From a virus, in the IMG/VR virus record IMGVR_UViG_3300031673_000014, positions 1 to 64,000 of that record: a stretch of 64,000 nt of DNA; one strand, written 5' to 3'. The position numbers and the translations under genes are program-made. Below the pieces are notes generated by a model. The model was not told the origin of the DNA. It saw only the letters and a program-made list of their open reading frames with translations, and did no database searches. Every line of letters starts with the position of its first letter. The stretch's first letter is position 1. Positions 1 through 64,000 of the stretch are shown here, piece after piece.

Positions 1-2
1 CT

Positions 3-1082
3 TATTCTGGGAAAGAAGACCGGGGAGAAAAACAGGCAATCCGGAATGTAATGAAAAAGATTCAAAATGCTTCTTCTATGGAAGAACTTTCACAAATAGT
101 ATCTGAAAACATGTCCCGGTTTAAAGATGATTCTGGGAAGACCTTGCCGATAGTCGCTGATTTCCTGAGTGCTGCCCGGGGAACTACTGCAGGAGAGAAG
201 AAGAAAAAAGAATTTGATGGTCCATCGGCAACCGATCCAGAGCTTGCCAGAACAAGAAAAGTTCATGAAGGTAGAAGTCTATCTATAAACAAAATGAATC
301 TTGAAGAAGCTAAAAACAACCTTAAAGATGAAACCAGACCGGCAATGAAAGAAGCTTTAAAAACCGGGATTAAACAACTTGAAGAAGTAATTGCAGAAAA
401 AGAGAAAAAAAAATCTCCTAAAGCAAAACTTGAAGGTAAGATATATCAATTTGAATTTCCTACTAAAAAAAATGGCAAAGGGAAGTTTGGGGTTGCTATT
501 GGAGCTGATAAACCTATCTCAGAAGAAGATAAAAAGCAATTCGTTCTCGATACAATAAAAGAGGAAATGGGTAAAGAAGGGATTCCCCCGGAAGATTACG
601 ATGTTGACGAAAACTCATTAAAAGCAGAACTCATAGGTCATTATTTGAGAGTAGAAGCTAGTTTTTCTATATCCGACGAGTTAGGAAAGGAGATTCAAGG
701 TGATGCCTGGTCTCCTGATGAGGGCGTATCTCCGGAAACAGTCGCAAATATCGAAAAGTATAAATCTCCAGAAGCTTTAAAAAAACAGATTGATTCTGCA
801 ATTAAATCAAATGGATTAAACGCAAAAACAATGGGGTCCGGCGACTGGGATGATATTACAGATGAAATATTCGGTTCTTATTTTGAAAAGTGGGGAGAAT
901 TTAAGTTCAGCTTTGATGAGGCGACCGCCTATTTAAAAAACTTGTCTACAGGAATTCAAAAATCAAGAATAATCATAAAAGACGGTAGATTGTTAAAAGC
1001 AAAATACATCACTAAAAAAATGATTAATGGTAAGTGGGTCTATAAGTATCAAGAAGACAAGGGATTATCCGGAAAAAAGTAA
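3..1082 (+). CDS. Polyvalent-type protein, 5' end outside window (partial)
   Basis: The frame is open from the first bases of the window, and the residues before the first ATG at position 51 match the shared module of two other proteins here, so the true start lies to the left. The visible part opens with the end of that module (Y-S-G-K-E-D-R-G-E-K-Q-A, then a helix ending S-R-F-K-D-D-S-G-K-T-L-P-I-V), also found in the proteins at 4416 and 13252. The remainder is lysine- and glutamate-rich and I do not recognise its fold. Near the C-terminus it carries the short motif K-S-R-I-I-I-K, also seen in the next gene and in the 4416 protein. By analogy with its neighbours it may be packaged in the virion and injected. 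Function unknown. Confidence 0.8.
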   Translation, partial: YSGKEDRGEKQAIRNVMKKIQNASSMEELSQIVSENMSRFKDDSGKTLPIVADFLSAARGTTAGEKKKKEFDGPSATDPELARTRKVHEGRSLSINKMNLEEAKNNLKDETRPAMKEALKTGIKQLEEVIAEKEKKKSPKAKLEGKIYQFEFPTKKNGKGKFGVAIGADKPISEEDKKQFVLDTIKEEMGKEGIPPEDYDVDENSLKAELIGHYLRVEASFSISDELGKEIQGDAWSPDEGVSPETVANIEKYKSPEALKKQIDSAIKSNGLNAKTMGSGDWDDITDEIFGSYFEKWGEFKFSFDEATAYLKNLSTGIQKSRIIIKDGRLLKAKYITKKMINGKWVYKYQEDKGLSGKK

Positions 1083-1090
1083 GATCCCCT

Positions 1091-2662
1091 TTGAGTAAGG
1101 GGATTGAATTTAAAGGGTATTCCTCAATAACCAATCCCCCGGCTGAATACGATAGAAAGTATAAACTTCAGGACCGGATACAATGGAACGGTCTTGATAT
1201 AGCCATTGAAAACAAGAAAGGATCTTACCGGGAAGGAAAAGATAGAAACGGTAAACCATGGAAAACATTTATGAATTTTCCTTATGGCAGGATAACCGGG
1301 TCAAAAGCTGTTGATAATGAGGGCGTAGATTGTGTTTCTCCTGATACTAAAATATTGATGTCAGATTATACGGAAAAAGAGGCACAAGATATTCAAGTAG
1401 GTGATTTTTTGATAGGATCTGAGGAATCCCCTCAAGGTAGGGGTAGCCAAAGAAAGCAGAAAAAAACAGAGGTTACAGCTATAAAATCTGGAATTTCAAA
1501 AATGATGAAAATAACCATGGATGACGGAACCTATATTTCAACGACTCCAGGACATCTTCATTCATACCTGAGAACAAAAGACCAGAGATGGAAAAGGGCT
1601 GATGAGCTTAAAAAAGGTGATATATTAACACAAATATACAAAACGAATGAAAACAAAGAGAATGACAAATATAAAAAAGGATATCTAAATGGGGCATACA
1701 AAGGAGATGGTTGTATTCGCTTTTCTACCGACATAGGAAAAGCAGTCTATTGTAATATATCAAAGGGAATAGCAGGAAGAGAGGTTTTAGATAGAGTTAA
1801 GAGTTATTGGAAGGAATTTGGGATAGAGACTCCAGATATTATTATCTCAAAACCTTATCAAACAAAATCCCCGGTAGACGAAACAGGTCGAATCGTTGTT
1901 TCAACAAGTAATATTGCGAAATTAAATATTACCGGAAAACATAAAGTAGCCAAAGCTCAAACAGTATTGTCAGAGGAAATGATTGATGATTATGATTGGT
2001 GTAGAGGTTTTTTGTCCGGGTTTTATGATACTGATGGACATTTGAATGGAGGCTGGGGAGTTTCTATTTCTCAAGTAAAGGACCAAAAAAATGCATTCTT
2101 AATGGTTTCTAAAGCTCTTAATAATATAGGATTAAAAGCTTCTTTGTATAAATCTAGCCCTGAGATTAGAATTAGCTCAAATAACTGGAAAGGATCTGAT
2201 ATAGCTCCATTAACGTTTGTTATGAGTGTCGCTCCTGCTGTAAAATATAAAAGAGATTTTACAGGAATATCGCTTAGGTTTCAAAAAAGGAAAATAATAA
2301 ACATAGAAGAGTATGATGGTTATTATATAGCTATAGAAACTTCTCTTGGGACATTTATTGCTAATGGCTACTTCACACACAACTGTTATGTTGGACCGGA
2401 TGATTTATCTGATACCGTTTATGTAGTTCATCAAAACGATCCATTGACGGGGCGCTATGATGAAGATAAAGTCCTTATAAATATGGTATCAAAAGAATCG
2501 GCAATAGAAGCTTATCTCTCACAATATGATAATCCTGACTTCCTGGGATCGGTCTCGGAATTCTCCATAGAGGAATTTAAACAAGCTCTTAAAGATAAGA
2601 AAGGAATTATGTTATATCAGTCTCCATTAGAGATGAGAAAAAGAATTATAATAAAGAGGTAA
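1091..2662 (+). CDS. Phage inorganic pyrophosphatase-like protein interrupted by an intein
   Basis: Starts with TTG; no strong ribosome site is visible. The N-extein (residues 1-80) and C-extein (432-523) join into a protein of about 172 aa. It matches the phage pyrophosphatase-like domain of polyvalent proteins: I-E-N-K-K-G-S, then R-N-G-K-P-W, F-P-Y-G, E-G-V-D/C-Y-V-G-P-D, V-V-H-Q-N-D-P-L-T-G-R-Y-D-E-D-K-V, and a C-terminal E-E-F-K-Q-A-L helix. Between D80 and C432 lies a complete intein (see separate entry), inserted in the most conserved motif, so activity should require protein splicing. The C-terminal R-I-I-I-K-R resembles the ends of neighbouring polyvalent proteins. It lies 8 nt after the previous gene and 4 nt before the next, so it is in the same operon. 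The family assignment is from motif memory; enzymatic activity is inferred. Confidence 0.82.
   Translation: MSKGIEFKGYSSITNPPAEYDRKYKLQDRIQWNGLDIAIENKKGSYREGKDRNGKPWKTFMNFPYGRITGSKAVDNEGVDCVSPDTKILMSDYTEKEAQDIQVGDFLIGSEESPQGRGSQRKQKKTEVTAIKSGISKMMKITMDDGTYISTTPGHLHSYLRTKDQRWKRADELKKGDILTQIYKTNENKENDKYKKGYLNGAYKGDGCIRFSTDIGKAVYCNISKGIAGREVLDRVKSYWKEFGIETPDIIISKPYQTKSPVDETGRIVVSTSNIAKLNITGKHKVAKAQTVLSEEMIDDYDWCRGFLSGFYDTDGHLNGGWGVSISQVKDQKNAFLMVSKALNNIGLKASLYKSSPEIRISSNNWKGSDIAPLTFVMSVAPAVKYKRDFTGISLRFQKRKIINIEEYDGYYIAIETSLGTFIANGYFTHNCYVGPDDLSDTVYVVHQNDPLTGRYDEDKVLINMVSKESAIEAYLSQYDNPDFLGSVSEFSIEEFKQALKDKKGIMLYQSPLEMRKRIIIKR
1331..2383 (+). mobile_element. Intein with LAGLIDADG homing endonuclease
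   Basis: This is an in-frame insertion of 351 codons, residues 81-431 of the host protein. The N-terminal splice block is C-V-S-P-D-T-K-I-L-M, block B is T-T-P-G-H-L-H (152-157), and the C-terminal block is A-N-G-Y-F-T-H-N followed by C as the +1 residue. All residues for class 1 splicing are present: Cys1, the TxxH motif, His-Asn at the end and Cys+1. Two LAGLIDADG-type motifs, G-Y-L-N-G-A-Y-K-G-D-G (197-207) and G-F-L-S-G-F-Y-D-T-D-G (306-316), each with an acidic residue at the catalytic position, indicate an intact homing endonuclease. The element is probably still mobile. Confidence 0.93.
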
Positions 2663-2666
2663 TAAT

Positions 2667-3839
2667 ATGGAAGAAAAATTTACAGACGTAGGGAATCTAC
2701 AAGAATTAGTAAAATTCAATAAGGGGCTTCAGGTCTCTGCCTTTGGGGATCTTTCTATCGCTCAATTTGAACCTCTTGCATCGTGGACTTTTGCTTACAA
2801 TATCAACCCTCTTTTAATCAGACAAGAGATTACATCTACTGGAACTGTAACTAACGACGAGTCTTCGGCTGTTTTAGAAACTGGTGTCGCCGCAGACGGT
2901 AAAGCCAAAATAGAGACTGTAAAATCATCTCGGTACATCCCCGGGATAGGTGGTTTGGCACGATGGACAACGGTTTATGATGAACCGAAAGCTAATAGTA
3001 GGCAAGTTCAAGGTTTAATTAACTCTGTTGATGGTTGGGGTTTTGGGTATGATGGTTTGAAATTTGGAGTTGTCAGAATAAAGGATGATGTTAAATATTG
3101 GATCTATCAAGATGAATGGAATATTGATAAAAAACCAAACTTAAATCAGCAAAAAGGGAATGTTTATCAAGTTTCACACCAATGGCTAGGGTATGGTATC
3201 CAGGTGTTCTCTATGGAAGACGAAATGGGGGTTTTATCGCCTGTTCATGCTATTTATTATGCCAATTATAATGATTATGTTAGTATCTCGAACCCCAACT
3301 TACCACTGTCTGCATGTGTTGAGAATTTAGGAAACACAACAAATATTAAGTTAAAATCTCCTTCTGCTGTAGCTGGATTGTTAGGAAATGCATATAACGA
3401 CTCTTTCGCCGTATATTTAGCTGATGATGTTGAAAAAGCTGTTTCTTCAGGAACATTGATCCCGTTAATATCTTTTAGGCTTGGGGATTTGTACAAAGGG
3501 AAAGAAAATAGACTGTTTGCTCAGGCTATAAGATTGATCGCTGCTACCGACCTCAATAAATCGGCAACTATCCGGGCTTATTCCGGGGGAACAATAACAG
3601 GAGGAGCCTGGAATTATCTTTTTGAAGAAGGGGCTCCCATAGAGAGTAATAAAACATTCACTTCGTATGCCCCTGGGTTATTAGTAGGATCTTTCCCTTT
3701 TAGTAAAGTTGATTCTTATCCAGTAGATTTGGAGAGTTCCAAATTTAAACTTTTCGCCGGTCAAACAGTAACCTTAGTCGTTGACACAACAGGATTAGGA
3801 ACAATTACGGTAGGGACAAATTGGAAAAATTTCATGTAG
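2667..3839 (+). CDS. Putative virion surface/fibre-like structural protein
   Basis: This 390-aa protein starts 4 nt after the pyrophosphatase-like gene. The central stretch around residues 90-130 (R-Y-I-P-G-I-G-G-L-A-R-W-T, then V-D-G-W-G-F-G-Y-D-G, F-G-V-V-R) has the pattern I associate with beta-rich phage decoration or fibre proteins: aromatic and glycine-rich strands ending in a G-Y-x-G-x-x-F-G-V turn. The rest is also rich in T, S, G, Y and N, and ends in short beta-type repeats. No signal peptide, membrane segment or enzyme motif is visible. Its place between injected-protein genes and a hydrolase fits an accessory head or host-contact protein. The assignment is by pattern only; a generic hypothetical is the alternative. 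Confidence 0.5.
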   Translation: MEEKFTDVGNLQELVKFNKGLQVSAFGDLSIAQFEPLASWTFAYNINPLLIRQEITSTGTVTNDESSAVLETGVAADGKAKIETVKSSRYIPGIGGLARWTTVYDEPKANSRQVQGLINSVDGWGFGYDGLKFGVVRIKDDVKYWIYQDEWNIDKKPNLNQQKGNVYQVSHQWLGYGIQVFSMEDEMGVLSPVHAIYYANYNDYVSISNPNLPLSACVENLGNTTNIKLKSPSAVAGLLGNAYNDSFAVYLADDVEKAVSSGTLIPLISFRLGDLYKGKENRLFAQAIRLIAATDLNKSATIRAYSGGTITGGAWNYLFEEGAPIESNKTFTSYAPGLLVGSFPFSKVDSYPVDLESSKFKLFAGQTVTLVVDTTGLGTITVGTNWKNFM

Positions 3840-3849
3840 GAGATGATTA

Positions 3850-4437
3850 ATGCCTAGAAATATTATGTTATTAAACCCAGAAGATTATTATACTCAAAGA
3901 AATAATAGGTTTGAACCATACGGGGCTTGTATGAACACCGCGAGGGTAATGTTTTATATTGCAGCCAGGATACCGTATAGCAACCCGACAGGGCTTTCAG
4001 ACGATGATTACTTCTTCACTATGCTGAATACTTCCGACGCAAAAGAATTTGCTTTGAGAAAATATCCTAATTTGTCTGATTACCCACCACAGGAAATACA
4101 CGGAATGTATGGAAGTTATCTTGATAAGGTTTTAACAGGTAAGAGAAGAACTGATTTTAGAACTGATCTTACTTGGAACCGCTTTGTTTTTGAACTTAAA
4201 CATGGTAATCCTGTAATGACTTCCGGAAAATTCCCCGGATTAGACGGCCATGCTTTTGTGTTTGTCGGTTATGACGAGAAGACCGATGAATTGATTGCAG
4301 CCGATCCCTGGGGGAATCCTCACCTCGGATACAAAAGTCCTGAAGGTCAAAAAGGCTATGGAATAAGATATAATAGAAAATATTTCAACGAACATGTTAA
4401 ACCGGGAGAGAACAAATGGGGACATATTCTGCTATGA
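3850..4437 (+). CDS. C39-like papain-fold cysteine peptidase/hydrolase, possible lysis enzyme
   Basis: This 195-aa protein has the three landmarks of the C39_2-type papain fold: Cys27 in G-A-C-M-N-T-A near the N-terminus, His134 in L-D-G-H-A-F-V-F-V-G-Y-D, and Asp152 in A-A-D-P-W-G-N. This arrangement is common in peptidases and amidases that cut peptide cross-links. There is no signal peptide or membrane anchor. A good ribosome site (TAGGAG, 7 nt) precedes the ATG. It overlaps the next gene by 22 nt and sits just before two small membrane proteins, so an endolysin role is plausible. An alternative is processing or protection within the injected-protein set. Fold call is fairly sure, role is inferred. 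Confidence 0.65.
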   Translation: MPRNIMLLNPEDYYTQRNNRFEPYGACMNTARVMFYIAARIPYSNPTGLSDDDYFFTMLNTSDAKEFALRKYPNLSDYPPQEIHGMYGSYLDKVLTGKRRTDFRTDLTWNRFVFELKHGNPVMTSGKFPGLDGHAFVFVGYDEKTDELIAADPWGNPHLGYKSPEGQKGYGIRYNRKYFNEHVKPGENKWGHILL

Positions 4438-6323
4438 AAGACTTAAATTACTGGAAGAAAAAAATACTTGATACTTTAAAAAGTGATGTTACCGAAAAGT
4501 CTATTGAAGATATACCCGGAGCCAGACTGGAAAAATCAAGGGGCTTGCCTCCCGGAACAATTCGGGAATGGGGCGGTAAAAAATATAAAAAGCTTTCTTC
4601 CGGAAAGTGGATGAGAACTTATACCGGGACCGGTGAACGTGGAGAACTTCAGGCTAAACGAAATGTAATGAGCAAAATACAGAAAGCCGACTCAATGGAA
4701 GCTTTGCTCAGTGTCGTAAGAGATAACCGGGAAAGGTTTGTTGACGAGTCCGGCCATGCTATCCCTGCAGTAAAAGAATTCCTCGATGCGGCAAGGGCTA
4801 CTCCCCCTGGGGAACGTAAAAAGAAAGTTGTTCCTGTTGAAAAAAGAAATCAGGCAGTTGATGATATAGCCAAAAAAACAGGAATTACACCGGAAAAAGT
4901 CAACGAGATAGTTGATAAGTTTAAAAAAGATAATCCCGGTAAAAAAGTAAATATCGATACTGCATACAGAGCCATTGCAGATCATTTCGGAAGTAAAGCC
5001 GGAGAGCTGGAATCTAAAATACAAACTCTTAAAAAAGATAAACCGGCAAAAAAAGAAAAAGCCAACGATAAATCAGTTCAGAAGATAAGGGATAATTACG
5101 AATCAGGACCATCTTTTACCGGTAATACCGATGATATATATGTCGGAAAAGAAGAAATAGCCGGAACATGGAAACTGGTCGAATCTTCAGCGCCAACTGC
5201 CAGTCATGATGAGAAAACCTTTAATAAGACTGAGAACTTCCCGAAAGGTAAAGACGGGGCTACAATAAACGATAGGGATTATGAGAAAGATAAGGATGCT
5301 CAATTAGCTGTAAACTCCATAGCGAGCCAATTTGACGGCAGGGCGTTAAGTTTTGATTCTCCTGTTGTCGTAACAAAAGACGGTGTTGTTATTTCAGGAA
5401 ATAACCGGACAATGAGCAGTAAAATTGCTGCCCGGAAAGGAACTGACAAGAAATATATCGAAGCATTGAAAAAAAGAGCTGACAGATTCGGGTTTGATCC
5501 CAAAGATATAGACAAATTTAAAAATCCCCGTGTTGTTTTTGAGATAGATTCTAAAGAAGATTATTCAACAGAACAGTTTGCCAAATTCAATGAGACCGGG
5601 ACAAAGGCAATGAGCCCGATTGAGTCTGCAGTAAAAATGTCTAAAATAATCAATGATGATGTAGTCAAAAGTGTTGCCGACAAGATTCAGGAATTCGATA
5701 CCCTGGGGGAACTATATGCAGACAAGAAAGCTTCCAATGATGTTTTCAACTCTCTCCAGAAAGGTGGCATTATAAATGAATTTACCCGTCCTCAGTATGT
5801 GACAGAAGAGGGGATAACCGGAGCCGGAAAAGAATTTCTTGAAACTGTAATGATCGGATCGGTTGTCAGTGAAGCAAATATAAGAGGATTGAACCGTGAA
5901 GGGGCTAAATCTATCCGTAAGAAGTTAGTTAGAGCCATAACACCATTAGTCAGGAATAAGGGCTTAGGTGGCTATTCTGTAACCGATGAGCTTAACCGGG
6001 CAATAGATGTTTCGATGCAAGTGAAGTTACAGAAAGACAAGTTTTCTTCCATAGATGATTTTGCTAATCAGTCTTCTCTTTTCGAGGCGAAAGATGATGT
6101 CGCGATTGAATTTGCTAAAAAACTGGAAATGAAGGAAAAAGACTTTGCTGATTTTATGCAGAAAATGAATGCTAATTTAGAAGTCGGAGCCAGTGGTCAG
6201 GCTGATATGTTCTTCGGAGATGTGGAGACAAAAGAACAAGTTCTTGACCGGATGCTGAAAAAGGCTTTAGATATATTTAACAGAATGAAAAAATCAAGAA
6301 TAGTAATAAGGAGTAGAAAGTGA
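4416..6323 (+). CDS. Polyvalent protein with DdrB-type ParB-like domain
   Basis: 635 aa. Residues 1-135 are the module shared with the proteins at 3 and 13252 (landmarks W13, P-P-G-T-I-R-E-W-G-G-K-K-Y-K-K at 45-59, G-K-W at 63-65, F-L-D-A-A-R at 122-127). A charged linker follows. From about residue 230 comes a ParB-superfamily domain of the DdrB type: D-S-P-V-V-V-T, then V-I-S-G-N-N-R-T at 325-332, E-T-G-T-K and S-P-I-E-S-A-V-K. Such domains occur in phage and plasmid polyvalent proteins, which are thought to enter the host with DNA and counter defence; nuclease activity has been suggested for the superfamily. The C-terminus M-K-K-S-R-I-V-I-R-S-R-K is basic and resembles the tails of neighbouring proteins. 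The ATG at 4416 has a GGGAGAG site; it overlaps the hydrolase gene. Confidence 0.75.
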   Translation: MGTYSAMKDLNYWKKKILDTLKSDVTEKSIEDIPGARLEKSRGLPPGTIREWGGKKYKKLSSGKWMRTYTGTGERGELQAKRNVMSKIQKADSMEALLSVVRDNRERFVDESGHAIPAVKEFLDAARATPPGERKKKVVPVEKRNQAVDDIAKKTGITPEKVNEIVDKFKKDNPGKKVNIDTAYRAIADHFGSKAGELESKIQTLKKDKPAKKEKANDKSVQKIRDNYESGPSFTGNTDDIYVGKEEIAGTWKLVESSAPTASHDEKTFNKTENFPKGKDGATINDRDYEKDKDAQLAVNSIASQFDGRALSFDSPVVVTKDGVVISGNNRTMSSKIAARKGTDKKYIEALKKRADRFGFDPKDIDKFKNPRVVFEIDSKEDYSTEQFAKFNETGTKAMSPIESAVKMSKIINDDVVKSVADKIQEFDTLGELYADKKASNDVFNSLQKGGIINEFTRPQYVTEEGITGAGKEFLETVMIGSVVSEANIRGLNREGAKSIRKKLVRAITPLVRNKGLGGYSVTDELNRAIDVSMQVKLQKDKFSSIDDFANQSSLFEAKDDVAIEFAKKLEMKEKDFADFMQKMNANLEVGASGQADMFFGDVETKEQVLDRMLKKALDIFNRMKKSRIVIRSRK

Positions 6324-6712
6324 AAAATGTATTATTTGTATGGATACCATTGGTATTATTGGCCTTATCGATATTGGCAATGGCAATTATGACGTTTCCG
6401 GTCCCGATCTCAGGGGCTATCATGTTAGCCGGTTCAAGTGTGGCTCTTTATGTTGGCGGTAAGAGCTTTGGAGTGTATCAGGGAGCAAAACTGCAACCGA
6501 AAGGGCAAGGTGTTGACCAAAAAGTAAAAGATAAGCTTATGGCAATCCTCATAGCAATATATGTAATAATTTTAGAAGCTTTGATTGTTCAATACATAAA
6601 ACCGGATATAATTGTTCCATTGGATGAATTATTTAATATGGCTGCAGTTGCTTCCGGGGCGTGTCTCGGTGGTGGTCAGGCTATAAAATCGGCTGAAAGA
6701 CAGGGTAACTAA
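6320..6712 (+). CDS. Small integral membrane protein, holin candidate
   Basis: 130 aa, GTG start overlapping the previous stop by 4 nt. Hydrophobic segments lie at about residues 3-25, 29-46, 73-93 and 103-120, with a short charged loop (P-K-G-Q-G-V-D-Q-K-V-K-D-K) between the second and third. There is no enzymatic motif. It sits between a polyvalent gene and a second membrane protein, downstream of a cysteine hydrolase; this position and size would suit a holin or other lysis-timing protein. It could equally be an injected channel or superinfection-exclusion protein. Topology is inferred from hydropathy only. Confidence 0.55.
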   Translation: MKNVLFVWIPLVLLALSILAMAIMTFPVPISGAIMLAGSSVALYVGGKSFGVYQGAKLQPKGQGVDQKVKDKLMAILIAIYVIILEALIVQYIKPDIIVPLDELFNMAAVASGACLGGGQAIKSAERQGN

Positions 6713-6713
6713 T

Positions 6714-7067
6714 ATGGAATGGCTTGAATATAAAGACTTTTTAATAATAACAGGATTATCTTTTCTTCAGGCCGGAACATTAATTTATATCAAAGTTCAG
6801 GCTCAGGTTTATATCTGGGGTAGAATGCTTGATATTTTAAAAGACAATAGATCAAGAAATACCGTGGCTTTATTGTCTACAATTCTATTTACAGTGTTTT
6901 ATCAATATTCATTAACAACAAAAAATCCCACATTTATATTTATGTGGGATTTCCTGAACTGGTTTTCAATGGCAATAATTATTTATGTATTGCTCGGGTT
7001 TAGATTGTTTACCCGGGTAGATTCTATCCTGGATATTAAATTTGGCAAGGATAAAAAAGAGAAATAG
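6714..7067 (+). CDS. Small membrane protein of unknown role
   Basis: 117 aa, one nucleotide after the preceding membrane protein and probably co-translated. Three hydrophobic stretches are visible: about residues 9-33, 50-68 and 75-98, ending in a basic tail (K-F-G-K-D-K-K-E-K). The pair 6320/6714 could form a holin/antiholin or two-component pore. It is the last plus-strand gene before a convergent minus-strand operon ending at 7070, only 2 nt away, so the two transcripts collide here. No family recognised. Confidence 0.55.
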   Translation: MEWLEYKDFLIITGLSFLQAGTLIYIKVQAQVYIWGRMLDILKDNRSRNTVALLSTILFTVFYQYSLTTKNPTFIFMWDFLNWFSMAIIIYVLLGFRLFTRVDSILDIKFGKDKKEK

Positions 7068-7069
7068 TT

Positions 7070-7444
7070 TTATTCTGGTATTGTCGGTATTACAGAAATA
7101 TCAAGATACCATTGCTTGTCCTGTTCCCATTCTTTATCTCCAAATATAGGGAAACTTCTTCTCATTTCAAGAATGTACGAATATCTTCCATGAGGAAAAC
7201 AATATTTTTGTTTTTCTGTTAAAGGCATAATTGAAGCATGAAGATAATCTGCAAATTCTTCTATCATAGAATCAACGGTTCCAAATAATACATTCCAAGG
7301 TATTGCAATTAAATCCATGTCACGATTCATAGATCCATGAATTACAAGGTTATATCCATATCTTTTTGCGATTATTTTAAGTTCTTCAAAACAATATGTA
7401 TAAAAACTTGGCTTTACGTGAATAGATTTATCCATATCTTTCAT
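7070..7444 (-). CDS. Nucleotidyltransferase-like phage protein
   Basis: 124 aa, last gene of the minus-strand operon; its ATG overlaps the stop of the 50-aa gene upstream (ATGA). The stretch Y-N-L-V-I-H-G-S-M-N-R-D-M-D-L-I-A-I-P-W (about residues 31-50) has the G-S-x-x-R-D-x-D-L motif of small nucleotidyltransferase-fold proteins found in many phages. In MNT-type enzymes the G-S and D-x-D residues bind nucleotide and metal, so the core is intact. Substrate unknown. Position behind an HTH regulator and a zinc-finger antitoxin-like gene makes a defence or toxin-antitoxin role possible. Confidence 0.6.
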   Translation of the reverse strand: MKDMDKSIHVKPSFYTYCFEELKIIAKRYGYNLVIHGSMNRDMDLIAIPWNVLFGTVDSMIEEFADYLHASIMPLTEKQKYCFPHGRYSYILEMRRSFPIFGDKEWEQDKQWYLDISVIPTIPE

Positions 7445-7593
7445 TTTATATGACTCGCTTTAAATGTTTTAGAAAAATAATACCCTGTATAATCTTGAAA
7501 ATATGGGTTATTAGGATCATCAACTTTCTTTTGCATTTCTATGGCTTCTTTTTTAGACATCATCCGAAATGAACCTTTAAATGTTTTTTTCAA
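7441..7593 (-). CDS. Small protein of unknown function (50 aa)
   Basis: I read this frame from a TTG at 7593, with a GGGGGGATGAG site about 3 nt upstream, to a TGA at 7443-7441. The stop overlaps the ATG of the next gene, which is the usual packing in this operon. The product is charged and aromatic-rich (M-M-S-K-K-E-A-I-E-M, P-N-N-P-Y-F-Q-D-Y-T-G-Y-Y-F). Two internal ATGs (codons 11 and 12) are other possible starts. No motif recognised. Coding is supported by the tight overlaps on both sides. Confidence 0.6.
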   Translation of the reverse strand: MKKTFKGSFRMMSKKEAIEMQKKVDDPNNPYFQDYTGYYFSKTFKASHIK

Positions 7594-7594
7594 C

Positions 7595-7891
7595 TCATCC
7601 CCCCTGTTTTTCATCTATTTCCTTTTTCTTCATATCCCTCTCAGGGCGTGACATCTTGAGGTCTTCAGGAGATAGATATCCTTCGTTGCAAGTTTCACAC
7701 CATGTACCCATCTGATCGTATTTGAAAGATACACCTTTCCATGAATGTTCTACGTTTCGGACTTCTTTAATAGCATTATTCCCACACGATGGACATTGTG
7801 TAATCTTTTTAGCCTGTTCTGTGACATCTTCATAAATACCATCTTCTTTCAAGAAATCATCAAAAGATGAACCTATGTTTTTCTTATTCAT
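7595..7891 (-). CDS. MqsA/YgiT-type zinc-finger protein, antitoxin-like
   Basis: 98 aa with two Cys pairs: C-P-S-C-G (about residues 33-37) and C-E-T-C-N-E-G-Y (about 65-72). This is the zinc-binding N-domain pattern of MqsA/YgiT antitoxins. A typical MqsA has a C-terminal HTH of about 60 aa for operator binding; here only a short charged tail follows, so the HTH is absent or supplied by the separate HTH gene at 8135-8329. No MqsR-like toxin is apparent next to it. It may be a stand-alone regulator or part of a non-standard toxin-antitoxin set with the nucleotidyltransferase-like gene. Confidence 0.6.
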   Translation of the reverse strand: MNKKNIGSSFDDFLKEDGIYEDVTEQAKKITQCPSCGNNAIKEVRNVEHSWKGVSFKYDQMGTWCETCNEGYLSPEDLKMSRPERDMKKKEIDEKQGG

Positions 7892-7911
7892 TTTAATCCC
7901 TTCCTTTTTAA

Positions 7912-8130
7912 TTACAGATTTCCCCTATAGTTACCAACCGCCTGTCTTAGATTATCATAAAACATTTGATTGTATTCTCTTCTAATGGTCTTAAATTCAT
8001 CAAATATAAACTTAGGCAACCATAGTAAATAACCTTCTTCAGTCTTTACCCGGTAAGCTTTCTCAGTCTGAGAATAGAAAGAGAACTCGATATTACATCC
8101 TGTTCCCCCGAATCCTATATACTCAGACAT
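7912..8130 (-). CDS. Hypothetical protein (72 aa)
   Basis: ATG at 8130 with GGAG 7 nt upstream, 4 nt after the HTH gene. The product is rich in aromatic residues (G-F-G-G-T-G-C, F-S-F-Y-S-Q-T-E-K-A-Y-R-V-K, G-Y-L-L-W-L-P-K), which suggests a compact beta domain with a C-terminal helix. No family recognised. It lies in the same minus-strand operon as the regulator and zinc-finger gene. Confidence 0.6.
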   Translation of the reverse strand: MSEYIGFGGTGCNIEFSFYSQTEKAYRVKTEEGYLLWLPKFIFDEFKTIRREYNQMFYDNLRQAVGNYRGNL

Positions 8131-8134
8131 GATT

Positions 8135-8329
8135 TTACTCCTTTATAGGCAGTCCTAAAGTGTTTAATCTAAAAAATAATAAATCCTGGACATACCCCGG
8201 GGGAACTCTTCTTCCAGTTTCCCATGAGTATAAAGTGTTTTCTGGAATGCCAGTGTTTTTGATTACATACTCCCTAGACCATCCCCTGTTGCCGATATAC
8301 TCTGTCAATTTTTCACTAAAGTCTGTCAA
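8135..8329 (-). CDS. XRE-type HTH regulator, probable repressor of the switch
   Basis: 64 aa from a TTG start with GAGGG upstream. The helix-turn-helix reads W-S-R-E-Y-V-I-K-N-T-G-I-P-E-N-T-L-Y-S-W-E-T-G-R-R, a standard XRE pattern, and there is almost nothing besides the HTH. It is the first gene of the minus-strand operon. Its promoter shares a palindromic operator with the opposing plus-strand promoter (8372-8397), so it is the natural candidate to bind there and control both directions. Whether it is the main lysogeny repressor or a Cro-like partner cannot be told from sequence. Confidence 0.75.
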   Translation of the reverse strand: MTDFSEKLTEYIGNRGWSREYVIKNTGIPENTLYSWETGRRVPPGYVQDLLFFRLNTLGLPIKE

Positions 8330-8350
8330 TTTATCCCTCTTGATATTTAC

Positions 8351-8380
8351 ATTGTAAGTTTATTGTATTGTCATTGTCAA
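8351..8380 (-). promoter_or_regulatory. Minus-strand promoter of the HTH operon
   Basis: On the minus strand the -35 TTGACA (8380-8375) and -10 TACAAT (8356-8351) are separated by 18 nt. The -35 lies within the left arm of the palindrome, so a protein bound there would block it. Confidence 0.65.
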
Positions 8381-8397
8381 GATAAATATTGACAATG
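8372..8397. promoter_or_regulatory. Palindromic operator between divergent promoters
   Basis: Perfect inverted repeat CATTGTCAA - 8 nt - TTGACAATG. Each arm contains the -35 hexamer of one of the two divergent promoters. Additional ATTGT half-sites at 8351 and 8363-8368 may be weaker binding positions. The arrangement is typical of a phage repressor switch. Confidence 0.75.
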
Positions 8398-8418
8398 TGA
8401 ATACCGAGGCTATATACT
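8389..8418 (+). promoter_or_regulatory. Plus-strand promoter opposite the HTH operon
   Basis: -35 TTGACA at 8389-8394 and -10 TATACT at 8413-8418, 18-nt spacer. The -35 lies in the right arm of the operator. It would drive the small genes from 8441 and possibly the antirepressor at 9126. Confidence 0.65.
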
Positions 8419-8440
8419 TGAGTTAATAAAAGGAGAAGAT

Positions 8441-8584
8441 ATGAAGTGCAATAATATATATTGTGAAAGAAATGACAATATTCAAATATCTGGATGTAGA
8501 ATAAAAGAATGCAATACTGATAAATGTATAGTAAACAAAAGATTTAAAGAACGTGAAAGGTTTCCAACCAATAAGACTAAGTAA
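8441..8584 (+). CDS. Cysteine-rich small protein (47 aa)
   Basis: ATG with an AGGAGA site 5 nt upstream, first gene after the plus-strand switch promoter. The 47-aa product has five cysteines (C3, C8, C19, C25, C30 by my reading), a pattern that could bind zinc, and a basic C-terminal half. No family recognised. As the first gene under the divergent promoter it is a candidate Cro-like or early regulatory factor, but no HTH is visible. Confidence 0.55.
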   Translation: MKCNNIYCERNDNIQISGCRIKECNTDKCIVNKRFKERERFPTNKTK

Positions 8585-8603
8585 TACATTTATAACTGTT
8601 TAC

Positions 8604-8624
8604 TATAATAGAGTTAATAGGAGA
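8604..8624 (+). promoter_or_regulatory. TTTACTATAATA small-gene cassette element, copy 1
   Basis: TATAAT at 8604-8609 within GTTTACTATAATAG, followed by TAATAGGAGA. It is one of six similar elements in the window, each just before a small ORF (others near 9940, 60729, 61206, 61452, 61668). No good -35 is seen, so an extended -10 or a phage-modified polymerase may be used. Confidence 0.5.
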
Positions 8625-8632
8625 TAAACAAA

Positions 8633-8836
8633 ATAGCAGTAGAGAATCTGGTGGAAGGATTACACAAAGAGATATTGAGATGTACTGAACTTGTTAAACT
8701 ATATGAAGAAATACCAAATGGAATGTATGGTGCTTTAATGATTAAACATGCAATAAAAGAAGGTAGTGAAGCTCTATACTCTGGTGATGTTATTGAGATG
8801 CTCAGGTGCTTTAAAGAACTAAAAGAGTGTGAATAA
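8633..8836 (+). CDS. Hypothetical protein, probable ATA start (67 aa)
   Basis: A GGAGA ribosome site at 8620-8624 is followed 8 nt later by ATA (8633), in frame with the ORF. This is exactly where the gene at 10689 has ATG after the same sequence AGGAGATAAA-AAA. A GTG at 8651 is the first conventional start but has no site in front of it. The product is helical (L-H-K-E-I-L-R-C-T-E-L-V-K-L-Y-E-E, then A-L-Y-S-G-D-V-I-E-M-L-R) with no recognised family. If ATA is not used, the protein is 61 aa from the GTG. Confidence 0.5.
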   Translation: MAVENLVEGLHKEILRCTELVKLYEEIPNGMYGALMIKHAIKEGSEALYSGDVIEMLRCFKELKECE

Positions 8837-8873
8837 CATGAAAGATGAGAATATGTGAAAAAGGAATAGGAAA

Positions 8874-9020
8874 ATGAAGTATATCATAATGTTTGGATCG
8901 TGGGGAATTATGTCAGGCTCTAAATATAAGTATTCAAGAGTTGGATATATACATATCCCTTATATTTTTGGAGGTGTTTCAATACCGATTCCAATTGTAA
9001 AACGTGAAAAAATTGTATAA
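8874..9020 (+). CDS. Hydrophobic small protein (48 aa)
   Basis: ATG with AATAGGA upstream. The product is glycine- and aromatic-rich (M-F-G-S-W-G-I-M-S-G-S, G-Y-I-H-I-P-Y-I-F-G-G-V) and ends in a basic tail. It is too short for a confident membrane call. No family recognised; the coding call rests on the ribosome site and spacing within the small-gene cluster. Confidence 0.4.
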   Translation: MKYIIMFGSWGIMSGSKYKYSRVGYIHIPYIFGGVSIPIPIVKREKIV

Positions 9021-9033
9021 TAAAAAACAACTA

Positions 9034-9061
9034 TTGCAATTATCTAAAATGATGTTATACT
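9034..9061 (+). promoter_or_regulatory. Promoter of the BRO-N antirepressor
   Basis: -35 TTGCAA at 9034-9039 and -10 TATACT at 9056-9061, 16-nt spacer. The 24-nt segment 9029-9052 covering the -35 recurs exactly at 10642-10665, where no matching -10 is seen. Confidence 0.5.
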
Positions 9062-9081
9062 TTATGTATCCCTGAAAGGTG

Positions 9082-9118
9082 CTCGTAACACCGATTAGGG
9101 GAAATCATTTCTTACGAG
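9082..9118 (+). promoter_or_regulatory. Leader hairpin enclosing the BRO-N ribosome site
   Basis: The arms CTCGTAA (9082-9088) and TTACGAG (9112-9118) are complementary. A nested GATT/AATC pair lies inside. The GAGGGA ribosome site of the gene at 9126 overlaps the right arm, so folding would hide it. This parallels the leaders of the other antirepressors in the window, though this stem is shorter. Confidence 0.45.
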
Positions 9119-9125
9119 GGACAAT

Positions 9126-9752
9126 GTGAAATCAGATCAATTACAAACATTTAACAATTCAGAGATCGGAGAAATTAGAGGATTCATTAAAGATGGAGAA
9201 CCTTGGTTTTTAGCAGGTCAAGTTTGCCGTACTTTAGGTATAAAAGATGCAAGTACAGCAATTAAAGACATTGAAAATAGATACAGGGCTTCAGGATTAG
9301 AGGATACCATTAGTAGTGGTATCCTTTTAGAGACTAATGGCGGTAAACAAAAAGTTTTAATTATTCCCGAACCTATTCTTTATGAATTAATATTTAAGAG
9401 CCGAAAAGAAAAGGCGTTATTATTTAGAAGATGGGTAACAAGAGAGGTTTTGCCATCTCTTAGAAAGTACGGACAATACAGAATGACAGGGAAACTTATC
9501 CATAGATCATTAACCGATACAATAAAAGAAGACATAATCCCGAACATTGAAAGTGAAATGGGAAAAAGATTTGCATATTCTAATTTTCAGAAGATGATAA
9601 ATAAATCTTTAGACCTGCCGAGCAAAATAGATAAAGACTCAATTGATCCAGAAACACTTGAAAAAATAGCGCACAGAGAGAATCTTGTAAAAGCTATGAT
9701 TGAAGAGGGAAAGGATTATCACAAAATTAAAGAAATTATAGCAAGCTTTTAA
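9126..9752 (+). CDS. BRO-N domain antirepressor
   Basis: 208 aa from GTG. Residues about 10-110 form a BRO-N (phage antirepressor N) domain: I-R-G-F-I-K-D-G-E-P-W-F-L-A-G-Q-V-C, then L-G-I-K-D-A-S-T-A-I, I-I-P-E-P-I-L-Y-E-L-I-F-K-S-R-K, A-L-L-F-R-R-W-V-T-R-E-V-L-P-S-L-R-K-Y-G. BRO-N proteins bind DNA or repressors and can trigger prophage induction. The C-terminal half is not a KilAC or ORF6C domain that I recognise. It sits on the plus-strand side of the divergent switch, as expected for a lytic-side regulator, and has its own promoter and a hairpin over the ribosome site. Confidence 0.85.
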   Translation: MKSDQLQTFNNSEIGEIRGFIKDGEPWFLAGQVCRTLGIKDASTAIKDIENRYRASGLEDTISSGILLETNGGKQKVLIIPEPILYELIFKSRKEKALLFRRWVTREVLPSLRKYGQYRMTGKLIHRSLTDTIKEDIIPNIESEMGKRFAYSNFQKMINKSLDLPSKIDKDSIDPETLEKIAHRENLVKAMIEEGKDYHKIKEIIASF

Positions 9753-9780
9753 TAATAGGTATCGATAAAAGGAGAGTGAA

Positions 9781-9930
9781 ATGACTGAATTAAAGAAAGA
9801 ACTAATAAGAAGAGAATTGATAGATCTTGTTTATTTATGTTTAAATCATCCCGACATTTATAGAGATGAAATTGAAGAAAATTGCAATGATGCTTTTAAT
9901 AATATAATAAGATTCGTAGGGGATAAATAA
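9781..9930 (+). CDS. Hypothetical helical protein (49 aa)
   Basis: ATG preceded by AAAGGAGAG. The product is one or two helices (L-K-K-E-L-I-R-R-E-L-I-D-L-V-Y-L-C-L, then D-E-I-E-E-N-C-N-D-A-F) with no recognised family. Its stop codon runs into the next cassette element (TAAAACAGCTACTATAATAA). Confidence 0.5.
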   Translation: MTELKKELIRRELIDLVYLCLNHPDIYRDEIEENCNDAFNNIIRFVGDK

Positions 9931-9960
9931 AACAGCTACTATAATAAGTTGAATAAGGAG
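9931..9960 (+). promoter_or_regulatory. Small-gene cassette element, copy 2
   Basis: AACAGCTACTATAATAAG with TATAAT at 9940-9945, then AAGGAG at 9955-9960. The first 18 nt are nearly identical to the copy at 61441. Confidence 0.5.
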
Positions 9961-9965
9961 ACATG

Positions 9966-10166
9966 ATGACAAGTCCAGATATATTTAAATTAGTTTCTTT
10001 GATTGAAGATGCAATTTATGAAAGAGTAGATATTGATGATTTTGAAATAATATTGCCAGAGGTTGCAACTGTTTTATACAACCGTTATTGCTCTAATGCT
10101 TGTGATAGCCACATCAACAAAATGAAATACATAAAACAGGCAAATAAAACCACAATAGGCGAATAA
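9966..10166 (+). CDS. Hypothetical protein (66 aa)
   Basis: Two adjacent ATGs (9963, 9966) follow AAGGAG; the second has the better spacing and is used here. The product is acidic at the N-terminus (I-F-K-L-V-S-L-I-E-D-A-I, V-D-I-D-D-F-E-I-I-L-P-E-V) and basic at the C-terminus with two cysteines (C-S-N-A-C). No family recognised. It belongs to the cluster of small genes with the repeated TATAAT element. Confidence 0.5.
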   Translation: MTSPDIFKLVSLIEDAIYERVDIDDFEIILPEVATVLYNRYCSNACDSHINKMKYIKQANKTTIGE

Positions 10167-10176
10167 GGATAAGATT

Positions 10177-10427
10177 ATGTATTGTACAAGATGTGAAGGC
10201 ACTGGATATTTAAACACAGATCAATTACCAGAGGAATTATCTAAATTACTTGACGATCTGGGAGCAGAAGAAACGAAGCAACCGATACAAGGGTTTACAA
10301 TTCAGCTCTCGTTCATGCATATAGACAGGCAATCGAGGACAAATTAAAAGCAGAAGAAAAGATAGAAGAAGATCACCGATTAATATTTGAACAATTCTGG
10401 AAATATATTGAAAAGAAAAAGAAATAG
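10177..10427 (+). pseudogene. CxxCxGxG-type small protein, apparently frameshifted
   Basis: An ATG at 10177 starts a 56-codon frame (to TAA 10345) beginning C-T-R-C-E-G-T-G-Y-L, a DnaJ-like half zinc finger common in phage small proteins. A second frame, one base back, reads A-T-D-T-R-V-Y-N-S-A-L-V-H-A-Y and then a helical E-D-K-L-K-A-E-E-K-I-E-E-D to TAG 10427. It has no start codon of its own, since its upstream stop is at about 10249. The second part looks like coding sequence, so a 1-nt deletion (natural or sequencing) near 10260-10300 probably split one gene of about 83 codons. Confidence 0.45.
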
Positions 10428-10436
10428 GAGAAGATT

Positions 10437-10643
10437 ATGGAAGTTTATTGTAAAGATTGTAAAAATCACATGGTGTGGGAAAACAAGGGGAGTAGAATCC
10501 ATGTATGCAAAAGAGATGTGTACACAGACCAAATAGGTGAAAAGTATTGCCTTGATAGAGAGTATTGCATTAAAACAAATAAAGATTATGATTGTAAAGA
10601 TTTTATCCCAAAATGGTACAAGAAAAGAAAATTAAAAAAATAA
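10437..10643 (+). CDS. Cysteine-rich, probable zinc-binding protein (68 aa)
   Basis: ATG with AGGAGA upstream. The product holds seven cysteines: C-K-D-C at residues 5-8, then H-V-C, K-Y-C, Y-C and D-C, suggesting one or two zinc sites, and ends in a basic tail (W-Y-K-K-R-K-L-K-K). This type of small zinc protein is common in phage early regions; function unknown. Confidence 0.55.
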   Translation: MEVYCKDCKNHMVWENKGSRIHVCKRDVYTDQIGEKYCLDREYCIKTNKDYDCKDFIPKWYKKRKLKK

Positions 10644-10688
10644 CTATTGCAATTATCTAAAATGAAAAAGAAATAGGAGATAAATAAA

Positions 10689-11021
10689 ATGACATGGCAA
10701 TTAATATTAACAATAGGGATAGCCCTGGCTGCTCAGTTCGGAGCGTTTAAGATCCAGAAGACAATAAATGACCATAAGGTGAAAAGGCTCAACTCTGAGA
10801 TCGAAATGAAAGACAATAGAATTGAAGGGCTTGAAAAAGAAAAGGAACAGAGAGACCGGGAACAGGTTGCCGGGGCTGCTCATAGGGAAAGGGTTGTTTT
10901 GTCCAGAAAAGAGAAGAGAGATCTTGAGAAAAAAATAGACAGGGCTTATTCTCCCGAGGAAATAAAAGCCATTTTAAAACTTATAGATGAAGATAATAAC
11001 TTCAAAGTGAGGGAAAAGTGA
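10689..11021 (+). CDS. Inner-membrane spanin (Rz-like)
   Basis: 110 aa. A single N-terminal hydrophobic segment (about residues 2-20, L-I-L-T-I-G-I-A-L-A-A-Q-F-G) is followed by a long charged coiled coil (I-E-M-K-D-N-R-I-E-G-L-E-K-E-K-E-Q-R-D-R) and a helical tail. The next gene, overlapping by 4 nt, encodes a short lipoprotein. This pair is the typical architecture of two-component spanins that fuse inner and outer membranes at the end of lysis. The call rests on topology and gene order, since spanins share little sequence. Confidence 0.65.
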   Translation: MTWQLILTIGIALAAQFGAFKIQKTINDHKVKRLNSEIEMKDNRIEGLEKEKEQRDREQVAGAAHRERVVLSRKEKRDLEKKIDRAYSPEEIKAILKLIDEDNNFKVREK

Positions 11022-11311
11022 AAAGGATATTATTTTTATTCCTTATTTTAATTGCTTTGTCCGGTTGCAAAACGATTGAGTATGTAGAAGTCCCGGTTGT
11101 GGTAAAGCCAAACCTTGAACCTCCTCCTCAAAGAGAGATATTAGATCCGATTCAGGAAAACGAAGATTTATACCAGTTTATGTTAAGAAGAATCAATTAT
11201 TTTTCAGAATTGGTAAATGAATGGGAGTCATGGGGAATCTCTGTTTATGAGTCCGTTGACGTACCTGTTCCTGAAGGTTTATTATTGCCGGAAAAGGATG
11301 GTGAAAAATGA
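11018..11311 (+). CDS. Outer-membrane spanin lipoprotein (Rz1-like)
   Basis: 97 aa, GTG start overlapping the i-spanin stop (GTGA). A signal peptide with lipobox L-I-A-L-S-G-C gives an acylated Cys at about residue 17. The mature part is short and has a proline-rich stretch (P-N-L-E-P-P-P-Q), as in Rz1. Paired with the coiled-coil protein at 10689, it should bridge to the outer membrane, which implies a diderm host. Confidence 0.7.
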   Translation: MKRILFLFLILIALSGCKTIEYVEVPVVVKPNLEPPPQREILDPIQENEDLYQFMLRRINYFSELVNEWESWGISVYESVDVPVPEGLLLPEKDGEK

Positions 11312-11697
11312 GTTTAAGAAGCTTAATAGAAAAACTTCCGTATATTGCGGAATGTCAGGATGCTGACCGATTTTCAAAAAGAAATCTTATGATGTTTGAT
11401 TATGAGATTGAAAACCCGGGGTCTGTATTTGCTTACAGGGAGTCTGATGTAGAATTAAACAGACTGGCTCCAATGGAGATTCCAGAGGAATACATCGGAA
11501 ATATGAAAATGTACAAAAAATCAGTTTCCAGGGTAAAAATGGCTATGCTTTCTCAGGACAAACATAAAAAAAGAATCTCTGAGAGAGGATTGACGGAACT
11601 TTGTACTTTGTATTCAGGTTCAATGGAAGATATACATATGGATGCTGTAGAAGCTGAATTGACTGCTGATCAGGCGGTAATGGATGTATGGTCATAG
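11308..11697 (+). CDS. Hypothetical protein (129 aa)
   Basis: ATG overlaps the spanin lipoprotein stop by 4 nt. It is soluble, with alternating helices and an acidic C-terminus (M-D-A-V-E-A-E-L-T-A-D-Q-A-V-M-D-V-W). No membrane segment or motif recognised. Tight coupling to the spanins suggests lysis or late expression. Confidence 0.6.
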   Translation: MSLRSLIEKLPYIAECQDADRFSKRNLMMFDYEIENPGSVFAYRESDVELNRLAPMEIPEEYIGNMKMYKKSVSRVKMAMLSQDKHKKRISERGLTELCTLYSGSMEDIHMDAVEAELTADQAVMDVWS

Positions 11698-12359
11698 ACG
11701 AAAAAAGCAACAATATAATAACAGCTATACTTCTGTTATTTTTTAATATTATAATGTTTTTTTCTGATGATTCACATACTATCGATAGGTATGTGAATCT
11801 TTTGATACCAACAATAGCATTAATTTTTATATATATATTTCGGAATAAGAAACTTTTTTTGTTTTATGCTTTAATCGGTGTCTTGATAACAATATTTGGT
11901 ACATATGGGAATTTCTCTGGATCAATATTTTTCTTTTTTTCTGTTACTGATAACAGAACTATAAAAAACATTTACTTCAATTTATTTCTTTTAATATCAT
12001 CATTATGCGTAAAGATATGTTTTATTGATTATTTTACACCTCATATTTTTTCTATGCTCATAGCGTATTATTTTATTTTATCTCATCTGTATGTTAGGTA
12101 TTGGAATACGTACAAAGAACCAAAGATAAAGAATATAGGCTTAACAGTAGAACAGATCCAAACTGTGAAAATGTTGATCCAGGGGCGCAAGCATCAAAGT
12201 GCAGCCGATTTCCTCAATATAGACAGAAAGACATATTCTGCAAGGGTCTCCAGTCTTAGAAGTAGATATAATGTAGAAACTGACTTTCAGTTAGCAATAA
12301 AACTTATTGAGTCTGATATAATAAGCTTAAATTCAATAGCAAAAGAGAAAATAGACTGA
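11688..12359 (+). CDS. Membrane-anchored LuxR-type HTH protein
   Basis: 223 aa, start overlapping the previous gene by 10 nt, with only a weak ribosome site. Residues about 10-140 hold at least four hydrophobic segments. The C-terminal 65 aa (L-T-V-E-Q-I-Q-T-V-K-M-L-I-Q-G-R-K, S-A-A-D-F-L-N-I-D-R-K-T-Y-S-A-R-V-S-S-L) form an HTH resembling the LuxR/GerE class. A DNA-binding domain tethered to the inner membrane could sense envelope state or attach DNA. It is very AT-rich in the membrane part. The partner and target are unknown. Confidence 0.6.
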   Translation: MVIDEKSNNIITAILLLFFNIIMFFSDDSHTIDRYVNLLIPTIALIFIYIFRNKKLFLFYALIGVLITIFGTYGNFSGSIFFFFSVTDNRTIKNIYFNLFLLISSLCVKICFIDYFTPHIFSMLIAYYFILSHLYVRYWNTYKEPKIKNIGLTVEQIQTVKMLIQGRKHQSAADFLNIDRKTYSARVSSLRSRYNVETDFQLAIKLIESDIISLNSIAKEKID

Positions 12360-12414
12360 TAATTGCTTTTCAAATAAAATTTAATCGAATATATTTTAAT
12401 TAAGAGGGGATTTT

Positions 12415-12507
12415 ATGTTAAATATCGCTCATTCCATAGAATTTAATAATCTAATTAATAATATATTTAAAAATAAACGAATAGGTTTTCAAGAATATGT
12501 TGACTGA
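12415..12507 (+). CDS. Short leader ORF (30 aa)
   Basis: ATG 4 nt after AGAGGGGA, 30 codons to TGA at 12507. Product is N- and I-rich with no motif. It ends about 50 nt before the well-placed GTG at 12560 and may be a leader peptide affecting translation of that gene, or a real micro-protein. The 12360-12414 stretch before it is AT-rich and holds no clear promoter. Confidence 0.35.
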   Translation: MLNIAHSIEFNNLINNIFKNKRIGFQEYVD

Positions 12508-12559
12508 AAATGGTTTTCTAAACATAATAAGTATAATATCTCATTTCGGAGGAGAGCTT

Positions 12560-13210
12560 GTGGATTGGCTAGAATATATAAAAGATATGATCGGGATGGT
12601 TGGGCTTCCCGGGTTGGTTATTATGGTTTGGGCTATTCTTCCGTTGTTGTTGATAATCCTGATGATCAATTTTGTTAATTCGAATTTCAAACAATCCAAA
12701 ATGAATAATGATGCCATGAAGCAAAATAATGATTTAATGGCAAAGCAAATAGGAAATTTGGCAATAGCCATAAGTAACTTATCTGATAAAGTTCAAAACC
12801 CACCTATGGGAGTTGAAGACTCTCTTGAGTATTTTTATTTAATAATGCATGAACATATAACAAAAAAACTTACTTATTTGGGTGATATATTAAGAAAAAA
12901 TTCAATAGCTGCCCGTAAAACTCAGATTCAGAAAAACATAGAGAATGAATTTCGGGCCATAACAACTAAAGGGGCTACTAAATTGAGCCGGAAAAGATCT
13001 GTTTGCGGTGATATGGGAAAGATCCTACAGGAAAATTTAGACTGGCAAGTATTTCTGGGAGATGTTTATAATGCTTTTTTTGTTTCAAGAGATAAAAACT
13101 GTGATGATTGTGATCATTTTAAGATTCAGGACATAAAGACGATTATGTATGGAAAAGTAGATATTATAGCGAAAATAATTGAAGAAAACGGTGTTCATAA
13201 TAATTCTTGA
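12560..13210 (+). CDS. Membrane protein with coiled coil, unknown function
   Basis: I chose the GTG at 12560 because GGAGGAG lies 5 nt upstream; the frame is open further up to an ATG at 12497 with no ribosome site. Product 216 aa: one membrane segment (G-L-P-G-L-V-I-M-V-W-A-I-L-P-L-L-L-I), a polar coiled coil (N-N-D-A-M-K-Q-N-N-D-L-M-A-K-Q), then a helical soluble domain ending with C-D-D-C-D-H. The last part may bind a metal. No family recognised. It precedes the 1083-aa polyvalent gene by 41 nt. Confidence 0.6.
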   Translation: MDWLEYIKDMIGMVGLPGLVIMVWAILPLLLIILMINFVNSNFKQSKMNNDAMKQNNDLMAKQIGNLAIAISNLSDKVQNPPMGVEDSLEYFYLIMHEHITKKLTYLGDILRKNSIAARKTQIQKNIENEFRAITTKGATKLSRKRSVCGDMGKILQENLDWQVFLGDVYNAFFVSRDKNCDDCDHFKIQDIKTIMYGKVDIIAKIIEENGVHNNS

Positions 13211-13251
13211 TAAAGACAGGATAAAATAGTATCATAGACCAGAGGTGATAT

Positions 13252-16200
13252 ATGTTAAATCTTCCAGTCTTTAAAATAATTCCGCTAATTGAATCATATT
13301 ACATAGAACAAATCGGGAACAGAAGAATTTCTGTAAAAGAATATAGATCCGTTTCAAAATCAATAAAAAGACTGAAAAAAAGCACATCTGCTCCTCTGGC
13401 GTGGATATTCATAAAAACAGAAAATAAGGAGACTCCTATTCTTTTAAAGAAATCAGGAGAACATCATATCTTCTTAACCGGGGCTCTCCGGTTGAAAAAA
13501 GCCAAAACAGAAAAAGACTTAGAATATTGGAAAAAGAAATTCTCTGATATATTAAAGCTCGATGAATTAGAAAAATCATTAGAAGATATATTGTTCCCGG
13601 GACAACTTGTAAAATCACTTCCTGAAAATGTTCAAGATATGCTTATTAAAGCAAAGGGTTTCCCTGTAGGAACTAAACGAACATGGAGAGGTAAGGAATA
13701 TAAAAAAGTTCCCGGTAATTCTGGCAAGGGTAAATGGGTCCGGACATATTCGGAGACTGAATCCCGTGGAGCAAAACAAGCTATAAGAAATGTTCAACGT
13801 AAAATAATGGAAGCTTCTACCATGGAAGACCTTATGCAGATTGTCCGGGAAAATGCTTCTAGGTTCAAAGATGATAAGGGGCAAATGCTTCCAATAGTAA
13901 AAGAATTTATTACGGCTGCCAGAGAAGTTTCCCCGAAAGATATTAAATTAGAGCCTGAGATTGAAATATCTTCAATTGAAGAAGAAGCAATGAAATATGA
14001 TAGTCCAGAAGAATTTATGAATAATAGAATTCCTATGAATATCTCAATTGATAAAATAAACCCAACAGAAGGGCATACTGCAGAAAATACAATTGGGAAA
14101 CATGAGCCAAGAAATCCGGACGAACCAATTAGGGTAAGCATCGGCAATGAAGGTAGAATAAATATTGAAGATGGAAATCACAGATATTTTAATGCAATAA
14201 AAAACGGAGATAAAAGCATTAACGTTTTATTTGGAACGCAGCTTGATTTTTCAGAAAAGAAATATATAACCGAAATATGGAATAGTGTTAAATCGGATGC
14301 CCCCGGAAAAGTGAAAATTGAAGAGATAAAAGCAGAAGTTGAGTCTGCTCCCGAAGAGCCAATAAGCCGAGTAAAAGAACTTCAAAACTTAATTGAAGAA
14401 TCTGGTCAAACCTATAACGCGGATATAAACAAATTGATGAATTCTGTTATAGAAGGTGATTTATCGTTGAGAGCCGGGAAATATATGGGTAGGAAATTAA
14501 CAAAAGAACATAAGGAAGCCATTGAGAGGTCGGTATCAGAAACAACAGAAAGATTAAAAGTGATGTTGGGTGAAATCACTAAGCCAATCATTTCAGATCT
14601 TCCAGATGAAAGCGATAAACGGAAAAGACAATTTGCTACCGGATCATTTGAAATGGAAGCCGAAGAAGCCGAAACACTCTCTGATAATCTAAATGAAAAA
14701 ATATCTATAACCGGAGTTGAATTCACGTTCACAGAAGATGATGGTGAAATCACATTTTATGCAGAAATAGACAGAGATAATTCTACTGAAAATATAATAA
14801 TAAATCCTTATGATTTAATGGAAATGGACAAACCTGGGATTGAAGACTTATTTTCTATCGAAAACAAAGATATCCCGAAAGAAACTCCAAAGACAGATTA
14901 TGAGGAAATGGCAGTAGAAAAAGAAAAGAGGACTCCAATTAAGCCCGATACTCCTGCCGTGACTGGTGAGGATGCTCAGAAATCAATCGAAGAAGCCAAC
15001 CCGGACAATCGGCAAGAAAAAACATTAGAGGTAGCTGGTACTCTTCCTGAGCCAAGGACAGAAGACGAGGTTTTGGTGTCACAAGAGGTAGAAAATATAA
15101 AACCGATACCGTTTACAAGAGATATAACTTTAAACACAAGCAATGAAGGAATGGTATCCGGTAAAATATCAGGGATAGATACTTCCGTGATTGATCATAG
15201 AGAAATTTTACTTACTTCATATAAGTCTATACAAAAAGCAGGGGAAAATTGGAAAGATGTAAAGCCGGATTGGATTCCTGAAATAGATTACGATCAGTTT
15301 AACAAGAATAGCAATTCGATTATATTTACAAAACTGTCAGATGGAAAATATCTTGTTCCTATTTCTCAGAAATACAAGCCACACGGATCAAAGAGAAAAT
15401 ATAAATACGCACAAGGACCATGGATTGAGGAAATTGCTGATAATCTCGAAGGGACAAAATACGCAATAATGAGTCTAGGACAGGTGGCTGCTACTCAGGA
15501 CTTCTACCGGAAAGTATCAAAATCTATAATAGATGTACGATATCAAGAGAGAGTTGATTATTATGAAAAACAGGGATATGCAGGAAAGCCCAAGAAATCC
15601 AGAATAAAAGTTATGGCTTCAAATAAAATGCTTTATGATCATACATATCTTTATAGAGAAGTCAATAATGCCGAAAACATGAAAGATGCATGGAAGTCTC
15701 ACAATGAGCTTCAAGATTCTTTAAAACAGAAAACAATTGATATGGACCTTATGAAAGAAGAAGTGGATAACGCTTTTTCCAAAGGAAATGAGACTTCATA
15801 CGGAGATTCTAACACTTCTGATGCCCTTCAAAGGGACTACGGAATTAAAATCAAAAGACAGGATGGATCGGACATTTCCACTGAAGATCAAAAATATCTT
15901 TCTGATGCAATGAGTTCTATCCAGAATACATTCGGAGAAAGGAATTCTATGAATGAAAAGTTCGGTCTTAAATTAAGTTTCGCAAAAGGTACGGCTATGC
16001 ACGCAAGAAAAGCGGTTGGATTGTTTGTCCCTTCACAGCATGCAATAGGAATTTCAGACGGAAAAGGATTAAAGAAAAAAGATCCTTTTACCGGAGAGAT
16101 GAGAACGGTAGATTATGGAGATGAAAACTTCGGAGGTTTTGTCTTGTCTCACGAATACGCTCATATGATGGATTATTATCTAGGGAGTAAAACCGGGGAA

Positions 16201-16503
16201 TGGTATGCTTCCGATGATGGAAACTCTACTGCCGGGCAAATAGCCGATGTCTTTAGAACAAATATGAATATGAAGTCTAAATCAGATTACATAAACAGAA
16301 CTTGTGAGTGTTTTGCAAGAGCATTAGAGCAGTACCACGCTATTGAAACTGCCGGAGAGGATGCAATGTCTTTTAATACTGAATATGTCAGCACTGGTCA
16401 ATATGTGAGCAAAGAAGTATATGATACAAACATGAAACCATTGATAGAAAAATTCTTTCAGGAAAACGATAAATTATTGAAATCAATAGATGTTATTTGG
16501 TGA
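13252..16503 (+). CDS. Large polyvalent protein: ParB-like and LPD1-type zincin domains
   Basis: 1083 aa, ATG 5 nt after AGAGGTGA. Residues 85-228 are the module shared with the proteins at 3 and 4416. Residues about 245-340 contain a ParB-like core with I-E-D-G-N-H-R-Y-F-N-A (D307, H310, R311). A long acidic linker follows. The last 170 residues match the LPD1 domain of polyvalent proteins: L-S-F-A-K-G-T-A-M-H-A, I-G-I-S, then the zinc motif H967-E-Y-A-H971 with M-M-D-Y-Y-L-G, and E1019 in C-E-C-F-A-R as third ligand, so the metallopeptidase site looks intact. Such proteins are thought to be injected and to protect phage DNA or disarm host proteins. Promoter not evident. Confidence 0.8.
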   Translation: MLNLPVFKIIPLIESYYIEQIGNRRISVKEYRSVSKSIKRLKKSTSAPLAWIFIKTENKETPILLKKSGEHHIFLTGALRLKKAKTEKDLEYWKKKFSDILKLDELEKSLEDILFPGQLVKSLPENVQDMLIKAKGFPVGTKRTWRGKEYKKVPGNSGKGKWVRTYSETESRGAKQAIRNVQRKIMEASTMEDLMQIVRENASRFKDDKGQMLPIVKEFITAAREVSPKDIKLEPEIEISSIEEEAMKYDSPEEFMNNRIPMNISIDKINPTEGHTAENTIGKHEPRNPDEPIRVSIGNEGRINIEDGNHRYFNAIKNGDKSINVLFGTQLDFSEKKYITEIWNSVKSDAPGKVKIEEIKAEVESAPEEPISRVKELQNLIEESGQTYNADINKLMNSVIEGDLSLRAGKYMGRKLTKEHKEAIERSVSETTERLKVMLGEITKPIISDLPDESDKRKRQFATGSFEMEAEEAETLSDNLNEKISITGVEFTFTEDDGEITFYAEIDRDNSTENIIINPYDLMEMDKPGIEDLFSIENKDIPKETPKTDYEEMAVEKEKRTPIKPDTPAVTGEDAQKSIEEANPDNRQEKTLEVAGTLPEPRTEDEVLVSQEVENIKPIPFTRDITLNTSNEGMVSGKISGIDTSVIDHREILLTSYKSIQKAGENWKDVKPDWIPEIDYDQFNKNSNSIIFTKLSDGKYLVPISQKYKPHGSKRKYKYAQGPWIEEIADNLEGTKYAIMSLGQVAATQDFYRKVSKSIIDVRYQERVDYYEKQGYAGKPKKSRIKVMASNKMLYDHTYLYREVNNAENMKDAWKSHNELQDSLKQKTIDMDLMKEEVDNAFSKGNETSYGDSNTSDALQRDYGIKIKRQDGSDISTEDQKYLSDAMSSIQNTFGERNSMNEKFGLKLSFAKGTAMHARKAVGLFVPSQHAIGISDGKGLKKKDPFTGEMRTVDYGDENFGGFVLSHEYAHMMDYYLGSKTGEWYASDDGNSTAGQIADVFRTNMNMKSKSDYINRTCECFARALEQYHAIETAGEDAMSFNTEYVSTGQYVSKEVYDTNMKPLIEKFFQENDKLLKSIDVIW

Positions 16504-16532
16504 TTGATTTTATCTATTTTAAATGGTATGTT
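16504..16532 (+). promoter_or_regulatory. Promoter of the KilAC antirepressor leader
   Basis: -35 TTGATT (16504-16509), 17-nt spacer, -10 TATGTT (16527-16532). The predicted start falls in GAAGATCGTTGAT (16537-16549), a 13-mer also found at the matching place of the minus-strand antirepressor leader at 43656-43644. Confidence 0.45.
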
Positions 16533-16536
16533 TAAT

Positions 16537-16699
16537 GAAGATCGTTGATATATATTTTATTTCAGGAGTTCACCCCTCTATTGAAAGAAAATATCAAACA
16601 CTTTAGACCTATTGGTCAGAGGTTGGGAATTTCCGCTGTTTGAGGATTTTTCCAGGGTGAGCCTCTGACTGATAGGTTTTTTTGTTTTTAGGGGTAAAT
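16537..16699 (+). ncRNA. C4-like attenuator leader RNA of antirepressor
   Basis: An 18-nt arm at 16607-16624 pairs along its whole length with 16660-16677, with 15 Watson-Crick and 3 G-U pairs and no mismatch. A U-rich run (16678-16689) follows directly, as in an intrinsic terminator, and the ribosome site AGGGGT (16690-16695) follows that. An upstream ACCCCT (16571-16576) is complementary to this site. The layout (leader RNA, long stem, terminator, antirepressor) is like C4 RNA of P1-type phages. Homology to C4 itself is not shown. Confidence 0.6.
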
Positions 16700-17332
16700 A
16701 TGGAAGACAATAAAAGTTTAAGTTTATTTTCAGATGGGTTTTTAAAGGGAATTAAAGAGGGTATAGAAAAAATGTCTGTCCGTGAGATTTCAATTTCTCT
16801 TGATACTCCAGAGCGTACAATCCACAATTCTATTGATAGGGTTTTCCCGGGATTAAAGAAAAATGGAATAAAGACAGAACTAGACGAATATCAGGTATCT
16901 TTAATATCTGAAGATCTTAAAAAAGCACATAATACCGACCTTGCCAGTACCCGCAAGGTTGCTACAACAGACATAGAGCTACTTCTACAGTCTGAAAAAC
17001 TTCTTTCCGCTTTGAGTCTCAGACTTATGGATGCAAAGAAAGAAATTGAGATTCTTACTCCTAAAGCTGAATTTTACGACCGGGTAACTGAATCAAATGA
17101 TACTTTCGGTATGGGTGCAGTTGCAAAAATCCTGAATATCAAAGGGTTCGGTCGGAATAATCTTATTAAATATTTGAAAGATGAAAAAATTATCATGAAA
17201 TCTAATGAACCATATCAAAAATATCTACATTATTTTAAAGCTGTAGAGGTTGAAACAAGTGTTGGATTAAAATTAAAACCAGTAGCTTTTCAGAAAGGTG
17301 TAGATTTTATTTTAAAAAGAATAGGGAAATAA
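16700..17332 (+). CDS. KilAC-domain antirepressor (copy 1)
   Basis: The ATG at 16700 is preceded by TAGGGG; the frame is open six codons further, but those lie in the terminator. 210 aa. The N-terminal part has an HTH (V-R-E-I-S-I-S-L-D-T-P-E-R-T-I-H-N-S-I-D-R-V-F-P). The C-terminal half is a KilAC-type domain: L-T-P-K-A-E-F-Y-D-R-V, M-G-A-V-A-K-I-L-N-I-K-G-F-G-R-N-N-L, F-Q-K-G-V-D-F-I-L-K. The same two-part design occurs in the minus-strand protein at 42896. KilAC proteins act as antirepressors that free lytic genes. Expression is likely attenuated by the leader RNA. Confidence 0.8.
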   Translation: MEDNKSLSLFSDGFLKGIKEGIEKMSVREISISLDTPERTIHNSIDRVFPGLKKNGIKTELDEYQVSLISEDLKKAHNTDLASTRKVATTDIELLLQSEKLLSALSLRLMDAKKEIEILTPKAEFYDRVTESNDTFGMGAVAKILNIKGFGRNNLIKYLKDEKIIMKSNEPYQKYLHYFKAVEVETSVGLKLKPVAFQKGVDFILKRIGK

Positions 17333-17344
17333 AATTAATTCCTC

Positions 17345-17373
17345 TTGACAACCTATCTAATCGGGTGTAGATT
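17345..17373 (+). promoter_or_regulatory. Promoter of the sigma-like gene with TAATCG operator
   Basis: -35 TTGACA (17345-17350), 17-nt spacer, -10 TAGATT (17368-17373). The spacer ends with TAATCGGGTG (17358-17367), a motif also adjacent to the -10 of promoters at 49641 and 40825 (minus), and inverted at 43710. Confidence 0.6.
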
Positions 17374-17396
17374 TTAGGTATATTCAAGGGGGAATT

Positions 17397-18170
17397 ATGA
17401 AGGAAATACGCTTAGTTGGAAGAGCTAAAAATAACATTTTTCTATCTATCTGTGAGAAAAAAGGATTATTCACAAATAGGGTGATAGCTGATTACTTTGG
17501 TATACCGGAAGGTAAAATAGGAAAGATTATTAATCTGGCTAAAGGCTCTGTTTTAAACTCAAAAGGGGATTACTTAGAGTCATCGAAGATTATAGCAAAA
17601 AAGCTAAATCTACTTGAAGAAGATTTGTTTCCATTTTCATTATACAGCATTGAAGAGACCAAATTTAACCTAGAGATGAACATTGAAGACAGGGTTAAAA
17701 TTTTAGACGATTCTTATATATTTGACAGGATAGAAAGCAATCAATTAAAAAAATCTTTAAACGATATACTTGATACAATCCCACCGAGGGAAAAGCTTGC
17801 AATCGAACACAAATACGGTCTTAACGGAGAAGAACCTAAAACCTTAGAAGCCGTCGGAATGATCCTTAATGTTTCCAAAGAAAGATGCCGACAAATAATA
17901 TGTAAGGGCGAAAGGAGACTAAGACATCCTAAAAGAGTATCCAAACTAATACAATTTATGGATTTCGAGCCTACCGACGGGGATGGAATAGGCTCTAGTG
18001 TTATTAAGATAAAAAGATTAAAAGAAGAAATAAAAGATCTTTATAGAAAGGTTTCTTCTGGGGAAATATCCCGAAAGGAATATAGAGACTTTAATAGTCG
18101 TTTAAATTGTTTACAGATTATGCTCAATCGAGAGATATTAGAACTTAAAACAAAAAAGGGGGAATTATGA
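17397..18170 (+). CDS. Sigma-factor-like protein with region 4 HTH
   Basis: 257 aa, ATG after AAGGGGG. Residues about 123-182 match sigma-70 region 4: L-D-T-I-P-P-R-E-K-L-A-I-E-H-K-Y-G-L, then T-L-E-A-V-G-M-I-L-N-V-S-K-E-R-C-R-Q-I, with G-E-R-R-L-R-H-P. This part would contact a -35 element. The N-terminal 75 aa look like a phage XRE-type domain (V-I-A-D-Y-F-G-I-P-E-G-K-I-G-K-I-I-N-L) instead of sigma regions 2-3, so it is a composite regulator, not a full sigma factor. Placed before the structural operon, it is the best candidate late-gene activator. Its own promoter carries a probable operator. Confidence 0.7.
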   Translation: MKEIRLVGRAKNNIFLSICEKKGLFTNRVIADYFGIPEGKIGKIINLAKGSVLNSKGDYLESSKIIAKKLNLLEEDLFPFSLYSIEETKFNLEMNIEDRVKILDDSYIFDRIESNQLKKSLNDILDTIPPREKLAIEHKYGLNGEEPKTLEAVGMILNVSKERCRQIICKGERRLRHPKRVSKLIQFMDFEPTDGDGIGSSVIKIKRLKEEIKDLYRKVSSGEISRKEYRDFNSRLNCLQIMLNREILELKTKKGEL

Positions 18171-18325
18171 TAGATATGGCACAGGAATGGAAAAAGAAAA
18201 TAGACCAGTTAGACGAGAAGATTCGGAACACTGAATCCGGTAAAGATGGAAGATTAAGACAATTAAGTGGCTGGAAAGCTAATATCCAATTAGCATATTT
18301 AAGATGTTTGGTGGCTAAAGTATGA
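18167..18325 (+). CDS. Hypothetical small protein (52 aa)
   Basis: ATG overlaps the sigma-like gene stop (ATGA) after GGGGGAA. The product is a charged helix (W-K-K-K-I-D-Q-L-D-E-K-I-R-N-T-E-S-G) with a G-W-K-A-N-I-Q-L segment. Its TGA overlaps the next ATG, so three genes are translationally coupled. Function unknown. Confidence 0.6.
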   Translation: MIDMAQEWKKKIDQLDEKIRNTESGKDGRLRQLSGWKANIQLAYLRCLVAKV

Positions 18326-18753
18326 AAGTAGTTTTTACTCAAGGGCTCCAAGGAAGCGGCAAAAGTACTTGGGCTAAAATGAAGGCAATGGATCCAGAGT
18401 GGAAAAGAGTTAATAGAGATGATCTCCGACTCATGTTGGATAACGAGAGGTTTAATCCTAAGAATGAAAATTTCATCACTGTTGTGGAAGATCAAATAAT
18501 AGCTTCGGCAATAGCTTCGGGATATAATATCATCATTGATTCAATGAATTTGAATACACAAAGAATCAGAGAAAGGTTTGCTCAGATCTCAAGATACATT
18601 CCTTCGGTTGTTTGCGAAATTAAAAGTTTTAGAGATGTACCATTAGAAGAGTGTTTAAAAAGAGATTCTGTTCGTGAATTTCCTGTTGGAGAGTTTGTGA
18701 TAAGGAAAACGTATAATAAACATTTTGATATTACAACGGGGGAATTGTTATGA
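18322..18753 (+). CDS. Polynucleotide kinase-like P-loop kinase
   Basis: 143 aa. The Walker A motif G-L-Q-G-S-G-K-S-T lies at residues 8-16, followed by V-N-R-D-D-L-R (the D-x-L-R segment of T4-type kinase), I-I-I-D-S-M-N-L-N as the Walker B/substrate part, and a lid with L-K-R-D. These are the landmarks of the 5'-polynucleotide kinase domain (PseT N-domain type, AAA_33). No phosphatase domain follows. It could repair nicked tRNA or DNA ends. It overlaps both neighbours by 4 nt. Confidence 0.75.
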   Translation: MKVVFTQGLQGSGKSTWAKMKAMDPEWKRVNRDDLRLMLDNERFNPKNENFITVVEDQIIASAIASGYNIIIDSMNLNTQRIRERFAQISRYIPSVVCEIKSFRDVPLEECLKRDSVREFPVGEFVIRKTYNKHFDITTGELL

Positions 18754-18920
18754 ATGGCACAAGCCGCAACTGTTTTAATTATTCAAATATTGATCGAATT
18801 CTTCCAACAAAAGAAGAAGTTGACTTTCTCTGTAAAGATATCAAAATTATAGATAAAGTTGCTGAGAACGCCATCCTAAGCGGTGATTTAGAGACAAAAA
18901 TAAATCCTGTTGACAAATAA
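18750..18920 (+). CDS. Hypothetical small protein (56 aa)
   Basis: ATG overlapping the kinase stop, preceded by GGGGGAA. Product has a K-E-E-V-D-F-L-C-K-D-I-K-I-I-D-K-V-A helix. Its end (P-V-D-K) is encoded by the -35 region of the next promoter. No family recognised. Confidence 0.55.
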   Translation: MNGTSRNCFNYSNIDRILPTKEEVDFLCKDIKIIDKVAENAILSGDLETKINPVDK

Positions 18921-18938
18921 ATATTAAAGACTTAAAAT
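18910..18938 (+). promoter_or_regulatory. Candidate promoter of the structural operon
   Basis: -35 TTGACA (18910-18915), 17-nt spacer, -10 TAAAAT (18933-18938). Transcription would begin near 18945 and meet the terminator at 18972 within about 30 nt, so read-through control is needed if this promoter drives the head genes. Confidence 0.45.
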
Positions 18939-18971
18939 CATAACATAAATCTAACGGGAGTTCGATAACGA

Positions 18972-19004
18972 GACCTGTTCCTTAACTGGGACAGGTCTTT
19001 TTTT
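18972..19004 (+). terminator. Intrinsic terminator or attenuator before the head genes
   Basis: GACCTGTTCC - TTAACT - GGGACAGGTC (one G-U pair) followed by seven T. The T-run touches the ATG of the protease gene at 19005. It ends the regulatory operon and may be an anti-termination point for the structural operon. Confidence 0.85.
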
Positions 19005-20498
19005 ATGCTTATGATAGAAAACGATTATATTTACACAGAAGCAAGAATCTCGAAAAGCATTGTCGGCGAACAATGGGAAACTGATAAGGCCGGAAATCCT
19101 ATTATAATAATCGAGGCTTCTAATGAGGATCTTGACTATGAGGGCGAACGGGTCCTGAGATCTGCTCTATTAAACAGTAGAGATTACTTTCTTCAAAACG
19201 GCGTTATTTCTTATGATCACAAACATCTACCTTCCTCAGACAATCACTCATGGGATCCTGAATGGAATTCCGAGAAATATGTAATAGGGAAACCTATAGA
19301 TGCATGGGAAGGAAAAGACGATAACGGAAAAAAAGTAGTTCTTGTAAAAGCTGTCCTTTCCCGGTCAAATGCTATTGCCAAAGAGATAATTGGAAAACTT
19401 CGCGACGGACTAGAAACTGTTAAAGCTTCCGTTGGCGGTCGTAAAGTGAAAAAAGCGTTTAAAATGGATACGAACACATATAAAGAAGTACCTACCATTA
19501 TGGCGGTAGACTGGGATGAAGTCGCTTTGACTTACAAGCCAGTTAATCAGTCTCTTGGAGCTACAACTTTATGTCCGAAGGAATTTGTGAAATCTCTTAC
19601 TGCCGGTTCAAGTGCGAATCCTGCAGAGATGTCCGGGGGAAATGCCTTACAAGTGCAATCCTTAGAGGGGTCTCCTGTTAGATCCTTAATGACTAAGTTA
19701 AGAAATAAAGAGATAAGCAAAAGTAGTGATGCAATTAATCATCTTGTGAATCTTGGTTACTCGACAGAGAAAGCCGGGAATGTCCTCAAGGTGATATTGA
19801 AAAAATATTTAGGAGATATTGTTATGGCAAAAAACGACAACGTTAATGACATCATCGATTCCTCCACCGATGAGCTTTTAAAAGCCCTGGAAGACCTTGA
19901 GGGCGGTGGTGATGTTCTTATCAAAGGTATTGATAAGATGAAAGATGATGGCGTGTACAAAAACCGTGGTGGTCACATGTACATGAAAAAAGCCGATGGA
20001 AAATATGAGAAGATGGATGAAGATTCACCTGATTATGACGGCGAAGATGATGATGATGATGACAATGATGAAGACGACATGGGTAAATCCCTTGGCGAAG
20101 AAGTCATTGATGCAACTGAAGTCATCGAAAGTATGGAAAAATCAATCAAAAAACTTGTTGGAATGGTTGAATCCCTTTCGACAACTGTTGAAAAACAGAG
20201 TTCTTTGATGAAATCTATTGGGGCTGTTACTGCCGAAGATTCTGTTTTGATTAAATCAATTGCAGGAACTCCGCAACCGAGACAGACAACCAATGGGTTA
20301 AAAGTTGAACCAAGATTTCAAAAATCTCAGGTAGACGCGCTGATGAAAGTAACAACTGAATCGTTGATCAAATCAATGATTGATGCAGATATTGATGGAA
20401 ACACAATGGCTGCGGCAAACCTTGCTTTCAGAAAAGGCGGAATTCAGGCTGTTGTGGCCAACGTTCCCCGAGTTGCTGAACTGCTGGTGAAGGAGTAA
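19005..20498 (+). CDS. Prohead protease fused to scaffold-like domain
   Basis: 497 aa. Residues 1-185 look like an HK97-type prohead protease: I-S-Y-D-H-K-H with His72, and V-K-A-S-V-G-G with Ser142, followed by D-E-V-A-L-T. Residues 198-221 (L-T-A-G-S-S-A-N-P-A-E-M, then L-Q-V-Q-S-L-E) repeat almost exactly near the N-terminus of the capsid protein. The remainder (about 280-400) is very acidic, with a D-rich run and helical L-V-G-M-V-E-S-L-S, as in scaffolds. There is no clear ribosome site; ATGs at 19005 and 19011 are both possible. It would direct assembly and mature the prohead, cutting itself out. Confidence 0.75.
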   Translation: MLMIENDYIYTEARISKSIVGEQWETDKAGNPIIIIEASNEDLDYEGERVLRSALLNSRDYFLQNGVISYDHKHLPSSDNHSWDPEWNSEKYVIGKPIDAWEGKDDNGKKVVLVKAVLSRSNAIAKEIIGKLRDGLETVKASVGGRKVKKAFKMDTNTYKEVPTIMAVDWDEVALTYKPVNQSLGATTLCPKEFVKSLTAGSSANPAEMSGGNALQVQSLEGSPVRSLMTKLRNKEISKSSDAINHLVNLGYSTEKAGNVLKVILKKYLGDIVMAKNDNVNDIIDSSTDELLKALEDLEGGGDVLIKGIDKMKDDGVYKNRGGHMYMKKADGKYEKMDEDSPDYDGEDDDDDDNDEDDMGKSLGEEVIDATEVIESMEKSIKKLVGMVESLSTTVEKQSSLMKSIGAVTAEDSVLIKSIAGTPQPRQTTNGLKVEPRFQKSQVDALMKVTTESLIKSMIDADIDGNTMAAANLAFRKGGIQAVVANVPRVAELLVKE

Positions 20499-20502
20499 TA
20501 AG

Positions 20503-21936
20503 ATGGATGTAAACAATTTTGCAACAAGCAATTACGGGTTTGGCGGTGGCGTAGGAGTTGGTAATATTGATGCTGAAGCATTGAATAAAGCTCTTACTGC
20601 CGGTGATTCTGCTAATCCTGCCGCAATGGGAACTGGTGGTAATACCCTTCAGTTCGAGTCACTTGAATCTCAGCTTATTTCGGCTCTTGCTGAAAGAGTA
20701 GAAGATTTTAAACTGATGAAGATGCAACCTAAAAACAAGGTCGGATCTACTGTTCATCAGTACACACAGGCAACTAACTCAGGAGAGTATGAAGGGCTCG
20801 GTACTGCCGAACTTGGCGATCCCATTGAGTCAACGTCTGTATTCGCTAGAAATACTCGTAATGTGAAGTATTTCCAGACAAAAAGAGAAGTTTCAATTCA
20901 GGCTCAGTCATTAAGCCCTGTAATCGGCGGTGCGGCTGAAGCAACCGAAGAAAGACTTGGAACACATGTTATGTTGAAAGGTACAGAGTACTATTGTTTC
21001 CATGGAAACGAAGCGGTTTCTCCAAACCTTCCAAGTGGGTATCCTGCACAGATTAGAGCTGAAGCTCCAAACAATGTTTTTAACATGAATGGACTGAAAG
21101 TTTCTGACGCTGGCGGTGAGGCTGTTATAGAAGCTGCAATCGGTTCTATTTATGAGCTCGGTGGTGAAGTATCAGATATGTTCTTCCCCCCTTCCATTGC
21201 TAATGACTGGCAGAATCTTTTAAAAGACAGATACCGATACAATTCTGGTGACAAAACAGCCGGAACAAAATTGACTACTTTTCAGTCAATGTACGGTCGA
21301 GACATTTGGATCTCTGGTAGAGCCGGAATCGACAAAATGTATAAGATCAAAACAAGGCCTGTAGCGTCTTCTTTGACGACTTTAAGACCTACAGCTCCGA
21401 CTTTCGCTCTCGCTGCTCAGGCTTTAACGGCTCCCGGAACTCCCGGTTTTGTAACTGCTACTGCAGGAACTTACCGATATACAGTTTTTGCTGTTGATGC
21501 AAGTGGTCTAGTTTCTGCCGCCGCTGCCGAGGCGAATCTCGCTCTTACTGCCGGTCAGGAAGCAAAAATAACAATCACTCCCGGTATTGCTCCTTTGGCA
21601 ACTGGTTATATTGTTTGTCGTGGAAAGAAAGACGTTACTACAGGAACTGATGTTCGTGAAATGTATAGAGTCGCTGATAGTGGTGCTGCTACTACTGTAA
21701 CTCTTGATCAGAATGCTGAACTTCCGGGAACTGCAGAAATGCTTCTTCTTTCTTCTGAAGGCGTTGAAAACTCTTATCAGTGGGATTCGTTCCTTGATCT
21801 TAGAAGATTCAACCTTGGGCCAACAAGAGCGTCAATTCCTTTCCTACTCTTATGGTATGGAACACCTGACCTGAAGATCGCCAACTTTAACGGGATCATC
21901 AAAAACGTCGGACACAGTGGTATTGACTGGTTCTAA
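20503..21936 (+). CDS. Major capsid protein with inserted beta domain
   Basis: 477 aa, 4 nt after the protease gene. It starts with a glycine-rich tail, then L-T-A-G-D-S-A-N-P-A (31-40) and L-Q-F-E-S-L-E-S (49-56), a stretch shared with the protease/scaffold. Body features such as T-Q-A-T-N-S-G-E-Y-E-G-L-G and K-R-E-V-S-I-Q-A-Q-S fit the HK97-like capsid of large phages. Residues about 295-415 (P-G-F-V-T-A-T-A-G-T-Y-R-Y-T-V-F-A-V-D, G-Y-I-V-C-R-G) look like an Ig/fibronectin-type beta insertion that could project from the capsomer. A terminator lies right after the gene, as is usual for abundant capsid messages. Confidence 0.8.
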   Translation: MDVNNFATSNYGFGGGVGVGNIDAEALNKALTAGDSANPAAMGTGGNTLQFESLESQLISALAERVEDFKLMKMQPKNKVGSTVHQYTQATNSGEYEGLGTAELGDPIESTSVFARNTRNVKYFQTKREVSIQAQSLSPVIGGAAEATEERLGTHVMLKGTEYYCFHGNEAVSPNLPSGYPAQIRAEAPNNVFNMNGLKVSDAGGEAVIEAAIGSIYELGGEVSDMFFPPSIANDWQNLLKDRYRYNSGDKTAGTKLTTFQSMYGRDIWISGRAGIDKMYKIKTRPVASSLTTLRPTAPTFALAAQALTAPGTPGFVTATAGTYRYTVFAVDASGLVSAAAAEANLALTAGQEAKITITPGIAPLATGYIVCRGKKDVTTGTDVREMYRVADSGAATTVTLDQNAELPGTAEMLLLSSEGVENSYQWDSFLDLRRFNLGPTRASIPFLLLWYGTPDLKIANFNGIIKNVGHSGIDWF

Positions 21937-21944
21937 AAATAACA

Positions 21945-21966
21945 AGAGCCCTTCGGGGCTCTTTTA
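21945..21966 (+). terminator. Intrinsic terminator after the capsid gene
   Basis: AGAGCCC - TTCG - GGGCTCT followed by TTT. A very stable UUCG hairpin with a short T-run. It probably lowers downstream transcription relative to capsid and protects the capsid mRNA 3' end. Confidence 0.75.
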
Positions 21967-21977
21967 GGAGAAAAATA

Positions 21978-22469
21978 ATGAGTTACAAAGATAAACTTAT
22001 AAAAGCTTTTCCCGTATTCAGTCATTTATTGAAAAACCCTCTCATAAAATCAGCTACTATAGCTGGTGGAGCTGCAGGGGCTTTGACTGTAACCGGGATT
22101 AAGAAAGACGATGAGATCGTAAGTGTTGTGAACGTAAGCGGAAATACTCAGGTTCTTGCCGCTGGTGGTGCTGCCGGAGATTTAACGGCGACTGGAGTCT
22201 CTGCTGGTGATGTTCTAAAGAGTGTTATTAATTTAACAGATTTAACAGATGTTACCTCCGAGTTCTCAATCACAGCGGATGATACGATAAATAACACTGG
22301 CGGAACAGCTACAACGGGAGACGTTCTACTGGTTGTTTTTGAAAAAGCAAAATCTGACTTGGCTTCTGAATTTATTGTTACTGCGGATAATACCGTAAAC
22401 AATACCGGGGGAACTGCTACAACTGGCATGACTCTGCTCGTAACATGGCTCCAATGGGCTATAAGATAG
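21978..22469 (+). CDS. Head-associated protein with internal beta repeats
   Basis: 163 aa after the capsid terminator. Two near-identical segments (S-E-F-S-I-T-A-D-D-T-I-N-N-T-G-G and S-E-F-I-V-T-A-D-N-T-V-N-N-T-G-G, each followed by T-A-T-T-G) form a repeated beta unit, and a weaker third copy precedes them (A-A-G-D-L-T-A-T-G-V). Position right behind the capsid gene and the repeat character suggest a decoration or stabilising protein. No enzymatic motif. Confidence 0.55.
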   Translation: MSYKDKLIKAFPVFSHLLKNPLIKSATIAGGAAGALTVTGIKKDDEIVSVVNVSGNTQVLAAGGAAGDLTATGVSAGDVLKSVINLTDLTDVTSEFSITADDTINNTGGTATTGDVLLVVFEKAKSDLASEFIVTADNTVNNTGGTATTGMTLLVTWLQWAIR

Positions 22470-22483
22470 AATAGGGGGAAATG

Positions 22484-22828
22484 ATGGATTTAAAAGTATT
22501 GAGTATTGATGAAATGAAATCTTTAGCTGATGATTTTAAAATTAAATATCATCCGGCTATCGGAGAAGATAAACTTCTTGAGAAACTCGAAAGACATGTT
22601 GAGGAAAACCCCGGATGCCTCGGAGAAGATGAAGAGGTAAAAGCTAAACCGATTGAGCCAGTGAAAACACCGGCAAAAAAAGGTAAAGTTAAAATCAAGT
22701 CTCAATTTTTTGGAAAAATATCTTCTTCTTTCGGAGTGATAGACTTCGGAGAAGACGGGATTGCAGAAGTTGAACCGGAAGTAGCAGAACATTTCTGTAG
22801 TCTTCCAGTAGGATATGAAAAATGTTAA
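22484..22828 (+). CDS. Small head-region protein (114 aa)
   Basis: Two ATGs (22481, 22484) follow TAGGGGGAA; the second has the better spacing. The N-terminal 45 aa (S-I-D-E-M-K-S-L-A-D-D-F-K-I-K-Y-H) resemble a short HeH/Rho-N-like helical hairpin that binds nucleic acid or protein. A proline/lysine linker and a beta-rich end (F-G-V-I-D-F-G-E-D-G) follow. It overlaps the next gene by 7 nt. A head-completion role is inferred from position only. Confidence 0.5.
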   Translation: MDLKVLSIDEMKSLADDFKIKYHPAIGEDKLLEKLERHVEENPGCLGEDEEVKAKPIEPVKTPAKKGKVKIKSQFFGKISSSFGVIDFGEDGIAEVEPEVAEHFCSLPVGYEKC

Positions 22829-23886
22829 TAGCTACAAAAAGTGGCACAAACATAATTTTAAAAATCTCAAATGCAGTATCTTTCGTATTATCTCGAAAGG
22901 TTAATACTGGATCGTGGGAAGACTGGGACGGCTCCTCATGGGGAGGCGTTCCCGTTTCTTTATCCATAACAAATTTTACAGATTACGATTTGTCAGATGG
23001 AATCTATCAGTATAGATATACAACAACAGAAATCGTTTATTCAAACTGTATAGCCATAGGCTCTGATGCTGTTGGTTGGACTTTTGAAAACTATATAGTA
23101 CCTGATGGTCAATTCGGTGAAATCCTGACTGCAGATGATGTTAAATACTCATTTATGTGGGGACAGGCTTTTCTTGCTTCCAACGGTGATGTATGGAGTG
23201 ATGCTCAGACTAGAACGATGATCAAGTGGGCTGTAAAACAATTAGAAAAGAAATTAAACATAGATATATTCCCACGTGAGTATTTCTGTGATGACATAAC
23301 AAACGACGCTATAGATGAGTCAGAATACGTTAAAAAAGAATTTCCATATCCTAACAGGAGAAAAAGGAAATACACTATTGTATCGCGACATAGGCCGGTC
23401 AGGGAAGTTACCCGGCTCGATATGTACGCTCCGACTGACGATAAAATATTAAATCTTCTCCAGTGGTTAAGAATAGACCGAAGAAACGGGAAATTCAGAA
23501 TATATCCAAGGCAGGGGAAAATACAGAGTTTTACTTCAAATTCCTATCCATGGATGAGACTGCTCGATATGTATGATTATCCCGATGCTTTTCATATAGA
23601 CTATACTACTGGCTACAAAACAGCCGATCTTATCCCGGATGATTTAAGGGATATAATTGGAAAGATAGCAACTCTTAAAATGTTAAATGTGATCGGTGAC
23701 GGTTTATTAGCTGGTTTTTCTTCATCTTCACTGTCTTTAGACGGAATGAGCGAATCTTTTAGTTCTACTCAGTCGGCAACGTCGGCCTATTATGGGGCAA
23801 GGCTGGCTGTGTATAAAAAAGAAGTGGAAGAATACATCGACGAAAATAAAAACAAATACGGAAATTTCTTAATAGGTAGTTTCTAA
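22822..23886 (+). CDS. Head-tail adaptor/neck protein
   Basis: 354 aa. It has a beta-rich N-terminal part (V-N-T-G-S-W-E-D-W-D-G-S-S-W) and a helical C-terminal part with A-Q-T-R-T-M-I-K-W-A-V-K-Q-L-E, D-Y-T-T-G-Y and D-L-R-D-I-I-G-K-I-A-T, a pattern found in phage neck adaptors (gp6-like). The order capsid, small proteins, adaptor, gp10-like, terminator, sheath fits the call. A generic structural protein is the fallback. Confidence 0.55.
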   Translation: MLIATKSGTNIILKISNAVSFVLSRKVNTGSWEDWDGSSWGGVPVSLSITNFTDYDLSDGIYQYRYTTTEIVYSNCIAIGSDAVGWTFENYIVPDGQFGEILTADDVKYSFMWGQAFLASNGDVWSDAQTRTMIKWAVKQLEKKLNIDIFPREYFCDDITNDAIDESEYVKKEFPYPNRRKRKYTIVSRHRPVREVTRLDMYAPTDDKILNLLQWLRIDRRNGKFRIYPRQGKIQSFTSNSYPWMRLLDMYDYPDAFHIDYTTGYKTADLIPDDLRDIIGKIATLKMLNVIGDGLLAGFSSSSLSLDGMSESFSSTQSATSAYYGARLAVYKKEVEEYIDENKNKYGNFLIGSF

Positions 23887-24968
23887 TGGCTAATGCAGGA
23901 CTCGGAGAAATAACACCAGTAAAACTTCAACTCTCAAGAGAAAACTTTAACGCTTTAATAGGTCGTCATTCACAGCCTATACGGTGGCTTATTTCAGAAA
24001 AATGTCCTTGTGTACAGAATAACCTTAAAGTTGACGAGAACTGCCCTTTATGTAAAGGGAACAGCGTTATTTACAACAATCCAACGGGATCATTAAGAGT
24101 TGAATCTTTAAAAGCTCCCATTGACGGCGTAATTGATCAAACGAATATTATATGGGTCCGGGACTTTTCCGGAAATGATTATCCGGTAACAACTCAAGAT
24201 TGTATGGCTTATGTTACAGGGGTTAAAAAAGGGCAGGTTTATCAGGTTAAATATACCGAAGAAGTGAATTTGTCCGGTTCAGGAATAGCCGAATATATCG
24301 CGGATAAATTATATAAAATAGATATTCCGACATTGGTAGAGTTCGATACTGTCCAGGGATCTATTTTGTCAGTGAGTGCCGTTGCTAATGGGTCTCCATT
24401 AACAGTGTCAACAATCTTTAGAAATTGCTTTGAGATAACCGATACAATTTTACCGGCTGATGAAGTGACGGTCACTTATGAATATATCAATCCCTTCAAG
24501 TTTGCTTTGATTCAAAATAATTTTACTAAAACAGACCAGAAATTTCTCTCAGATATAGGGGGAGATGGAATATTGATATTCCCTCAGAGATGGGAAGTAT
24601 ACGAAAAGGATATTATAGTTGCTCTTAATGCAAGCCAAATAAAAAAGACTGTTTTCAGGTCCACAGGGGTAATTGATACATTGCCCTCTTTTTATCCTTA
24701 CGAACTTAAGAGCGCTTATGTTCTCCGGGCAGGGGTGAAATACCCATTTGAGCCGGGTGTTGATTTTGTTTTATATAGTGGAAATAAAATAAAATGGATC
24801 GGGGACGCTCCGACTGATAAAGAACAAGTAAGTATTTCATATTCATATAATGTTGTTTACAGAGTCATGAGTGAATCTCCTGCTCCAAGAACAAGCGAAG
24901 ATAACAGGTTTCCAAGAAAGGTTGCCCTTAAATTAGTTACCGATTTTAACGGCCGGGAGGGTTTCTGA
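23886..24968 (+). CDS. Neck-region structural protein with zinc ribbon
   Basis: 360 aa, overlapping its neighbours by 1 nt. Near the N-terminus C-P-C (about residue 39) and C-P-L-C (about 53-56) form a probable zinc ribbon. The rest is beta-rich and repeats V-T-V-T-Y-E-Y and V-S-I-S-Y-S-Y strand patterns, consistent with two similar beta domains. No family recognised with certainty; position supports a connector role. Confidence 0.5.
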   Translation: MANAGLGEITPVKLQLSRENFNALIGRHSQPIRWLISEKCPCVQNNLKVDENCPLCKGNSVIYNNPTGSLRVESLKAPIDGVIDQTNIIWVRDFSGNDYPVTTQDCMAYVTGVKKGQVYQVKYTEEVNLSGSGIAEYIADKLYKIDIPTLVEFDTVQGSILSVSAVANGSPLTVSTIFRNCFEITDTILPADEVTVTYEYINPFKFALIQNNFTKTDQKFLSDIGGDGILIFPQRWEVYEKDIIVALNASQIKKTVFRSTGVIDTLPSFYPYELKSAYVLRAGVKYPFEPGVDFVLYSGNKIKWIGDAPTDKEQVSISYSYNVVYRVMSESPAPRTSEDNRFPRKVALKLVTDFNGREGF

Positions 24969-25822
24969 TGATGACATTGTCAATTGTCCCTACCGATCCA
25001 GTTTTAATTGAATTGATAGGCGCTCTCGGAGGAATTGGATCAAACGGTGGTCTTAGGTATACCGAAAGGGCTGTAGAAAAACTATCCTCAAATATTGCCT
25101 GGGCTTGGCAGCAAACCGTAGGATCTAAACATGTGATCGAAAAAAAGAAACTTACTCCATTTTCTCATGCTGTATTTTCCCGAGATGATGTTGTTCATTG
25201 GTTAGAATATGGACTTAAGCCATTTGATATGAAAATGACTCACCCTTTCGGAAAGAAGTCGAGAGTTGTTAAACCCCGTAAAGGATCAGGCGGAAAGGTA
25301 ATATCATCATGGACTCAGACCAGAAAAGACGGAAGTACTTATACTGTCCATGCCGGAGATCCTTATTTAATAATCCCTATGAGACATAAAACTGCAGGAC
25401 AAAAGAATAAAGAGGGAGATACAACAAGCCCTAGAACATTGTCTGATGTATATTCAAAAGTTCAAAAAGGAATGAAAGATCCTTCTTTTGAGAGAAGTTT
25501 CGTTACTACTTCTCCAAGTAAAAGCGATAAAATAGAGCCAAATTATTGGAAAGTGGCCGTAAATAGAGCTAAATATTCTTGGGGTACAAGATTCTCATTC
25601 CCGGAAGATGATACTTTTAAAAACCTACGAGGTATGGTTGTAATGGGAGAGAAAGGGGATAGTCAGTTTATGACCTTTAGAGTTGTTTCTGTGAACTCTC
25701 CGTCAAGTGCATGGATGCACCCCGGAATTAAAGCAAGGCATAACCTTGCCAATATTCTTGAGCGAGGCCGGGAAACAATGCAGGGAGTTATTGAAGATGC
25801 TCTGCGGAGGGATTTTAGATGA
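24968..25822 (+). CDS. Tail-completion (HK97 gp10-like) protein
   Basis: 284 aa. Basic protein with E-R-A-V-E-K-L-S-S-N, a W-M-H-P-G-I-K-A-R-H segment near the C-terminus and a final amphipathic helix. The W-x-H-P-G motif is characteristic of gp10-like head-tail joining proteins. It overlaps the next gene by 4 nt. Confidence 0.55.
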   Translation: MMTLSIVPTDPVLIELIGALGGIGSNGGLRYTERAVEKLSSNIAWAWQQTVGSKHVIEKKKLTPFSHAVFSRDDVVHWLEYGLKPFDMKMTHPFGKKSRVVKPRKGSGGKVISSWTQTRKDGSTYTVHAGDPYLIIPMRHKTAGQKNKEGDTTSPRTLSDVYSKVQKGMKDPSFERSFVTTSPSKSDKIEPNYWKVAVNRAKYSWGTRFSFPEDDTFKNLRGMVVMGEKGDSQFMTFRVVSVNSPSSAWMHPGIKARHNLANILERGRETMQGVIEDALRRDFR

Positions 25823-26562
25823 TCGTAGCATATAGTTATATTCCAGTAATAGAAGAGATATTAATCGAAAGACTCACGAAATTCTTAATGGAAGATTGTA
25901 AATGGGCTGATCAGTTCCCGAATTTCCCACAAGTAAGGATTTCCAATGAGTACCCATGGGTGCCTTATATGGCTTCGGAAGAATTTTTTACTAATGGGTG
26001 GCTGGATCTTAATAAAGTATCTGAGACTCTTTTCCCGAGTGCGACTATTGTTACAAGTGCCGATTCTAAGTCTCCACAGTTATATGTTTCAATGAAGCCG
26101 ACTACATTGGAAAAAACAGAAGTCACCGCTTTTAAAGCTCAGGCTGCTTTAGATGGATATTTGATATCTCCTGCGGCTTTAACTGAGATAGATACTCATT
26201 TTGTGACAAACGATTCTTTGAATGGTGTAAACATTGTATATCAGCGACGAGATACAATAAATATTGATATTACAACCGACGATCAGACAAATATTAAGAA
26301 TAGATTGTACGATTTGATCAGTCTCTTTCTTATAGGTCATGGAAATGTAGAGCTGAAAACTGATCTTGATATTGCCATTATTGAAAGTAGTGTAAATGGA
26401 TCCCGGTCTGGTGTATATAATAATGATTTTGGTAGAGTCTTGAGAGGTGCGTCAATTCAGTTCAATGTGGATTATAAAATCTCTCAAGTTTTTTATAATA
26501 CTGATTCTGGATTAATTGACAGTGTTTTAATCGATCATGAAGTTTCAGTCGTTGGAGGATGA
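25819..26562 (+). CDS. Putative tail terminator/neck protein
   Basis: 247 aa. Mixed alpha/beta with N-terminal helix (I-P-V-I-E-E-I-L-I-E-R-L-T-K-F-L) and the pattern I-D-I-T-T-D-D-Q-T-N-I-K-N-R-L-Y-D-L. Such a design, an initial helix followed by beta strands and a D-Q-T-N-I helix, is usual for tail terminators, and position just before the sheath supports it. Not a certain family match. Confidence 0.5.
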   Translation: MIVAYSYIPVIEEILIERLTKFLMEDCKWADQFPNFPQVRISNEYPWVPYMASEEFFTNGWLDLNKVSETLFPSATIVTSADSKSPQLYVSMKPTTLEKTEVTAFKAQAALDGYLISPAALTEIDTHFVTNDSLNGVNIVYQRRDTINIDITTDDQTNIKNRLYDLISLFLIGHGNVELKTDLDIAIIESSVNGSRSGVYNNDFGRVLRGASIQFNVDYKISQVFYNTDSGLIDSVLIDHEVSVVGG

Positions 26563-26563
26563 A

Positions 26564-26746
26564 TTGAAAGAAGATAAAAAAGATCCTGTAAAGGATCTAA
26601 GAACGTATCCCGTTAAGGAGTATTTAAAAACTACTACCCGAAAGGATGCTGTTAAAAAGATGATGATGGATCTTTTCATCGGTCAATCAAGAACGATGGA
26701 AGAATGGGCAATTGCAGACAAACATATAAATGAAGGGAGGTGCTAA
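26564..26746 (+). CDS. Small tail-region protein (60 aa)
   Basis: TTG at 26564 has GGAGG about 5 nt upstream and directly follows the preceding stop; the frame is open further up to an ATG at 26537 inside the preceding gene, with no ribosome site. The product is basic in its first half (D-L-R-T-Y-P-V-K-E-Y-L-K-T-T-T-R-K-D) and has a helical C-terminal half with M-M-M-D-L-F-I-G. Function unknown. Confidence 0.5.
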   Translation: MKEDKKDPVKDLRTYPVKEYLKTTTRKDAVKKMMMDLFIGQSRTMEEWAIADKHINEGRC

Positions 26747-26748
26747 AA

Positions 26749-28458
26749 ATGGGCGTTAATCCTGCGACCTTTTCAAGTGCTGGTCAAATTAGTCAGCATT
26801 ACATACCTGGGGCTTACTCCAGAAGAAATTTTGTTTCAAATGAGGGCGGTGGAGTTTCTGCCGGAAACATTTGTATTTTAGGTTATGCAGAACTAGGGAA
26901 ACCACAAGTTTTACAGGTTTTTGATTCTGCTAATGAGGCAAGGGCGGTCTTAAGCTCAGGAGAGGGACTTGAGGGTGTTATTCAGGCTTTTGCTCCGGGC
27001 AACGATCTTACTCCTCAGCAAGTCGGGTTTATCCGAGTCAACCCCGGGACACAATCTTCTCGTGTACTTCAAAAGTCTGCCGTTGATGTTTTTACAGTAA
27101 AATCATTCTCATACGGTGTCCCAATGAACCAATTGAGATTGAAATATTCTGCCGGAACTGTTGTCGGATCATATAAGGTTCAAACAGAGTTCAAAGGGAA
27201 TACCAGCGAGACTGACAATATTGAAAGAGATTCTTTGTCGATTCAGTATATTGGTGCCGGTTCAGCCACAACGATGACTATCAATGCGACAACTCTGGCA
27301 ACCACAGTTACAGGAGGTCCGGGTTCAGAAGATTTGTCTTTAACTCTTTTAGACTTCCCGACAATAAGCGAACTTGTCCAGTACATTGATAATCAGGCTG
27401 CTTATAGCTGTTCTGTTTTAACTGATGCTCCGACTCAATTATCTTCCCAGTTAGACTATGTAACTGCTCAGAATATTTTGACGGCTGCATATTCAGCAAA
27501 ATCAGACTACCAAGCAGTTTACGAGGCTCTTGTTGCTGATGTTTATATTGATTCTGTTGTAAAAAACGGCGTCATAAGAAATGCTCCCGATGTCGATCTG
27601 GACTATGTTTATCTCTCAGGTGCAACTTCAGGGGCTTATACAACTGCAGAGTTTACGGATTCCTTAACAGTTCTTGAACAAGAAGATGTTCAATTAATAG
27701 CTACTCCGTCAACACTAGAGTCTGTACATATCTTGATGAAAAATCATTGTGTGATTATGAACTCTGTTGAAGGTAGGAGAGAAAGACAGTTCTATGTCGG
27801 TGGTGCTTTAGGGGAAGATGAAACGGCGGTAGCTGCAAGGGCTGTTGTTCTTAATTCTTCTTTTGGGTCTCTTTGTTCTCCCGGGTATTACCAGTTTAAC
27901 GATTCAGGAATAGAAACTTTATATGCTCCGTCTTATTATGCTTGTAAACAGGTTGGTATGGTATCAGCTCTATCTCTGAACAATCCCACAACTTCAAAGG
28001 CAGTTAATGTTACGAAATGGGAAAAAGACTATACAAGAGCTAATATGAACACTCTTATTAAAGCCGGTGTTTTGATTGGCGGTAAAGATCAGGACGGATC
28101 TTATATCACTATAAGATCGATTACAACTTACCAGGGATCTCTTTTACAGCAAAATGAAGCTTCCATTATGAGAGAATCTCTTTATCAAAGTGCTGATCTT
28201 AGAAGAAGACTTGAAAAAGCTTTGATTGGTACTCCAAATGTTGGTCAGGCTCAGTTGGCTACTGTTGACTCAATTTTCGAGAGAACTATTCAAGATTGGA
28301 AGGGGCAGGGAATAATCGTTGCAAACGGCGGTATACTTTATTCTGGGTATACTCGTAAAATTGTTGCAGATCAGATTGTTGTTGAATATAACACGTGGAA
28401 TACAGCGCCTACAAACTTTGTATTCGTAACTCATAACATTTCACTGTTGGTACAGTAA
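26749..28458 (+). CDS. Tail sheath protein
   Basis: 569 aa. ATG at 26749 follows GGGAGG by 8 nt; an in-frame GTG upstream overlaps the ribosome site and is less likely. The N-terminus (Q-H-Y-I-P-G-A-Y-S-R-R-N-F-V) is the extended arm found in contractile sheaths, followed by G-N-I-C-I-L-G-Y-A-E-L-G-K-P. The C-terminal domain contains T-K-W-E-K-D-Y-T-R-A-N-M-N, a duplicated strand region and F-V-F-V-T-H-N-I-S-L-L at the end. Order (sheath then tube) and size match other contractile phages, which makes the tail class clear. Confidence 0.85.
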   Translation: MGVNPATFSSAGQISQHYIPGAYSRRNFVSNEGGGVSAGNICILGYAELGKPQVLQVFDSANEARAVLSSGEGLEGVIQAFAPGNDLTPQQVGFIRVNPGTQSSRVLQKSAVDVFTVKSFSYGVPMNQLRLKYSAGTVVGSYKVQTEFKGNTSETDNIERDSLSIQYIGAGSATTMTINATTLATTVTGGPGSEDLSLTLLDFPTISELVQYIDNQAAYSCSVLTDAPTQLSSQLDYVTAQNILTAAYSAKSDYQAVYEALVADVYIDSVVKNGVIRNAPDVDLDYVYLSGATSGAYTTAEFTDSLTVLEQEDVQLIATPSTLESVHILMKNHCVIMNSVEGRRERQFYVGGALGEDETAVAARAVVLNSSFGSLCSPGYYQFNDSGIETLYAPSYYACKQVGMVSALSLNNPTTSKAVNVTKWEKDYTRANMNTLIKAGVLIGGKDQDGSYITIRSITTYQGSLLQQNEASIMRESLYQSADLRRRLEKALIGTPNVGQAQLATVDSIFERTIQDWKGQGIIVANGGILYSGYTRKIVADQIVVEYNTWNTAPTNFVFVTHNISLLVQ

Positions 28459-28469
28459 GGAGGTAGGAA

Positions 28470-28955
28470 ATGCCATTACCAAACGCGAGCGAAAAATTAA
28501 TCCAACAGGGATCGTTTTGTAACGTTGTAATTTATGATGCAACGGCAAACCGGCAGACATTAGGATTAGTACAAAATGCTTCTTTTAATGAGGACTTCAA
28601 CGTTGTAACTGCTCAGGTAATAGGATTCTTTGGTCCAGTTTCTCTGGATTCTCAGAACTATTCTTGTACGTTGACGTTGGGAACTTATGTTGCATTAAGG
28701 CCTAGAGAAGATATTGTAATTCCATACCTTGACGGAGGGGAGACAACTATTCAGAAATTGTTGAAAACGAGATCTGAAATAGCTCTTACCGGAAAAGGGA
28801 CGGTTCTTAGTCAGATAGACTTTGTTGATCTTCAGGCTGGAGTAGTATACAATTCCTTTAACCAGTGTGTAATATCCACAAACGGTGTTACTATTGGGGT
28901 TGCTGCTTATGTAACAGCAAATATTCAACTAATGTGTATCGAAAGAACACTATAG
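28470..28955 (+). CDS. Tail tube protein
   Basis: 161 aa, 11 nt after the sheath gene with GGAGG before the ATG. Beta-rich: A-S-F-N-E-D-F-N-V-V-T-A-Q-V-I-G-F-F-G-P and Q-N-Y-S-C-T-L-T-L-G-T, the pattern of an inner tube protein whose strands form the ring barrel. Length is typical. Position behind the sheath is the strongest support. Confidence 0.8.
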   Translation: MPLPNASEKLIQQGSFCNVVIYDATANRQTLGLVQNASFNEDFNVVTAQVIGFFGPVSLDSQNYSCTLTLGTYVALRPREDIVIPYLDGGETTIQKLLKTRSEIALTGKGTVLSQIDFVDLQAGVVYNSFNQCVISTNGVTIGVAAYVTANIQLMCIERTL

Positions 28956-28964
28956 GAGTAGTTA

Positions 28965-29351
28965 ATGTTTGAAGAGAATACCATTGTAGGTAAAATTGCA
29001 AAGGGGGAATTCCCGGAAGAAAGTGTTAAAACTAAATACGGTGAATTTGTAATAAAATTTCCTTCAGGAGAAGATTTCATGATCATTTCCAGAAAGAAAG
29101 CGACTTATTTTGGCGGGCTTCCCATTAATTCGTTTGATATCAGAGTACAAAACGTGGCTGAGAGGGATGCAACTCTCTCAGTCATTATTAATCAATATCC
29201 TGAAAAATTCCCCGAGAAGTGGGAAGGGGACGGTTTTATAAACTTCCCGGATGAGGAGGTGAAGAACACCATTTATAAGGCGTTCAATACCTTTTACAGT
29301 AAAACTCAGGACCGAATATCAGGAAGGGGTCGAGGAAAAGATAAAGAATGA
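28965..29351 (+). CDS. Tail assembly chaperone, first frame
   Basis: 128 aa between tube and tape measure, the usual place of the tail chaperone pair. Central helix-rich part with E-R-D-A-T-L-S-V-I-I-N-Q and a basic tail (G-R-G-R-G-K-D-K-E). The following frame (29383-29640) is open from about 29266 in the +1/-2 register, so a frameshift could make a longer fusion, as in many phages. It has no start signal problems itself. Confidence 0.65.
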   Translation: MFEENTIVGKIAKGEFPEESVKTKYGEFVIKFPSGEDFMIISRKKATYFGGLPINSFDIRVQNVAERDATLSVIINQYPEKFPEKWEGDGFINFPDEEVKNTIYKAFNTFYSKTQDRISGRGRGKDKE

Positions 29352-29640
29352 GGATCCAGAATTAACAGTTAGAATCTGGTATATGGATCGTTATTCACTT
29401 ACTCCATTCGACAAAAGGTATTTAAAACTACCCTATGAATGGATGGAGTATTCTTATCTTAGATTTATGAGTAAAAATGGCTTTGAAGAAATTCGAGATT
29501 ATCATCTTAAAACGATGTTTGAAGCTGAAAAAAACAAAAAGTACGACGAAGAGTTGAAAGAGCAAATGGAACAGTATGGTGATGGATTTAGTCCGGCCAT
29601 GATGGAAGACGTTATGAAAGCTTTTAAGGATGCAAAATGA
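29265..29640 (+). CDS. Tail assembly chaperone, second frame (likely made by frameshift)
   Basis: The frame is open from just after a TGA at about 29263 to the stop at 29640. Its only ATG (29383) has no good ribosome site. The part upstream of that ATG reads E-Y-Q-E-G-V-E-E-K-I-K-N-E-D-P and looks like coding sequence. To enter it, ribosomes leaving the 28965 frame must move +1 or -2; the G-run AGG-GGT at 29325-29330 is a candidate slip site. The C-terminal part (L-P-Y-E-W-M-E-Y-S-Y-L-R-F) resembles the T segment of such chaperones. Confidence 0.55.
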
Positions 29641-31451
29641 TTGAAACGGGAACGATAATAACGGTTCAAGACAATGCCAGCGCTAGTGCGAAGAGAATAT
29701 CTGAAGAACTTCAGGGCGTTGCTAGAAGTGCTGATAACGTCAACTCTTCTTTTGATTCGAGAGTCTTAGACGAATATGATAAAAAGCTTACCCAGATAGG
29801 GGAAAACTTTTCTAAACTTCAACAAAAACAGCAAAATGTAAACAGAATGCAAGTGCAGAGAGGACATCAAATACAAGGGATGACTTCTTCTGCAGTGTCT
29901 ACCTTAACACAGGCCGGAAGGGGAGATGTCGGAGGGGCTACTGATACTGCCGGGAAGGGCTTATCTGGTCTTGCTTCTCTTATGGGCGGCTCAGGAGCTT
30001 TACTTGCAGGAATGGCGGTTGCCGGTGTCGCGGTTGCCGGAACAAACGCTTTAGCCAACCAATATGAACCAAGAAGCGGACCGGCTACAAAACTGGCCGG
30101 GTTACAGGGTGATTTTGGAACCGACATGGAAGCCAATACGAAGGCTTTGCGTGAAGCAATGGCTTCTACCGTAGAATCAGTGTCTAAATTCGGTATTACG
30201 TTTGAAGAAGGAGCCAAAGCTCAAGAGGCATTCTTAATGGCCGGTGGTACTGATTTTCCGGGAAGTCGTGCCGGTGATTATGCTATGGCTGGAAGGGGCT
30301 CAATAGGGCAATTGTCTGCTACTTCGGGTTTATTCCAAAGATATGGACAGACAGGAGTATTAGATACTGCAGAAAAATTAAGAAAGTCCCAGGGTTTAGA
30401 GGTTGCTCAATACGGGGAACTTTTAACAGGAATAGAAAGTGCTTTTACTTCTGCCCTTTCCCGGGGTGTAATCAGAGATCCTAACGATATAGCAATAACT
30501 CAGGCTTTTATGGCAAGGGGCGGAGAAACATTTCAGGGTGCTTTAGGTGCTCAGAAAGTTGCTGGTATGGATCAGGCAACCGCTAATGCCGGGAATCTGC
30601 AAAGTCAAGAAGATATCTTTTTATATAGAGCAGGTCAAAAACTTAAAGCCAATAAAAGTGGTGGTTTAATAGAAACTCAAATGTTACTTGAACAAGGGCT
30701 TTCTCCTGAGTTATTAAATAACTTATTCGGGGAATATGAAGCTTATGGCTATGGCGAAACAGAGCAAATAAAGAAACTTCAATCTGCTTTTGGTCTTAGT
30801 GTTACCGATGCCAGCAAGATATACGGTATGGATCGAGCAAACATGACTCAAAATGATCTTGATAACTATACCGGAGTAAAATCAGGAACCGGACAAACAA
30901 TAGAAACACAATATACTGAGAATATAGAGAACCTAAGACAAACTATTGCCGGGGAAATGGGAGCTGTTGCTTTTGATATAAGGGCGAAATTTGTAGAAGG
31001 TGGCACAGAGCTTTTAGATAAATTTAAATCGTGGTTTTCTGAACTTGGAGATTCAAAAACTGCCGAGGCAATTCATACCAGAACAATTGTTGCTTCTTCT
31101 ATTCAAATAAATGAAAACATGGCTACCGATACTTTTGGGGCTGAGGTATATTTGCCAGCGGTAAATATGGGAAAATCAAGGGCTGGGTACTCGGAGCTTG
31201 TTACAAAAATAGATGAAGCTAGGGCAGATGGAGCGACAGAAGCACAGCTTTCCGGAATAACCGGAAGATATATGGAATATACTAAAAAAGACTCTGTTGG
31301 AGGCGTAGACATTGCCCCTACAGAGCTTGCAGTTCTTAATATGATGATCGATGCTATTACCGCTTCTAATCAAAAAGTAATAGAGGCTATAAACAGCCCT
31401 ATGCAAGTTTACGGCAGAACTAGAGGCGTTGACCTGGGAGAAACTCCGTAA
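29637..31451 (+). CDS. Tape measure protein
   Basis: 604 aa, ATG overlapping the chaperone stop. The N-terminus opens T-I-I-T-V-Q-D-N-A-S-A-S-A-K-R-I, a common tape-measure start; a coiled coil follows, then a hydrophobic glycine/alanine segment (about 115-140, L-L-A-G-M-A-V-A-G-V-A-V-A-G-T) and a long helical body. It is short for this family; the usual rule of about 1.5 angstrom per residue would give a tail near 90 nm. No lysozyme or peptidase domain is seen in it. Confidence 0.75.
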   Translation: MIETGTIITVQDNASASAKRISEELQGVARSADNVNSSFDSRVLDEYDKKLTQIGENFSKLQQKQQNVNRMQVQRGHQIQGMTSSAVSTLTQAGRGDVGGATDTAGKGLSGLASLMGGSGALLAGMAVAGVAVAGTNALANQYEPRSGPATKLAGLQGDFGTDMEANTKALREAMASTVESVSKFGITFEEGAKAQEAFLMAGGTDFPGSRAGDYAMAGRGSIGQLSATSGLFQRYGQTGVLDTAEKLRKSQGLEVAQYGELLTGIESAFTSALSRGVIRDPNDIAITQAFMARGGETFQGALGAQKVAGMDQATANAGNLQSQEDIFLYRAGQKLKANKSGGLIETQMLLEQGLSPELLNNLFGEYEAYGYGETEQIKKLQSAFGLSVTDASKIYGMDRANMTQNDLDNYTGVKSGTGQTIETQYTENIENLRQTIAGEMGAVAFDIRAKFVEGGTELLDKFKSWFSELGDSKTAEAIHTRTIVASSIQINENMATDTFGAEVYLPAVNMGKSRAGYSELVTKIDEARADGATEAQLSGITGRYMEYTKKDSVGGVDIAPTELAVLNMMIDAITASNQKVIEAINSPMQVYGRTRGVDLGETP

Positions 31452-32908
31452 TGAATAACACGTATTACAGAAATCCCGAGTGGATTGTAAAAGTACAAAG
31501 ACCTGATTATACAAAATCGACAATAACCTATAAGACTGTCCCGGAGTGGTCTCAAACTGGGTACCAAGTTTCTAAAGTGGAATTCTCATCATCTTTAGAC
31601 AAAACTAATTATCTATACGGAAACACTGATTTAATCGGATATGAATATGAAGAATCAATAGGCAGTCCTGGAAACCCGTTTTCATTGACGCTTGTGCCTA
31701 TCGAAGATAAAAAAGGACATACCTGGAAAGATAAAATAAAAGCCAGAGATGTTGTTTCAATTATAGAATTCGGGAAAGTACGATATATAGGAATTGTAAA
31801 ATCAACCGGCTATTCTTCATCAATGGATAATAACGGCAACCCGATAAGGTCAATTGTTATATCAGGGGAATCGTTAGGGGGGATGATAAGCAGTTTTAAT
31901 TTGCCGATGAACTTATATCTTTGGTATAATGTCGGAGCTGATGCTGCAAACCGAAAACTTTTTGAAGACCTAAATTCAGTTGCTGCAAAAGGTCAATCTA
32001 TAGGTGAAGTTTTTAGGAAAATAAAAGAAGATTTTTTTGAAGTTGTATTTGGCGCTGATTTTGGGGGATTTATAGCCGTACTAGATGCGTATTTTTCTCT
32101 TGATATTGATAAATTGGAAGCTTACTATCCGATGAACTTGAAACCATTCCAGATCGATACTAATAATTTATGGGAAATATTCAGGCAGATTGCGCCTACT
32201 CCCATATATGAACTGTTTGGAAGATTTGAGAAAGATAAATACCGTCTAATATGCCGGGAAACTCCGTTTGATACTCAAGATTGGAATAAGCTAAAGAGAA
32301 CAGAAATAAATACATTATATTTAATAAGTCAAAACTTGAGTGATTCAGACGGCCAAGTCTATACTCATTATTTTTCACAGATGCCAAATTCTGCATTAAC
32401 CGAGGCAGAAATTTGGGTAAATAGTTCCTTGAGTGAGATATCTGTTTTCGACAAAGATAAACTTCCTATTTACGGTTACAACCAATTAAAGGCGACATTT
32501 CCATTTTTTGATTTAGATAAAGGAAGGGCAGAATCTTCTATAAACTTTTTGAAAAACAATTCTGCAAGAATGTATGCATGGTATAAAAATAATGTCGATT
32601 TTCTTTCTGGTAAAATTGAGATGATGACCGTACCAGATAAAGAGAATAATTATATTTCTATTGGAGAACGGATATCCCATTTCCAAGGATCAAACAATTC
32701 GATTGAATTTTATGTGGAAGCGGTTAAAAGAAAGATGGATTATCCCGGGACAATGACATCGGAATACTCTGTTACACGAGGGTATGAGTACGGGTATGCG
32801 TCGGTAACGGTTGAAGGCGTAACTTTGAGCACACCCCAGGTAAAAAGGATTTCCCAACAAGGTAGAAAGATGATACAATCTGAGAAAGATATAACAGGAG
32901 GGAGATAA
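31451..32908 (+). CDS. Baseplate hub-like protein
   Basis: 485 aa, ATG overlapping the tape measure stop. An N-terminal beta domain (V-E-F-S-S-S-L-D, E-S-I-G-S-P-G-N-P-F-S-L-T-L-V-P) resembles tail-hub proteins of the gpD/gp27 group, and later parts such as F-Q-I-D-T-N-N-L-W-E-I-F-R-Q-I and V-E-A-V-K-R-K-M-D-Y fit the second and fourth hub domains. Position between tape measure and spike candidate supports it. Confidence 0.6.
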   Translation: MNNTYYRNPEWIVKVQRPDYTKSTITYKTVPEWSQTGYQVSKVEFSSSLDKTNYLYGNTDLIGYEYEESIGSPGNPFSLTLVPIEDKKGHTWKDKIKARDVVSIIEFGKVRYIGIVKSTGYSSSMDNNGNPIRSIVISGESLGGMISSFNLPMNLYLWYNVGADAANRKLFEDLNSVAAKGQSIGEVFRKIKEDFFEVVFGADFGGFIAVLDAYFSLDIDKLEAYYPMNLKPFQIDTNNLWEIFRQIAPTPIYELFGRFEKDKYRLICRETPFDTQDWNKLKRTEINTLYLISQNLSDSDGQVYTHYFSQMPNSALTEAEIWVNSSLSEISVFDKDKLPIYGYNQLKATFPFFDLDKGRAESSINFLKNNSARMYAWYKNNVDFLSGKIEMMTVPDKENNYISIGERISHFQGSNNSIEFYVEAVKRKMDYPGTMTSEYSVTRGYEYGYASVTVEGVTLSTPQVKRISQQGRKMIQSEKDITGGR

Positions 32909-33523
32909 TTGAAAGTATTAAAATTTAATAATTCGCCCCGCCCGATCAATCAAACCAATTCAAGATCTTCATTTTTTTCAAAATCACTATCGGTAACATA
33001 TGGAAGTATAGATAGTAATAATACCGACAGTACTTGTAATGTTCTTTTAAAGAGTGGATTCGTAGCTACAAATATCAGACTTTTATCAACGGTATTTCCT
33101 TCAAAAGATCCGACTTATGGCGGTGTTAATTATCCTCAAATAGAAGCTGAGGTTTTAATCATTCATCCTGAAGGAGACTTGAGTTCGGGGTTTATAATTC
33201 CTTCTCCTCTCGATGTAAGAGATGATACCGTTAAAACTGACCTATTTGATCAGGGAGACATAACGTTGCTCCCTGGGGGCTGGAAACATCTATATGATAA
33301 AGAAACTGGCAAAGCACAATTCTTACATGGAGACTTTTTTAGTCTTATAGCAGATCCCGATACTGAAAAGGTTACTTTTGTGGATTTTAAACAAAATAAA
33401 ATCACGACTGATACCAATGGAATGCTTTTGGAAGATCTAAATGGAAACACCATAAGCATGGAAGCGGCAACTCCGACAACAAAAAAAGTCTTAATAAATG
33501 GTAATTTGGAGATATTACAGTAA
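32909..33523 (+). CDS. Baseplate spike-like protein
   Basis: 204 aa, TTG start right at the hub stop with GGAGGGAGA upstream. It has an OB-type N-terminal half and a C-terminal run of short strands (K-I-T-T-D-T-N-G-M-L-L-E-D-L-N-G-N-T-I-S, V-L-I-N-G-N-L-E-I-L-Q), typical of a trimeric beta-helical spike such as gpV/gp5-C. No lysozyme domain. Confidence 0.55.
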   Translation: MKVLKFNNSPRPINQTNSRSSFFSKSLSVTYGSIDSNNTDSTCNVLLKSGFVATNIRLLSTVFPSKDPTYGGVNYPQIEAEVLIIHPEGDLSSGFIIPSPLDVRDDTVKTDLFDQGDITLLPGGWKHLYDKETGKAQFLHGDFFSLIADPDTEKVTFVDFKQNKITTDTNGMLLEDLNGNTISMEAATPTTKKVLINGNLEILQ

Positions 33524-33915
33524 TGGCTAGAAAACTTTTAGCAGTAGAAGGATTAACAATATCTCACAGTTCAGGTTCGGCGGTTTCCGGTGGGACTTTC
33601 ACTATTACAAGTGCTCCCTCTTTAAAATATGCTGTTAAAAATGTCACTTTTAAAAAGGTATACAGAGGAACTTTAACTTTTACCTTTACCGGAGGTAGTC
33701 ACTCTTCCGGGACTTCTGGTTCAGCTACAGGGGCAGGGACCATAAATTTTACAGCTACAAAAAATAAGATTGACGGACAGTTTGTTTTAAGAGTAGAGGA
33801 TACCGGGACTTTAACAGGAGTTTATATTCCCCCAAGTGTCCCACCGCCTACTGTGGCGTTTACTTCTAATGTAGAGATATCAGATGCCGGACAGTCTAAG
33901 GCTTTAGGAGAATAG
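33523..33915 (+). CDS. Small baseplate/spike-tip candidate
   Basis: 130 aa, ATG overlapping the spike gene stop. S-, T- and G-rich beta protein (H-S-S-G-S-A-V-S-G-G-T-F-T-I-T-S-A-P, then G-S-H-S-S-G-T-S-G-S-A-T-G) with a proline-rich break (P-P-S-V-P-P-P). It could cap the spike in the manner of a PAAR protein, but I do not see the family's own motif. Confidence 0.4.
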   Translation: MARKLLAVEGLTISHSSGSAVSGGTFTITSAPSLKYAVKNVTFKKVYRGTLTFTFTGGSHSSGTSGSATGAGTINFTATKNKIDGQFVLRVEDTGTLTGVYIPPSVPPPTVAFTSNVEISDAGQSKALGE

Positions 33916-33916
33916 A

Positions 33917-35602
33917 ATGGCTTATACAGATTTATATAAAAAATCAATATTTTTTGAAATACTTTCTGTTGATTCAAATGGGCAGCCGTTGGTTACTGTA
34001 GAGTCTTTCGCTTTTACAATACCGCCGTCTAGTTTGGAGATTGTTCAAACTCAGAGAGTTACAAAAACAGCTACTCCCGGAGGATTCTTTATTGATAACT
34101 ACGGAATGGGCAGCGCCAATATAACAATAAGTGGAGAAACTGGAAACGAAGAGAAGCGATTGTCTATTTTAGGACCGGGCAAAACCCCCCGATCTCTTAC
34201 CGGTCAAGAATGTTTCTTTTATTTCAGAGATAAAATAGCAAGATATTCACAGAAAAATCAAAACTATGTTATGAGGTTTTATGATCTTACCCATAAAGGA
34301 GGTAAGAATATTTTCAACCGTTTGTCGTTCGGCGGCAATTCTCAGTTTTCAGAGGCATGGGAAGTTGTTTTAGATGAATCGGCAATGAGAAGAACTTCAG
34401 CAAAACCTTTCTTTTATCCATATACAATCAATCTAACTGGACTAAGGCCACTGGGAACTTATAATTCTGGTGCTGTTGGGAAAGTTATTGGATTTTTAAG
34501 CGATATAAAAAATAAAATTGATGCTGTAGTAGCGGCCATTGAAGAATTCAAAACAAACATAACTTTCTTACTTGATAATGCTTTTGAGTTTGTTTCTGAT
34601 GTAGCCAGTATCTTGACTTCTGTAAATTCGTTTGTTTCTCAGCTCACAAGTTTTACGGGTCTGGTTTTAGAGTATGAAAAGAAACTAGGCGGTCTATTTG
34701 ATGATGTAATCTCAGAGACCAGCCAATTCATATCATCAGGATTGCAATTAATATCATTTCCTTACGATGTATTAGAAACGGCCAGACTTGAAGCTTTAGA
34801 TGTAGTGGATAAAACAAACCAGTTAATTAGCAGCGCAAAAACGGCAGGAAAAAATGTTTTAAATAAATATGACTGGACAGAAAATATCGATCCTGTCTCT
34901 AATATCGGGTTGTCCCTTATAGCGATAGAAGAAAAATTTAATGTTATTGTATTGTTGGCAAAACAGGATTCGTCTTTTGAACCGATAGGAGGAATAATTT
35001 TAAACGGAATTGTTACTCCGGTCTATGGTCAAGTTTCATATGTCGTACAAGAAAATACACGGCTAGATAAATTAGCGAGGGATATTTACGGAGATCCGGA
35101 CCTTAAAGATGTCATTGCTGGTATAAACGGAATATATTCAAATGATGAATTGACAGCTTCGACCATATTGAGTCTTCCAATTTTATCCCCCGATATAAGA
35201 TATGCAAATAACGCCGTCTATAACACTCCGGATAATAGAAATGATGTGTTAGGTAAAGACGCTCACGTTGTCGAGGGAGTTTTTGATTTAAACTCAGAAG
35301 ATTATGCTATTACGGCAGGGGAAGGAACAATTTTACAGGCTATTTCATTTAGACTGACAGAAAAAAAAGGCCGTCAAATTCGTGATGGATCATATGGGAT
35401 TGTGGCTCAGATAGGTACAGCTTTAAATAGTGATGCTCCTTTTGAGTATTTAAGCGTATCGTTGGCCGAGACATTGATCCAAGATCCGAGAATAACCGCC
35501 GTTTATGGATTGAACTTCTTAGGTGACGGAGATAAACTATATCAGGAATTTAAAGTGGATACTTTATCTAAACCAGCTATAACATACCGGGAGGGACTAT
35601 GA
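33917..35602 (+). CDS. Baseplate protein with LysM-like and gp25-like parts
   Basis: 561 aa. The N-terminal part (I-P-P-S-S-L-E-I-V-Q-T-Q-R, G-S-A-N-I-T-I-S-G-E-T-G) is like the XkdP/gp53 group. Helical middle. Residues about 380-430 form a LysM-like unit (Y-V-V-Q-E-N-T-R-L-D-K-L-A-R-D-I-Y-G, then I-L-S-L-P). The last 110 (A-I-S-F-R-L-T-E-K-K-G-R-Q-I, S-Y-G-I-V-A-Q-I-G, L-I-Q-D-P-R-I) resemble the gp25/gpW wedge domain. In many phages these are two genes; here they seem fused. It overlaps the gpJ-like gene by 4 nt. Confidence 0.55.
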   Translation: MAYTDLYKKSIFFEILSVDSNGQPLVTVESFAFTIPPSSLEIVQTQRVTKTATPGGFFIDNYGMGSANITISGETGNEEKRLSILGPGKTPRSLTGQECFFYFRDKIARYSQKNQNYVMRFYDLTHKGGKNIFNRLSFGGNSQFSEAWEVVLDESAMRRTSAKPFFYPYTINLTGLRPLGTYNSGAVGKVIGFLSDIKNKIDAVVAAIEEFKTNITFLLDNAFEFVSDVASILTSVNSFVSQLTSFTGLVLEYEKKLGGLFDDVISETSQFISSGLQLISFPYDVLETARLEALDVVDKTNQLISSAKTAGKNVLNKYDWTENIDPVSNIGLSLIAIEEKFNVIVLLAKQDSSFEPIGGIILNGIVTPVYGQVSYVVQENTRLDKLARDIYGDPDLKDVIAGINGIYSNDELTASTILSLPILSPDIRYANNAVYNTPDNRNDVLGKDAHVVEGVFDLNSEDYAITAGEGTILQAISFRLTEKKGRQIRDGSYGIVAQIGTALNSDAPFEYLSVSLAETLIQDPRITAVYGLNFLGDGDKLYQEFKVDTLSKPAITYREGL

Positions 35603-36687
35603 GCGAAATATTAACGCAAAAAGATTTCTACGAAGCAATGAAGTCTTATCTCGTTGCTAATCAGGATAGAGTTACAGACTTTAATAAAGGATCTACTTTA
35701 GATACTCAGTTAAATGCAATTGCTACTCAGTTAAATCAGGCTATGGTAAAGGCAAGTGGAGGGTTTAAGGTCCAGTTTGAACAAATTCCTTACCAAGTTT
35801 TTGACTTTAATAGAAAAACACCGAATACAGCTTCAGGAACAGTCATATTCTCTCGCCAGACTCCCGATGCTGTACAAATAACAATTCCTATAGGAACTTT
35901 GGTAGGAACTGTTAGCGGTCTTTTATATGCTACTCAGGCAGAGGCAATCATCCTATCGGGTAATCTAAATTCTTCCGTTGTATCTATAATCGCAAACGAT
36001 ATAGGAACGGCTTACAATGCGGTTATCGGAGATGTGAACCAGATAAACTCATCAGTCCCCGGGATAAACTCAGTTACGAATAATACTGCGGTTGCCGGTG
36101 GTACTGATAAAGAAAATAACTCATCGTATTTTACCAGGTTCACTAATTTTATACTTGGGTTGGCGGGTTCTAATCGGTTTGGAATATTAACCGCTGCTAC
36201 TTCTGTTGAAACTATTCAATCTGGATATGTTGAAGATCATTTCCCCCCGGAATCGGGGCTTTATAATTACACTATTTATGTTGATGATGGCTCTGGAAGT
36301 GTCCCTCAATTAAAACTGGACGAAATAGAACTTGTTATATATGGAAATGATACATCTATTTACAAAGGGTATAATGCAGCCGGAATTAATTTTCGTGTAT
36401 TATCTGCCGGGCTTATATCTATAGCCGTCGCGTATACGGTCGAAGTGGATGTCGTTAGTTATGATCTTGATGCTACCGAAACGCAAATACAAGAAACCAT
36501 ATTAGGCTATGTGAATTCATTATGGGTTGGAGCAGAGGTAATCAGAGCTGAGATAATAAAACTGATCCAGGGACTTGATGCTGTTTTGAACACTACCGTT
36601 TTAACTCTGAACGGAGGAGTAATTGATATTGCGGTTCTTCCAGCTCAGGTAGCAAGAATCAGTACAATTGTAGGTACACTGTCATGA
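35599..36687 (+). CDS. Baseplate wedge J-like protein
   Basis: 362 aa, overlapping both neighbours by 4 nt. The order D-F-N-K-G-S-T-L-D-T-Q-L-N-A-I, then F-S-R-Q-T-P-D-A-V-Q-I-T-I-P-I-G-T, the segment A-G-G-T-D-K-E-N-N-S-S-Y-F-T-R-F, and a C-terminal G-Y-V-N-S-L-W-V-G is that of the baseplate J/gp47 family. It links the hub to fibres. Confidence 0.8.
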   Translation: MSEILTQKDFYEAMKSYLVANQDRVTDFNKGSTLDTQLNAIATQLNQAMVKASGGFKVQFEQIPYQVFDFNRKTPNTASGTVIFSRQTPDAVQITIPIGTLVGTVSGLLYATQAEAIILSGNLNSSVVSIIANDIGTAYNAVIGDVNQINSSVPGINSVTNNTAVAGGTDKENNSSYFTRFTNFILGLAGSNRFGILTAATSVETIQSGYVEDHFPPESGLYNYTIYVDDGSGSVPQLKLDEIELVIYGNDTSIYKGYNAAGINFRVLSAGLISIAVAYTVEVDVVSYDLDATETQIQETILGYVNSLWVGAEVIRAEIIKLIQGLDAVLNTTVLTLNGGVIDIAVLPAQVARISTIVGTLS

Positions 36688-37772
36688 GTCAAATTACAGA
36701 GCTTAATGAACAGATATTAGAAGCCATACTGAAAACAGATCCTTTCTATGAAGCTCTTTATGGAAAAGTAAACTTTTTACCAGAAACCACAATCACCGGT
36801 CCGAATGATTTTAACTGTGGAGCGATAGCAAACGGACTGGAATATCTTTATCAGTTCGTAAGAGAACTCACAGAACCGGAAATTGCCAACTTGAAAGCTC
36901 CTTATATTGATATAGTAGTTTTCTTCTTTACCGGGCTTAAGCGATTCGTTGATGAGACAACAGTTAAGTTTTTAAACAGAATGCAATCTCTTACAGTAAG
37001 AGAGTGTGGTGGTTGGAGCGCTGACAAATTAGGTACTCCATGGGATATTTTAAATGTTTTATGTTATTATTTAGACCGAGAATTGTTATATTATATCCCT
37101 AATCATGTTTTGACTAATCTGATGGTAAATGGGGACTTTGAAACGGCTTTGGGCGCTGAGTGGGTTACTGCAGGAGCAAGGACGATAAGTGATGCATTTT
37201 CCGGAGACTGGAAGATGGACTTTTCAACTTTTAGTTCTCTGGCTCAGACTATAGCGGTGACGGCAGGATCTTTTATTATGAATTGTTTCATAAACCCTGC
37301 AGTTGATCCCGTTGGAGATACGGACATCTTTTCATTTAAAATACAAAGGTCTTCGGATAGTAAATATTTCAATACTTCTACCCTGGTATGGCAAGTTGCG
37401 GATCCTTTAAATGTTCATTCAACAGATAAAGCAGGGTATAGCCTGGCTGAATATTTTGTAATAGTCGATGGAAGTTATAATATAACGATAACTTTTACAA
37501 AAGTTGTTTCATTTATGTTAGATCATGTTGAATTCGGGGAGAAACTTTACCCCGCTTTTGAGATAATTTATGTAGATAGTGGGTTTGCGGATAGTTTTGC
37601 TGCGACCTGGTTAGATGGTACAGTCAGCCCCGAAAACGCTTCTTATATCGAGCAAGACTTTATGTTTTCCAGTTCAACGAGTGTGTATTCGGATGTTTAT
37701 TTCCAGTCGCTTATCGATACGGTAAAAGCTTCCGGAGTCAAAGGAATTTTTAATAGAGAGGTTAGATCATGA
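36684..37772 (+). CDS. Tail protein, gpI-position, with beta insertion
   Basis: 362 aa. The first 150 residues are helical, as in tail proteins that follow gpJ. From about residue 150 (M-V-N-G-D-F-E-T-A-L-G-A-E-W-V-T) there is a jelly-roll-like stretch resembling carbohydrate-binding modules, ending near residue 290. It may help fibre attachment or receptor contact. Overlaps neighbours by 4 nt. Confidence 0.55.
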   Translation: MSQITELNEQILEAILKTDPFYEALYGKVNFLPETTITGPNDFNCGAIANGLEYLYQFVRELTEPEIANLKAPYIDIVVFFFTGLKRFVDETTVKFLNRMQSLTVRECGGWSADKLGTPWDILNVLCYYLDRELLYYIPNHVLTNLMVNGDFETALGAEWVTAGARTISDAFSGDWKMDFSTFSSLAQTIAVTAGSFIMNCFINPAVDPVGDTDIFSFKIQRSSDSKYFNTSTLVWQVADPLNVHSTDKAGYSLAEYFVIVDGSYNITITFTKVVSFMLDHVEFGEKLYPAFEIIYVDSGFADSFAATWLDGTVSPENASYIEQDFMFSSSTSVYSDVYFQSLIDTVKASGVKGIFNREVRS

Positions 37773-39985
37773 AAAGAGCTAGATGGGAAGGAAACGAAAT
37801 AATATTAACTGATGACATGGAAAACAACTCTATTAGTCTGGTAGAGAATAACGATGAATCTTTCGAGATAATCGGGGCTACTACCATAATGAGGGGCTTC
37901 CAGTGTACTCAATCGGTAACTCCGGGCATGAGTGCCATTATTCCTTATGGGATAGCATACGATGAGACCTTAAAGAAGCTACTTGTCAATCTCGCTTCTG
38001 TAACCGCGACATTTACGGCGGCTGACCCGGTATCTGCAAGAAGAGATATTGTCGAAATAAGAAGACTTGAATTTGAAACTACCTTAGCAAACAGACAGTT
38101 TAAAAATGCAGGAACCGGGGCTATTTCTACTTCTCCGATTAATACAGAGACCGAATACAATATAGAAGTAAAAGTCGTTGCCGGATCTCCCGGGGGAAGT
38201 GCTCCTTCGGTAGAAGCTGGATGGATAAAGATAGCAGAAGTTTTGATCCCGGCTGCCTCTTCAACTGTTGTTAATGCGAATATTTTTAATGTAAATTCGG
38301 TTGCTACCGGGCTTTCTAATACTTCATGGACAACAGATATAACATCAATTCACAGAAACGGTTCGTTAAGTGAGATGAAAACTCAGCTTTATGGACTAAC
38401 TCAATCAATAACAACAATTTCTCTTACGGTAACAGGACTTACGGCTACAGCAACCTTAACCTCAACAGGACAAACCATACTTGCAAGAGATGGTGGTCAG
38501 GTACTGGTTTCAGGACATTCAGGGACAACTTATAACCTCGGAGTAAAAACTGTAGCAGGGAATGCACTAGCTCTGGGAAATGCGACAGGTAACGGTGATA
38601 TATTCTTAGATTTTACAAACTCAGTAACAGCTGTTAGAGCTAGGATTGCCAGTAAAAACGAAACAACGGCAGATTTAGACTTTTATACAGGTGGGAACAT
38701 TACTACACCCAAACTGTCTATTCTTAATAGTGGTAACGTCCTAATAGGAACACCTACTGACTCAACAATTGGAATCCTTCAATTAGAAACAGACTCAGTT
38801 AATACTTTGAATATAAGGAACTCAACAGGAACTGTTAACAAAAGAAGTTATGGATTTTATGCTGCGAATGACTTTCTAAGGTTAAGATCATTTGATGATG
38901 CTGGAGCATCAGCATTTAGTGCAATTATGGAATGGACACACGGAGGAAATGTCTTAATCAGGGGTGGAGCAGACACAGGCGAAGGTCTACATGTCGGTTC
39001 AGGTGGGATGAGGGTTACTGGGACAAATGGTTCTATAATAATTCAATCAACAGGCGACACTTTCCAAATGACTAGAAACTCTACAAATTTTTTATGGGCT
39101 ACTGGCTCTATTGCAACGGTAGCTATTGGTACAGGGCCAACAGTAACGCTTACAGATGCAAACCTGATTTGTAACGCCGATCAATCAGTAACAGTAAATA
39201 CAACTTTACTTGTAGACACAATAAGCGAGAAGACAGCAAGTGCAGGTGTAACTATTGATGGTTTACTCATTAAAGATTCTGGAATTGGAGCATCTCTTAC
39301 TATAACCGGTTCTTTAACTGCTACAACTTCTTTGATTACTAATACTATTTCAGAAAGAACAACTGCTTCTGGAGTTACAATAGACTCTGTATTATTAAAA
39401 GATAATAGTGTTACAGCTACAAGCATTTTTACAGGCACAATAAGCGAGAAGACAGCAAGTGCAGGTATAACATTTAATAATATTGTAAAAGTAGACACAA
39501 TAAGCGAGAAGACAGCAAGTGCAGGTATAACATTTAATAATATTGTAAAAGTAGGCACAATCAGCGAGAAGACTGCAAGTGCAGGGGTGACTTTTAATAA
39601 TGTTGTAAAAGTAGACACAATCAGCGAGAAGACTGCAAGTGCAGGGGTTAGTGTTCAGGCTTCAAGTGGAGAGCAGTTATTAACAAAGATTATTCCTATT
39701 GGTGATTGGGATATGACAACCACCAATAGTTTATCAGTAGCTCATACTATTCCTGATTATTCAAAAATAAGAACAGTATACGTTCTGGTGAGAAGGGATT
39801 CGGATGCTGCAACACCTCAAGTTACACGACTTGATTATGATGACAACATTGTTTCTGGATATTATACAAATATAGGGGTCACGAACATGTTATTAGTTGC
39901 TATCTCCGGAGGGATTTTTGACAATATTAACTATAATCAAACCAGCTACAACCGAGGTTGGATCACAATCACCTATGAAGTGTAG
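37769..39985 (+). CDS. Tail fibre protein with tandem 20-aa repeats
   Basis: 738 aa. An N-terminal baseplate-attachment part (about 1-180) is followed by S-, T-, G-rich beta strands. Residues about 480-630 contain the unit T-I-S-E-K-T-A-S-A-G-V/I-T-F-N-N repeated every 20 aa; the last four copies are encoded by an almost perfect 60-nt DNA repeat (39430-39650), with diverged copies before it. The C-terminal 110 aa form a receptor-binding or trimerising tip. The last gene of the structural operon. Repeat number is likely to vary. Confidence 0.75.
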   Translation: MKRARWEGNEIILTDDMENNSISLVENNDESFEIIGATTIMRGFQCTQSVTPGMSAIIPYGIAYDETLKKLLVNLASVTATFTAADPVSARRDIVEIRRLEFETTLANRQFKNAGTGAISTSPINTETEYNIEVKVVAGSPGGSAPSVEAGWIKIAEVLIPAASSTVVNANIFNVNSVATGLSNTSWTTDITSIHRNGSLSEMKTQLYGLTQSITTISLTVTGLTATATLTSTGQTILARDGGQVLVSGHSGTTYNLGVKTVAGNALALGNATGNGDIFLDFTNSVTAVRARIASKNETTADLDFYTGGNITTPKLSILNSGNVLIGTPTDSTIGILQLETDSVNTLNIRNSTGTVNKRSYGFYAANDFLRLRSFDDAGASAFSAIMEWTHGGNVLIRGGADTGEGLHVGSGGMRVTGTNGSIIIQSTGDTFQMTRNSTNFLWATGSIATVAIGTGPTVTLTDANLICNADQSVTVNTTLLVDTISEKTASAGVTIDGLLIKDSGIGASLTITGSLTATTSLITNTISERTTASGVTIDSVLLKDNSVTATSIFTGTISEKTASAGITFNNIVKVDTISEKTASAGITFNNIVKVGTISEKTASAGVTFNNVVKVDTISEKTASAGVSVQASSGEQLLTKIIPIGDWDMTTTNSLSVAHTIPDYSKIRTVYVLVRRDSDAATPQVTRLDYDDNIVSGYYTNIGVTNMLLVAISGGIFDNINYNQTSYNRGWITITYEV
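39430..39650 (+). repeat. Tandem 60-bp repeat within the fibre gene
   Basis: Four near-identical consecutive 60-nt units, each containing ACACAATAAGCGAGAAGAC or a 1-2 nt variant. A single extra copy lies at about 39212-39255. Units 1-2 are almost identical to each other, as are units 3-4, suggesting recent duplication. Confidence 0.85.
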
Positions 39986-40011
39986 AAGGTGGTGGTTTTA
40001 AAACATAAAAA

Positions 40012-40406
40012 TTATTTATTCGGATAAATTTGAATAAAGGTGTAATAGTAAGATGCTTCATACTCAGTTATTTTATTTCCTGTGTATGCACTATATAACT
40101 GACCATCAAGGACAACAACTGCATGGTCAGTTATTCCCCCAATTCCAACGGATCTCTGTCTATAAGGTGTACAGTAAACAGAAGCATACCCAAAATCAAC
40201 ACCCAATGAAAAATGTGCAATATTCATAAAAAGAAGAGCGTGGGTCACACAATTCCCTTTCCCAATTATAGATGGAAATGTTGGACTAGTTGGAAATGTA
40301 ACAGTTTCTTGGTGAGAAAAATTTATATTGTTACAATACTTGCTGGGGATACTGCCTTTGTTTCATGTACAAGGATGACATAGTTATTTAAGTCTCCTGG
40401 TATCAA
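40012..40406 (-). pseudogene. Frameshifted cysteine-hydrolase-like gene
   Basis: On the minus strand an open frame (about 40362 to 40012) reads S-I-P-S-K-Y-C, V-T-F-P-T-S-P-T-F-P-S, then G-N-C-V-T-H-A-L and G-I-T-D-H-A-V-V-V-L-D-G, with Cys and His in a transglutaminase/papain-like arrangement. It has no start; a GTG inside at 40248 would cut off the Cys. Upstream, another frame from a TTG at 40406 reads I-P-G-D-L-N-N-Y-V-I-L-V-H-E-T-K-A, which seems to be the missing 5' part. One frameshift near 40340-40360 would join them. It overlaps the end of the upstream gene slightly. Confidence 0.45.
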
Positions 40407-40779
40407 AGTTAATATATATTTTATCATACTGATCAAAGTACCCATAACTCCTATCAATGTTATGGGTACAGAGATGCTGATACCCTATTTCCAATATCCA
40501 TAGATTGATTCCTGCTGTTACATAATACTTTTCTTTATATGGTGAAAAATAAAATGATCTTGATTTTGTAATATCTACTTCTTGATTTACATCAACGAAC
40601 AGAAACTTCCATGCTATGCCTATCCCTATATTTGTTGAAAAATACATGTTCTCATCATTTGTAAATCTATCCTCTTTCATAGGATAATAAGCAAACTCCC
40701 CAAATGAATAGAAACTAAAATCACTTGCATATAAATAACTGCTCAATAATAACATCAATAAAACTATAATCTTTTTCAT
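40384..40779 (-). CDS. Exported envelope protein, beta-strand rich
   Basis: 131 aa. Signal peptide M-K-K-I-I-V-L-L-M-L-L-L-S-S-Y-L-Y-A-S with probable cleavage after Y-A. The mature part has alternating aromatic strands (F-S-F-Y-S-F-G-E-F-A-Y-Y, N-I-G-I-G-I-A-W-K-F-L-F-V-D-V) as in small outer-membrane barrels or periplasmic proteins. It has its own promoter, points away from the tail operon, and is a candidate lysogenic-conversion gene. Confidence 0.6.
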   Translation of the reverse strand: MKKIIVLLMLLLSSYLYASDFSFYSFGEFAYYPMKEDRFTNDENMYFSTNIGIGIAWKFLFVDVNQEVDITKSRSFYFSPYKEKYYVTAGINLWILEIGYQHLCTHNIDRSYGYFDQYDKIYINFDTRRLK

Positions 40780-40797
40780 AAATTCCCCCTACTTTTA

Positions 40798-40825
40798 ATT
40801 ATACATACGATTAGAATAAAAGCAA
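40798..40825 (-). promoter_or_regulatory. Minus-strand promoter of the envelope gene with TAATCG operator
   Basis: Minus strand: -35 TTGCTT (40825-40820), 16-nt spacer, -10 TATAAT (40803-40798). The spacer ends with TAATCGTATG (40813-40804), the motif also present in promoters at 17345, 49641 and 43706. Confidence 0.6.
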
Positions 40826-40836
40826 GGGAAATCGCT

Positions 40837-41262
40837 TTATTCCCCGATCATTCCTAATTTATCAAAAACAGATAGATCAGAAAGAGATAGAACAGCTTTT
40901 TCGTCTTTCATCTCTTTCATCAAAGCTTTGAACGTTTCTTTTTTCAGGACCGGGAAATCCAGTTTTACAGGAACCGGAGAATTCAGGAACAATTCAGTTT
41001 CAGTAAGGTTTGATTCTTGCTCGTCTGCAGAGTTATAACCACCGGGATTGAATTGTGTTATTCTTTTTTCTGCCATTTTTCCATACTTCAAAGCAATAGA
41101 ATTTGATCCTTTTGTGAACAATTCATCAACTTTGACGAAATCCTGCTTTAATTTAGCAACCATGATAGATTCTTCCCAGTCCGGAAACCCTGGAAGTTCA
41201 AAAAGTTTTGTCATAGCAACTCTACTCTCTCTGAAATCTTTAAAAGTAAACTCTTCTTTCAT
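40837..41262 (-). CDS. Hypothetical protein (141 aa)
   Basis: ATG with GAGAGGA upstream. Soluble and charged: E-E-F-T-F-K-D-F-R-E-S-R-V-A-M-T-K-L-F, P-G-F-P-D-W-E-E-S, and a C-terminal L-S-L-S-D-L-S-V-F-D-K-L. No family recognised. It lies downstream of the helicase on the minus strand, 52 nt apart, and may be its partner. Confidence 0.6.
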   Translation of the reverse strand: MKEEFTFKDFRESRVAMTKLFELPGFPDWEESIMVAKLKQDFVKVDELFTKGSNSIALKYGKMAEKRITQFNPGGYNSADEQESNLTETELFLNSPVPVKLDFPVLKKETFKALMKEMKDEKAVLSLSDLSVFDKLGMIGE

Positions 41263-41314
41263 ATTATCCTCTCTTGAATTTATTTAAGGTGAATTAAATT
41301 CCCCCTGATTCCTA

Positions 41315-42811
41315 TTATACTTTCTTGGCTGTAAGAGTCAAGATGATGTTTCTTGCAGTCTCCATTTCACTCATATTCATTTCTTTTAATTGACACTTCC
41401 GGCCAATAGCGACATATATCTTCATCCATAAGATATTCCTTCTCCGGAAACTTTCGGTATGGATTATTCTCTTTTTACCGTCCAGTTCCTTTACTGATTG
41501 CTCACCTACGTACCGATTGATCATTGCGTTAATTTCTTCACGGAAAGATTTTTCTTTCATTGACGGGGTAATATGAGCGTTTCCAGAGATTATCTCAAGT
41601 TCTGGTTTATGCTGTCCCGGGAGACCTTTTCCTCCGTCTTTTTTTTCTTTATATTCAAGAGCCCTGTCTTGTTCCCATATCCAATTCTTGAAAAAAGATA
41701 TGAAGTCCGGATCTGCCGGTGCTGTGATATAAGCGAAGTCTTTGTATGTTTTGAATCTTGTCGCTCGATTCAGGCATTGGATTAACCATGGCTCAGAGCG
41801 GTATATGTGCAGAATGATCATAAATGCTGTATTCGGGGCATCTAATCCTTCTGAAGCTTGATTACAGCTACTTAAGACAGGGAATTCACCTTTTCTATAA
41901 CTTTTTATTATACCAAGAGAATCTTTCATTTGAGAGTCAACGGATTTACATTTACACCACTTATGATTTACATGTCTGGAATACTCTCTGGCTAGTTCAA
42001 TGTCAGCTCCAACAATAATCATTTGAGCCCAAGGATTATTTCTTCTATATTCCATAAATTCAGACATTGCATTGTCTATTACTTGAAAAGCATAATCACT
42101 TCGAACGGCTGCATTAAGATGTTCTCTGTCCATAGAGTCATATTCAATAATCTTTTCACCTTTTTTATATTCCCCGGATCCGTCTATAAGATTTAATTTT
42201 ACAGGAATAATGGCATCTTCTCTGAGGGCATCTTCCCGGGTATATGTTACCCATCGTATATTTTTAGTTTCTGTTTTATCCAGCATATTATTTTTATATG
42301 GGAAAAATGAGATCTTATCCCCGGTGTGACGAAAGGCGGTCCCGGTCATAAAAACACAAAGTTTTGCTAATTTTACCAACTCAAGAAAAGGCTTCTCCCA
42401 GCTCCCATCACTGGAAACGTGATGATGTTCATCAGCAATAAGAATATAATTATATTTTTTGAAATCTTCTATTATATTGTCGGCATTACTGGCAATGGCT
42501 TGAAAAGTTATCCCGAATCCGTCTAATCCCCTTGATGGATCTTTTCCGTTATCCGCAACCCTTATTGTTTTCCCGGAATCAAAGAAAGGATCAATCATAC
42601 TTTCTTCAATTTGGTATACTAACGATAACCGGGGCGCGACATGCATAATTTTATCAAAGCCATTACCAATTAGATGTTTTGCAAATAGAATAGAATCTCC
42701 GCTTTTACCGGATCCCGGATGAGCATCTATAAATATTTTATTTATTGGTTCACCTTCAATAATTTCGTTACATATAGAAATTACTTCAGATTGATGTTTT
42801 CTCCAAGCCAT
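41315..42811 (-). CDS. DEAD/DEAH-type superfamily 2 helicase
   Basis: 498 aa. Motif I is D-A-H-P-G-S-G-K-S (residues 29-37), motif II I-A-D-E-H-H (123-128, DExH type), motif III M-T-G-T-A-F, motif V E-G-L-D-A-P-N-T and motif VI Q-C-L-N-R-A-T-R. All helicase motifs are intact. It resembles the short UvsW/RecG-like helicases that phages use in replication restart or recombination. On the minus strand in an operon behind the antirepressor at 42896. Confidence 0.85.
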   Translation of the reverse strand: MAWRKHQSEVISICNEIIEGEPINKIFIDAHPGSGKSGDSILFAKHLIGNGFDKIMHVAPRLSLVYQIEESMIDPFFDSGKTIRVADNGKDPSRGLDGFGITFQAIASNADNIIEDFKKYNYILIADEHHHVSSDGSWEKPFLELVKLAKLCVFMTGTAFRHTGDKISFFPYKNNMLDKTETKNIRWVTYTREDALREDAIIPVKLNLIDGSGEYKKGEKIIEYDSMDREHLNAAVRSDYAFQVIDNAMSEFMEYRRNNPWAQMIIVGADIELAREYSRHVNHKWCKCKSVDSQMKDSLGIIKSYRKGEFPVLSSCNQASEGLDAPNTAFMIILHIYRSEPWLIQCLNRATRFKTYKDFAYITAPADPDFISFFKNWIWEQDRALEYKEKKDGGKGLPGQHKPELEIISGNAHITPSMKEKSFREEINAMINRYVGEQSVKELDGKKRIIHTESFRRRNILWMKIYVAIGRKCQLKEMNMSEMETARNIILTLTAKKV

Positions 42812-42865
42812 TATTTATTATCCTTTCTGCAAAATAATACGCGATGATCATAATCTTGCACCGTT

Positions 42866-42901
42866 AAATAAGATAGGTCGAAATCCTGTCCGATCTTATT
42901 T
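42866..42901 (-). terminator. Hairpin at the end of the antirepressor gene
   Basis: AAATAAGAT (42866-42874) and ATCTTATTT (42893-42901) pair, with an inner GG/CC. The stop codon of the antirepressor (42898-42896) lies in the right arm. The U-run is weak, so partial termination before the helicase gene is likely. Confidence 0.5.
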
Positions 42902-43519
42902 ATTCTCTTTAATATATTTCTTCCTGAAATTATCTATGTTCTGCATTGTCATAACTGCTTGAGGGTAGTTTCTACTCTCGGAGACGTTTGTTCTAAGAGT
43001 CAATAATCCAAGATTTAAAGATTTTTGAGAGGGTATATTTTTCCCGGTCAACAACCCATTATCTCTCATAATGTCAAATATTTCTGTTTGGCTTAACCCT
43101 AAATGTTTGCCAGCATCACGAATAGAATAATGTTTTGATTCATCTCTCAGGGCAGCATCAGCAAGTGCAGCTTTTGGTTTTAGAATTGCATTTTCTTCCT
43201 CTAGTTTCTTATACCTCTGAATAGCGAGCTCATAACCTTTTACGATCATCAAAGCTTCTTCTGCCTGTGTTGTTGGCAACTTCCTACGATCATCGGAAGT
43301 GATTAAAGAACTATTTTCCTTAATTCTCATTGAAACTGCCGTTACTTCATATTCGTTCAAATAAGTAATCTTACCATTCTTAACTTTATCAGGAAAAATC
43401 TCATTAACCCTTTTTATTACAAGGGCATAACTTACTCCTAATGAATCTGCAACTTCTTTTATGGTCATTGTTTTTTCTGGAAAATCTTCTTGTGGAAATA
43501 ATGCAAGATCTCTGTTCAT
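42896..43519 (-). CDS. KilAC-domain antirepressor (copy 2)
   Basis: The ATG at 43519 has AAGGAG 7 nt upstream; the frame is open 11 codons further but into the leader stem. 207 aa. N-terminal HTH (T-I-K-E-V-A-D-S-L-G-V-S-Y-A-L-V-I-K-R-V) and C-terminal KilAC domain (L-K-P-K-A-A-L-A-D-A-A-L-R-D, Y-S-I-R-D-A-G-K-H-L-G-L-S-Q-T-E-I-F, then A-V-M-T-M-Q-N-I-D). Same domain plan as the protein at 16700, but with little sequence identity. The ribosome site lies in a perfect 18-bp stem. Confidence 0.85.
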   Translation of the reverse strand: MNRDLALFPQEDFPEKTMTIKEVADSLGVSYALVIKRVNEIFPDKVKNGKITYLNEYEVTAVSMRIKENSSLITSDDRRKLPTTQAEEALMIVKGYELAIQRYKKLEEENAILKPKAALADAALRDESKHYSIRDAGKHLGLSQTEIFDIMRDNGLLTGKNIPSQKSLNLGLLTLRTNVSESRNYPQAVMTMQNIDNFRKKYIKENK

Positions 43520-43656
43520 AAAAAACTCCTTAAGTCTTCCTGTAGCGACCACTAAAAAGCTAGTTCGGAAAACTTTATAGGGCAGGAAGACTTAAGGAGT
43601 CTTTCAAATCCCAAACTAATATAACTCTCCGCTAAAAGAGCAGATCAACGATCTTC
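43520..43656 (-). ncRNA. C4-like attenuator leader RNA of antirepressor copy 2
   Basis: Minus strand: the arm at 43600-43583 (ACTCCTTAAGTCTTCCTG) is perfectly complementary to the arm at 43542-43525, with a 40-nt interior. The right arm includes the AAGGAG ribosome site and is followed directly by six T and the ATG. The transcript would begin near 43654 with GAAGATCGTTGAT, as for the leader at 16537. When folded, both transcription and translation should be blocked. Confidence 0.65.
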
Positions 43657-43660
43657 CATA

Positions 43661-43689
43661 ATAATACAGACATTAAAGAACATTGTCAA
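43661..43689 (-). promoter_or_regulatory. Minus-strand promoter of the antirepressor leader
   Basis: Minus strand: -35 TTGACA (43689-43684), 17-nt spacer, -10 TATTAT (43666-43661). Near consensus. It faces away from the plus-strand promoter at 43706. Confidence 0.65.
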
Positions 43690-43705
43690 ACAATATAAAA
43701 TAAAC

Positions 43706-43734
43706 TAGACATACGATTATTATTGTGCTACTGT
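43706..43734 (+). promoter_or_regulatory. Candidate promoter of the recombination operon, with inverted TAATCG motif
   Basis: -35 TAGACA (43706-43711), 17-nt spacer, -10 TACTGT (43729-43734). The spacer contains CATACGATTA (43710-43719), the reverse complement of the TAATCGTATG motif. It would drive the genes from 43752. Confidence 0.45.
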
Positions 43735-43751
43735 TTAGTTCAGGGGGATAT

Positions 43752-44783
43752 ATGAACTATACCGAATATCTAAAAAGAATTGATGTTTTAAAAAAACAGA
43801 ACATCAAAGTAGGAAGTTTTGACTTTAATGGTCAAATGCCGATTGAATTCCTTAAGATTGAAATAATTGAGGAAGAAGTGACCGATTCTGCTTTTCATTG
43901 GCAGGACAAGTGGTCAAATAATGGGGGGAAATGGGTAAAAGAAAAATCTATCGTTGACTGGGATAAAAACTACATTCTTATGCTTGGCGGTTTGTGTGGG
44001 ATCGAGTCTGATCACTCTAAAAGCGAAAAAATGGGAAAATACTCATATCTTTCAAAGTCTACCTGTTATCGTGTTCTTCCTTCGGGGAAAAAAGAGTATG
44101 AGTCTGCAGAATATGAATTTGATGCTGAGGTCAGGGCTGAAGAAGTAGTTTTGAAAAATGAGATTAAAGCCATGGAGTATGAGGAGAAAAAAGCTTCTAA
44201 TTCTCTACGGCAGAATGACAGAGAAGTTTCCCGGAAATACAAAAGTGATTTTGAGAAACAATTAGTCGTTGTTGAAATGGCTAAATTCGGCAGACAGAGG
44301 GCTGACACTGGGGCTCACAAGAGAGCAATACAAAAGATGATAAAATTACCGTCTGCAAACGAATCGTTGATTGGTACTCATTTATTCTGTTTTCAGTGTG
44401 TTCCTGATTTTTCTAATAAAAATGTTCGTCAAAAGTATCTTGAAACTGACAGTCCCGGTTCTTCTGTTTTCGGACAAATAGAACATAGAGATTCTGATGT
44501 TATTGATCAGAAAGATACTGAACCATCGGCAATGTTCCAGATAGCAGAAAAAAAAGGATCGTTAAAATCAAATGCTGTTTTATACAAGTTGGCAGGATTT
44601 GTACTTGAGTCTGAGGCACACGCTGAAGGTTTTCTGGATCTTTTAAAGGGGTATAATGAGATTGAAGATAAAACTTCAAAGTTGATATTCTGGGTAGATC
44701 TATTTGAATCAATAGATCCTATTATTAAAAATGGCACTATCGGTGCTAAAAAAGATTACTTAAAAAACTGGGGGAATAAATGA
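43752..44783 (+). CDS. Hypothetical recombination-region protein (343 aa)
   Basis: The ATG at 43752 has AGGGGG 5 nt upstream; the longer frame runs into the promoter. The central K-F-G-R-Q-R-A-D-T-G-A-H-K-R-A-I-Q-K-M-I-K-L resembles the basic 'TRAxNRAIR' helix of single-strand annealing proteins (Sak/Rad52-like), and the next gene set is a recombination module. The match is weak and the order of other elements does not settle it. A helical C-terminal part follows. It could be an annealing protein or only an unrelated DNA-binding protein. Confidence 0.5.
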   Translation: MNYTEYLKRIDVLKKQNIKVGSFDFNGQMPIEFLKIEIIEEEVTDSAFHWQDKWSNNGGKWVKEKSIVDWDKNYILMLGGLCGIESDHSKSEKMGKYSYLSKSTCYRVLPSGKKEYESAEYEFDAEVRAEEVVLKNEIKAMEYEEKKASNSLRQNDREVSRKYKSDFEKQLVVVEMAKFGRQRADTGAHKRAIQKMIKLPSANESLIGTHLFCFQCVPDFSNKNVRQKYLETDSPGSSVFGQIEHRDSDVIDQKDTEPSAMFQIAEKKGSLKSNAVLYKLAGFVLESEAHAEGFLDLLKGYNEIEDKTSKLIFWVDLFESIDPIIKNGTIGAKKDYLKNWGNK

Positions 44784-44914
44784 AAAGTTTACTTAACAAC
44801 GTTATCATACTGACAAGTATAATGGCCGGATTTATACTGACCTTTGTATGGTTTGGATGGAAAATGGCTATAGTATTATTATTATTAACACAATTCGCAG
44901 GGGGAATAGAATGA
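44780..44914 (+). CDS. Single-span membrane micro-protein (44 aa)
   Basis: ATG overlapping the previous stop, GGGGGAA upstream. Almost entirely hydrophobic (L-T-S-I-M-A-G-F-I-L-T-F-V-W-F-G-W). One or two membrane helices. Its end carries the ribosome site (AGGGGG) of the next gene. Function unknown. Confidence 0.5.
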   Translation: MKSLLNNVIILTSIMAGFILTFVWFGWKMAIVLLLLTQFAGGIE

Positions 44915-45165
44915 AAATATCTATAGAAATGGAAATACCGGACAATGTTTTAAAAGGAATGTTCGGTGTTGCGGATGTGAACATAAAAATGGTTGAAGAC
45001 ATGGTAAGAATATCTTTTTATCAAGAGGTTGCCTCTAAACATGGCGATATTGATAGTGTATTGGATTGGATTGCATCGGATGATGTTTCAGAAGTTGAAA
45101 GAAGATTCCGTAAAAACCTTATTGAAATGACAAGAAAGTTCAATCAAAAGAGGAAATCTAAATGA
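44911..45165 (+). CDS. Hypothetical protein (84 aa)
   Basis: ATG at 44911, with AGGGGGA 6 nt upstream, overlapping the micro-protein stop. An N-terminal beta part (K-I-S-I-E-M-E-I-P-D) is followed by helices with V-L-D-W-I-A-S-D-D-V-S-E-V-E and a basic tail (F-N-Q-K-R-K-S-K). Overlaps the SbcDC-like gene by 4 nt, so it may be a co-factor of the nuclease. Confidence 0.6.
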   Translation: MKISIEMEIPDNVLKGMFGVADVNIKMVEDMVRISFYQEVASKHGDIDSVLDWIASDDVSEVERRFRKNLIEMTRKFNQKRKSK

Positions 45166-48100
45166 AAACAGCGCATATAGCAGACTTACACCATAGTCCA
45201 GAGAGACATAAAAAAGTAATGAGAATCTTGGATCAGGTTATTGAGATCCTTCCAGATGTTGATTTATTGACAAATTCCGGTGAGAATTTCAATAATCCTT
45301 ACAATATTGGAGAGGTTTACAATCAGCTGCTTGATAAGTGGGGAGAGGCTACAGCGATTAAACCGGTGGCTACAATAGATGCTACTCAAGGAAAGCACGA
45401 ACGGGAAGGAATGCTAAGAGGTCTCAAAAGTGCTGGTATAGTTATTATAAAGCCCGGAATGGCTTATGGGTATGGAGCAGGACAGATCTATCCTAAAATT
45501 GATGGGCTTGAGCCAGAAATGCTATTATTCGGCGTTCCTCATGCTCATAAGGGAAAAATCGTGATGGGTGAAATGTCCAGAGATGAAGCCAATGCTAAAG
45601 TAAATCAGGAAATGGCAAAACTGTATTCTTTTTATGGTGCATTGAGAGCGAATAATCCCGATATACCAGCCCTTGCCGTTGGTCATGGAGTCGTACAGGG
45701 TAAGAATACCAGAGATTTACATGCTATTAAGAACAGTTCTATTTATTCAACTGAAGCTGAATTAAAACAAATGGGCTGTGATTTTTACGCATGGGGACAT
45801 TATCATGTCCCTACAGAGTTTGAATTAATCAAGGGCGGTTATCTCGGTTCGTTTGCCTGGGATTGGAACGAATTGAACTATAAACCGGCAATTACTATCA
45901 TGGACTGGGATACAATGGAAGTTACCAGACATGAGCTTGATATCAATACAAGAAAAAAACTTGTTATGTTTCCAGGGGATAAAATACCAGACCTGACCGG
46001 TTGTGATGTTCATTTGATCAATAATGAAACTGAATGGACTGAATCTGACTGCAGAGATGCCGGAGCCGGACAGATAAAAATAACAACAGAGGTTGAACTT
46101 GAAAACAAGATAAGATCTCAGGCAGTAGTCGAAGCCGTTTCTTATCCGGAAAAATTCAAAGCGGTTTATCCCGATGCAACCGATAGGCAATTACAGGTTT
46201 GTGATGAAATGTGGGAAGCTGACAAAGCAGAGGGTAAGATACCCGAAGAAAAGGTCATAACTCCTCTATACCTGACTGTCCATGGATCAAAGAACTTCCT
46301 AGAAAGAATAGGCAGGGAAACAATAAAGATTGATTTTAGAGACCATGACGGCCTTGTAATGCTTATCGGTGACGGTGGACTCGGAAAGACAACGTTGTTT
46401 GATTATGCTAATCCGTTTCCGCTGCTTTTCGCTCAGGGGAATTCATTACTTTCTACTTTCGAGATGGAAGATTCTTTTATTGAGCAGGGATGGGATATAA
46501 ACGGGGAAGTTTTTATTATAAAGAAATTTTTCAAACCTACTTTAAAAAGTCCTAAAGCCGAATATTATGCTTTTAAAGAAAATGGCGAAAAGATATCCGG
46601 TCTGGATTCTGGGAATGTTGGACCGTATAGTGATTGGTGTCTGTCTATGTTTGGATCTCCCCGAAGATATTCTTCTTCTGTTTTCAATACTCAGTTTGAC
46701 GACAATCCTGCGACATTCTCAGGGCAAAAGATAAATCCTTCCATATTTCAGGCAAATAATATTGAGTTAAAATCATTATTTCATGAGCTGGCAGGAACAG
46801 ATTTGAAACATCTTGAGCTGCAATGTAAAGCAAAAGCCGACGAATTCAAAGATATGGCTGAGAATGAGCTTATGAAAAAGTCCGGTGTAGAAGAAAGTAT
46901 TCCCGATACTGCGGTATTTATGGAAAGGATGTCAGAAATAAATCACGAAATTGCTGATAAGAGTATTGTGTTAGGGGCAATAGACAGTGAAATATTATCC
47001 TGCAAAGTAAAAATCAAAGATATAGAGAAGATTGAAGAGGGAAATAGAGACATTGATACAACAGTCTTTATTCTTAACGGACAGATTGGTACGGAAACTG
47101 CGAACAGGAATACCCTTAACCATGAGCTGTCAGGGCTTAATAATGTCGACATTGATACTGTTACCAAGGTTTTAGAAAAGATGGATTCTGACAAGGTTAT
47201 ATACGATTCTCGCTTAAAAGAACTTCCAGAGATCAAAAGACATAATGTTGATATTCAACAAACATTTATGAAAGCTCTTGAAAATTGGAATACTGATAAC
47301 CTGGGAATTGTAGAGCATAACAACAGTGTTTCATCTATTAAAAAAGAGATTGAAACTGCCATGTTGAATAAAACAAGGGCAATTACAAGAAAAAAAGATA
47401 AACAGGTCAGAGCTGAACAGGATCAAAAAAACCAGAACATAAACATTGAAAATGAATATGGAAGACTTAAGGTAGGGATTGAACAATCCATATCCACTTT
47501 GAATGAACAGATCAAAACCGGAAAGGAAATGGTTGAAAATATCGTTGCCTGTCCTAAGTGTGGATATCAGGATGAAGATTCTCTCAAAAAGAAGTCTGAC
47601 TATGAAGCAAGAATAAAGCTGAGAGAGACCGAACTTGATGGTAAAGTGAAAGAACTTCTTGAATTGGTAGAGCCGGAAAAAGTAACCGTAAAGGCTGATT
47701 GTTCGGAAGAAGATAAAGAAATTGTCGAATATGATGAGATAATCAATCAGGTAGTACCAGAGATAAAGCCAGTCCCCGATAAACCGATTGAACCGGTTTA
47801 CTTGAATGAAGATCTCCCGGTGTTTGATTTTGACAAATATTCTTCTTTGAAAGACCAGATTTCTTCTTATTCTGAATCAAAAATAACAGAACTGCAGACA
47901 AGAATTTCAGAGTGTACAAAGAGAATAGCTGATTTACAGAATCAAAAAGAGTCTAAAATAAAGACCGAAATTGATTATTCTCCTGTTGATCAATTGAAGG
48001 CTGCCGAAGAAAAACTGAAAACTATTGAAAAAGAGATCCAACAATTAAACAATGAGATTTCTTTAAAAGAGTCTAAGATATCTGATATCAATAAGATGAG

Positions 48101-48650
48101 AGAATCACTTGTTGAATACGACAACCGGATAGAGAAGTATAATGAGGAATTTACTTTCTGGGCTGATATGAAAGAGAAATGGGGTCCTAAAGGGATACCG
48201 GCCAGAATACTTGAGCATACAGGACCTTATGTTGATCAGGAGGCGAACAGGATACTCGCGAAATATTACCCATTGTATAAAGTTCACTCAGAGACTACAA
48301 AAATGTCCAGTGATGGTAAAAAAGAGCTGGAAGTGTTTAATATCTCAGTAGTGAATCAAGAGACTACCAGAACAAAGCCGTTGAACTGTATAAGTGGAGA
48401 AGAGAGAAACTTCATTAATGAGGCTCTACGGTATGCTTTCAGGAAAGTAAACGAACAGAATTCACTTGTCCGGTATAATGTTATGTTTGAGGACGAGCCC
48501 GACTCACATGTTTCTAGTGCTCAATTACATACGTTTTGGGATTTATTAACCGATATATCAGAAGATCGATTATCTTTTTGTATATCTCATTCTCCGGAAG
48601 TGAAACATAGATCAGCGACAACAATAGATATAATAGATTTGGAGGGGTAA
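45162..48650 (+). CDS. Single-chain Mre11-Rad50 (SbcD-SbcC) fusion nuclease
   Basis: 1162 aa. Residues 1-290 are a calcineurin-like nuclease: I-A-D-L-H-H-S, then S-G-E-N-F-N-N, Q-G-K-H-E, V-G-H-G and W-G-H-Y-H. The second and third motifs deviate from GDxxD and GNHD/E. From about 380 comes a Rad50/SbcC ATPase: Walker A G-D-G-G-L-G-K-T-T (403-411), coiled coils, zinc hook C797-P-K-C800, signature S1078-G-E-E-R, Walker B F-E-D-E (1109-1112) and an S-H-S-P-E switch. In T4 (gp46/47) and bacteria these are two genes. It would process DNA ends for recombination-dependent replication. Confidence 0.88.
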   Translation: MKTAHIADLHHSPERHKKVMRILDQVIEILPDVDLLTNSGENFNNPYNIGEVYNQLLDKWGEATAIKPVATIDATQGKHEREGMLRGLKSAGIVIIKPGMAYGYGAGQIYPKIDGLEPEMLLFGVPHAHKGKIVMGEMSRDEANAKVNQEMAKLYSFYGALRANNPDIPALAVGHGVVQGKNTRDLHAIKNSSIYSTEAELKQMGCDFYAWGHYHVPTEFELIKGGYLGSFAWDWNELNYKPAITIMDWDTMEVTRHELDINTRKKLVMFPGDKIPDLTGCDVHLINNETEWTESDCRDAGAGQIKITTEVELENKIRSQAVVEAVSYPEKFKAVYPDATDRQLQVCDEMWEADKAEGKIPEEKVITPLYLTVHGSKNFLERIGRETIKIDFRDHDGLVMLIGDGGLGKTTLFDYANPFPLLFAQGNSLLSTFEMEDSFIEQGWDINGEVFIIKKFFKPTLKSPKAEYYAFKENGEKISGLDSGNVGPYSDWCLSMFGSPRRYSSSVFNTQFDDNPATFSGQKINPSIFQANNIELKSLFHELAGTDLKHLELQCKAKADEFKDMAENELMKKSGVEESIPDTAVFMERMSEINHEIADKSIVLGAIDSEILSCKVKIKDIEKIEEGNRDIDTTVFILNGQIGTETANRNTLNHELSGLNNVDIDTVTKVLEKMDSDKVIYDSRLKELPEIKRHNVDIQQTFMKALENWNTDNLGIVEHNNSVSSIKKEIETAMLNKTRAITRKKDKQVRAEQDQKNQNINIENEYGRLKVGIEQSISTLNEQIKTGKEMVENIVACPKCGYQDEDSLKKKSDYEARIKLRETELDGKVKELLELVEPEKVTVKADCSEEDKEIVEYDEIINQVVPEIKPVPDKPIEPVYLNEDLPVFDFDKYSSLKDQISSYSESKITELQTRISECTKRIADLQNQKESKIKTEIDYSPVDQLKAAEEKLKTIEKEIQQLNNEISLKESKISDINKMRESLVEYDNRIEKYNEEFTFWADMKEKWGPKGIPARILEHTGPYVDQEANRILAKYYPLYKVHSETTKMSSDGKKELEVFNISVVNQETTRTKPLNCISGEERNFINEALRYAFRKVNEQNSLVRYNVMFEDEPDSHVSSAQLHTFWDLLTDISEDRLSFCISHSPEVKHRSATTIDIIDLEG

Positions 48651-48652
48651 TT

Positions 48653-48988
48653 GTGGGAAGACCAGCAAAAAAATATGGAGGAGATGCTCGAAAAGAGTAT
48701 CTCGATGTAGCAAAAAAACTTTTCATAAAGAAAGGTTTTGCAAATACTTACATAAGAGAAATAGGCCGGTTGTCAGGGTATAATGAGAGTAATCTTTACA
48801 CTTATTGGAAAACAAAAGAGGATCTTTTTAATGAAATTACAGCTTGTGTTTCTGATATGGATTTGGATTCTGCTTGCCAATTTCCTATAGAGTATGCAAT
48901 TATGGTAGAGAAGATGCTTTCTGAAGAAGGAACTTTGATTACTAAGTTATCAGAATTAAGCCCGGAACTTTTAGTTTCAATGCTATAA
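48653..48988 (+). CDS. TetR-type DNA-binding protein, short
   Basis: 111 aa, GTG start 2 nt after the nuclease gene. Residues 10-60 match the TetR HTH: L-D-V-A-K-K-L-F-I-K-K-G-F-A-N-T, Y-I-R-E-I-G-R-L-S-G-Y-N-E-S-N-L-Y-T-Y-W-K-T-K-E-D-L-F. TetR proteins are usually near 200 aa; here most of the ligand/dimer domain is lacking. It is either a stripped regulator or a relic. Unusual in the midst of a phage recombination operon. Confidence 0.7.
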   Translation: MGRPAKKYGGDARKEYLDVAKKLFIKKGFANTYIREIGRLSGYNESNLYTYWKTKEDLFNEITACVSDMDLDSACQFPIEYAIMVEKMLSEEGTLITKLSELSPELLVSML

Positions 48989-49029
48989 ATATGAGGGGGA
49001 GAAATCCCCCGGTATCAAGAGAGGAAACT

Positions 49030-49638
49030 TTGAAAAACGTAATTATTTATTTATCTGTTATTTTTTGTTTTATAATATTAGGGATTTTGATCGGTCGTTA
49101 TATAATCCCTAGGGATCCTGTAGTGATTGAAAAAGTGGTCGAAAAAATTGTTTATTTGGAAAAGCCGAAAATAGAAAAAGTGTTCAATTATATAAATCCT
49201 ATCCATGAAGAAGACTATATTAAATTAAGCAGTCCATACGGTCTAAGAGAAATTCCGAAAGGGATCTATACCGGGGGAGCATTAGACCGGGATCATGAGG
49301 CACTTGATTTATATGGTACTTGGCAAGCCCGGATTGTGGCCGTCGCTGATGGTGTTGTTAAAGAAAAATGGTATGTTCCTAATGAATATAAAGGCTATAA
49401 AGGACATCCGATTTATGGCGGATATATTGTAATACTTCATTCAGACGGAAGCGAGACAGGTTACGGACATCTTAGCTGGATAAGCTCAGAGGTCCATGAG
49501 GGAGACTTTGTTTCTCAGGGTCAAGTAATTGCCCGGCAGGGTGACACGGGACTGTCAGACGGCGGACATCTTGATTTTTCCGTTAAGATAAATGGAGAAT
49601 ATGTAAATCCGTTAAAATATGTTGACATAGAAGAATAG
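49030..49638 (+). CDS. Membrane-anchored M23-type peptidase-like protein
   Basis: TTG at 49030 has GAGAGG upstream; a 13-codon extension to ATG 48991 has no ribosome site and overlaps a GGGGGA/TCCCCC hairpin. 202 aa: an N-terminal membrane helix, a coiled coil, then an M23 fold with H-E-A-L-D (HxxxD), Y-G-H-L-S and G-G-H-L-D-F. The last should be HxH (H-L-H-F); the zinc ligand His is Asp here. This may still bind metal or be inactive. It could degrade or bind peptidoglycan; away from the lysis genes, so a role in DNA entry or exclusion is also possible. Confidence 0.65.
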   Translation: MKNVIIYLSVIFCFIILGILIGRYIIPRDPVVIEKVVEKIVYLEKPKIEKVFNYINPIHEEDYIKLSSPYGLREIPKGIYTGGALDRDHEALDLYGTWQARIVAVADGVVKEKWYVPNEYKGYKGHPIYGGYIVILHSDGSETGYGHLSWISSEVHEGDFVSQGQVIARQGDTGLSDGGHLDFSVKINGEYVNPLKYVDIEE

Positions 49639-49640
49639 TA

Positions 49641-49668
49641 TTGACATCTATCTAATCGCATGTATAAT
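49641..49668 (+). promoter_or_regulatory. Promoter with TAATCG operator
   Basis: -35 TTGACA (49641-49646), 16-nt spacer, -10 TATAAT (49663-49668). The spacer ends with TAATCGCATG (49653-49662). From TTGACA to AATCG the sequence is nearly the same as in the promoter at 17345. Confidence 0.75.
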
Positions 49669-49685
49669 TAAGTGCAGGGGGAAAT

Positions 49686-49985
49686 GTGAAAAAATCTAAA
49701 GTATATTTTGAAGAATTAAAAGAAGCTCTCGAATCTAAAAATGAAGAATCTATTAATAAAAAAATAGTTTCTGTTTTCAATGATATTTTCATAAAGGAAA
49801 TACCTGAGATAATTGAAATGAGAAGGGCTGAGTCTGATTCTGCAATGAAGGCTATTTTTAGGGAACAAAACCAGAAGTGGAATTCTATCTGTAATAAGTG
49901 TGAATCTATTGGATGTAATGTCTTAAAAAGAGATGCAATAAAAAATATTGTTGAAAAAGATGTTCTCCATGGTGAAGCATTGTGA
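49686..49985 (+). CDS. Hypothetical protein (99 aa)
   Basis: GTG after AGGGGGAAA. Helical, charged, with C-N-K-C (about residues 70-73) and another Cys near it, so a zinc site is possible. First gene of the operon from the promoter at 49641; stop overlaps the next GTG. No family recognised. Confidence 0.6.
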   Translation: MKKSKVYFEELKEALESKNEESINKKIVSVFNDIFIKEIPEIIEMRRAESDSAMKAIFREQNQKWNSICNKCESIGCNVLKRDAIKNIVEKDVLHGEAL

Positions 49986-50509
49986 GAATTAAAGTCAATC
50001 AAGTTATGCCTAAAGACGGATTTAAACAGCCATGGTTAAAAGCTATCATTCTCGATGGTGAGATAAAAGAACAATCAGTCTACGAATTAATATTGATTGA
50101 CGAACAAACTGATCAGCAAAGAAAATTGTTTAATCCTTTATGCCGGTTGTATTTCGATTCTCTATGTTATCAGAGGGTTGCTGTCGATTGGCTTGATCTC
50201 CGGGACCAGATAAAACTTAAGCTTGGAGCCGGGTATGAAACTATTCGGTTTACAACTTCTGATTATGCTATCCATGAGATACCGTACAAAGAGAAAAACG
50301 ACATTCCTAAAGATGTTATAGAAGATTACCGGAAAGGCAATGAGGCCAGAGTACAGCTCATTTTAAAGTCTATGAGGGACTACTCAAAGAAAGAAATGAC
50401 CGATATAACTGATTCGCTTATTCGCGAGATGATTACTGCAGGAGTCGGTCAATCCAGCAAGGCAAAAAGATTTAATGAGATCCTGGAAAAGATAAAATTT
50501 CAGGAATAG
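49982..50509 (+). CDS. Hypothetical replication-region protein (175 aa)
   Basis: GTG overlapping the previous stop. Mixed alpha/beta N-terminal half (V-N-Q-V-M-P-K-D-G-F-K-Q-P-W, R-L-Y-F-D-S-L-C-Y-Q-R) and a basic helical C-terminal half (A-R-V-Q-L-I-L-K-S-M-R-D-Y-S-K-K-E). Nuclease-like elements are not clear. Function unknown. Confidence 0.55.
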   Translation: MRIKVNQVMPKDGFKQPWLKAIILDGEIKEQSVYELILIDEQTDQQRKLFNPLCRLYFDSLCYQRVAVDWLDLRDQIKLKLGAGYETIRFTTSDYAIHEIPYKEKNDIPKDVIEDYRKGNEARVQLILKSMRDYSKKEMTDITDSLIREMITAGVGQSSKAKRFNEILEKIKFQE

Positions 50510-50517
50510 GGGGAATT

Positions 50518-50868
50518 GTGAAAAGATGCGAAATACTTGCACGTGTTATTTGTGATATTCAAAAAAGTTTTATATCTTCTTCTTTTTATGATGATGGTGA
50601 TAGAACCCATAGCAATGTCTCTCAGATAGGATTTATTAAAGAATATAGTGGATCTTATGGATCAATCGGAGCTCTTTGTGGATTATCTGTTACTGAAGAA
50701 GACGCTAAAGAAGAGGGGCTAGATTTAAAATATTCGGGGGAGTATTCAGGAAGGGTAGAGATCTTTACATACAATAATGTTAGGGTTAAAGCGATGCTTC
50801 TTAGCCAAAGCGGCCCTTACAGCTACGCCGGACCGATGATATTGTTTTATAAAATTAAGGGGGAATAA
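50518..50868 (+). CDS. Hypothetical protein (116 aa)
   Basis: GTG after AGGGGGAA. Serine/tyrosine-rich (S-F-I-S-S-S-F-Y-D-D-G-D-R-T-H, S-G-S-Y-G-S-I-G-A-L-C-G) with later beta strands. No motif recognised. Adjacent stop/start with the next gene. Confidence 0.5.
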   Translation: MKRCEILARVICDIQKSFISSSFYDDGDRTHSNVSQIGFIKEYSGSYGSIGALCGLSVTEEDAKEEGLDLKYSGEYSGRVEIFTYNNVRVKAMLLSQSGPYSYAGPMILFYKIKGE

Positions 50869-51432
50869 ATGAAGGTAGAAGTTTTTAGAGAAGTAGAAGA
50901 GATCGATTCTAATGAGTCCGGATATGTTCAGTTTTCGAGAGAAAGATATAATTCTGAATATTTCGGGGGAATGCCGGAAGCTGTTGATTTTTCAAGAGAG
51001 CAATACAAAGTCAGGACGGTTGCTCAGGTTAGAGCTTTACCGACAACAATCAATAGAGAACACGTCCTTAGAGAAAAAACAAAACTCCTGCAGGATGGTT
51101 TTAAGGAAAGAGACCGAACCGGATATGAAGATCCCAGGCTTATACTTTTTGACAAAAGAAAGGATTTTGTTATTGCTGATAAAATGATCGATTCTTATAT
51201 CGGAAGCATGTCAGAAGAAGATCCAGAAATTCTCGACAAAAGAGGAATGAATCTTCTTTTAATTGATCTTGTCTGTGAGGTAAATAAGCAAAAGACAGAT
51301 CTTGAATCTAAAAAAGAGCTTATCGGGAATTATAGAGCAGAATATCTTAGGTTGCAAAACAGCCATAGATATCTGAAATCCAGAAATATTTTTCAGAGAA
51401 TATTTTTATGGAAAAAATCGATAAAGGAATAG
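50869..51432 (+). CDS. Hypothetical protein with C-terminal FQRIFxWKK motif
   Basis: 187 aa, ATG with GGGGGAA upstream. It has a helical N-terminal part, then a coiled coil (C-E-V-N-K-Q-K-T-D-L-E-S-K-K) and the end N-I-F-Q-R-I-F-L-W-K-K. The same end (N-L-F-Q-R-I-F-M-W-K-K) occurs in the protein at 62323, which otherwise looks different. An amphipathic aromatic/basic tail like this could target the membrane or a shared partner. Confidence 0.55.
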   Translation: MKVEVFREVEEIDSNESGYVQFSRERYNSEYFGGMPEAVDFSREQYKVRTVAQVRALPTTINREHVLREKTKLLQDGFKERDRTGYEDPRLILFDKRKDFVIADKMIDSYIGSMSEEDPEILDKRGMNLLLIDLVCEVNKQKTDLESKKELIGNYRAEYLRLQNSHRYLKSRNIFQRIFLWKKSIKE

Positions 51433-51433
51433 T

Positions 51434-51826
51434 ATGAAACCGAACGAAAAGAAAGCTAAAGAGATATTTTCCAGATATGTAAGGGTCCGGGATTGTGTTA
51501 AGACTTCTGGCACCCCTCATATTGGAAAATGTTTTACTTGTGGGAGAGTATTCACTTATGATGAGCTTCATTGTGGCCATTTTGTAAGCGGTAGAGGGAA
51601 TTCTTTATTCTTTGAAGAACATAATTCTACTATTCAGTGTGGGACTTGTAATACATCTCTGGGAGGCAATCCAGAGGTTTACCGTAAAAAGATGATCAAT
51701 AAGTATGGAATAGAAGAGGTTGAACGACTTGAATCTCTCAGGCATGTTCCTGTAAAAATAAGAGAGTCGGAGTTTAAAGAATTGAGTATTAAATTTGACA
51801 TTAAATTTAAGAATATGTTAGATTAA
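51434..51826 (+). CDS. ninG: NinG/Rap-type recombination endonuclease
   Basis: 130 aa. C-F-T-C-G-R (about residues 33-38), H-C-G-H-F (about 51-55), then E-H-N and Q-C-G-T-C-N, followed by G-G-N-P-E-V-Y: the zinc-binding core of lambda NinG (Rap). The family resolves recombination intermediates, cutting branched DNA. It is shorter than lambda NinG (about 200 aa), because the N-terminal region is short. Fits its place in the recombination/replication block. Confidence 0.8.
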   Translation: MKPNEKKAKEIFSRYVRVRDCVKTSGTPHIGKCFTCGRVFTYDELHCGHFVSGRGNSLFFEEHNSTIQCGTCNTSLGGNPEVYRKKMINKYGIEEVERLESLRHVPVKIRESEFKELSIKFDIKFKNMLD

Positions 51827-51845
51827 ATTTAACAGGGGGAAAATT

Positions 51846-52559
51846 ATGGATATAAAGAAATTAGTAGATGATCAGACAACAAAATTTATAGAGTCTGGCG
51901 AATTGGAAAAATTGATCACTGAGAATGTGCAGAAGTCTATAGAAAAGGTAATTACCGAAAAATTTGGAGGATATTCTTTTCAGAGAGATTTAGAAAAAAA
52001 ACTATCTGAAGAAATTGAGCCGTTACTAGGAGAAATCTCTTTTTCCGGATATAGAAATGTGATTATTGACAGGATAAAAGCTATTCTTACCGGCCTTGTA
52101 GATTCTGAATTGGTTGAAAAAGTGGAGGAAGCATATAAAGATATTTTTATCTCTTCTTCAGAGCCATTAAAGATGTCAGATTTTTTCAAAATAGTTCGAG
52201 ATTGCTATCTTGATGAAGACGGACAATCTTACGGGGAATTTTTTAAAATAGAAATTTCTGATGACGAAGGCTCAGATCCCACCTTTAGACATATAGAAAT
52301 TTCATTTTCGGAAGATGAAGGCGACTGTCGATGCACAAACAGCTTTAGAATGATGTCTTATAAACAGGAATTATTCACTATCTACTCTTTAAAAACAGAG
52401 CATTTATCTTATGAGAAAGATTCTAAGACATTATTAAAAGTGAAATATCTTGATAAATTCGAAAGAATTCTTTTGAATGCTTATATAAACGATCAGAAAA
52501 TAATCTTTGATATTGAAGAGGATGATATTGATCGATCAAAATTTGAAGGTGACTATTAA
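51846..52559 (+). CDS. Hypothetical acidic protein (237 aa)
   Basis: ATG with CAGGGGGAAA upstream. It begins with helices (V-D-D-Q-T-T-K-F-I-E-S-G-E-L-E-K-L), followed by an acidic beta part (E-I-S-D-D-E-G-S-D-P-T-F-R-H, D-I-E-E-D-D-I-D). Its stop overlaps the methyltransferase ATG (TAATG). No family recognised. Confidence 0.5.
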   Translation: MDIKKLVDDQTTKFIESGELEKLITENVQKSIEKVITEKFGGYSFQRDLEKKLSEEIEPLLGEISFSGYRNVIIDRIKAILTGLVDSELVEKVEEAYKDIFISSSEPLKMSDFFKIVRDCYLDEDGQSYGEFFKIEISDDEGSDPTFRHIEISFSEDEGDCRCTNSFRMMSYKQELFTIYSLKTEHLSYEKDSKTLLKVKYLDKFERILLNAYINDQKIIFDIEEDDIDRSKFEGDY

Positions 52560-53308
52560 TGGGAGCGGCTTTTAATACTGCAAAAAACAAGTATTTTGAT
52601 AAAACAAAGAATCATACAATCTTTACACCGCCAACGGTCTGTAATTGGTTATATGAAATATTGCAACCGGAACTGGAAGATGTTAAGACTGTATTTGACC
52701 CGGCCTGTGGCTCAGGTAATCTACTGATGCCGTTTAAACAAAATCCTGATATTGTAACAATGGGATGTGATATCGAAGATTTTGGAGCAGATATAGATCA
52801 TTTGTTCAAAGACGATTTCCTGACATGGAAAGGGGAATTCCCGGAAATTGACTTATGTATGATTAATCCGCCGTTTAATCATACCCCGGAGTCCCGGAAG
52901 AAATGGGGAAAAACGAATCTTCTCCCGGAGCTATTTATTCAAAAATGCTTTGATTTATTCGGGAAAGATGTAAAAGCGGTTTTGTTTACTCCAATGGGGT
53001 TTAGGTTGAATACTAGATGTTATACTGAGAAGCAGGGCAGCCGATACCGGAATATAAGAGATAATATGGGGAAAATTACTTCTATAGTCTCTATTCCTCT
53101 TGATATGTTTCCAAATCCTGATTTTGATGAAAGACTTCCAGAGCAGAGGAAAAATCCAAGGTTAAAAATTCCGAACTCCAATATCAAGCGAAAAGAGATT
53201 CAACAGGAAATAATTTTCTTTAATATGCCGAAGCTGGATCCTCATTATTGTCTTCCGGATTCAGTCATTGAAGACCTGAGAGAGATGGACCGGGAGACCT
53301 GGGGATGA
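52559..53308 (+). CDS. N6-adenine DNA methyltransferase
   Basis: 249 aa. The AdoMet site is V-F-D-P-A-C-G-S-G-N-L (about residues 44-54) and the catalytic motif is I-N-P-P-F-N (about 102-107, NPPF type). The order motif I before motif IV marks the gamma class, as in HsdM-like and phage solitary enzymes. There is no restriction partner in view; methylation may protect the phage DNA or control it. Overlaps both neighbours. Confidence 0.8.
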   Translation: MGAAFNTAKNKYFDKTKNHTIFTPPTVCNWLYEILQPELEDVKTVFDPACGSGNLLMPFKQNPDIVTMGCDIEDFGADIDHLFKDDFLTWKGEFPEIDLCMINPPFNHTPESRKKWGKTNLLPELFIQKCFDLFGKDVKAVLFTPMGFRLNTRCYTEKQGSRYRNIRDNMGKITSIVSIPLDMFPNPDFDERLPEQRKNPRLKIPNSNIKRKEIQQEIIFFNMPKLDPHYCLPDSVIEDLREMDRETWG

Positions 53309-53436
53309 ATATCTTTTGTGAGGAGTTAATATCTCTTGAAATTAAGAAAAAACTCGATGATAAAGAAGCTATAACCGAATACTGGGAAAATATTGCTATA
53401 GAAGCATTTGAGGCAGGAGAAGAAAATGACAATTGA
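53305..53436 (+). CDS. Small acidic protein (43 aa)
   Basis: ATG overlapping the methyltransferase stop. Helical acidic product (E-E-L-I-S-L-E-I-K-K-K-L-D-D-K-E-A, then A-F-E-A-G-E-E-N-D). It ends over the start of the next gene. No family recognised; coding supported by overlaps. Confidence 0.45.
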   Translation: MNIFCEELISLEIKKKLDDKEAITEYWENIAIEAFEAGEENDN

Positions 53437-53659
53437 AATGTTTATGAAAATACCAGTAGATCAGCTATCGAATTTCAAGACAAATTTAATCTATGCTTAT
53501 TTGAATCAATTCTCTGATCCTATTGGACAAGTTGTGAAGGTCAAGGATGAGGCAGGAGAGGGTATTTATAGATGTGATGTATTTGTCTATCAGAATCATG
53601 AAAAAGAAGTCCTGGAAGCCATGGCGAAGGAAGTAGGGCGATTATCTAATGGTAATTGA
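53426..53659 (+). CDS. Hypothetical protein (77 aa)
   Basis: ATG at 53426 with AGGAGA 4-5 nt upstream. Small alpha/beta product with V-V-K-V-K-D-E-A-G-E-G-I-Y-R-C-D-V-F-V and a helical C-terminus. Unknown. Overlaps both neighbours. Confidence 0.5.
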   Translation: MTIEMFMKIPVDQLSNFKTNLIYAYLNQFSDPIGQVVKVKDEAGEGIYRCDVFVYQNHEKEVLEAMAKEVGRLSNGN

Positions 53660-53834
53660 GTTACAAGTTAAGATTTCTCCCTATACGAGATATTTACATA
53701 TTACACCGGTTTACGTTGAAGGTAGGGAAGTAGGGTTTATAGATGAAATAATTTCTCATTTAGACGGGGATGTATTTCTGTGCTCTATTGTTTTGAATAA
53801 AGAGTCAGAGAAAATGATAAAGGATAGGCGTTAA
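53649..53834 (+). CDS. Hypothetical protein (61 aa)
   Basis: ATG overlapping the previous gene by 11 nt; ribosome site weak, so translation may be coupled. Beta-type product (V-K-I-S-P-Y-T-R-Y-L-H-I-T-P-V-Y-V-E-G-R). The operon ends here; the next gene has its own promoter region. Confidence 0.4.
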   Translation: MVIELQVKISPYTRYLHITPVYVEGREVGFIDEIISHLDGDVFLCSIVLNKESEKMIKDRR

Positions 53835-53863
53835 TTTTTTTTGCTCAAATAATATTATATAGT

Positions 53864-53890
53864 TGTAATAAGAATAATATGAGTATAATA
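53864..53890 (+). promoter_or_regulatory. Candidate promoter of the replication genes
   Basis: TTGTAA (about 53864-53869) and TATAAT (about 53885-53890) with a short 15-nt spacer, in a very AT-rich stretch. A second TATATAG-type box lies nearby. It precedes the HTH gene at 53921. Confidence 0.35.
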
Positions 53891-53920
53891 TAGATAAATT
53901 AAGAGATAAGGAGTTGTTAT

Positions 53921-54067
53921 ATGTGGTTGACTGTAAAAGAATATGCTGAAAAGCATGGTATAACCGATCAGGCAGTAAGAAAGCGAATGAAAGCAGGGCA
54001 TATCCCTGAAATTAGAATCAGAAAAAACGACGGGGGAAAGATTGAGATAAAAGAGAGGGAATCATGA
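53921..54067 (+). CDS. Excisionase/MerR-like HTH micro-protein (48 aa)
   Basis: ATG after AAGGAG. W-L-T-V-K-E-Y-A-E-K-H-G-I-T-D-Q-A-V-R-K followed by R-M-K-A-G-H-I-P is a winged-helix of the excisionase/HTH_17 type. Its stop overlaps the next ATG (ATGA). In this position it likely regulates, or works with, the replication initiator rather than an integrase, since none is present. Confidence 0.65.
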   Translation: MWLTVKEYAEKHGITDQAVRKRMKAGHIPEIRIRKNDGGKIEIKERES

Positions 54068-54771
54068 CTATAAAAGAAATTTCAGATTTTACCGGGAAAG
54101 AGATAAGAACTATAAGAAGATGGATTGCCAAAGCAGGTGACAAAGTGTCACAGGTGCCCCATGACAAAATGTCACAGGGTATTCCTTTCGATTATTCAAT
54201 AGATGATGTTGAATGCATATTGCAGTCAGGATCAATGTCTAAAGATGCCGTAACTATTGTTATGAGTAATGCAAGAAACAATAATAAAACATCGGACACT
54301 TTGGCAGACAATACGTCCGGCGGTGATATTGTTGTGTATAATGCACATAATCAAACAGAATTGTTTTTAAGATTTTTTGATAAAATACAAAAAGATAATT
54401 TAAATGCAATTGATAGAATGCAAAAAGACAATCAAATATTCATGCAAAATATTATTGCTGAGATCAGGTTGCAAAATGCAACCCAATCAAAACCTAATAA
54501 TCAGTTACAAATAGAAGATATACCAGAAAAGCCATTAAGAGAGGCATATAAAGAGAAAATGAGAGAATATGCCTTCAAGTCTGGTAAAGATTTTGGAACA
54601 GCGTATCGATATGTTTATGATGAAATCGGTTCTATATATGGGATTAGGGTAATGGCAAGAGCTAAAAATAGAAAATGCACCGGAGTTGATATACTTGAAT
54701 CTGACGGATATCTGAATAAAGGAATCTCTGTAATCATAAAGCTGATCAAAACATTAGAAGAGGGAGTTTAA
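54064..54771 (+). CDS. HTH protein containing iteron-like DNA repeats, possible initiator
   Basis: 235 aa. N-terminal HTH (T-I-K-E-I-S-D-F-T-G-K-E-I-R-T-I-R-R-W-I). Residues 25-38 (D-K-V-S-Q, D-K-M-S-Q) are encoded by two copies of a palindromic 17-mer (54138-54178). The middle is a Q/N-rich helix, and the C-terminal R-E-A-Y-K-E-K-M-R-E-Y-A-F and N-R-K-C-T-G-V-D may contact DNA. The gene is followed by a replication protein. An origin-binding role, with the origin in its own gene as in lambda O, is plausible but not shown. Confidence 0.5.
   Translation: MTIKEISDFTGKEIRTIRRWIAKAGDKVSQVPHDKMSQGIPFDYSIDDVECILQSGSMSKDAVTIVMSNARNNNKTSDTLADNTSGGDIVVYNAHNQTELFLRFFDKIQKDNLNAIDRMQKDNQIFMQNIIAEIRLQNATQSKPNNQLQIEDIPEKPLREAYKEKMREYAFKSGKDFGTAYRYVYDEIGSIYGIRVMARAKNRKCTGVDILESDGYLNKGISVIIKLIKTLEEGV
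54138..54178 (+). repeat. Iteron-like direct repeats, possible origin
   Basis: TGACAAAGTGTCACAGG (54138-54154) and TGACAAAATGTCACAGG (54162-54178), 24 nt from start to start. Each contains the palindrome TGACA-nnn-TGTCA. Two such copies in the first part of a replication gene look like protein-binding iterons. Confidence 0.55.
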
Positions 54772-55478
54772 TGGCCGAGCGTAGAATGTTTGCAAAGACA
54801 ATAATAGATTCTGATATATTTCTTGATATGCCTCAGACAACACAAAATCTATATTTCCATTTGAATATGAGAGCTGATGATGAGGGGTTTGTCAACTCTC
54901 CTAAAAAGATTATGAGAATGGTCGGGTCTAATCAAAACGATTTAGAAATATTATTGGCGAAACGTTATTTAATAGCGTTTGAATCCGGTGTAATCGTAAT
55001 TAAACACTTTAAATTACATAATACAATCAGAAAAGACAGGATGAAGGAAACTCTTTATCTTGAGGAAAAATCAAAATTAAGAGAGAAAGTAAATGGGTCG
55101 TATACAGAGGTTCAACCAGATGACAACCAAATGTCAACCAAGTGTACTCCTAGTGTATTAGATTGTAGTATAGTTAAGTCTAGTATAGATGAGATTAATA
55201 CGGCAGAGCCGAAATCTAAAAAACCTACAAAAGAGATAAAAAATAAACATGGTGAATATGGAAGAGTTTTTTTAACTGAAAAACAATTTGATAAGTTAGT
55301 AGTAGATTATGGAGAGTCTAAAGCAAAAGGCATGATTGAAAACATTGATACATATTTTCAAGAACACCAGAGTAAAATTAAAAACTTTTCAGATCACAAC
55401 TTGACAATGCGGAAATGGGCCGGTGCTCCTGCAGAAAAACAGAAAGACGGTGAAAAAGAGGATCTCATATGGAATTAA
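54771..55478 (+). CDS. Phage replication protein
   Basis: 235 aa, ATG at the previous stop (TAATG). The N-terminal 100 residues (M-F-A-K-T-I-I-D-S-D-I-F-L-D-M-P, N-L-Y-F-H-L-N-M-R-A-D-D-E-G-F-V, R-M-V-G-S-N) match the N-terminal winged-helix domain of phage replication initiators and DnaD-like loaders. A variable linker and a helical C-terminus (M-I-E-N-I-D-T-Y-F) follow. It probably recruits the host helicase. Confidence 0.7.
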   Translation: MAERRMFAKTIIDSDIFLDMPQTTQNLYFHLNMRADDEGFVNSPKKIMRMVGSNQNDLEILLAKRYLIAFESGVIVIKHFKLHNTIRKDRMKETLYLEEKSKLREKVNGSYTEVQPDDNQMSTKCTPSVLDCSIVKSSIDEINTAEPKSKKPTKEIKNKHGEYGRVFLTEKQFDKLVVDYGESKAKGMIENIDTYFQEHQSKIKNFSDHNLTMRKWAGAPAEKQKDGEKEDLIWN

Positions 55479-56161
55479 AAACAATAACGCTATTAAACGG
55501 AAAAGAGATCCAACTGAATCAGGCTTTCAATATGGATTGCCTTCAGTTTATGAAAATGCTTCCTGACAAATGTATTGATTTAGTTTTGACTGATCCTCCT
55601 TATGGGATTGGTGCTGATAAGGGTGTTGGAGGTGGTTCAAAGCGTGGAGATGTTAAAAAGTTTTCAGGAGATTGGGATTCAAAAATACCAGAAAAAGAAC
55701 TATTTGAACAGATATTCCGGATATCAAAAAATCAAATAATTTGGGGTGGTAACTATTTTACGGAATATTTAAAACCAACATCATCATGGATAATATGGGA
55801 TAAGAGAGAAGGACTTCCGGAAAGAACATTTGCAGATTGTGAGATGGCTTGGAATAGCATCAAAAGCCCTGCAAGAATATTTCGCCACAAGTGGGACGGT
55901 ATGATTCAAGAGAACATGAAAGACAAAGATATTAGAATACATCCAACTCAAAAACCTGTAAAACTTTTTAAATGGTGTATAGAAAAATATGTAACAAATG
56001 AGAAAATAATATTTGATCCATTTTTAGGATCTTTTTCTTCTTCTATTGCATGTAATTCTTACGGGTTAAATTGGTTAGGTTGTGAATTATCGGAGGAGTT
56101 TTATACGTCAGGCTATCACCGATACGAACAAGAAACAAAGCAGATGTTAATGGAGTTTTAA
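55469..56161 (+). CDS. DNA methyltransferase (DPPY type)
   Basis: 230 aa. Catalytic motif T-D-P-P-Y-G (about residues 41-46) comes before the AdoMet motif D-P-F-L-G-S-F-S-S (about 190-198), the beta-class order for N6-adenine or N4-cytosine enzymes. P-T-Q-K-P-V-K-L-F is the usual motif X region. It differs from the NPPF enzyme at 52559, so the phage carries two. Solitary, no nuclease partner nearby. Confidence 0.85.
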   Translation: MELKTITLLNGKEIQLNQAFNMDCLQFMKMLPDKCIDLVLTDPPYGIGADKGVGGGSKRGDVKKFSGDWDSKIPEKELFEQIFRISKNQIIWGGNYFTEYLKPTSSWIIWDKREGLPERTFADCEMAWNSIKSPARIFRHKWDGMIQENMKDKDIRIHPTQKPVKLFKWCIEKYVTNEKIIFDPFLGSFSSSIACNSYGLNWLGCELSEEFYTSGYHRYEQETKQMLMEF

Positions 56162-56164
56162 AAT

Positions 56165-56626
56165 ATGGAACTGAGAGAGCTAGAGGACAAGATTGTTAAA
56201 TATTATGACATTCATAAAAGCAAATATGTCCAGAGTGTTGTTATGGCTTATGTAAAATCTCATTATGACAAAAAAAATTACGATTCCCTCCTTCAGTCAA
56301 TAATAAGATCACATCCGTTTAATTTTGGTTTTCCTGATGTATGTGCCATAGAAGACGCTCAGGATAAACTTTATATCAGAGATAAAAAGTCACTAAGAAA
56401 GAGCCAGACTTCTTCGGATTGGAAAATTCCAATAAAACCATTGACAGAAGAAGAGAGAAAAGAAGCCGAACCAATGTGGAAAGATTGGAAGAAATTTGTC
56501 GGTAAAATATCCTATAAGGCAAAAGATAAATTATCCTGTTCAACTTGTACTTACTTAAAACCAACGAAAACAGGGATATGTGAAAAGTGTATAGATTTTT
56601 CAAAACATGAAACGGGGGAAAAATGA
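56165..56626 (+). CDS. Hypothetical zinc-ribbon protein (153 aa)
   Basis: ATG 3 nt after the methyltransferase. Helical N-terminal half (L-L-Q-S-I-I-R-S-H-P-F-N-F-G-F-P-D), basic middle and a C-terminal four-Cys site C-S-T-C (about 128-131) and C-E-K-C (about 142-145). It resembles small phage proteins tied to DNA modification, but no family is certain. Confidence 0.5.
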   Translation: MELRELEDKIVKYYDIHKSKYVQSVVMAYVKSHYDKKNYDSLLQSIIRSHPFNFGFPDVCAIEDAQDKLYIRDKKSLRKSQTSSDWKIPIKPLTEEERKEAEPMWKDWKKFVGKISYKAKDKLSCSTCTYLKPTKTGICEKCIDFSKHETGEK

Positions 56627-56964
56627 CAGATAGCAAATTTAGAATATTTTGGACACTTCCTGAAAGTGATAGTAGTGGTTTTGATTACTTCAAAGCCGGT
56701 GAGATTTATTTTCAATCAGATCCTAATCAAGAATTTGACGAGTTAGAGCAATTTGTAGGAGTTAGTGATAAAAATGGGAAAGATTATTTCATCGGAGATA
56801 AAGGTCGCTTTGATAACGGAGATACTTTCGTCTTAAAAATGGAAGATAACTGTTTACAAGTATATGTTGATTGGATAGGCGATCCAGAATGTGAAGATCA
56901 GGCAAGAGATTTATACAGAATCTCAAAAGCTGAAATAGTAGGTAATATACACGAGGGGGAATAA
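56623..56964 (+). CDS. YopX-like protein
   Basis: 113 aa. V-G-V-S-D-K-N-G-K-D-Y-F-I-G-D-K-G-R-F followed by beta strands and the end I-V-G-N-I-H-E is the YopX pattern (D-x-N-G-K-x-I-x-x-G-D, then G-N-I-x-E). Function of YopX proteins is unknown. Overlaps both neighbours. Confidence 0.65.
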   Translation: MTDSKFRIFWTLPESDSSGFDYFKAGEIYFQSDPNQEFDELEQFVGVSDKNGKDYFIGDKGRFDNGDTFVLKMEDNCLQVYVDWIGDPECEDQARDLYRISKAEIVGNIHEGE

Positions 56965-57206
56965 TGAAAGAGAGGCCGATAATTTTTAATACTTCACTTG
57001 AAATAACTGATGTCAGAGTTGAAATGGTTCAGGAGATAGACAACGATTCTGCAATAAAAGAGGGAATTATTGTTGAATCAGGGCTTGAAAATGGGATAAA
57101 TAACCTTGCAAAGGCTAGATTTGCTGATTTATGGGATTCTATCTACAAAAACTGGGATAAGAGCCCATGGGTATGGGTAATTGAGTTTAAAAGGATCGAA
57201 AGATGA
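56964..57206 (+). CDS. Internally shortened ASCH-like phage protein (80 aa)
   Basis: Starts M-K-E-R-P-I-I-F-N, the usual first residues of phage ASCH-domain proteins, then goes straight to L-E-I-T-D-V-R-V-E and ends W-D-S-I-Y, N-W-D-K-S-P-W-V-W-V-I-E-F, the usual C-terminal part. The middle (about 100 residues in relatives I remember) is missing, yet the frame is intact and packed into the operon. It may be a working mini-form or a relic. Confidence 0.55.
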   Translation: MKERPIIFNTSLEITDVRVEMVQEIDNDSAIKEGIIVESGLENGINNLAKARFADLWDSIYKNWDKSPWVWVIEFKRIER

Positions 57207-57409
57207 AAATCTCATATACCGATGGAATGTTTGAAGTAGACTCTCCGAATATCTGCTATGGAAGATTTGAAAATATGTATCATTCTGGTGATGGTGTTGG
57301 TCTACAGGTTAATAATGAGTCCCGGAGAGAAGAAATTGAAAAGAAATGTGATGAAATATACAAATTGGTTGTCGAGCTGGATAATCTAACAAAAGAGGAG
57401 GTTTTTTAA
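57203..57409 (+). CDS. Hypothetical protein (68 aa)
   Basis: ATG overlapping the previous stop. An N-terminal beta hairpin is followed by a charged helix (R-R-E-E-I-E-K-K-C-D-E-I-Y-K-L-V-V-E-L). No family recognised. Confidence 0.5.
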   Translation: MKISYTDGMFEVDSPNICYGRFENMYHSGDGVGLQVNNESRREEIEKKCDEIYKLVVELDNLTKEEVF

Positions 57410-57630
57410 TGCAACCAGAATCAGTAAATATGTTTTTTCGCGAAGTAAAAGATGAATTGAGGATAAGAAAATTAAAACAAGGGGCTTTTGCTGAAAAAAT
57501 TGGATTGTCCCCGACTTCTATGAGCTGTTACATGAAAAGGAAAAAGACTCCTTCACTTAAAACTCTTGAGGACATTGCTGAGGGCTTAGGAATGAATGTT
57601 ATAGTTTGTTTGGGGGATAAGGATGATTGA
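57409..57630 (+). CDS. XRE-family HTH regulator (73 aa)
   Basis: ATG after AGAGGAGG. V-K-D-E-L-R-I-R-K-L-K-Q-G-A-F-A-E-K-I-G-L then S-P-T-S-M-S-C-Y-M-K-R-K-K-T-P and L-K-T-L-E-D-I-A-E-G-L-G form a textbook Cro/C1-type HTH. No oligomerisation domain, so a Cro-like factor. It may regulate this operon. Confidence 0.75.
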   Translation: MQPESVNMFFREVKDELRIRKLKQGAFAEKIGLSPTSMSCYMKRKKTPSLKTLEDIAEGLGMNVIVCLGDKDD

Positions 57631-57931
57631 TTTTTTAAATGATGCTGAGTGTAAGATTATATGGGATGCCTGGATGAAATGGCACAGTGTTGAAGGTTCA
57701 AGCTTTGATGCTTTATGGTTTGGATATTCTGATTTGTCGGACCAGACCAGAATTGATGTAAAAAAACTTAAGAAGTTTATAAAAGTACTGAGAGATGGAA
57801 ATATTGCTTATTCATCTTCTTTGTGGAGTGAAGAGGGAATGTTGAGAGGCAAAGGCAATTTTATCCATGATAAGTATCTGTATAAGCCCTGGGATGAAAT
57901 AAAAATAATTCTTGATAAGGATAAAATATGA
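57623..57931 (+). CDS. Hypothetical protein (102 aa)
   Basis: ATG overlapping the HTH gene by 8 nt. Tryptophan-rich (I-W-D-A-W-M-K-W-H, L-W-F-G-Y, L-W-S-E-E-G) helical protein. No family recognised. Confidence 0.5.
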   Translation: MIDFLNDAECKIIWDAWMKWHSVEGSSFDALWFGYSDLSDQTRIDVKKLKKFIKVLRDGNIAYSSSLWSEEGMLRGKGNFIHDKYLYKPWDEIKIILDKDKI

Positions 57932-58152
57932 GTATTGTCATTCATAATAAAACCGGGAAATTTTATATTCTTATTAAATTATTTGCTATAGATTCCACAA
58001 ATGGGAAACATAGATATTTTTCTGTTTACAAGAGACCTTTCGGAAAGCATGTTTTTGTAAGAAGAACTCATGAGTTTTGTATGAAATTTACTCATTGGAA
58101 AGACTGGGACTTTAAAAACAGAAGAAGAAAAATAATTCTTGATAAAGATTGA
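57928..58152 (+). CDS. Hypothetical basic protein (74 aa)
   Basis: ATG overlapping the previous stop. Basic and aromatic (F-Y-I-L-I-K-L-F-A-I, H-R-Y-F-S-V-Y-K-R-P-F-G-K-H, W-K-D-W-D-F). Last gene before the AntA leader. No family recognised. Confidence 0.5.
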   Translation: MSIVIHNKTGKFYILIKLFAIDSTNGKHRYFSVYKRPFGKHVFVRRTHEFCMKFTHWKDWDFKNRRRKIILDKD

Positions 58153-58221
58153 ATCATGGATTATAGTTGATTTATCAGTTTAGAACCTGACTATACGAAC
58201 AATAATCTAAATTAGATTATG

Positions 58222-58333
58222 AGACTGGTAATAGTTTTCAGAGGAATAATACAATATGGCCGTTGTTCGTGGTTTGTATCATTCGTTCTAACTCGGGAAA
58301 CTATTGCTGGTCTTTTTTTATTTGGAGGATTTT
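58222..58333 (+). ncRNA. Attenuator-like leader RNA of the AntA gene
   Basis: The 18-nt arm 58222-58239 pairs fully with 58296-58313, with several G-U pairs and no mismatch, then seven T follow and GGAGG (58324-58328) precedes the ATG. The loop is 56 nt. This repeats the plan of the leaders at 16607 and 43600 with a different primary sequence, so the structure, not the sequence, is conserved. Confidence 0.6.
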
Positions 58334-59032
58334 ATGAACGATTTAATTAAGATTGAAAACAAGAACGGAATTGAGACCGTCAACGCAAGAGAACTTCACG
58401 AGTTTTTAGAGAGTAAACAGGATTTTTCTACATGGGTAAAAGGTAGAATTAAAAAGTATGATTTTTCTGCAAACATCGATTTTATTTGCTTCCATAAAAA
58501 AATGGAAGCCAACAATGCAACCATAATAGACTATCATATCTCACTTGATATGGCTAAAGAACTCTCCATGGTTGAAAATAACGAAAAGGGAAGAGAAGCC
58601 AGAAGATACTTTATTGAGTGTGAGAAAAAGGCTAAAGGCTTTGTTACTCAAAATATAAACAGTTCTGATGTAATTATACAACTGCTACAGCAAAACCAGA
58701 TAATCATGAAATCACTTATTGAAAGAGTTGATAAGGTAGAGAGTAATTCTTTTATTGTTTCTTCCGGGAAAAAGCAAAAATATAAACTTCCCCCGGCGAA
58801 ACAAATGGAATTCCAGAGTATTGGAGAAGATTATTACACAATAGCAGCTTACCAGAAGATCAGGAAAATTTCTCTTTACGATACGTCTTCACATGGGAAA
58901 ATTCTTACTGGAATATGCAATCGGGAAGGAATACAGATAAGTTCTGTTAAAAGCACTACTTTCGGGATAGTAAATTCTTATCCTGAATCAGTTCTTAAGA
59001 AATATTTTGATTCTATGGTGGTCGGGAAGTAA
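58334..59032 (+). CDS. AntA-type antirepressor
   Basis: ATG at 58334 with GGAGG 5 nt upstream; a longer frame goes into the terminator. 232 aa. Residues 12-110 are AntA/AntB: N-A-R-E-L-H-E-F-L-E-S-K-Q-D-F-S-T-W, then D-Y-H-I-S-L-D-M-A-K-E-L-S-M-V-E-N-N and R-Y-F-I-E-C-E-K-K-A. The C-terminal half has a coiled coil and a small domain (I-G-E-D-Y-Y-T-I-A-A-Y-Q-K-I-R-K) that may bind DNA or partners. Third antirepressor with a stem-leader. Confidence 0.85.
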   Translation: MNDLIKIENKNGIETVNARELHEFLESKQDFSTWVKGRIKKYDFSANIDFICFHKKMEANNATIIDYHISLDMAKELSMVENNEKGREARRYFIECEKKAKGFVTQNINSSDVIIQLLQQNQIIMKSLIERVDKVESNSFIVSSGKKQKYKLPPAKQMEFQSIGEDYYTIAAYQKIRKISLYDTSSHGKILTGICNREGIQISSVKSTTFGIVNSYPESVLKKYFDSMVVGK

Positions 59033-59109
59033 TGAAATATGTTTTATTTGCTTTAATAATTGTTCTTATTCTGGTTGTGTTCTGGTTAGTTTCGGGAGAT
59101 GGTAAATGA
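59032..59109 (+). CDS. Membrane micro-protein (25 aa)
   Basis: ATG at the AntA stop (TAATG), stop overlapping the next ATG. Almost all hydrophobic (L-F-A-L-I-I-V-L-I-L-V-V-F-W-L-V), one membrane helix. The overlaps on both sides support coding. Confidence 0.45.
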   Translation: MKYVLFALIIVLILVVFWLVSGDGK

Positions 59110-59357
59110 CTGTAGAAGATTTAATTGAACAGCTCAAGGTTTCACTTGAAATGGGAGTTATTGATAAAAACGATATTGTTTCTATAACTACAAATACTGG
59201 AAAAGGCTGGAATACGGAATTTGTTAGATCAATAACAGCTCCGACTATGAGATATCCAGCTCCTAAAGAACAGAGAGCAATACATCAAATATCTTTTGTA
59301 AAGTTTATAGAAATAGAAGACGAGAAAAACCAGATAAAAATGAATTTTTTAATTTGA
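59106..59357 (+). CDS. Hypothetical protein (83 aa)
   Basis: ATG overlapping the micro-protein stop. Helix then beta (V-E-D-L-I-E-Q-L-K-V-S-L-E-M-G, I-H-Q-I-S-F-V-K-F-I-E-I-E). No family recognised. Followed by a hairpin terminator. Confidence 0.5.
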   Translation: MTVEDLIEQLKVSLEMGVIDKNDIVSITTNTGKGWNTEFVRSITAPTMRYPAPKEQRAIHQISFVKFIEIEDEKNQIKMNFLI

Positions 59358-59358
59358 T

Positions 59359-59385
59359 TAATAACAGAATAAGAGTTATTATTTT
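59359..59385 (+). terminator. A-T-rich terminator after the AntA operon
   Basis: TAATAAC - 9 nt - GTTATTA then TTTT. Weak but well placed after the stop at 59357. It separates the operon from the non-coding region. Confidence 0.5.
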
Positions 59386-59987
59386 AATATCGGGGGATAT
59401 GAGAAAATTCCCCTTTAAATCTTTTCCGTATGGAGAAGAAAATTATACCTAATTAAAAGTATCTAAAAATTAGGTCCCGATTTTATAGCAATGTAGTAGT
59501 AGTGGTAGGATCGAAAAGGAGGGAACTACCTGTAGGTTAAAGTATCGATGAAAAGATTCTGCCGTGGAACTGTCAAAGGTTTTCGGCGGTAAATTAACGT
59601 AGATGGTTAAGGCTATCCGTTTATGTTATACTGAAATAAATGCAATTCGATTTTACAGGTCTTATTGTGTTTTAACGATCTTGCCCGTATGGGCTGATCT
59701 AAACAAGGGATAGTAACTGGTCCCGAAAACAATTGATTATATTTTCCCTCACACGAGGGGTTCTTCGGGGACGGTCAAGGGTCCCCGGAGATAAATACTT
59801 GTGTTAATGTTGATAGTGTTGCAAGTGCTAATGTTGATCAAGTAGAGACTGAAATCAGGCAGTCTTTAAAGAAATCTGTGATACCACGGGAGGTAAAAGA
59901 TAAATCCCTATACCAGCGGAAAAGCTGTGATTTCCTAAAAGTCCAGGTTGTTTGAGATATTTCAACTGTAAAAGAAATACTCGTCAA

Positions 59988-60060
59988 TGGGAGCTGGTGA
60001 AATATGGGATCACGGCAATACAAGTTATGGCAATATGCGGTTCAAGTCCGTGGCTTCCAA
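59988..60060 (+). tRNA. tRNA-like cloverleaf with odd anticodon arm
   Basis: Acceptor TGGGAGC pairs with GCTTCCA (60053-60059), then A as discriminator; no CCA is encoded. T8-G9, D arm GTGA/TCAC with loop AATATGGGA, and T arm TGCGG-TTCAAGT-CCGTG are all regular. The anticodon arm GCAAT/ATGGC has an A-G mismatch, and its loop ACAAGTT lacks U33. The central triplet would be AAG (Leu), but the long variable arm of tRNA-Leu is absent. So it is either a degenerate tRNA or a tRNA-mimic domain of the surrounding RNA. Confidence 0.55.
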
Positions 60061-60158
60061 TTGCCTCGCATGAGGTAAAACATAAAAGAAATATTAAGAA
60101 GTGTTTTGAATTAGAACAAACAGGTTTCTGACGGTTTCTTATTATGTAATTCTCCTTA

Positions 60159-60200
60159 GCCGGATCGATGAAGAGGCACTTCGGTGATCCGGCGTTTTTA
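60159..60200 (+). terminator. Intrinsic terminator ending the non-coding RNA
   Basis: GCCGGATC (60159-60166) and GATCCGGC (60186-60193) pair perfectly, with an inner GAAG/CTTC, followed by GTTTTTATTT. A strong terminator, giving the non-coding region a defined 3' end. Confidence 0.8.
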
Positions 60201-60220
60201 TTTCCAGAATCGGGGGATCT

Positions 60221-60715
60221 ATGGAATGTGAAAAATGTAACTATATGGACAAAACCTGTACCATAGAGAGTCTTTATGGCATAGATCAATTAAAGTCATG
60301 CCCTTTCTTGAATGAGCCAGTGCTGAACGAATACGGTTGGCTTATGAATCCGCCATTTACAGAGAAGTACCAATTATCTTCAGGTCATGTTTTTCTTATC
60401 CCGGAAAAGATAGATTCTAAATGGATTGTTCATTGGAGTTTATTTAAAGATGGGGCTGGAAGCTGCGGAAGATCAGAAATAGATTTATTTATCCTGGCAT
60501 ATAAAAAAGCAATAAAAGATTTATTGTCAACTTATAGGTTGACAGATATTGACCGGGAAGAAATACAATATATATCTGATAATAAATTTGATAACAGAAG
60601 ATCGTTTCTTCCGAGAGAAAACAAAATAGAAGAAATCCCCGAAAAAATTGAATACATAAGCCCGTTTTCGGATATGGAATTTGGGGAAATAGGAGATCAA
60701 CTAGAATTGTTTTAA
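60221..60715 (+). CDS. Hypothetical protein with N-terminal Cys cluster (164 aa)
   Basis: ATG after GGGGGAT. Begins C-E-K-C-N-Y-M-D-K-T-C, with another C-P-F near residue 27, a likely zinc site. Then a mixed domain (W-I-V-H-W-S-L-F-K-D-G-A-G) and acidic end. First gene after the non-coding RNA. No family recognised. Confidence 0.55.
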   Translation: MECEKCNYMDKTCTIESLYGIDQLKSCPFLNEPVLNEYGWLMNPPFTEKYQLSSGHVFLIPEKIDSKWIVHWSLFKDGAGSCGRSEIDLFILAYKKAIKDLLSTYRLTDIDREEIQYISDNKFDNRRSFLPRENKIEEIPEKIEYISPFSDMEFGEIGDQLELF

Positions 60716-60718
60716 TTA

Positions 60719-60759
60719 GACTATTTACTATAATAAGGTATATTAAATTAAGGAGACAT
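60719..60759 (+). promoter_or_regulatory. Small-gene cassette element, copy 3
   Basis: AGACTATTTACTATAATAAG with TATAAT at 60729-60734, continuing to AAGGAGACA. Copy 4 (61196-61236) is identical over about 40 nt. Confidence 0.55.
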
Positions 60760-60763
60760 GAAG

Positions 60764-61189
60764 ATGAAGAAAACAATTTACATTATTATTGATGGGTGTT
60801 ATTCAGACTGGTTTATACATGGATATTTTAATGATATAGAAAAAGCTGAAAAATATGTTGTTTGGTATAATGCCAATCATAATGGGTATGGTGATGAGGC
60901 ATACATTCAGGAACATGAACTACTTGAACCTGAAATAGATTACAATGCTATTAAAGTTCTTAGGAATCACAAGGTTGTTTTTGATAAGCGTGGCAACTCA
61001 TGGAACATGAGGAATGAACCTGATAGATATGATATATATACAGGAGTTAAAAAAAAGACTGTTTCTGGACTTTGGGCACATAAAAAACAGATATATCATG
61101 TTGAAGTAACAACACACGAAAGAAAAAAAGCTGAAAAAATAGCACAGGATTTGTTATACAAATGGCTTGCTGAATCTAATGGACTATAA
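60764..61189 (+). CDS. Hypothetical protein (141 aa)
   Basis: ATGs at 60758 and 60764 follow AAGGAG; the second has the better spacing. N-terminal beta strand (I-Y-I-I-I-D-G-C-Y-S-D-W-F) with repeated aromatic residues, later basic (Y-T-G-V-K-K-K-T-V-S-G-L-W) and a C-terminal helix. No family recognised. Confidence 0.55.
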   Translation: MKKTIYIIIDGCYSDWFIHGYFNDIEKAEKYVVWYNANHNGYGDEAYIQEHELLEPEIDYNAIKVLRNHKVVFDKRGNSWNMRNEPDRYDIYTGVKKKTVSGLWAHKKQIYHVEVTTHERKKAEKIAQDLLYKWLAESNGL

Positions 61190-61195
61190 AAATAA

Positions 61196-61236
61196 GACTA
61201 TTTACTATAATAAGGTATATTAAATTAAGGAGACAA
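61196..61236 (+). promoter_or_regulatory. Small-gene cassette element, copy 4
   Basis: Same sequence as copy 3 with TATAAT at 61206-61211. Such exact repetition between adjacent genes indicates duplication of promoter plus ribosome site as a unit. Confidence 0.55.
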
Positions 61237-61238
61237 TA

Positions 61239-61442
61239 ATGAAATATCCGTACATACATAGCACATCAAAATTAAGGAAACATAAAGGGTTATGCAAAAT
61301 ATGCTTAGAGCCAAAATCTGACACAAGGGTTGATGTTGCTTTTAATGTATTTAGAGGTGATGATAGTGTTTATACAGTACATAGAGATTGTTTGTATAAT
61401 ATTGGTAAAAAAGAATTTATTGAAAGATTATTTGTTAAATAA
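61239..61442 (+). CDS. Zinc-binding small protein (67 aa)
   Basis: ATG 6 nt after GGAG. C-K-I-C near residue 19-22 followed by V-H-R-D-C-L (residues about 48-53) forms a Cys/His site like an HNH or ribbon domain. Basic. The stop runs into cassette copy 5. Confidence 0.55.
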   Translation: MKYPYIHSTSKLRKHKGLCKICLEPKSDTRVDVAFNVFRGDDSVYTVHRDCLYNIGKKEFIERLFVK

Positions 61443-61470
61443 AACAGCTACTATAATAAATAAAAGGAGA
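61441..61470 (+). promoter_or_regulatory. Small-gene cassette element, copy 5
   Basis: AAAACAGCTACTATAATAA with TATAAT at 61452-61457, then AAAAGGAGA. Matches copy 2 at 9930 over 19 nt, 51 kb away. Confidence 0.5.
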
Positions 61471-61478
61471 CATACAAA

Positions 61479-61652
61479 ATAAGTAGAACTTACAAAGATA
61501 GACTTCCTAAAAAGTACAGGAAAGGATATTGCTGGCTTTCGGACTCATATAATAATAAAATTCTTAGGAGGCGCATTGAAAGAAGTGATATACAAAATGG
61601 TTCATCTTTTAAAAAACTAGCGAATAAATTAGATGAATATGCAGGAATGTAG
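61479..61652 (+). CDS. Basic small protein, probable ATA start (57 aa)
   Basis: ATA at 61479 lies 8 nt after GGAGA, the spacing used by ATG in sister cassettes. The 58-codon frame has no ATG, GTG or TTG until its next-to-last codon, so no standard start exists. The product is basic and plausible (R-T-Y-K-D-R-L-P-K-K-Y-R-K-G-Y-C-W-L). Either ATA is used or the gene has lost its start by one base. Confidence 0.45.
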   Translation: MSRTYKDRLPKKYRKGYCWLSDSYNNKILRRRIERSDIQNGSSFKKLANKLDEYAGM

Positions 61653-61654
61653 GA

Positions 61655-61687
61655 CAAGTCTATTTACTATAATAAATAAAAGGAGAC
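61655..61687 (+). promoter_or_regulatory. Small-gene cassette element, copy 6
   Basis: AAGTCTATTTACTATAATAA with TATAAT at 61668-61673, then AAAAGGAGACA and ATG at 61691. Confidence 0.5.
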
Positions 61688-61690
61688 AAT

Positions 61691-61927
61691 ATGATTTGTG
61701 ATAGAAATAGTGAAGACATAATTAAATGTCATGCTTACAATAATGGTGAGTGCATGAACAGTGTTACGTGCGGTGGAATTATGGCTACTTCTCCAATTAA
61801 AACCATTCATAACAGAGTTTTTTACAGTTCTATAATAGATCCAACGTTATATCATTGCGAACATTCTACTGCAAAAATAAGCAAATATCCCTACTGCCCT
61901 TTTTGTGGCGAGAAAATAGATAAATAA
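61691..61927 (+). CDS. Cysteine-rich protein (78 aa)
   Basis: ATG 6 nt after GGAG. Nine or so Cys/His residues: C-D-R, C-H-A-Y, C-M-N, T-C-G-G, Y-H-C-E-H, and the end Y-C-P-F-C-G-E-K. The last is a typical zinc knuckle. It may bind two zinc ions. Last gene of the cassette cluster. Confidence 0.55.
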   Translation: MICDRNSEDIIKCHAYNNGECMNSVTCGGIMATSPIKTIHNRVFYSSIIDPTLYHCEHSTAKISKYPYCPFCGEKIDK

Positions 61928-61965
61928 AAAACCCCGTCCGGTTAACAACACGAACGAGGTTTTAA
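61927..61965. terminator. Terminator after the cassette cluster
   Basis: AAAAACCCCGT ... ACGAGGTTTT: imperfect inverted repeat with A-run and T-run on the two sides, so it could work in both directions. From 61966 to 62116 I see only AT-rich sequence with short CCGATT repeats and no gene. Confidence 0.55.
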
Positions 61966-62116
61966 TCTTAAGAGTTATCCAACGTTTGTCTATTTCATAA
62001 TTCCCCCTATAAGATATTTTTTAAACCGATTACTAATCTACCGGATAACATCCGATTTATGTATAAAGTTAATCCCTTTAAATTGAGCTGTCAAGAACAA
62101 AAAATAAAAATAACCA

Positions 62117-62143
62117 TTGATTAATACATGAAACGAGTATAAA
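62117..62143 (+). promoter_or_regulatory. Candidate promoter of the 62-64 kb operon
   Basis: -35 TTGATT (62117-62122) and -10 TATAAA (62138-62143), short 15-nt spacer. Placed 30 nt before the first gene of the run. Confidence 0.4.
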
Positions 62144-62173
62144 CTATGTACAAAAGACAAAAAGGGGTAAGAA

Positions 62174-62320
62174 GTGAATGTAAAGACAGAATGCTATGGA
62201 GAAGTTGAAAAACTACTCATAGCACACCAGAAGAAGTATTTCTCGCATATAAAATCTACAGGGGCGTACTTGGTTGAAATGGCAAGGCAAAGAGCCGAAA
62301 AAGACATGAAGGGAGAATAG
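62174..62320 (+). CDS. Hypothetical small protein (48 aa)
   Basis: GTG after AAGGGGTAAGAA. Helical: Y-G-E-V-E-K-L-L-I-A-H-Q-K-K-Y-F and Y-L-V-E-M-A-R-Q-R-A-E-K. First gene of an operon continuing past the window end. No family recognised. Confidence 0.5.
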   Translation: MNVKTECYGEVEKLLIAHQKKYFSHIKSTGAYLVEMARQRAEKDMKGE

Positions 62321-62322
62321 AA

Positions 62323-62724
62323 ATGGAAGTGGAAATCTATAAATATGACAGCAAAGTAGAAATACCAAAATTTATGAATACTGGAAAAGAAAGGACTTCG
62401 ATCCAATTTGAATTAAAAACCGGAGGGACTATTCGTTTTGAGATAAATAATATTCTTCAAAAAGAAAACTTTCTTGTATCATCGACTAATGCAAGAGAAA
62501 AAAGGACAGAGCTTGCAACTAATAATTTTTTGCTGGTCAAAGAATCTTTGGGTAGGGAGTTCTGGGAGAAAAATAGATATTATTGTATAGCCGATAAAAA
62601 AATAAATGCAATACAAACGGAATCGGTTTTTAATAGCTATAAAGATGAAGCAATTTACAAAATTAAATCTCTTAACCTGTTTCAGAGAATATTTATGTGG
62701 AAGAAATACACAAAGGGGGAATAG
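62323..62724 (+). CDS. Hypothetical protein with C-terminal FQRIFxWKK motif
   Basis: 133 aa, ATG 2 nt after the previous stop with GGGAGAA upstream. Beta N-terminal half, helical C-terminal half ending N-L-F-Q-R-I-F-M-W-K-K. This ending is shared with the protein at 50869. The next gene starts in its stop codon. Confidence 0.55.
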   Translation: MEVEIYKYDSKVEIPKFMNTGKERTSIQFELKTGGTIRFEINNILQKENFLVSSTNAREKRTELATNNFLLVKESLGREFWEKNRYYCIADKKINAIQTESVFNSYKDEAIYKIKSLNLFQRIFMWKKYTKGE

Positions 62725-63482
62725 TGAATCAGGACCAATTAAAAATAAAACTTGATAGTTTTACAGAACATAAAGACTTCCAGGTTATCTTCTCCGGGAA
62801 GCACAGTACTAAAGTTGATGGAATATATAATCCCGAAAAACATGAAATAATAATTCACAACAAAAACTTTAGCGAAGAAAACGGATTAATGTATACAGCG
62901 ATACACGAGCTGGCTCACCACATTGATTTTAAAGACAACCGGGAGAAAACTACCCGGAACGCACACGGGGGAGAGTTTAGAACAATATTCCATTTTTTAC
63001 TTGAAAAAGCTATTGAGTCCGGAGACTACAAAGAATTTGAAGATCCCTTTCTTGATCAGGTAGTCGCGATAAACAAAGAGCATACCGTTTTCTTGAAAAA
63101 GTTCGGAAAAGCTTTGATTGCATTACTGGAAAAATGCCAGCAATCATTCAATTTAAGCTATTTTGAAGACATTGTGGATCGTAAATTGTCTTTAAAATAC
63201 GGACAGGCAAAAGAGATTATGGCCGTTTATGCAATGGATATATCCGAAGAGATCGGCGGGGAGTTCTCGAAAAAGGTAGCAAAGATAAAAGATCCTGCTG
63301 AGAGAAGAGAAGCCGAAGAAAAAGGTGAAATTCCTGTAAAGATAAAAACTGTTCTTTCCGGTCCGGAAAGCGAACTAGCTGAAGCTGAAAAAGCTCTGAG
63401 AAGAATTGAGAAGGCAATAGAAAACCTGGAAAGGAAAAGACAGGTCTATTTAGATCAAATTGAGGGGTATGAACATGAGTGA
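62724..63482 (+). CDS. SprT-like zinc metallopeptidase
   Basis: GTG at 62724 has GGGGGAA 4 nt upstream and overlaps the previous TAG; a longer frame exists but has no site. 252 aa. Zinc motif A-I-H-E-L-A-H-H-I-D (about residues 59-68) with H-G-G-E-F-R-T-I (about 80-87) as the third-ligand region, as in SprT/Wss1-type and related minigluzincins. A helical middle and a C-terminal coiled coil (A-E-A-E-K-A-L-R-R-I-E-K-A-I-E) follow. It may cleave DNA-bound proteins or host factors. Confidence 0.7.
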   Translation: MNQDQLKIKLDSFTEHKDFQVIFSGKHSTKVDGIYNPEKHEIIIHNKNFSEENGLMYTAIHELAHHIDFKDNREKTTRNAHGGEFRTIFHFLLEKAIESGDYKEFEDPFLDQVVAINKEHTVFLKKFGKALIALLEKCQQSFNLSYFEDIVDRKLSLKYGQAKEIMAVYAMDISEEIGGEFSKKVAKIKDPAERREAEEKGEIPVKIKTVLSGPESELAEAEKALRRIEKAIENLERKRQVYLDQIEGYEHE

Positions 63483-63621
63483 TCAAGAAAAAAAAGCCAG
63501 AGAATATCTTAAAAAAAGAGAAGAAAGACTGTCCCAGAAAACAGGTACAATATTTCAATATAGTGGATATGAAGAGAATTTGATAATTCAGTCTTACATT
63601 TCCGGAATGGAGGCCAAGTGA
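63476..63621 (+). pseudogene. Small gene with apparent frameshift
   Basis: An ATG at 63476 (overlapping the peptidase stop) opens a frame of 35 codons ending at TGA 63583 (begins S-D-Q-E-K-K-A-R-E-Y-L-K-K). From about 63514 the frame one base back reads T-G-T-I-F-Q-Y-S-G-Y-E-E-N-L and ends at TGA 63621, which overlaps the next GTG as usual in this operon. So one gene of about 48 codons seems to have lost a base, or slips, in an A-run (63512-63518). Confidence 0.4.
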
Positions 63622-63875
63622 AAGATAATAGCTTGGAAGCAAAGACAGCAGCCGAAACAATAATGTCAATATGCACTGATTATCTCATGGGAGGGCAAAA
63701 TACAGAGTCTTTCAAAAGAAATATAAGAATGTATAGCAAGTTTCTAAACCATGGAAAACACGCAATATCAAGAATTGAAAACATTTTCATTGATGGGTGG
63801 GAAAATGATGATAGTGGAAATCATTATGACATGCTGAAAAGCATTTCTGAGATAATAAAAGAGGGCAAAAGTTAA
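63618..63875 (+). CDS. Hypothetical protein (85 aa)
   Basis: GTG with GGAGG 5 nt upstream, overlapping the stop of the preceding frame (GTGA). Helical, with T-I-M-S-I-C-T-D-Y-L-M-G-G and D-G-W-E-N-D-D. No family recognised. Confidence 0.55.
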   Translation: MKDNSLEAKTAAETIMSICTDYLMGGQNTESFKRNIRMYSKFLNHGKHAISRIENIFIDGWENDDSGNHYDMLKSISEIIKEGKS

Positions 63876-63876
63876 A

Positions 63877-64000
63877 ATGAAAGATCTAAAATATTACGAA
63901 GAAAAACAGAAAAATCTACTTGAAAACACAATTAAGCTGGATCTCTTGAGGGGACCAGTTCCTATAACAGTGGATTGCACGATTGAAACAGAAGAAGATC
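63877..64000 (+). CDS. Hypothetical protein, 3' end outside window (partial)
   Basis: ATG at 63877, 1 nt after the previous stop; GAGGGC lies upstream. The 41 visible codons (K-Y-Y-E-E-K-Q-K-N-L-L-E-N-T, then P-V-P-I-T-V-D-C) remain open at the end of the window. Nothing can be said of function. Confidence 0.5.
   Translation, partial: MKDLKYYEEKQKNLLENTIKLDLLRGPVPITVDCTIETEED

What the first reader, a model, noticed from the sequence alone, without database searches (positions are those of the whole stretch)
16537..16699. Antirepressor leader with an 18-bp stem, U-run and an upstream anti-ribosome-site: C4-like RNA switch
Arms 16607-16624 and 16660-16677 pair over 18 positions with three G-U pairs and no mismatch, then a U-rich run, then the ribosome site. 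ACCCCT at 16571 is complementary to the AGGGGT site. Phages P1/P7 use C4 RNA in this position to silence an antirepressor. The same plan occurs at two more antirepressors in this window, so this genome appears to control three antirepressors by similar RNAs. Direct observation: pairing and order. Inference: function.
Basis: partly seen in the sequence, partly recalled or inferred. Interest (0 to 1): 0.85.

Follow-up and report, generated by a model that had tools for sequence, protein, structure and literature searches.

The report
Knotted RNA terminator before phage antirepressors
This phage places a folded RNA, a small hairpin whose loop pairs with a bulge in a long terminator hairpin, just before three of its prophage-waking (antirepressor) genes; the same knot stands before antirepressors of unrelated phages and matches no catalogued RNA family, so it looks like a not yet described off-switch for waking prophages.

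Summary
The 18-bp stem, U-run and downstream ribosome site are real and not chance, and the same plan precedes two further antirepressors (58.2 kb, + strand; 43.5 kb, - strand). In 81 kb, exactly three sites meet a stem/U-run/start criterion and all three are antirepressor leaders; random sequence gives none.

The C4 reading is not supported. No Rfam family matches, the ACCCCT/AGGGGT pairing is at chance level (357 of 1000 shuffles), and leaders in general do not complement their ribosome sites.

What the leaders share is different: a small 5' hairpin whose loop is complementary to a 6-7-nt bulge on the 3' side of the terminator hairpin, a loop-bulge pseudoknot. It recurs before antirepressors of other phages, including an isolated Oceanospirillum phage. 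Covariation supports it: between two distant leaders, 11 of 24 stem pairs and 3 of 6 pseudoknot pairs changed on both sides, and none broke.

Most likely it is a promoter-proximal attenuator that ends transcription as a short RNA just before the antirepressor. The structure is well supported; the mechanism is inferred.

The parts
16504..16532 (+). putative ant2 promoter TTGATT-17-TATGTT
   Evidence: read from sequence; only 8 of 12 consensus matches, inferred. The 13-mer that follows it by 4 nt also follows the much better ant4 promoter by 4 nt
16537..16549 (+). GAAGATCGTTGAT, identical in the ant2 and ant4 leaders
   Evidence: only two exact copies in the window
16565..16579 (+). ant2 5' hairpin H1 (GGAG-UUCACCC-CUCU); loop pairs with the bulge at 16655-16660
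   Evidence: 0 of 1000 upstream shuffles reach the observed loop-bulge score
16605..16679 (+). ant2 long terminator-like hairpin with 3' bulge GGGUGA (16655-16660)
16677..16683 (+). U7 run at the 3' foot of the ant2 hairpin
16690..16695 (+). ant2 Shine-Dalgarno AGGGGU
   Evidence: ATG at 16700
16700..17332 (+). ant2, antirepressor with KilAC domain
   Evidence: PF03374 E=7.8e-18, phrog_63
58175..58190 (+). ant3 5' hairpin H1 (UCAG-UUUAGAAC-CUGA)
   Evidence: compensatory changes against G001
58202..58220 (+). ant3 second small hairpin (AUAAUC...GAUUAU), also in G001
58221..58314 (+). ant3 long hairpin, 3' bulge GUUCUAA (58285-58291), U7 58313-58319
58334..59032 (+). ant3, AntA antirepressor
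   Evidence: PF08346 E=8e-27
43661..43689 (-). ant4 promoter TTGACA-17-TATTAT
   Evidence: read from sequence
43644..43656 (-). GAAGATCGTTGAT in the ant4 leader
43625..43640 (-). ant4 5' hairpin H1 (CUCU-UUUAGCGG-AGAG); loop UAGCGG pairs with bulge UCGCUA (43548-43543)
   Evidence: (56 of 1000 shuffles)
43520..43605 (-). ant4 long hairpin (23-bp basal stem) ending in U6; the SD AAGGAG lies inside the 3' arm
   Evidence: (z=-6.5)
42896..43519 (-). ant4, antirepressor with KilAC domain, distant paralogue of ant2 (26%)
   Evidence: PF03374 E=1.9e-12

Best explanation
Each leader is the transcribed start of its own small transcription unit: promoter, small hairpin H1, a long hairpin tied to H1 by a loop-bulge pseudoknot, U-run, antirepressor. 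SHOWN by sequence and covariation: the two hairpins, the loop-bulge pairing, the U-run and the position. INFERRED: the long hairpin is an intrinsic terminator (attenuator), so most transcripts end just before, or in ant4 inside, the ribosome site as a stable RNA of roughly 110-150 nt and little antirepressor is made while the prophage is quiet. H1 pairs with the bulge as it emerges, just before the 3' arm is made, and so helps the terminator close. Read-through, and hence antirepressor and induction, rises when that pairing is blocked or when RNA polymerase is made termination-resistant. Loop and bulge sequences differ between leaders, so each unit is separately addressable.
For: Same architecture in ant2, ant3, ant4, relative phage G001 (L212:5555-5720), L038 (AntA), L395 (pRha+KilAC), L273 (small ORF then AntA), isolated Oceanospirillum phage GJ44 (L410; 8-bp loop-bulge match) and, looser, L374. 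L038 vs L395: 24 stem pairs with 11 compensatory and 0 broken; 6 loop-bulge pairs with 3 compensatory and 0 broken; sliding partners gives 0-2 compensatory. ant3 vs G001: 7 loop-bulge pairs with 2 compensatory and 0 broken. Combined shuffle test over 7 leaders p=1.6e-8. Among 15 bulged hairpins with a basal stem of >=12 bp before a start in 2.9 Mb, the 7 with a matching upstream loop are exactly these leaders and none of the other 8 has a comparable one; 0 such hairpins in random sequence. U5-U8 at the stem foot of every leader. ant3 and G001 leaders align up to the U-run, but the SD and gene differ, so the conserved unit ends at the terminator. ant2 with its leader is absent from the same place in G001, as expected of a self-contained cassette.
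Against: No transcript or termination has been measured, and the host is unknown. Individual shuffle values for ant4 (56/1000) and L395 (159/2000) are weak. The pseudoknot as drawn does not compete with the terminator, so how it would switch is a guess. In ant4 the SD lies in the stem, so translation could be the controlled step there. The ant2 promoter is weak by consensus. The G001 gene is a MerR-like regulator not recognised as an antirepressor. Most AntA leaders examined lack this element.
Confidence: 0.6

Rival explanations
1. C4-like antisense RNA: the leader RNA represses the antirepressor by pairing with its ribosome-binding site.
For: Same position as C4. ACCCCT faces AGGGGT in ant2. 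In L273 a 9-nt apical segment is complementary to the SD (3 of 300 shuffles).
Against: No Rfam C4 or sRNA-Xcc1 hit, although the same search found RF02221 in four other antirepressor loci. Leader-RBS complementarity at chance for ant2, ant3, G001, L038, L395 and L374; apical loop-RBS duplexes not better than shuffles except L273. The leader is conserved between ant3 and G001 while the SD is not.
Confidence: 0.1
2. IsrK-like: the terminated leader RNA acts in trans on read-through mRNA, enforcing silence or switching on translation, as in Gifsy-1 isrK-orf45-anrP.
For: Same gene plan: promoter, short RNA with terminator, read-through to an antirepressor; L273 even has a small ORF in between, like orf45 (PMC4825925).
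Against: IsrK works through a long (~30 nt) complementarity to orf45 and alternative helices; no such second pairing was found here, and no Rfam match.
Confidence: 0.15
3. Plain insulation: an ordinary strong terminator or RBS-hiding hairpin shields a dangerous gene from read-through, and the antirepressor is expressed from a promoter inside the hairpin (T4 gene e / IS10 style).
For: ant4 hides its SD in the stem; its loop contains TATAAAG.
Against: Does not explain the upstream hairpin whose loop complements the bulge in unrelated phages with compensatory change. No fitting -35 spacing was seen in ant4, and no -10-like sequence was noted in the ant2 loop (inspection by eye).
Confidence: 0.1
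4. Type III toxin-antitoxin-like arrangement: the pseudoknotted leader RNA binds and inhibits the antirepressor protein, with the terminator setting the RNA:mRNA ratio.
For: Type III operons place the antitoxin RNA and a Rho-independent terminator before the toxin gene (PMC5086642).
Against: The ant3-type leader in G001 precedes an unrelated protein, and the architecture serves AntA, KilAC and MerR-like proteins; no tandem repeats seen in the leaders.
Confidence: 0.04

Closest known systems
C4 antisense RNA of phages P1/P7 (Rfam RF01695) and sRNA-Xcc1 (RF02221)
   Same: structured RNA encoded immediately upstream of an antirepressor gene; loop sequences vary between copies
   Different: C4: three stem-loops, RNase P processing, a'/b' loops pair with ant mRNA around the RBS (PMC5320573). 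Here: two hairpins tied by a loop-bulge pseudoknot, the second one a U-tailed terminator; no RBS complementarity beyond chance; no Rfam match
IsrK sRNA of Salmonella prophage Gifsy-1 (PMC4825925)
   Same: promoter - short RNA - Rho-independent terminator - (small ORF) - antirepressor, with read-through giving the mRNA
   Different: IsrK relies on a ~30-nt complementarity between the sRNA and orf45 and alternative helices; no such pairing found here
Type III toxin-antitoxin operons (ToxIN, CptIN)
   Same: promoter, pseudoknotted RNA, Rho-independent terminator, then the dangerous gene
   Different: no RNA repeats; the protein is a phage antirepressor, not an endoribonuclease; leaders are swapped between unrelated proteins
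sar RNA of phage P22
   Same: RNA control of an antirepressor
   Different: sar is an antisense transcript pairing with ant mRNA (PMC12197685); here the structured RNA is on the sense strand and no strong antisense promoter lies in the 5' part of ant2

Membership tests
C4 antisense RNA (RF01695) | match to the Rfam covariance model | tested here: not met
   no hit at E<=1 in the whole window; ant2 region at E<=10 gives only chance families
C4 antisense RNA (RF01695) | loops complementary to ant mRNA around the ribosome-binding site | tested here: not met
   6-bp ACCCCU/AGGGGU reached by 357 of 1000 shuffles; six of the seven leaders with a shuffle test are at chance
C4 antisense RNA (RF01695) | located directly upstream of an antirepressor gene | tested here: met
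   ant2, ant3, ant4
C4 antisense RNA (RF01695) | ~77-nt RNA cut out by RNase P | not testable with these tools
   needs 5'-end mapping
sRNA-Xcc1 (RF02221) | match to the Rfam model | tested here: not met
   the same search method finds it in L009, L015, L029 and L035
IsrK (isrK family of Rfam) | match to the Rfam model | tested here: not met
   no match to any Rfam family in the window at E<=1
IsrK-type control | terminated leader RNA acts in trans on the read-through mRNA | not testable with these tools
   needs trans-complementation
intrinsic terminator / attenuator | strong hairpin followed immediately by a U-run, between promoter and gene | tested here: met
   U5-U8 in every leader
intrinsic terminator / attenuator | actual termination and regulated read-through | not testable with these tools
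   no transcript data
loop-bulge-tied antirepressor leader (family proposed here) | 5' hairpin loop complementary to the 3' bulge of the terminator hairpin, kept by compensatory change | tested here: met

The most novel reading that the evidence does not exclude
The loop and bulge are an immunity code acting in trans: the terminated leader RNA of a resident prophage accumulates and, through the same 6-8-nt loop-bulge recognition, pairs with the nascent leader of an incoming or newly copied phage and forces termination before the antirepressor. The antirepressor is then expressed only where no matching RNA is present, and the three different codes in this one phage would be three separately addressable immunity specificities, a transcriptional counterpart of C4.
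Probability: 0.18. Interest if true: 0.88.

Novelty: new variant of a known kind. Interest (0 to 1): 0.74.

Why it matters
RNA control of antirepressors is known from a few models (C4, sar, IsrK), mostly by antisense pairing. Here is a different and recurrent RNA architecture, with no Rfam 15 match for the window's copies, placed before several unrelated antirepressor families in unrelated phages and three times in one genome. It suggests that attenuation with a loop-bulge pseudoknot is an independent, mobile solution for keeping prophage-waking genes silent, and it gives a precise base-pair code to test. One instance lies in an isolated phage (Oceanospirillum phage vB_OliS_GJ44), so it can be tested at the bench.

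Tried and rejected
C4/sRNA-Xcc1 membership by Rfam: rejected for these leaders. Apical loop as antisense to the RBS: not significant except L273. Pattern scan with the ant3 hairpin arms: only G001 was real. MCP scan in bacterial genomes: no host found. AntA survey in the phylum of L273's genome: 2 of 396 genomes, too rare. Sequence search with the L395/L038 leaders in phages and plasmids: nothing. First gapless pseudoknot descriptor missed ant3 and L038 because of internal loops and mismatches; replaced by a fold-based one. L370, L384 and L195 hairpins looked at and rejected: no bulge match. Four other named-phage antirepressor leaders (L411, L414, L415, L416) have no such element.

Full report
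WHAT WAS CLAIMED AND WHAT IS THERE. The window is 64 kb of an 81,145-bp virus record, a temperate phage with a contractile tail (sheath and capsid hits). The gene downstream of the finding (ATG 16700, 210 aa) carries the KilAC antirepressor domain (PF03374, E=7.8e-18). The stem, the three G-U pairs, the U-run and the ribosome site are exactly as described. The region folds better than all 200 shuffles (z=-3.7). A scan for a stem of at least 13 bp with a loop of 18-75 nt, a U-run, an SD and a start codon finds three sites in the whole 81-kb record and none in 25 random windows. The three sites are the leaders of three antirepressors: ant2 (the finding), ant3 (AntA, 58334) and ant4 (KilAC, minus strand, 43519). 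Ant4 was identified here by PHROGs and Pfam. A fourth antirepressor, ant1 (Bro-N, 9126), has a different leader.

THE C4 READING. A full Rfam 15 scan of the window gave nothing at E<=1, and the ant2 leader gave only chance hits at E<=10. The same tool finds RF02221 (sRNA-Xcc1) in four other antirepressor loci, so the negative is informative. By eye, the Bartonella-type AntA leaders among my loci do carry loops complementary to the sequence at the ribosome site. C4 is defined by three stem-loops, RNase P processing and a'/b' loops that pair with ant mRNA around the ribosome site (PMC5320573). In ant2 the ACCCCT/AGGGGT match is reached by 357 of 1000 shuffled leaders, and five further leaders (ant3, G001, L038, L395, L374) are at chance; only L273 stands out. 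The ant4 5' arm complements its SD because the SD lies inside the stem. The leader therefore resembles C4 in position and presumed purpose, but is not a C4 by the features tested.

WHAT THE LEADERS SHARE. The long hairpins of ant2, ant3 and ant4 all have a bulge of 6-7 nt on the 3' side, between an inner and an outer stem. In each leader a small hairpin beginning 36-46 nt upstream of the stem carries a loop complementary to that bulge: ant2 loop UCACCC with bulge GGGUGA; ant3 UUAGAAC with GUUCUAA; ant4 UAGCGG with UCGCUA.

INDEPENDENT INSTANCES. (a) A relative phage G001 (IMG/VR 3300027845_000349; capsid protein 85% identical) has a leader clearly homologous to ant3's, but in front of a different gene, a MerR-like regulator 46% identical to window 54064-54771. 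(b) L038, an AntA gene of another phage contig. (c) L395, a pRha+KilAC antirepressor of a third contig. (d) L273, a MAG contig labelled Bacteroidetes: hairpin, small ORF, then AntA (z=-9.7). (e) Oceanospirillum phage vB_OliS_GJ44, an isolated, annotated phage, with 8 perfectly complementary bases between loop UUCAGACC and bulge GGUCUGAA (0 of 2000 shuffles). (f) A looser case, L374, where the bulge is enlarged to a small hairpin. L273, L395 and GJ44 were found after the descriptor had been fixed on the earlier ones.

COVARIATION. L038 and L395 precede unrelated antirepressors, yet their hairpins align without gaps over 66 nt. Of 24 stem pairs, 12 are the same, 1 changed on one side, 11 changed on both sides and none is broken. 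Of the 6 loop-bulge pairs, 3 are the same, 3 changed on both sides and none is broken. Sliding one arm by 1-3 positions leaves 0-2 double changes. In ant3 versus G001 the loop-bulge helix has 7 pairs, 2 changed on both sides, none broken; the long hairpin has 2 double changes and 4 broken pairs, three of them near the tip. Combined over seven leaders (G001 left out as homologous to ant3), the shuffle test gives p=1.6e-8. In 2.9 Mb of held sequence, 15 bulged hairpins with a basal stem of at least 12 bp stand before a start codon. Seven have a matching upstream loop, and these are exactly ant2, ant3, ant4, G001, L038, L273 and L395; none of the other eight has a comparable loop. Five of the seven precede an antirepressor directly and one through a small ORF, while 238 of 3221 ORFs in the sample are antirepressor-like. 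By simple binomial arithmetic of mine, five or more of seven has a chance of about 4e-5; the sample was drawn around antirepressors and the starts counted differ slightly from the ORFs, so this is rough.

HOW IT PROBABLY WORKS. Shown: the RNA structure, the U-run of 5-8 at the foot of every long hairpin, and the position just before the start codon. The ant4 leader has a good sigma-70 promoter (TTGACA-17-TATTAT, 43689-43661). Ant2 has a weaker one (16504-16532). Both are followed at the same distance by the same 13-mer. The ant2 unit is a cassette: in G001 the gene before it and the promoter after it are adjacent without it. The conserved unit ends at the U-run: between ant3 and G001 the sequence beyond it, including the SD and the gene, differs. 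Inferred: the hairpin is an intrinsic terminator, the default product is a short RNA, and the antirepressor is made only by read-through. The loop-bulge pairing forms just before the 3' arm is transcribed and would most simply help the terminator close. A factor or RNA that blocks it, or an antitermination state of RNA polymerase, would turn the gene on. Gifsy-1 IsrK is a tested precedent for the gene plan (promoter, short terminated RNA, small ORF, antirepressor; PMC4825925), although its pairing scheme differs.

LIMITS. There is no transcript, termination or host evidence. Two of the individual shuffle tests are weak (ant4 56/1000, L395 159/2000). The pseudoknot is compatible with the terminator rather than competing with it, so the switching step is the weakest part of the account. 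Most AntA leaders in my sample do not have this element, and four other antirepressor leaders from named phages lack it, so it is one of several solutions. Collections were sampled, not exhausted.

Noticed in passing
window 9034-9128: The fourth antirepressor (Bro-N, 9126) has a small leader: promoter TTGCAA-16-TATACT and a hairpin CCCU..GGUG-CUCGUAA-CACC..AGGG whose 7-nt loop is complementary to UUACGAG over the ribosome site (58 of 1000 shuffles reach 7 bp). This one resembles a one-loop C4 or a ribosome-site pseudoknot.
   Followed up: partly
window 18910-19005: Late operon: promoter TTGACA-17-TAAAAT, ~30 nt, then a perfect terminator (18970-18999) immediately before the first late gene; the same arrangement is conserved in G001 (L210:4995-5095). 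This suggests Q-like antitermination of late genes.
   Followed up: partly
window 17397-18170: Phage-encoded protein with sigma-70 region 4 (PF04545) just after ant2; a possible phage-specific transcription factor.
   Followed up: no
L008-L039 and L267-L345 (AntA loci of Bartonella type): Many AntA genes per Bartonella-type prophage, with C4-like leaders in which one loop matches the sequence at the SD and a second segment matches farther upstream; the loop sequence changes together with the target. The Rfam hit is to RF02221 (sRNA-Xcc1), suggesting that sRNA-Xcc1 is an antirepressor-leader RNA.
   Followed up: partly
L090 9154-9846 (record 72154-72846): A Rha-family regulator (PF09669); with ant1-4 this makes five antirepressor-type genes in one phage.
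   Followed up: no
window 8365-8404: 19-nt imperfect palindrome between divergent genes (HTH repressor-like 8135-8329 and 8441), probably the operator of the lysogeny switch.
   Followed up: no
L011 upstream of 3004: AntA leader that looks C4-like by eye: one segment GCCAATA matches TATTGGC next to the SD and a second, AGTCCCGT, matches GCGGGATT with wobble pairs.
   Followed up: no
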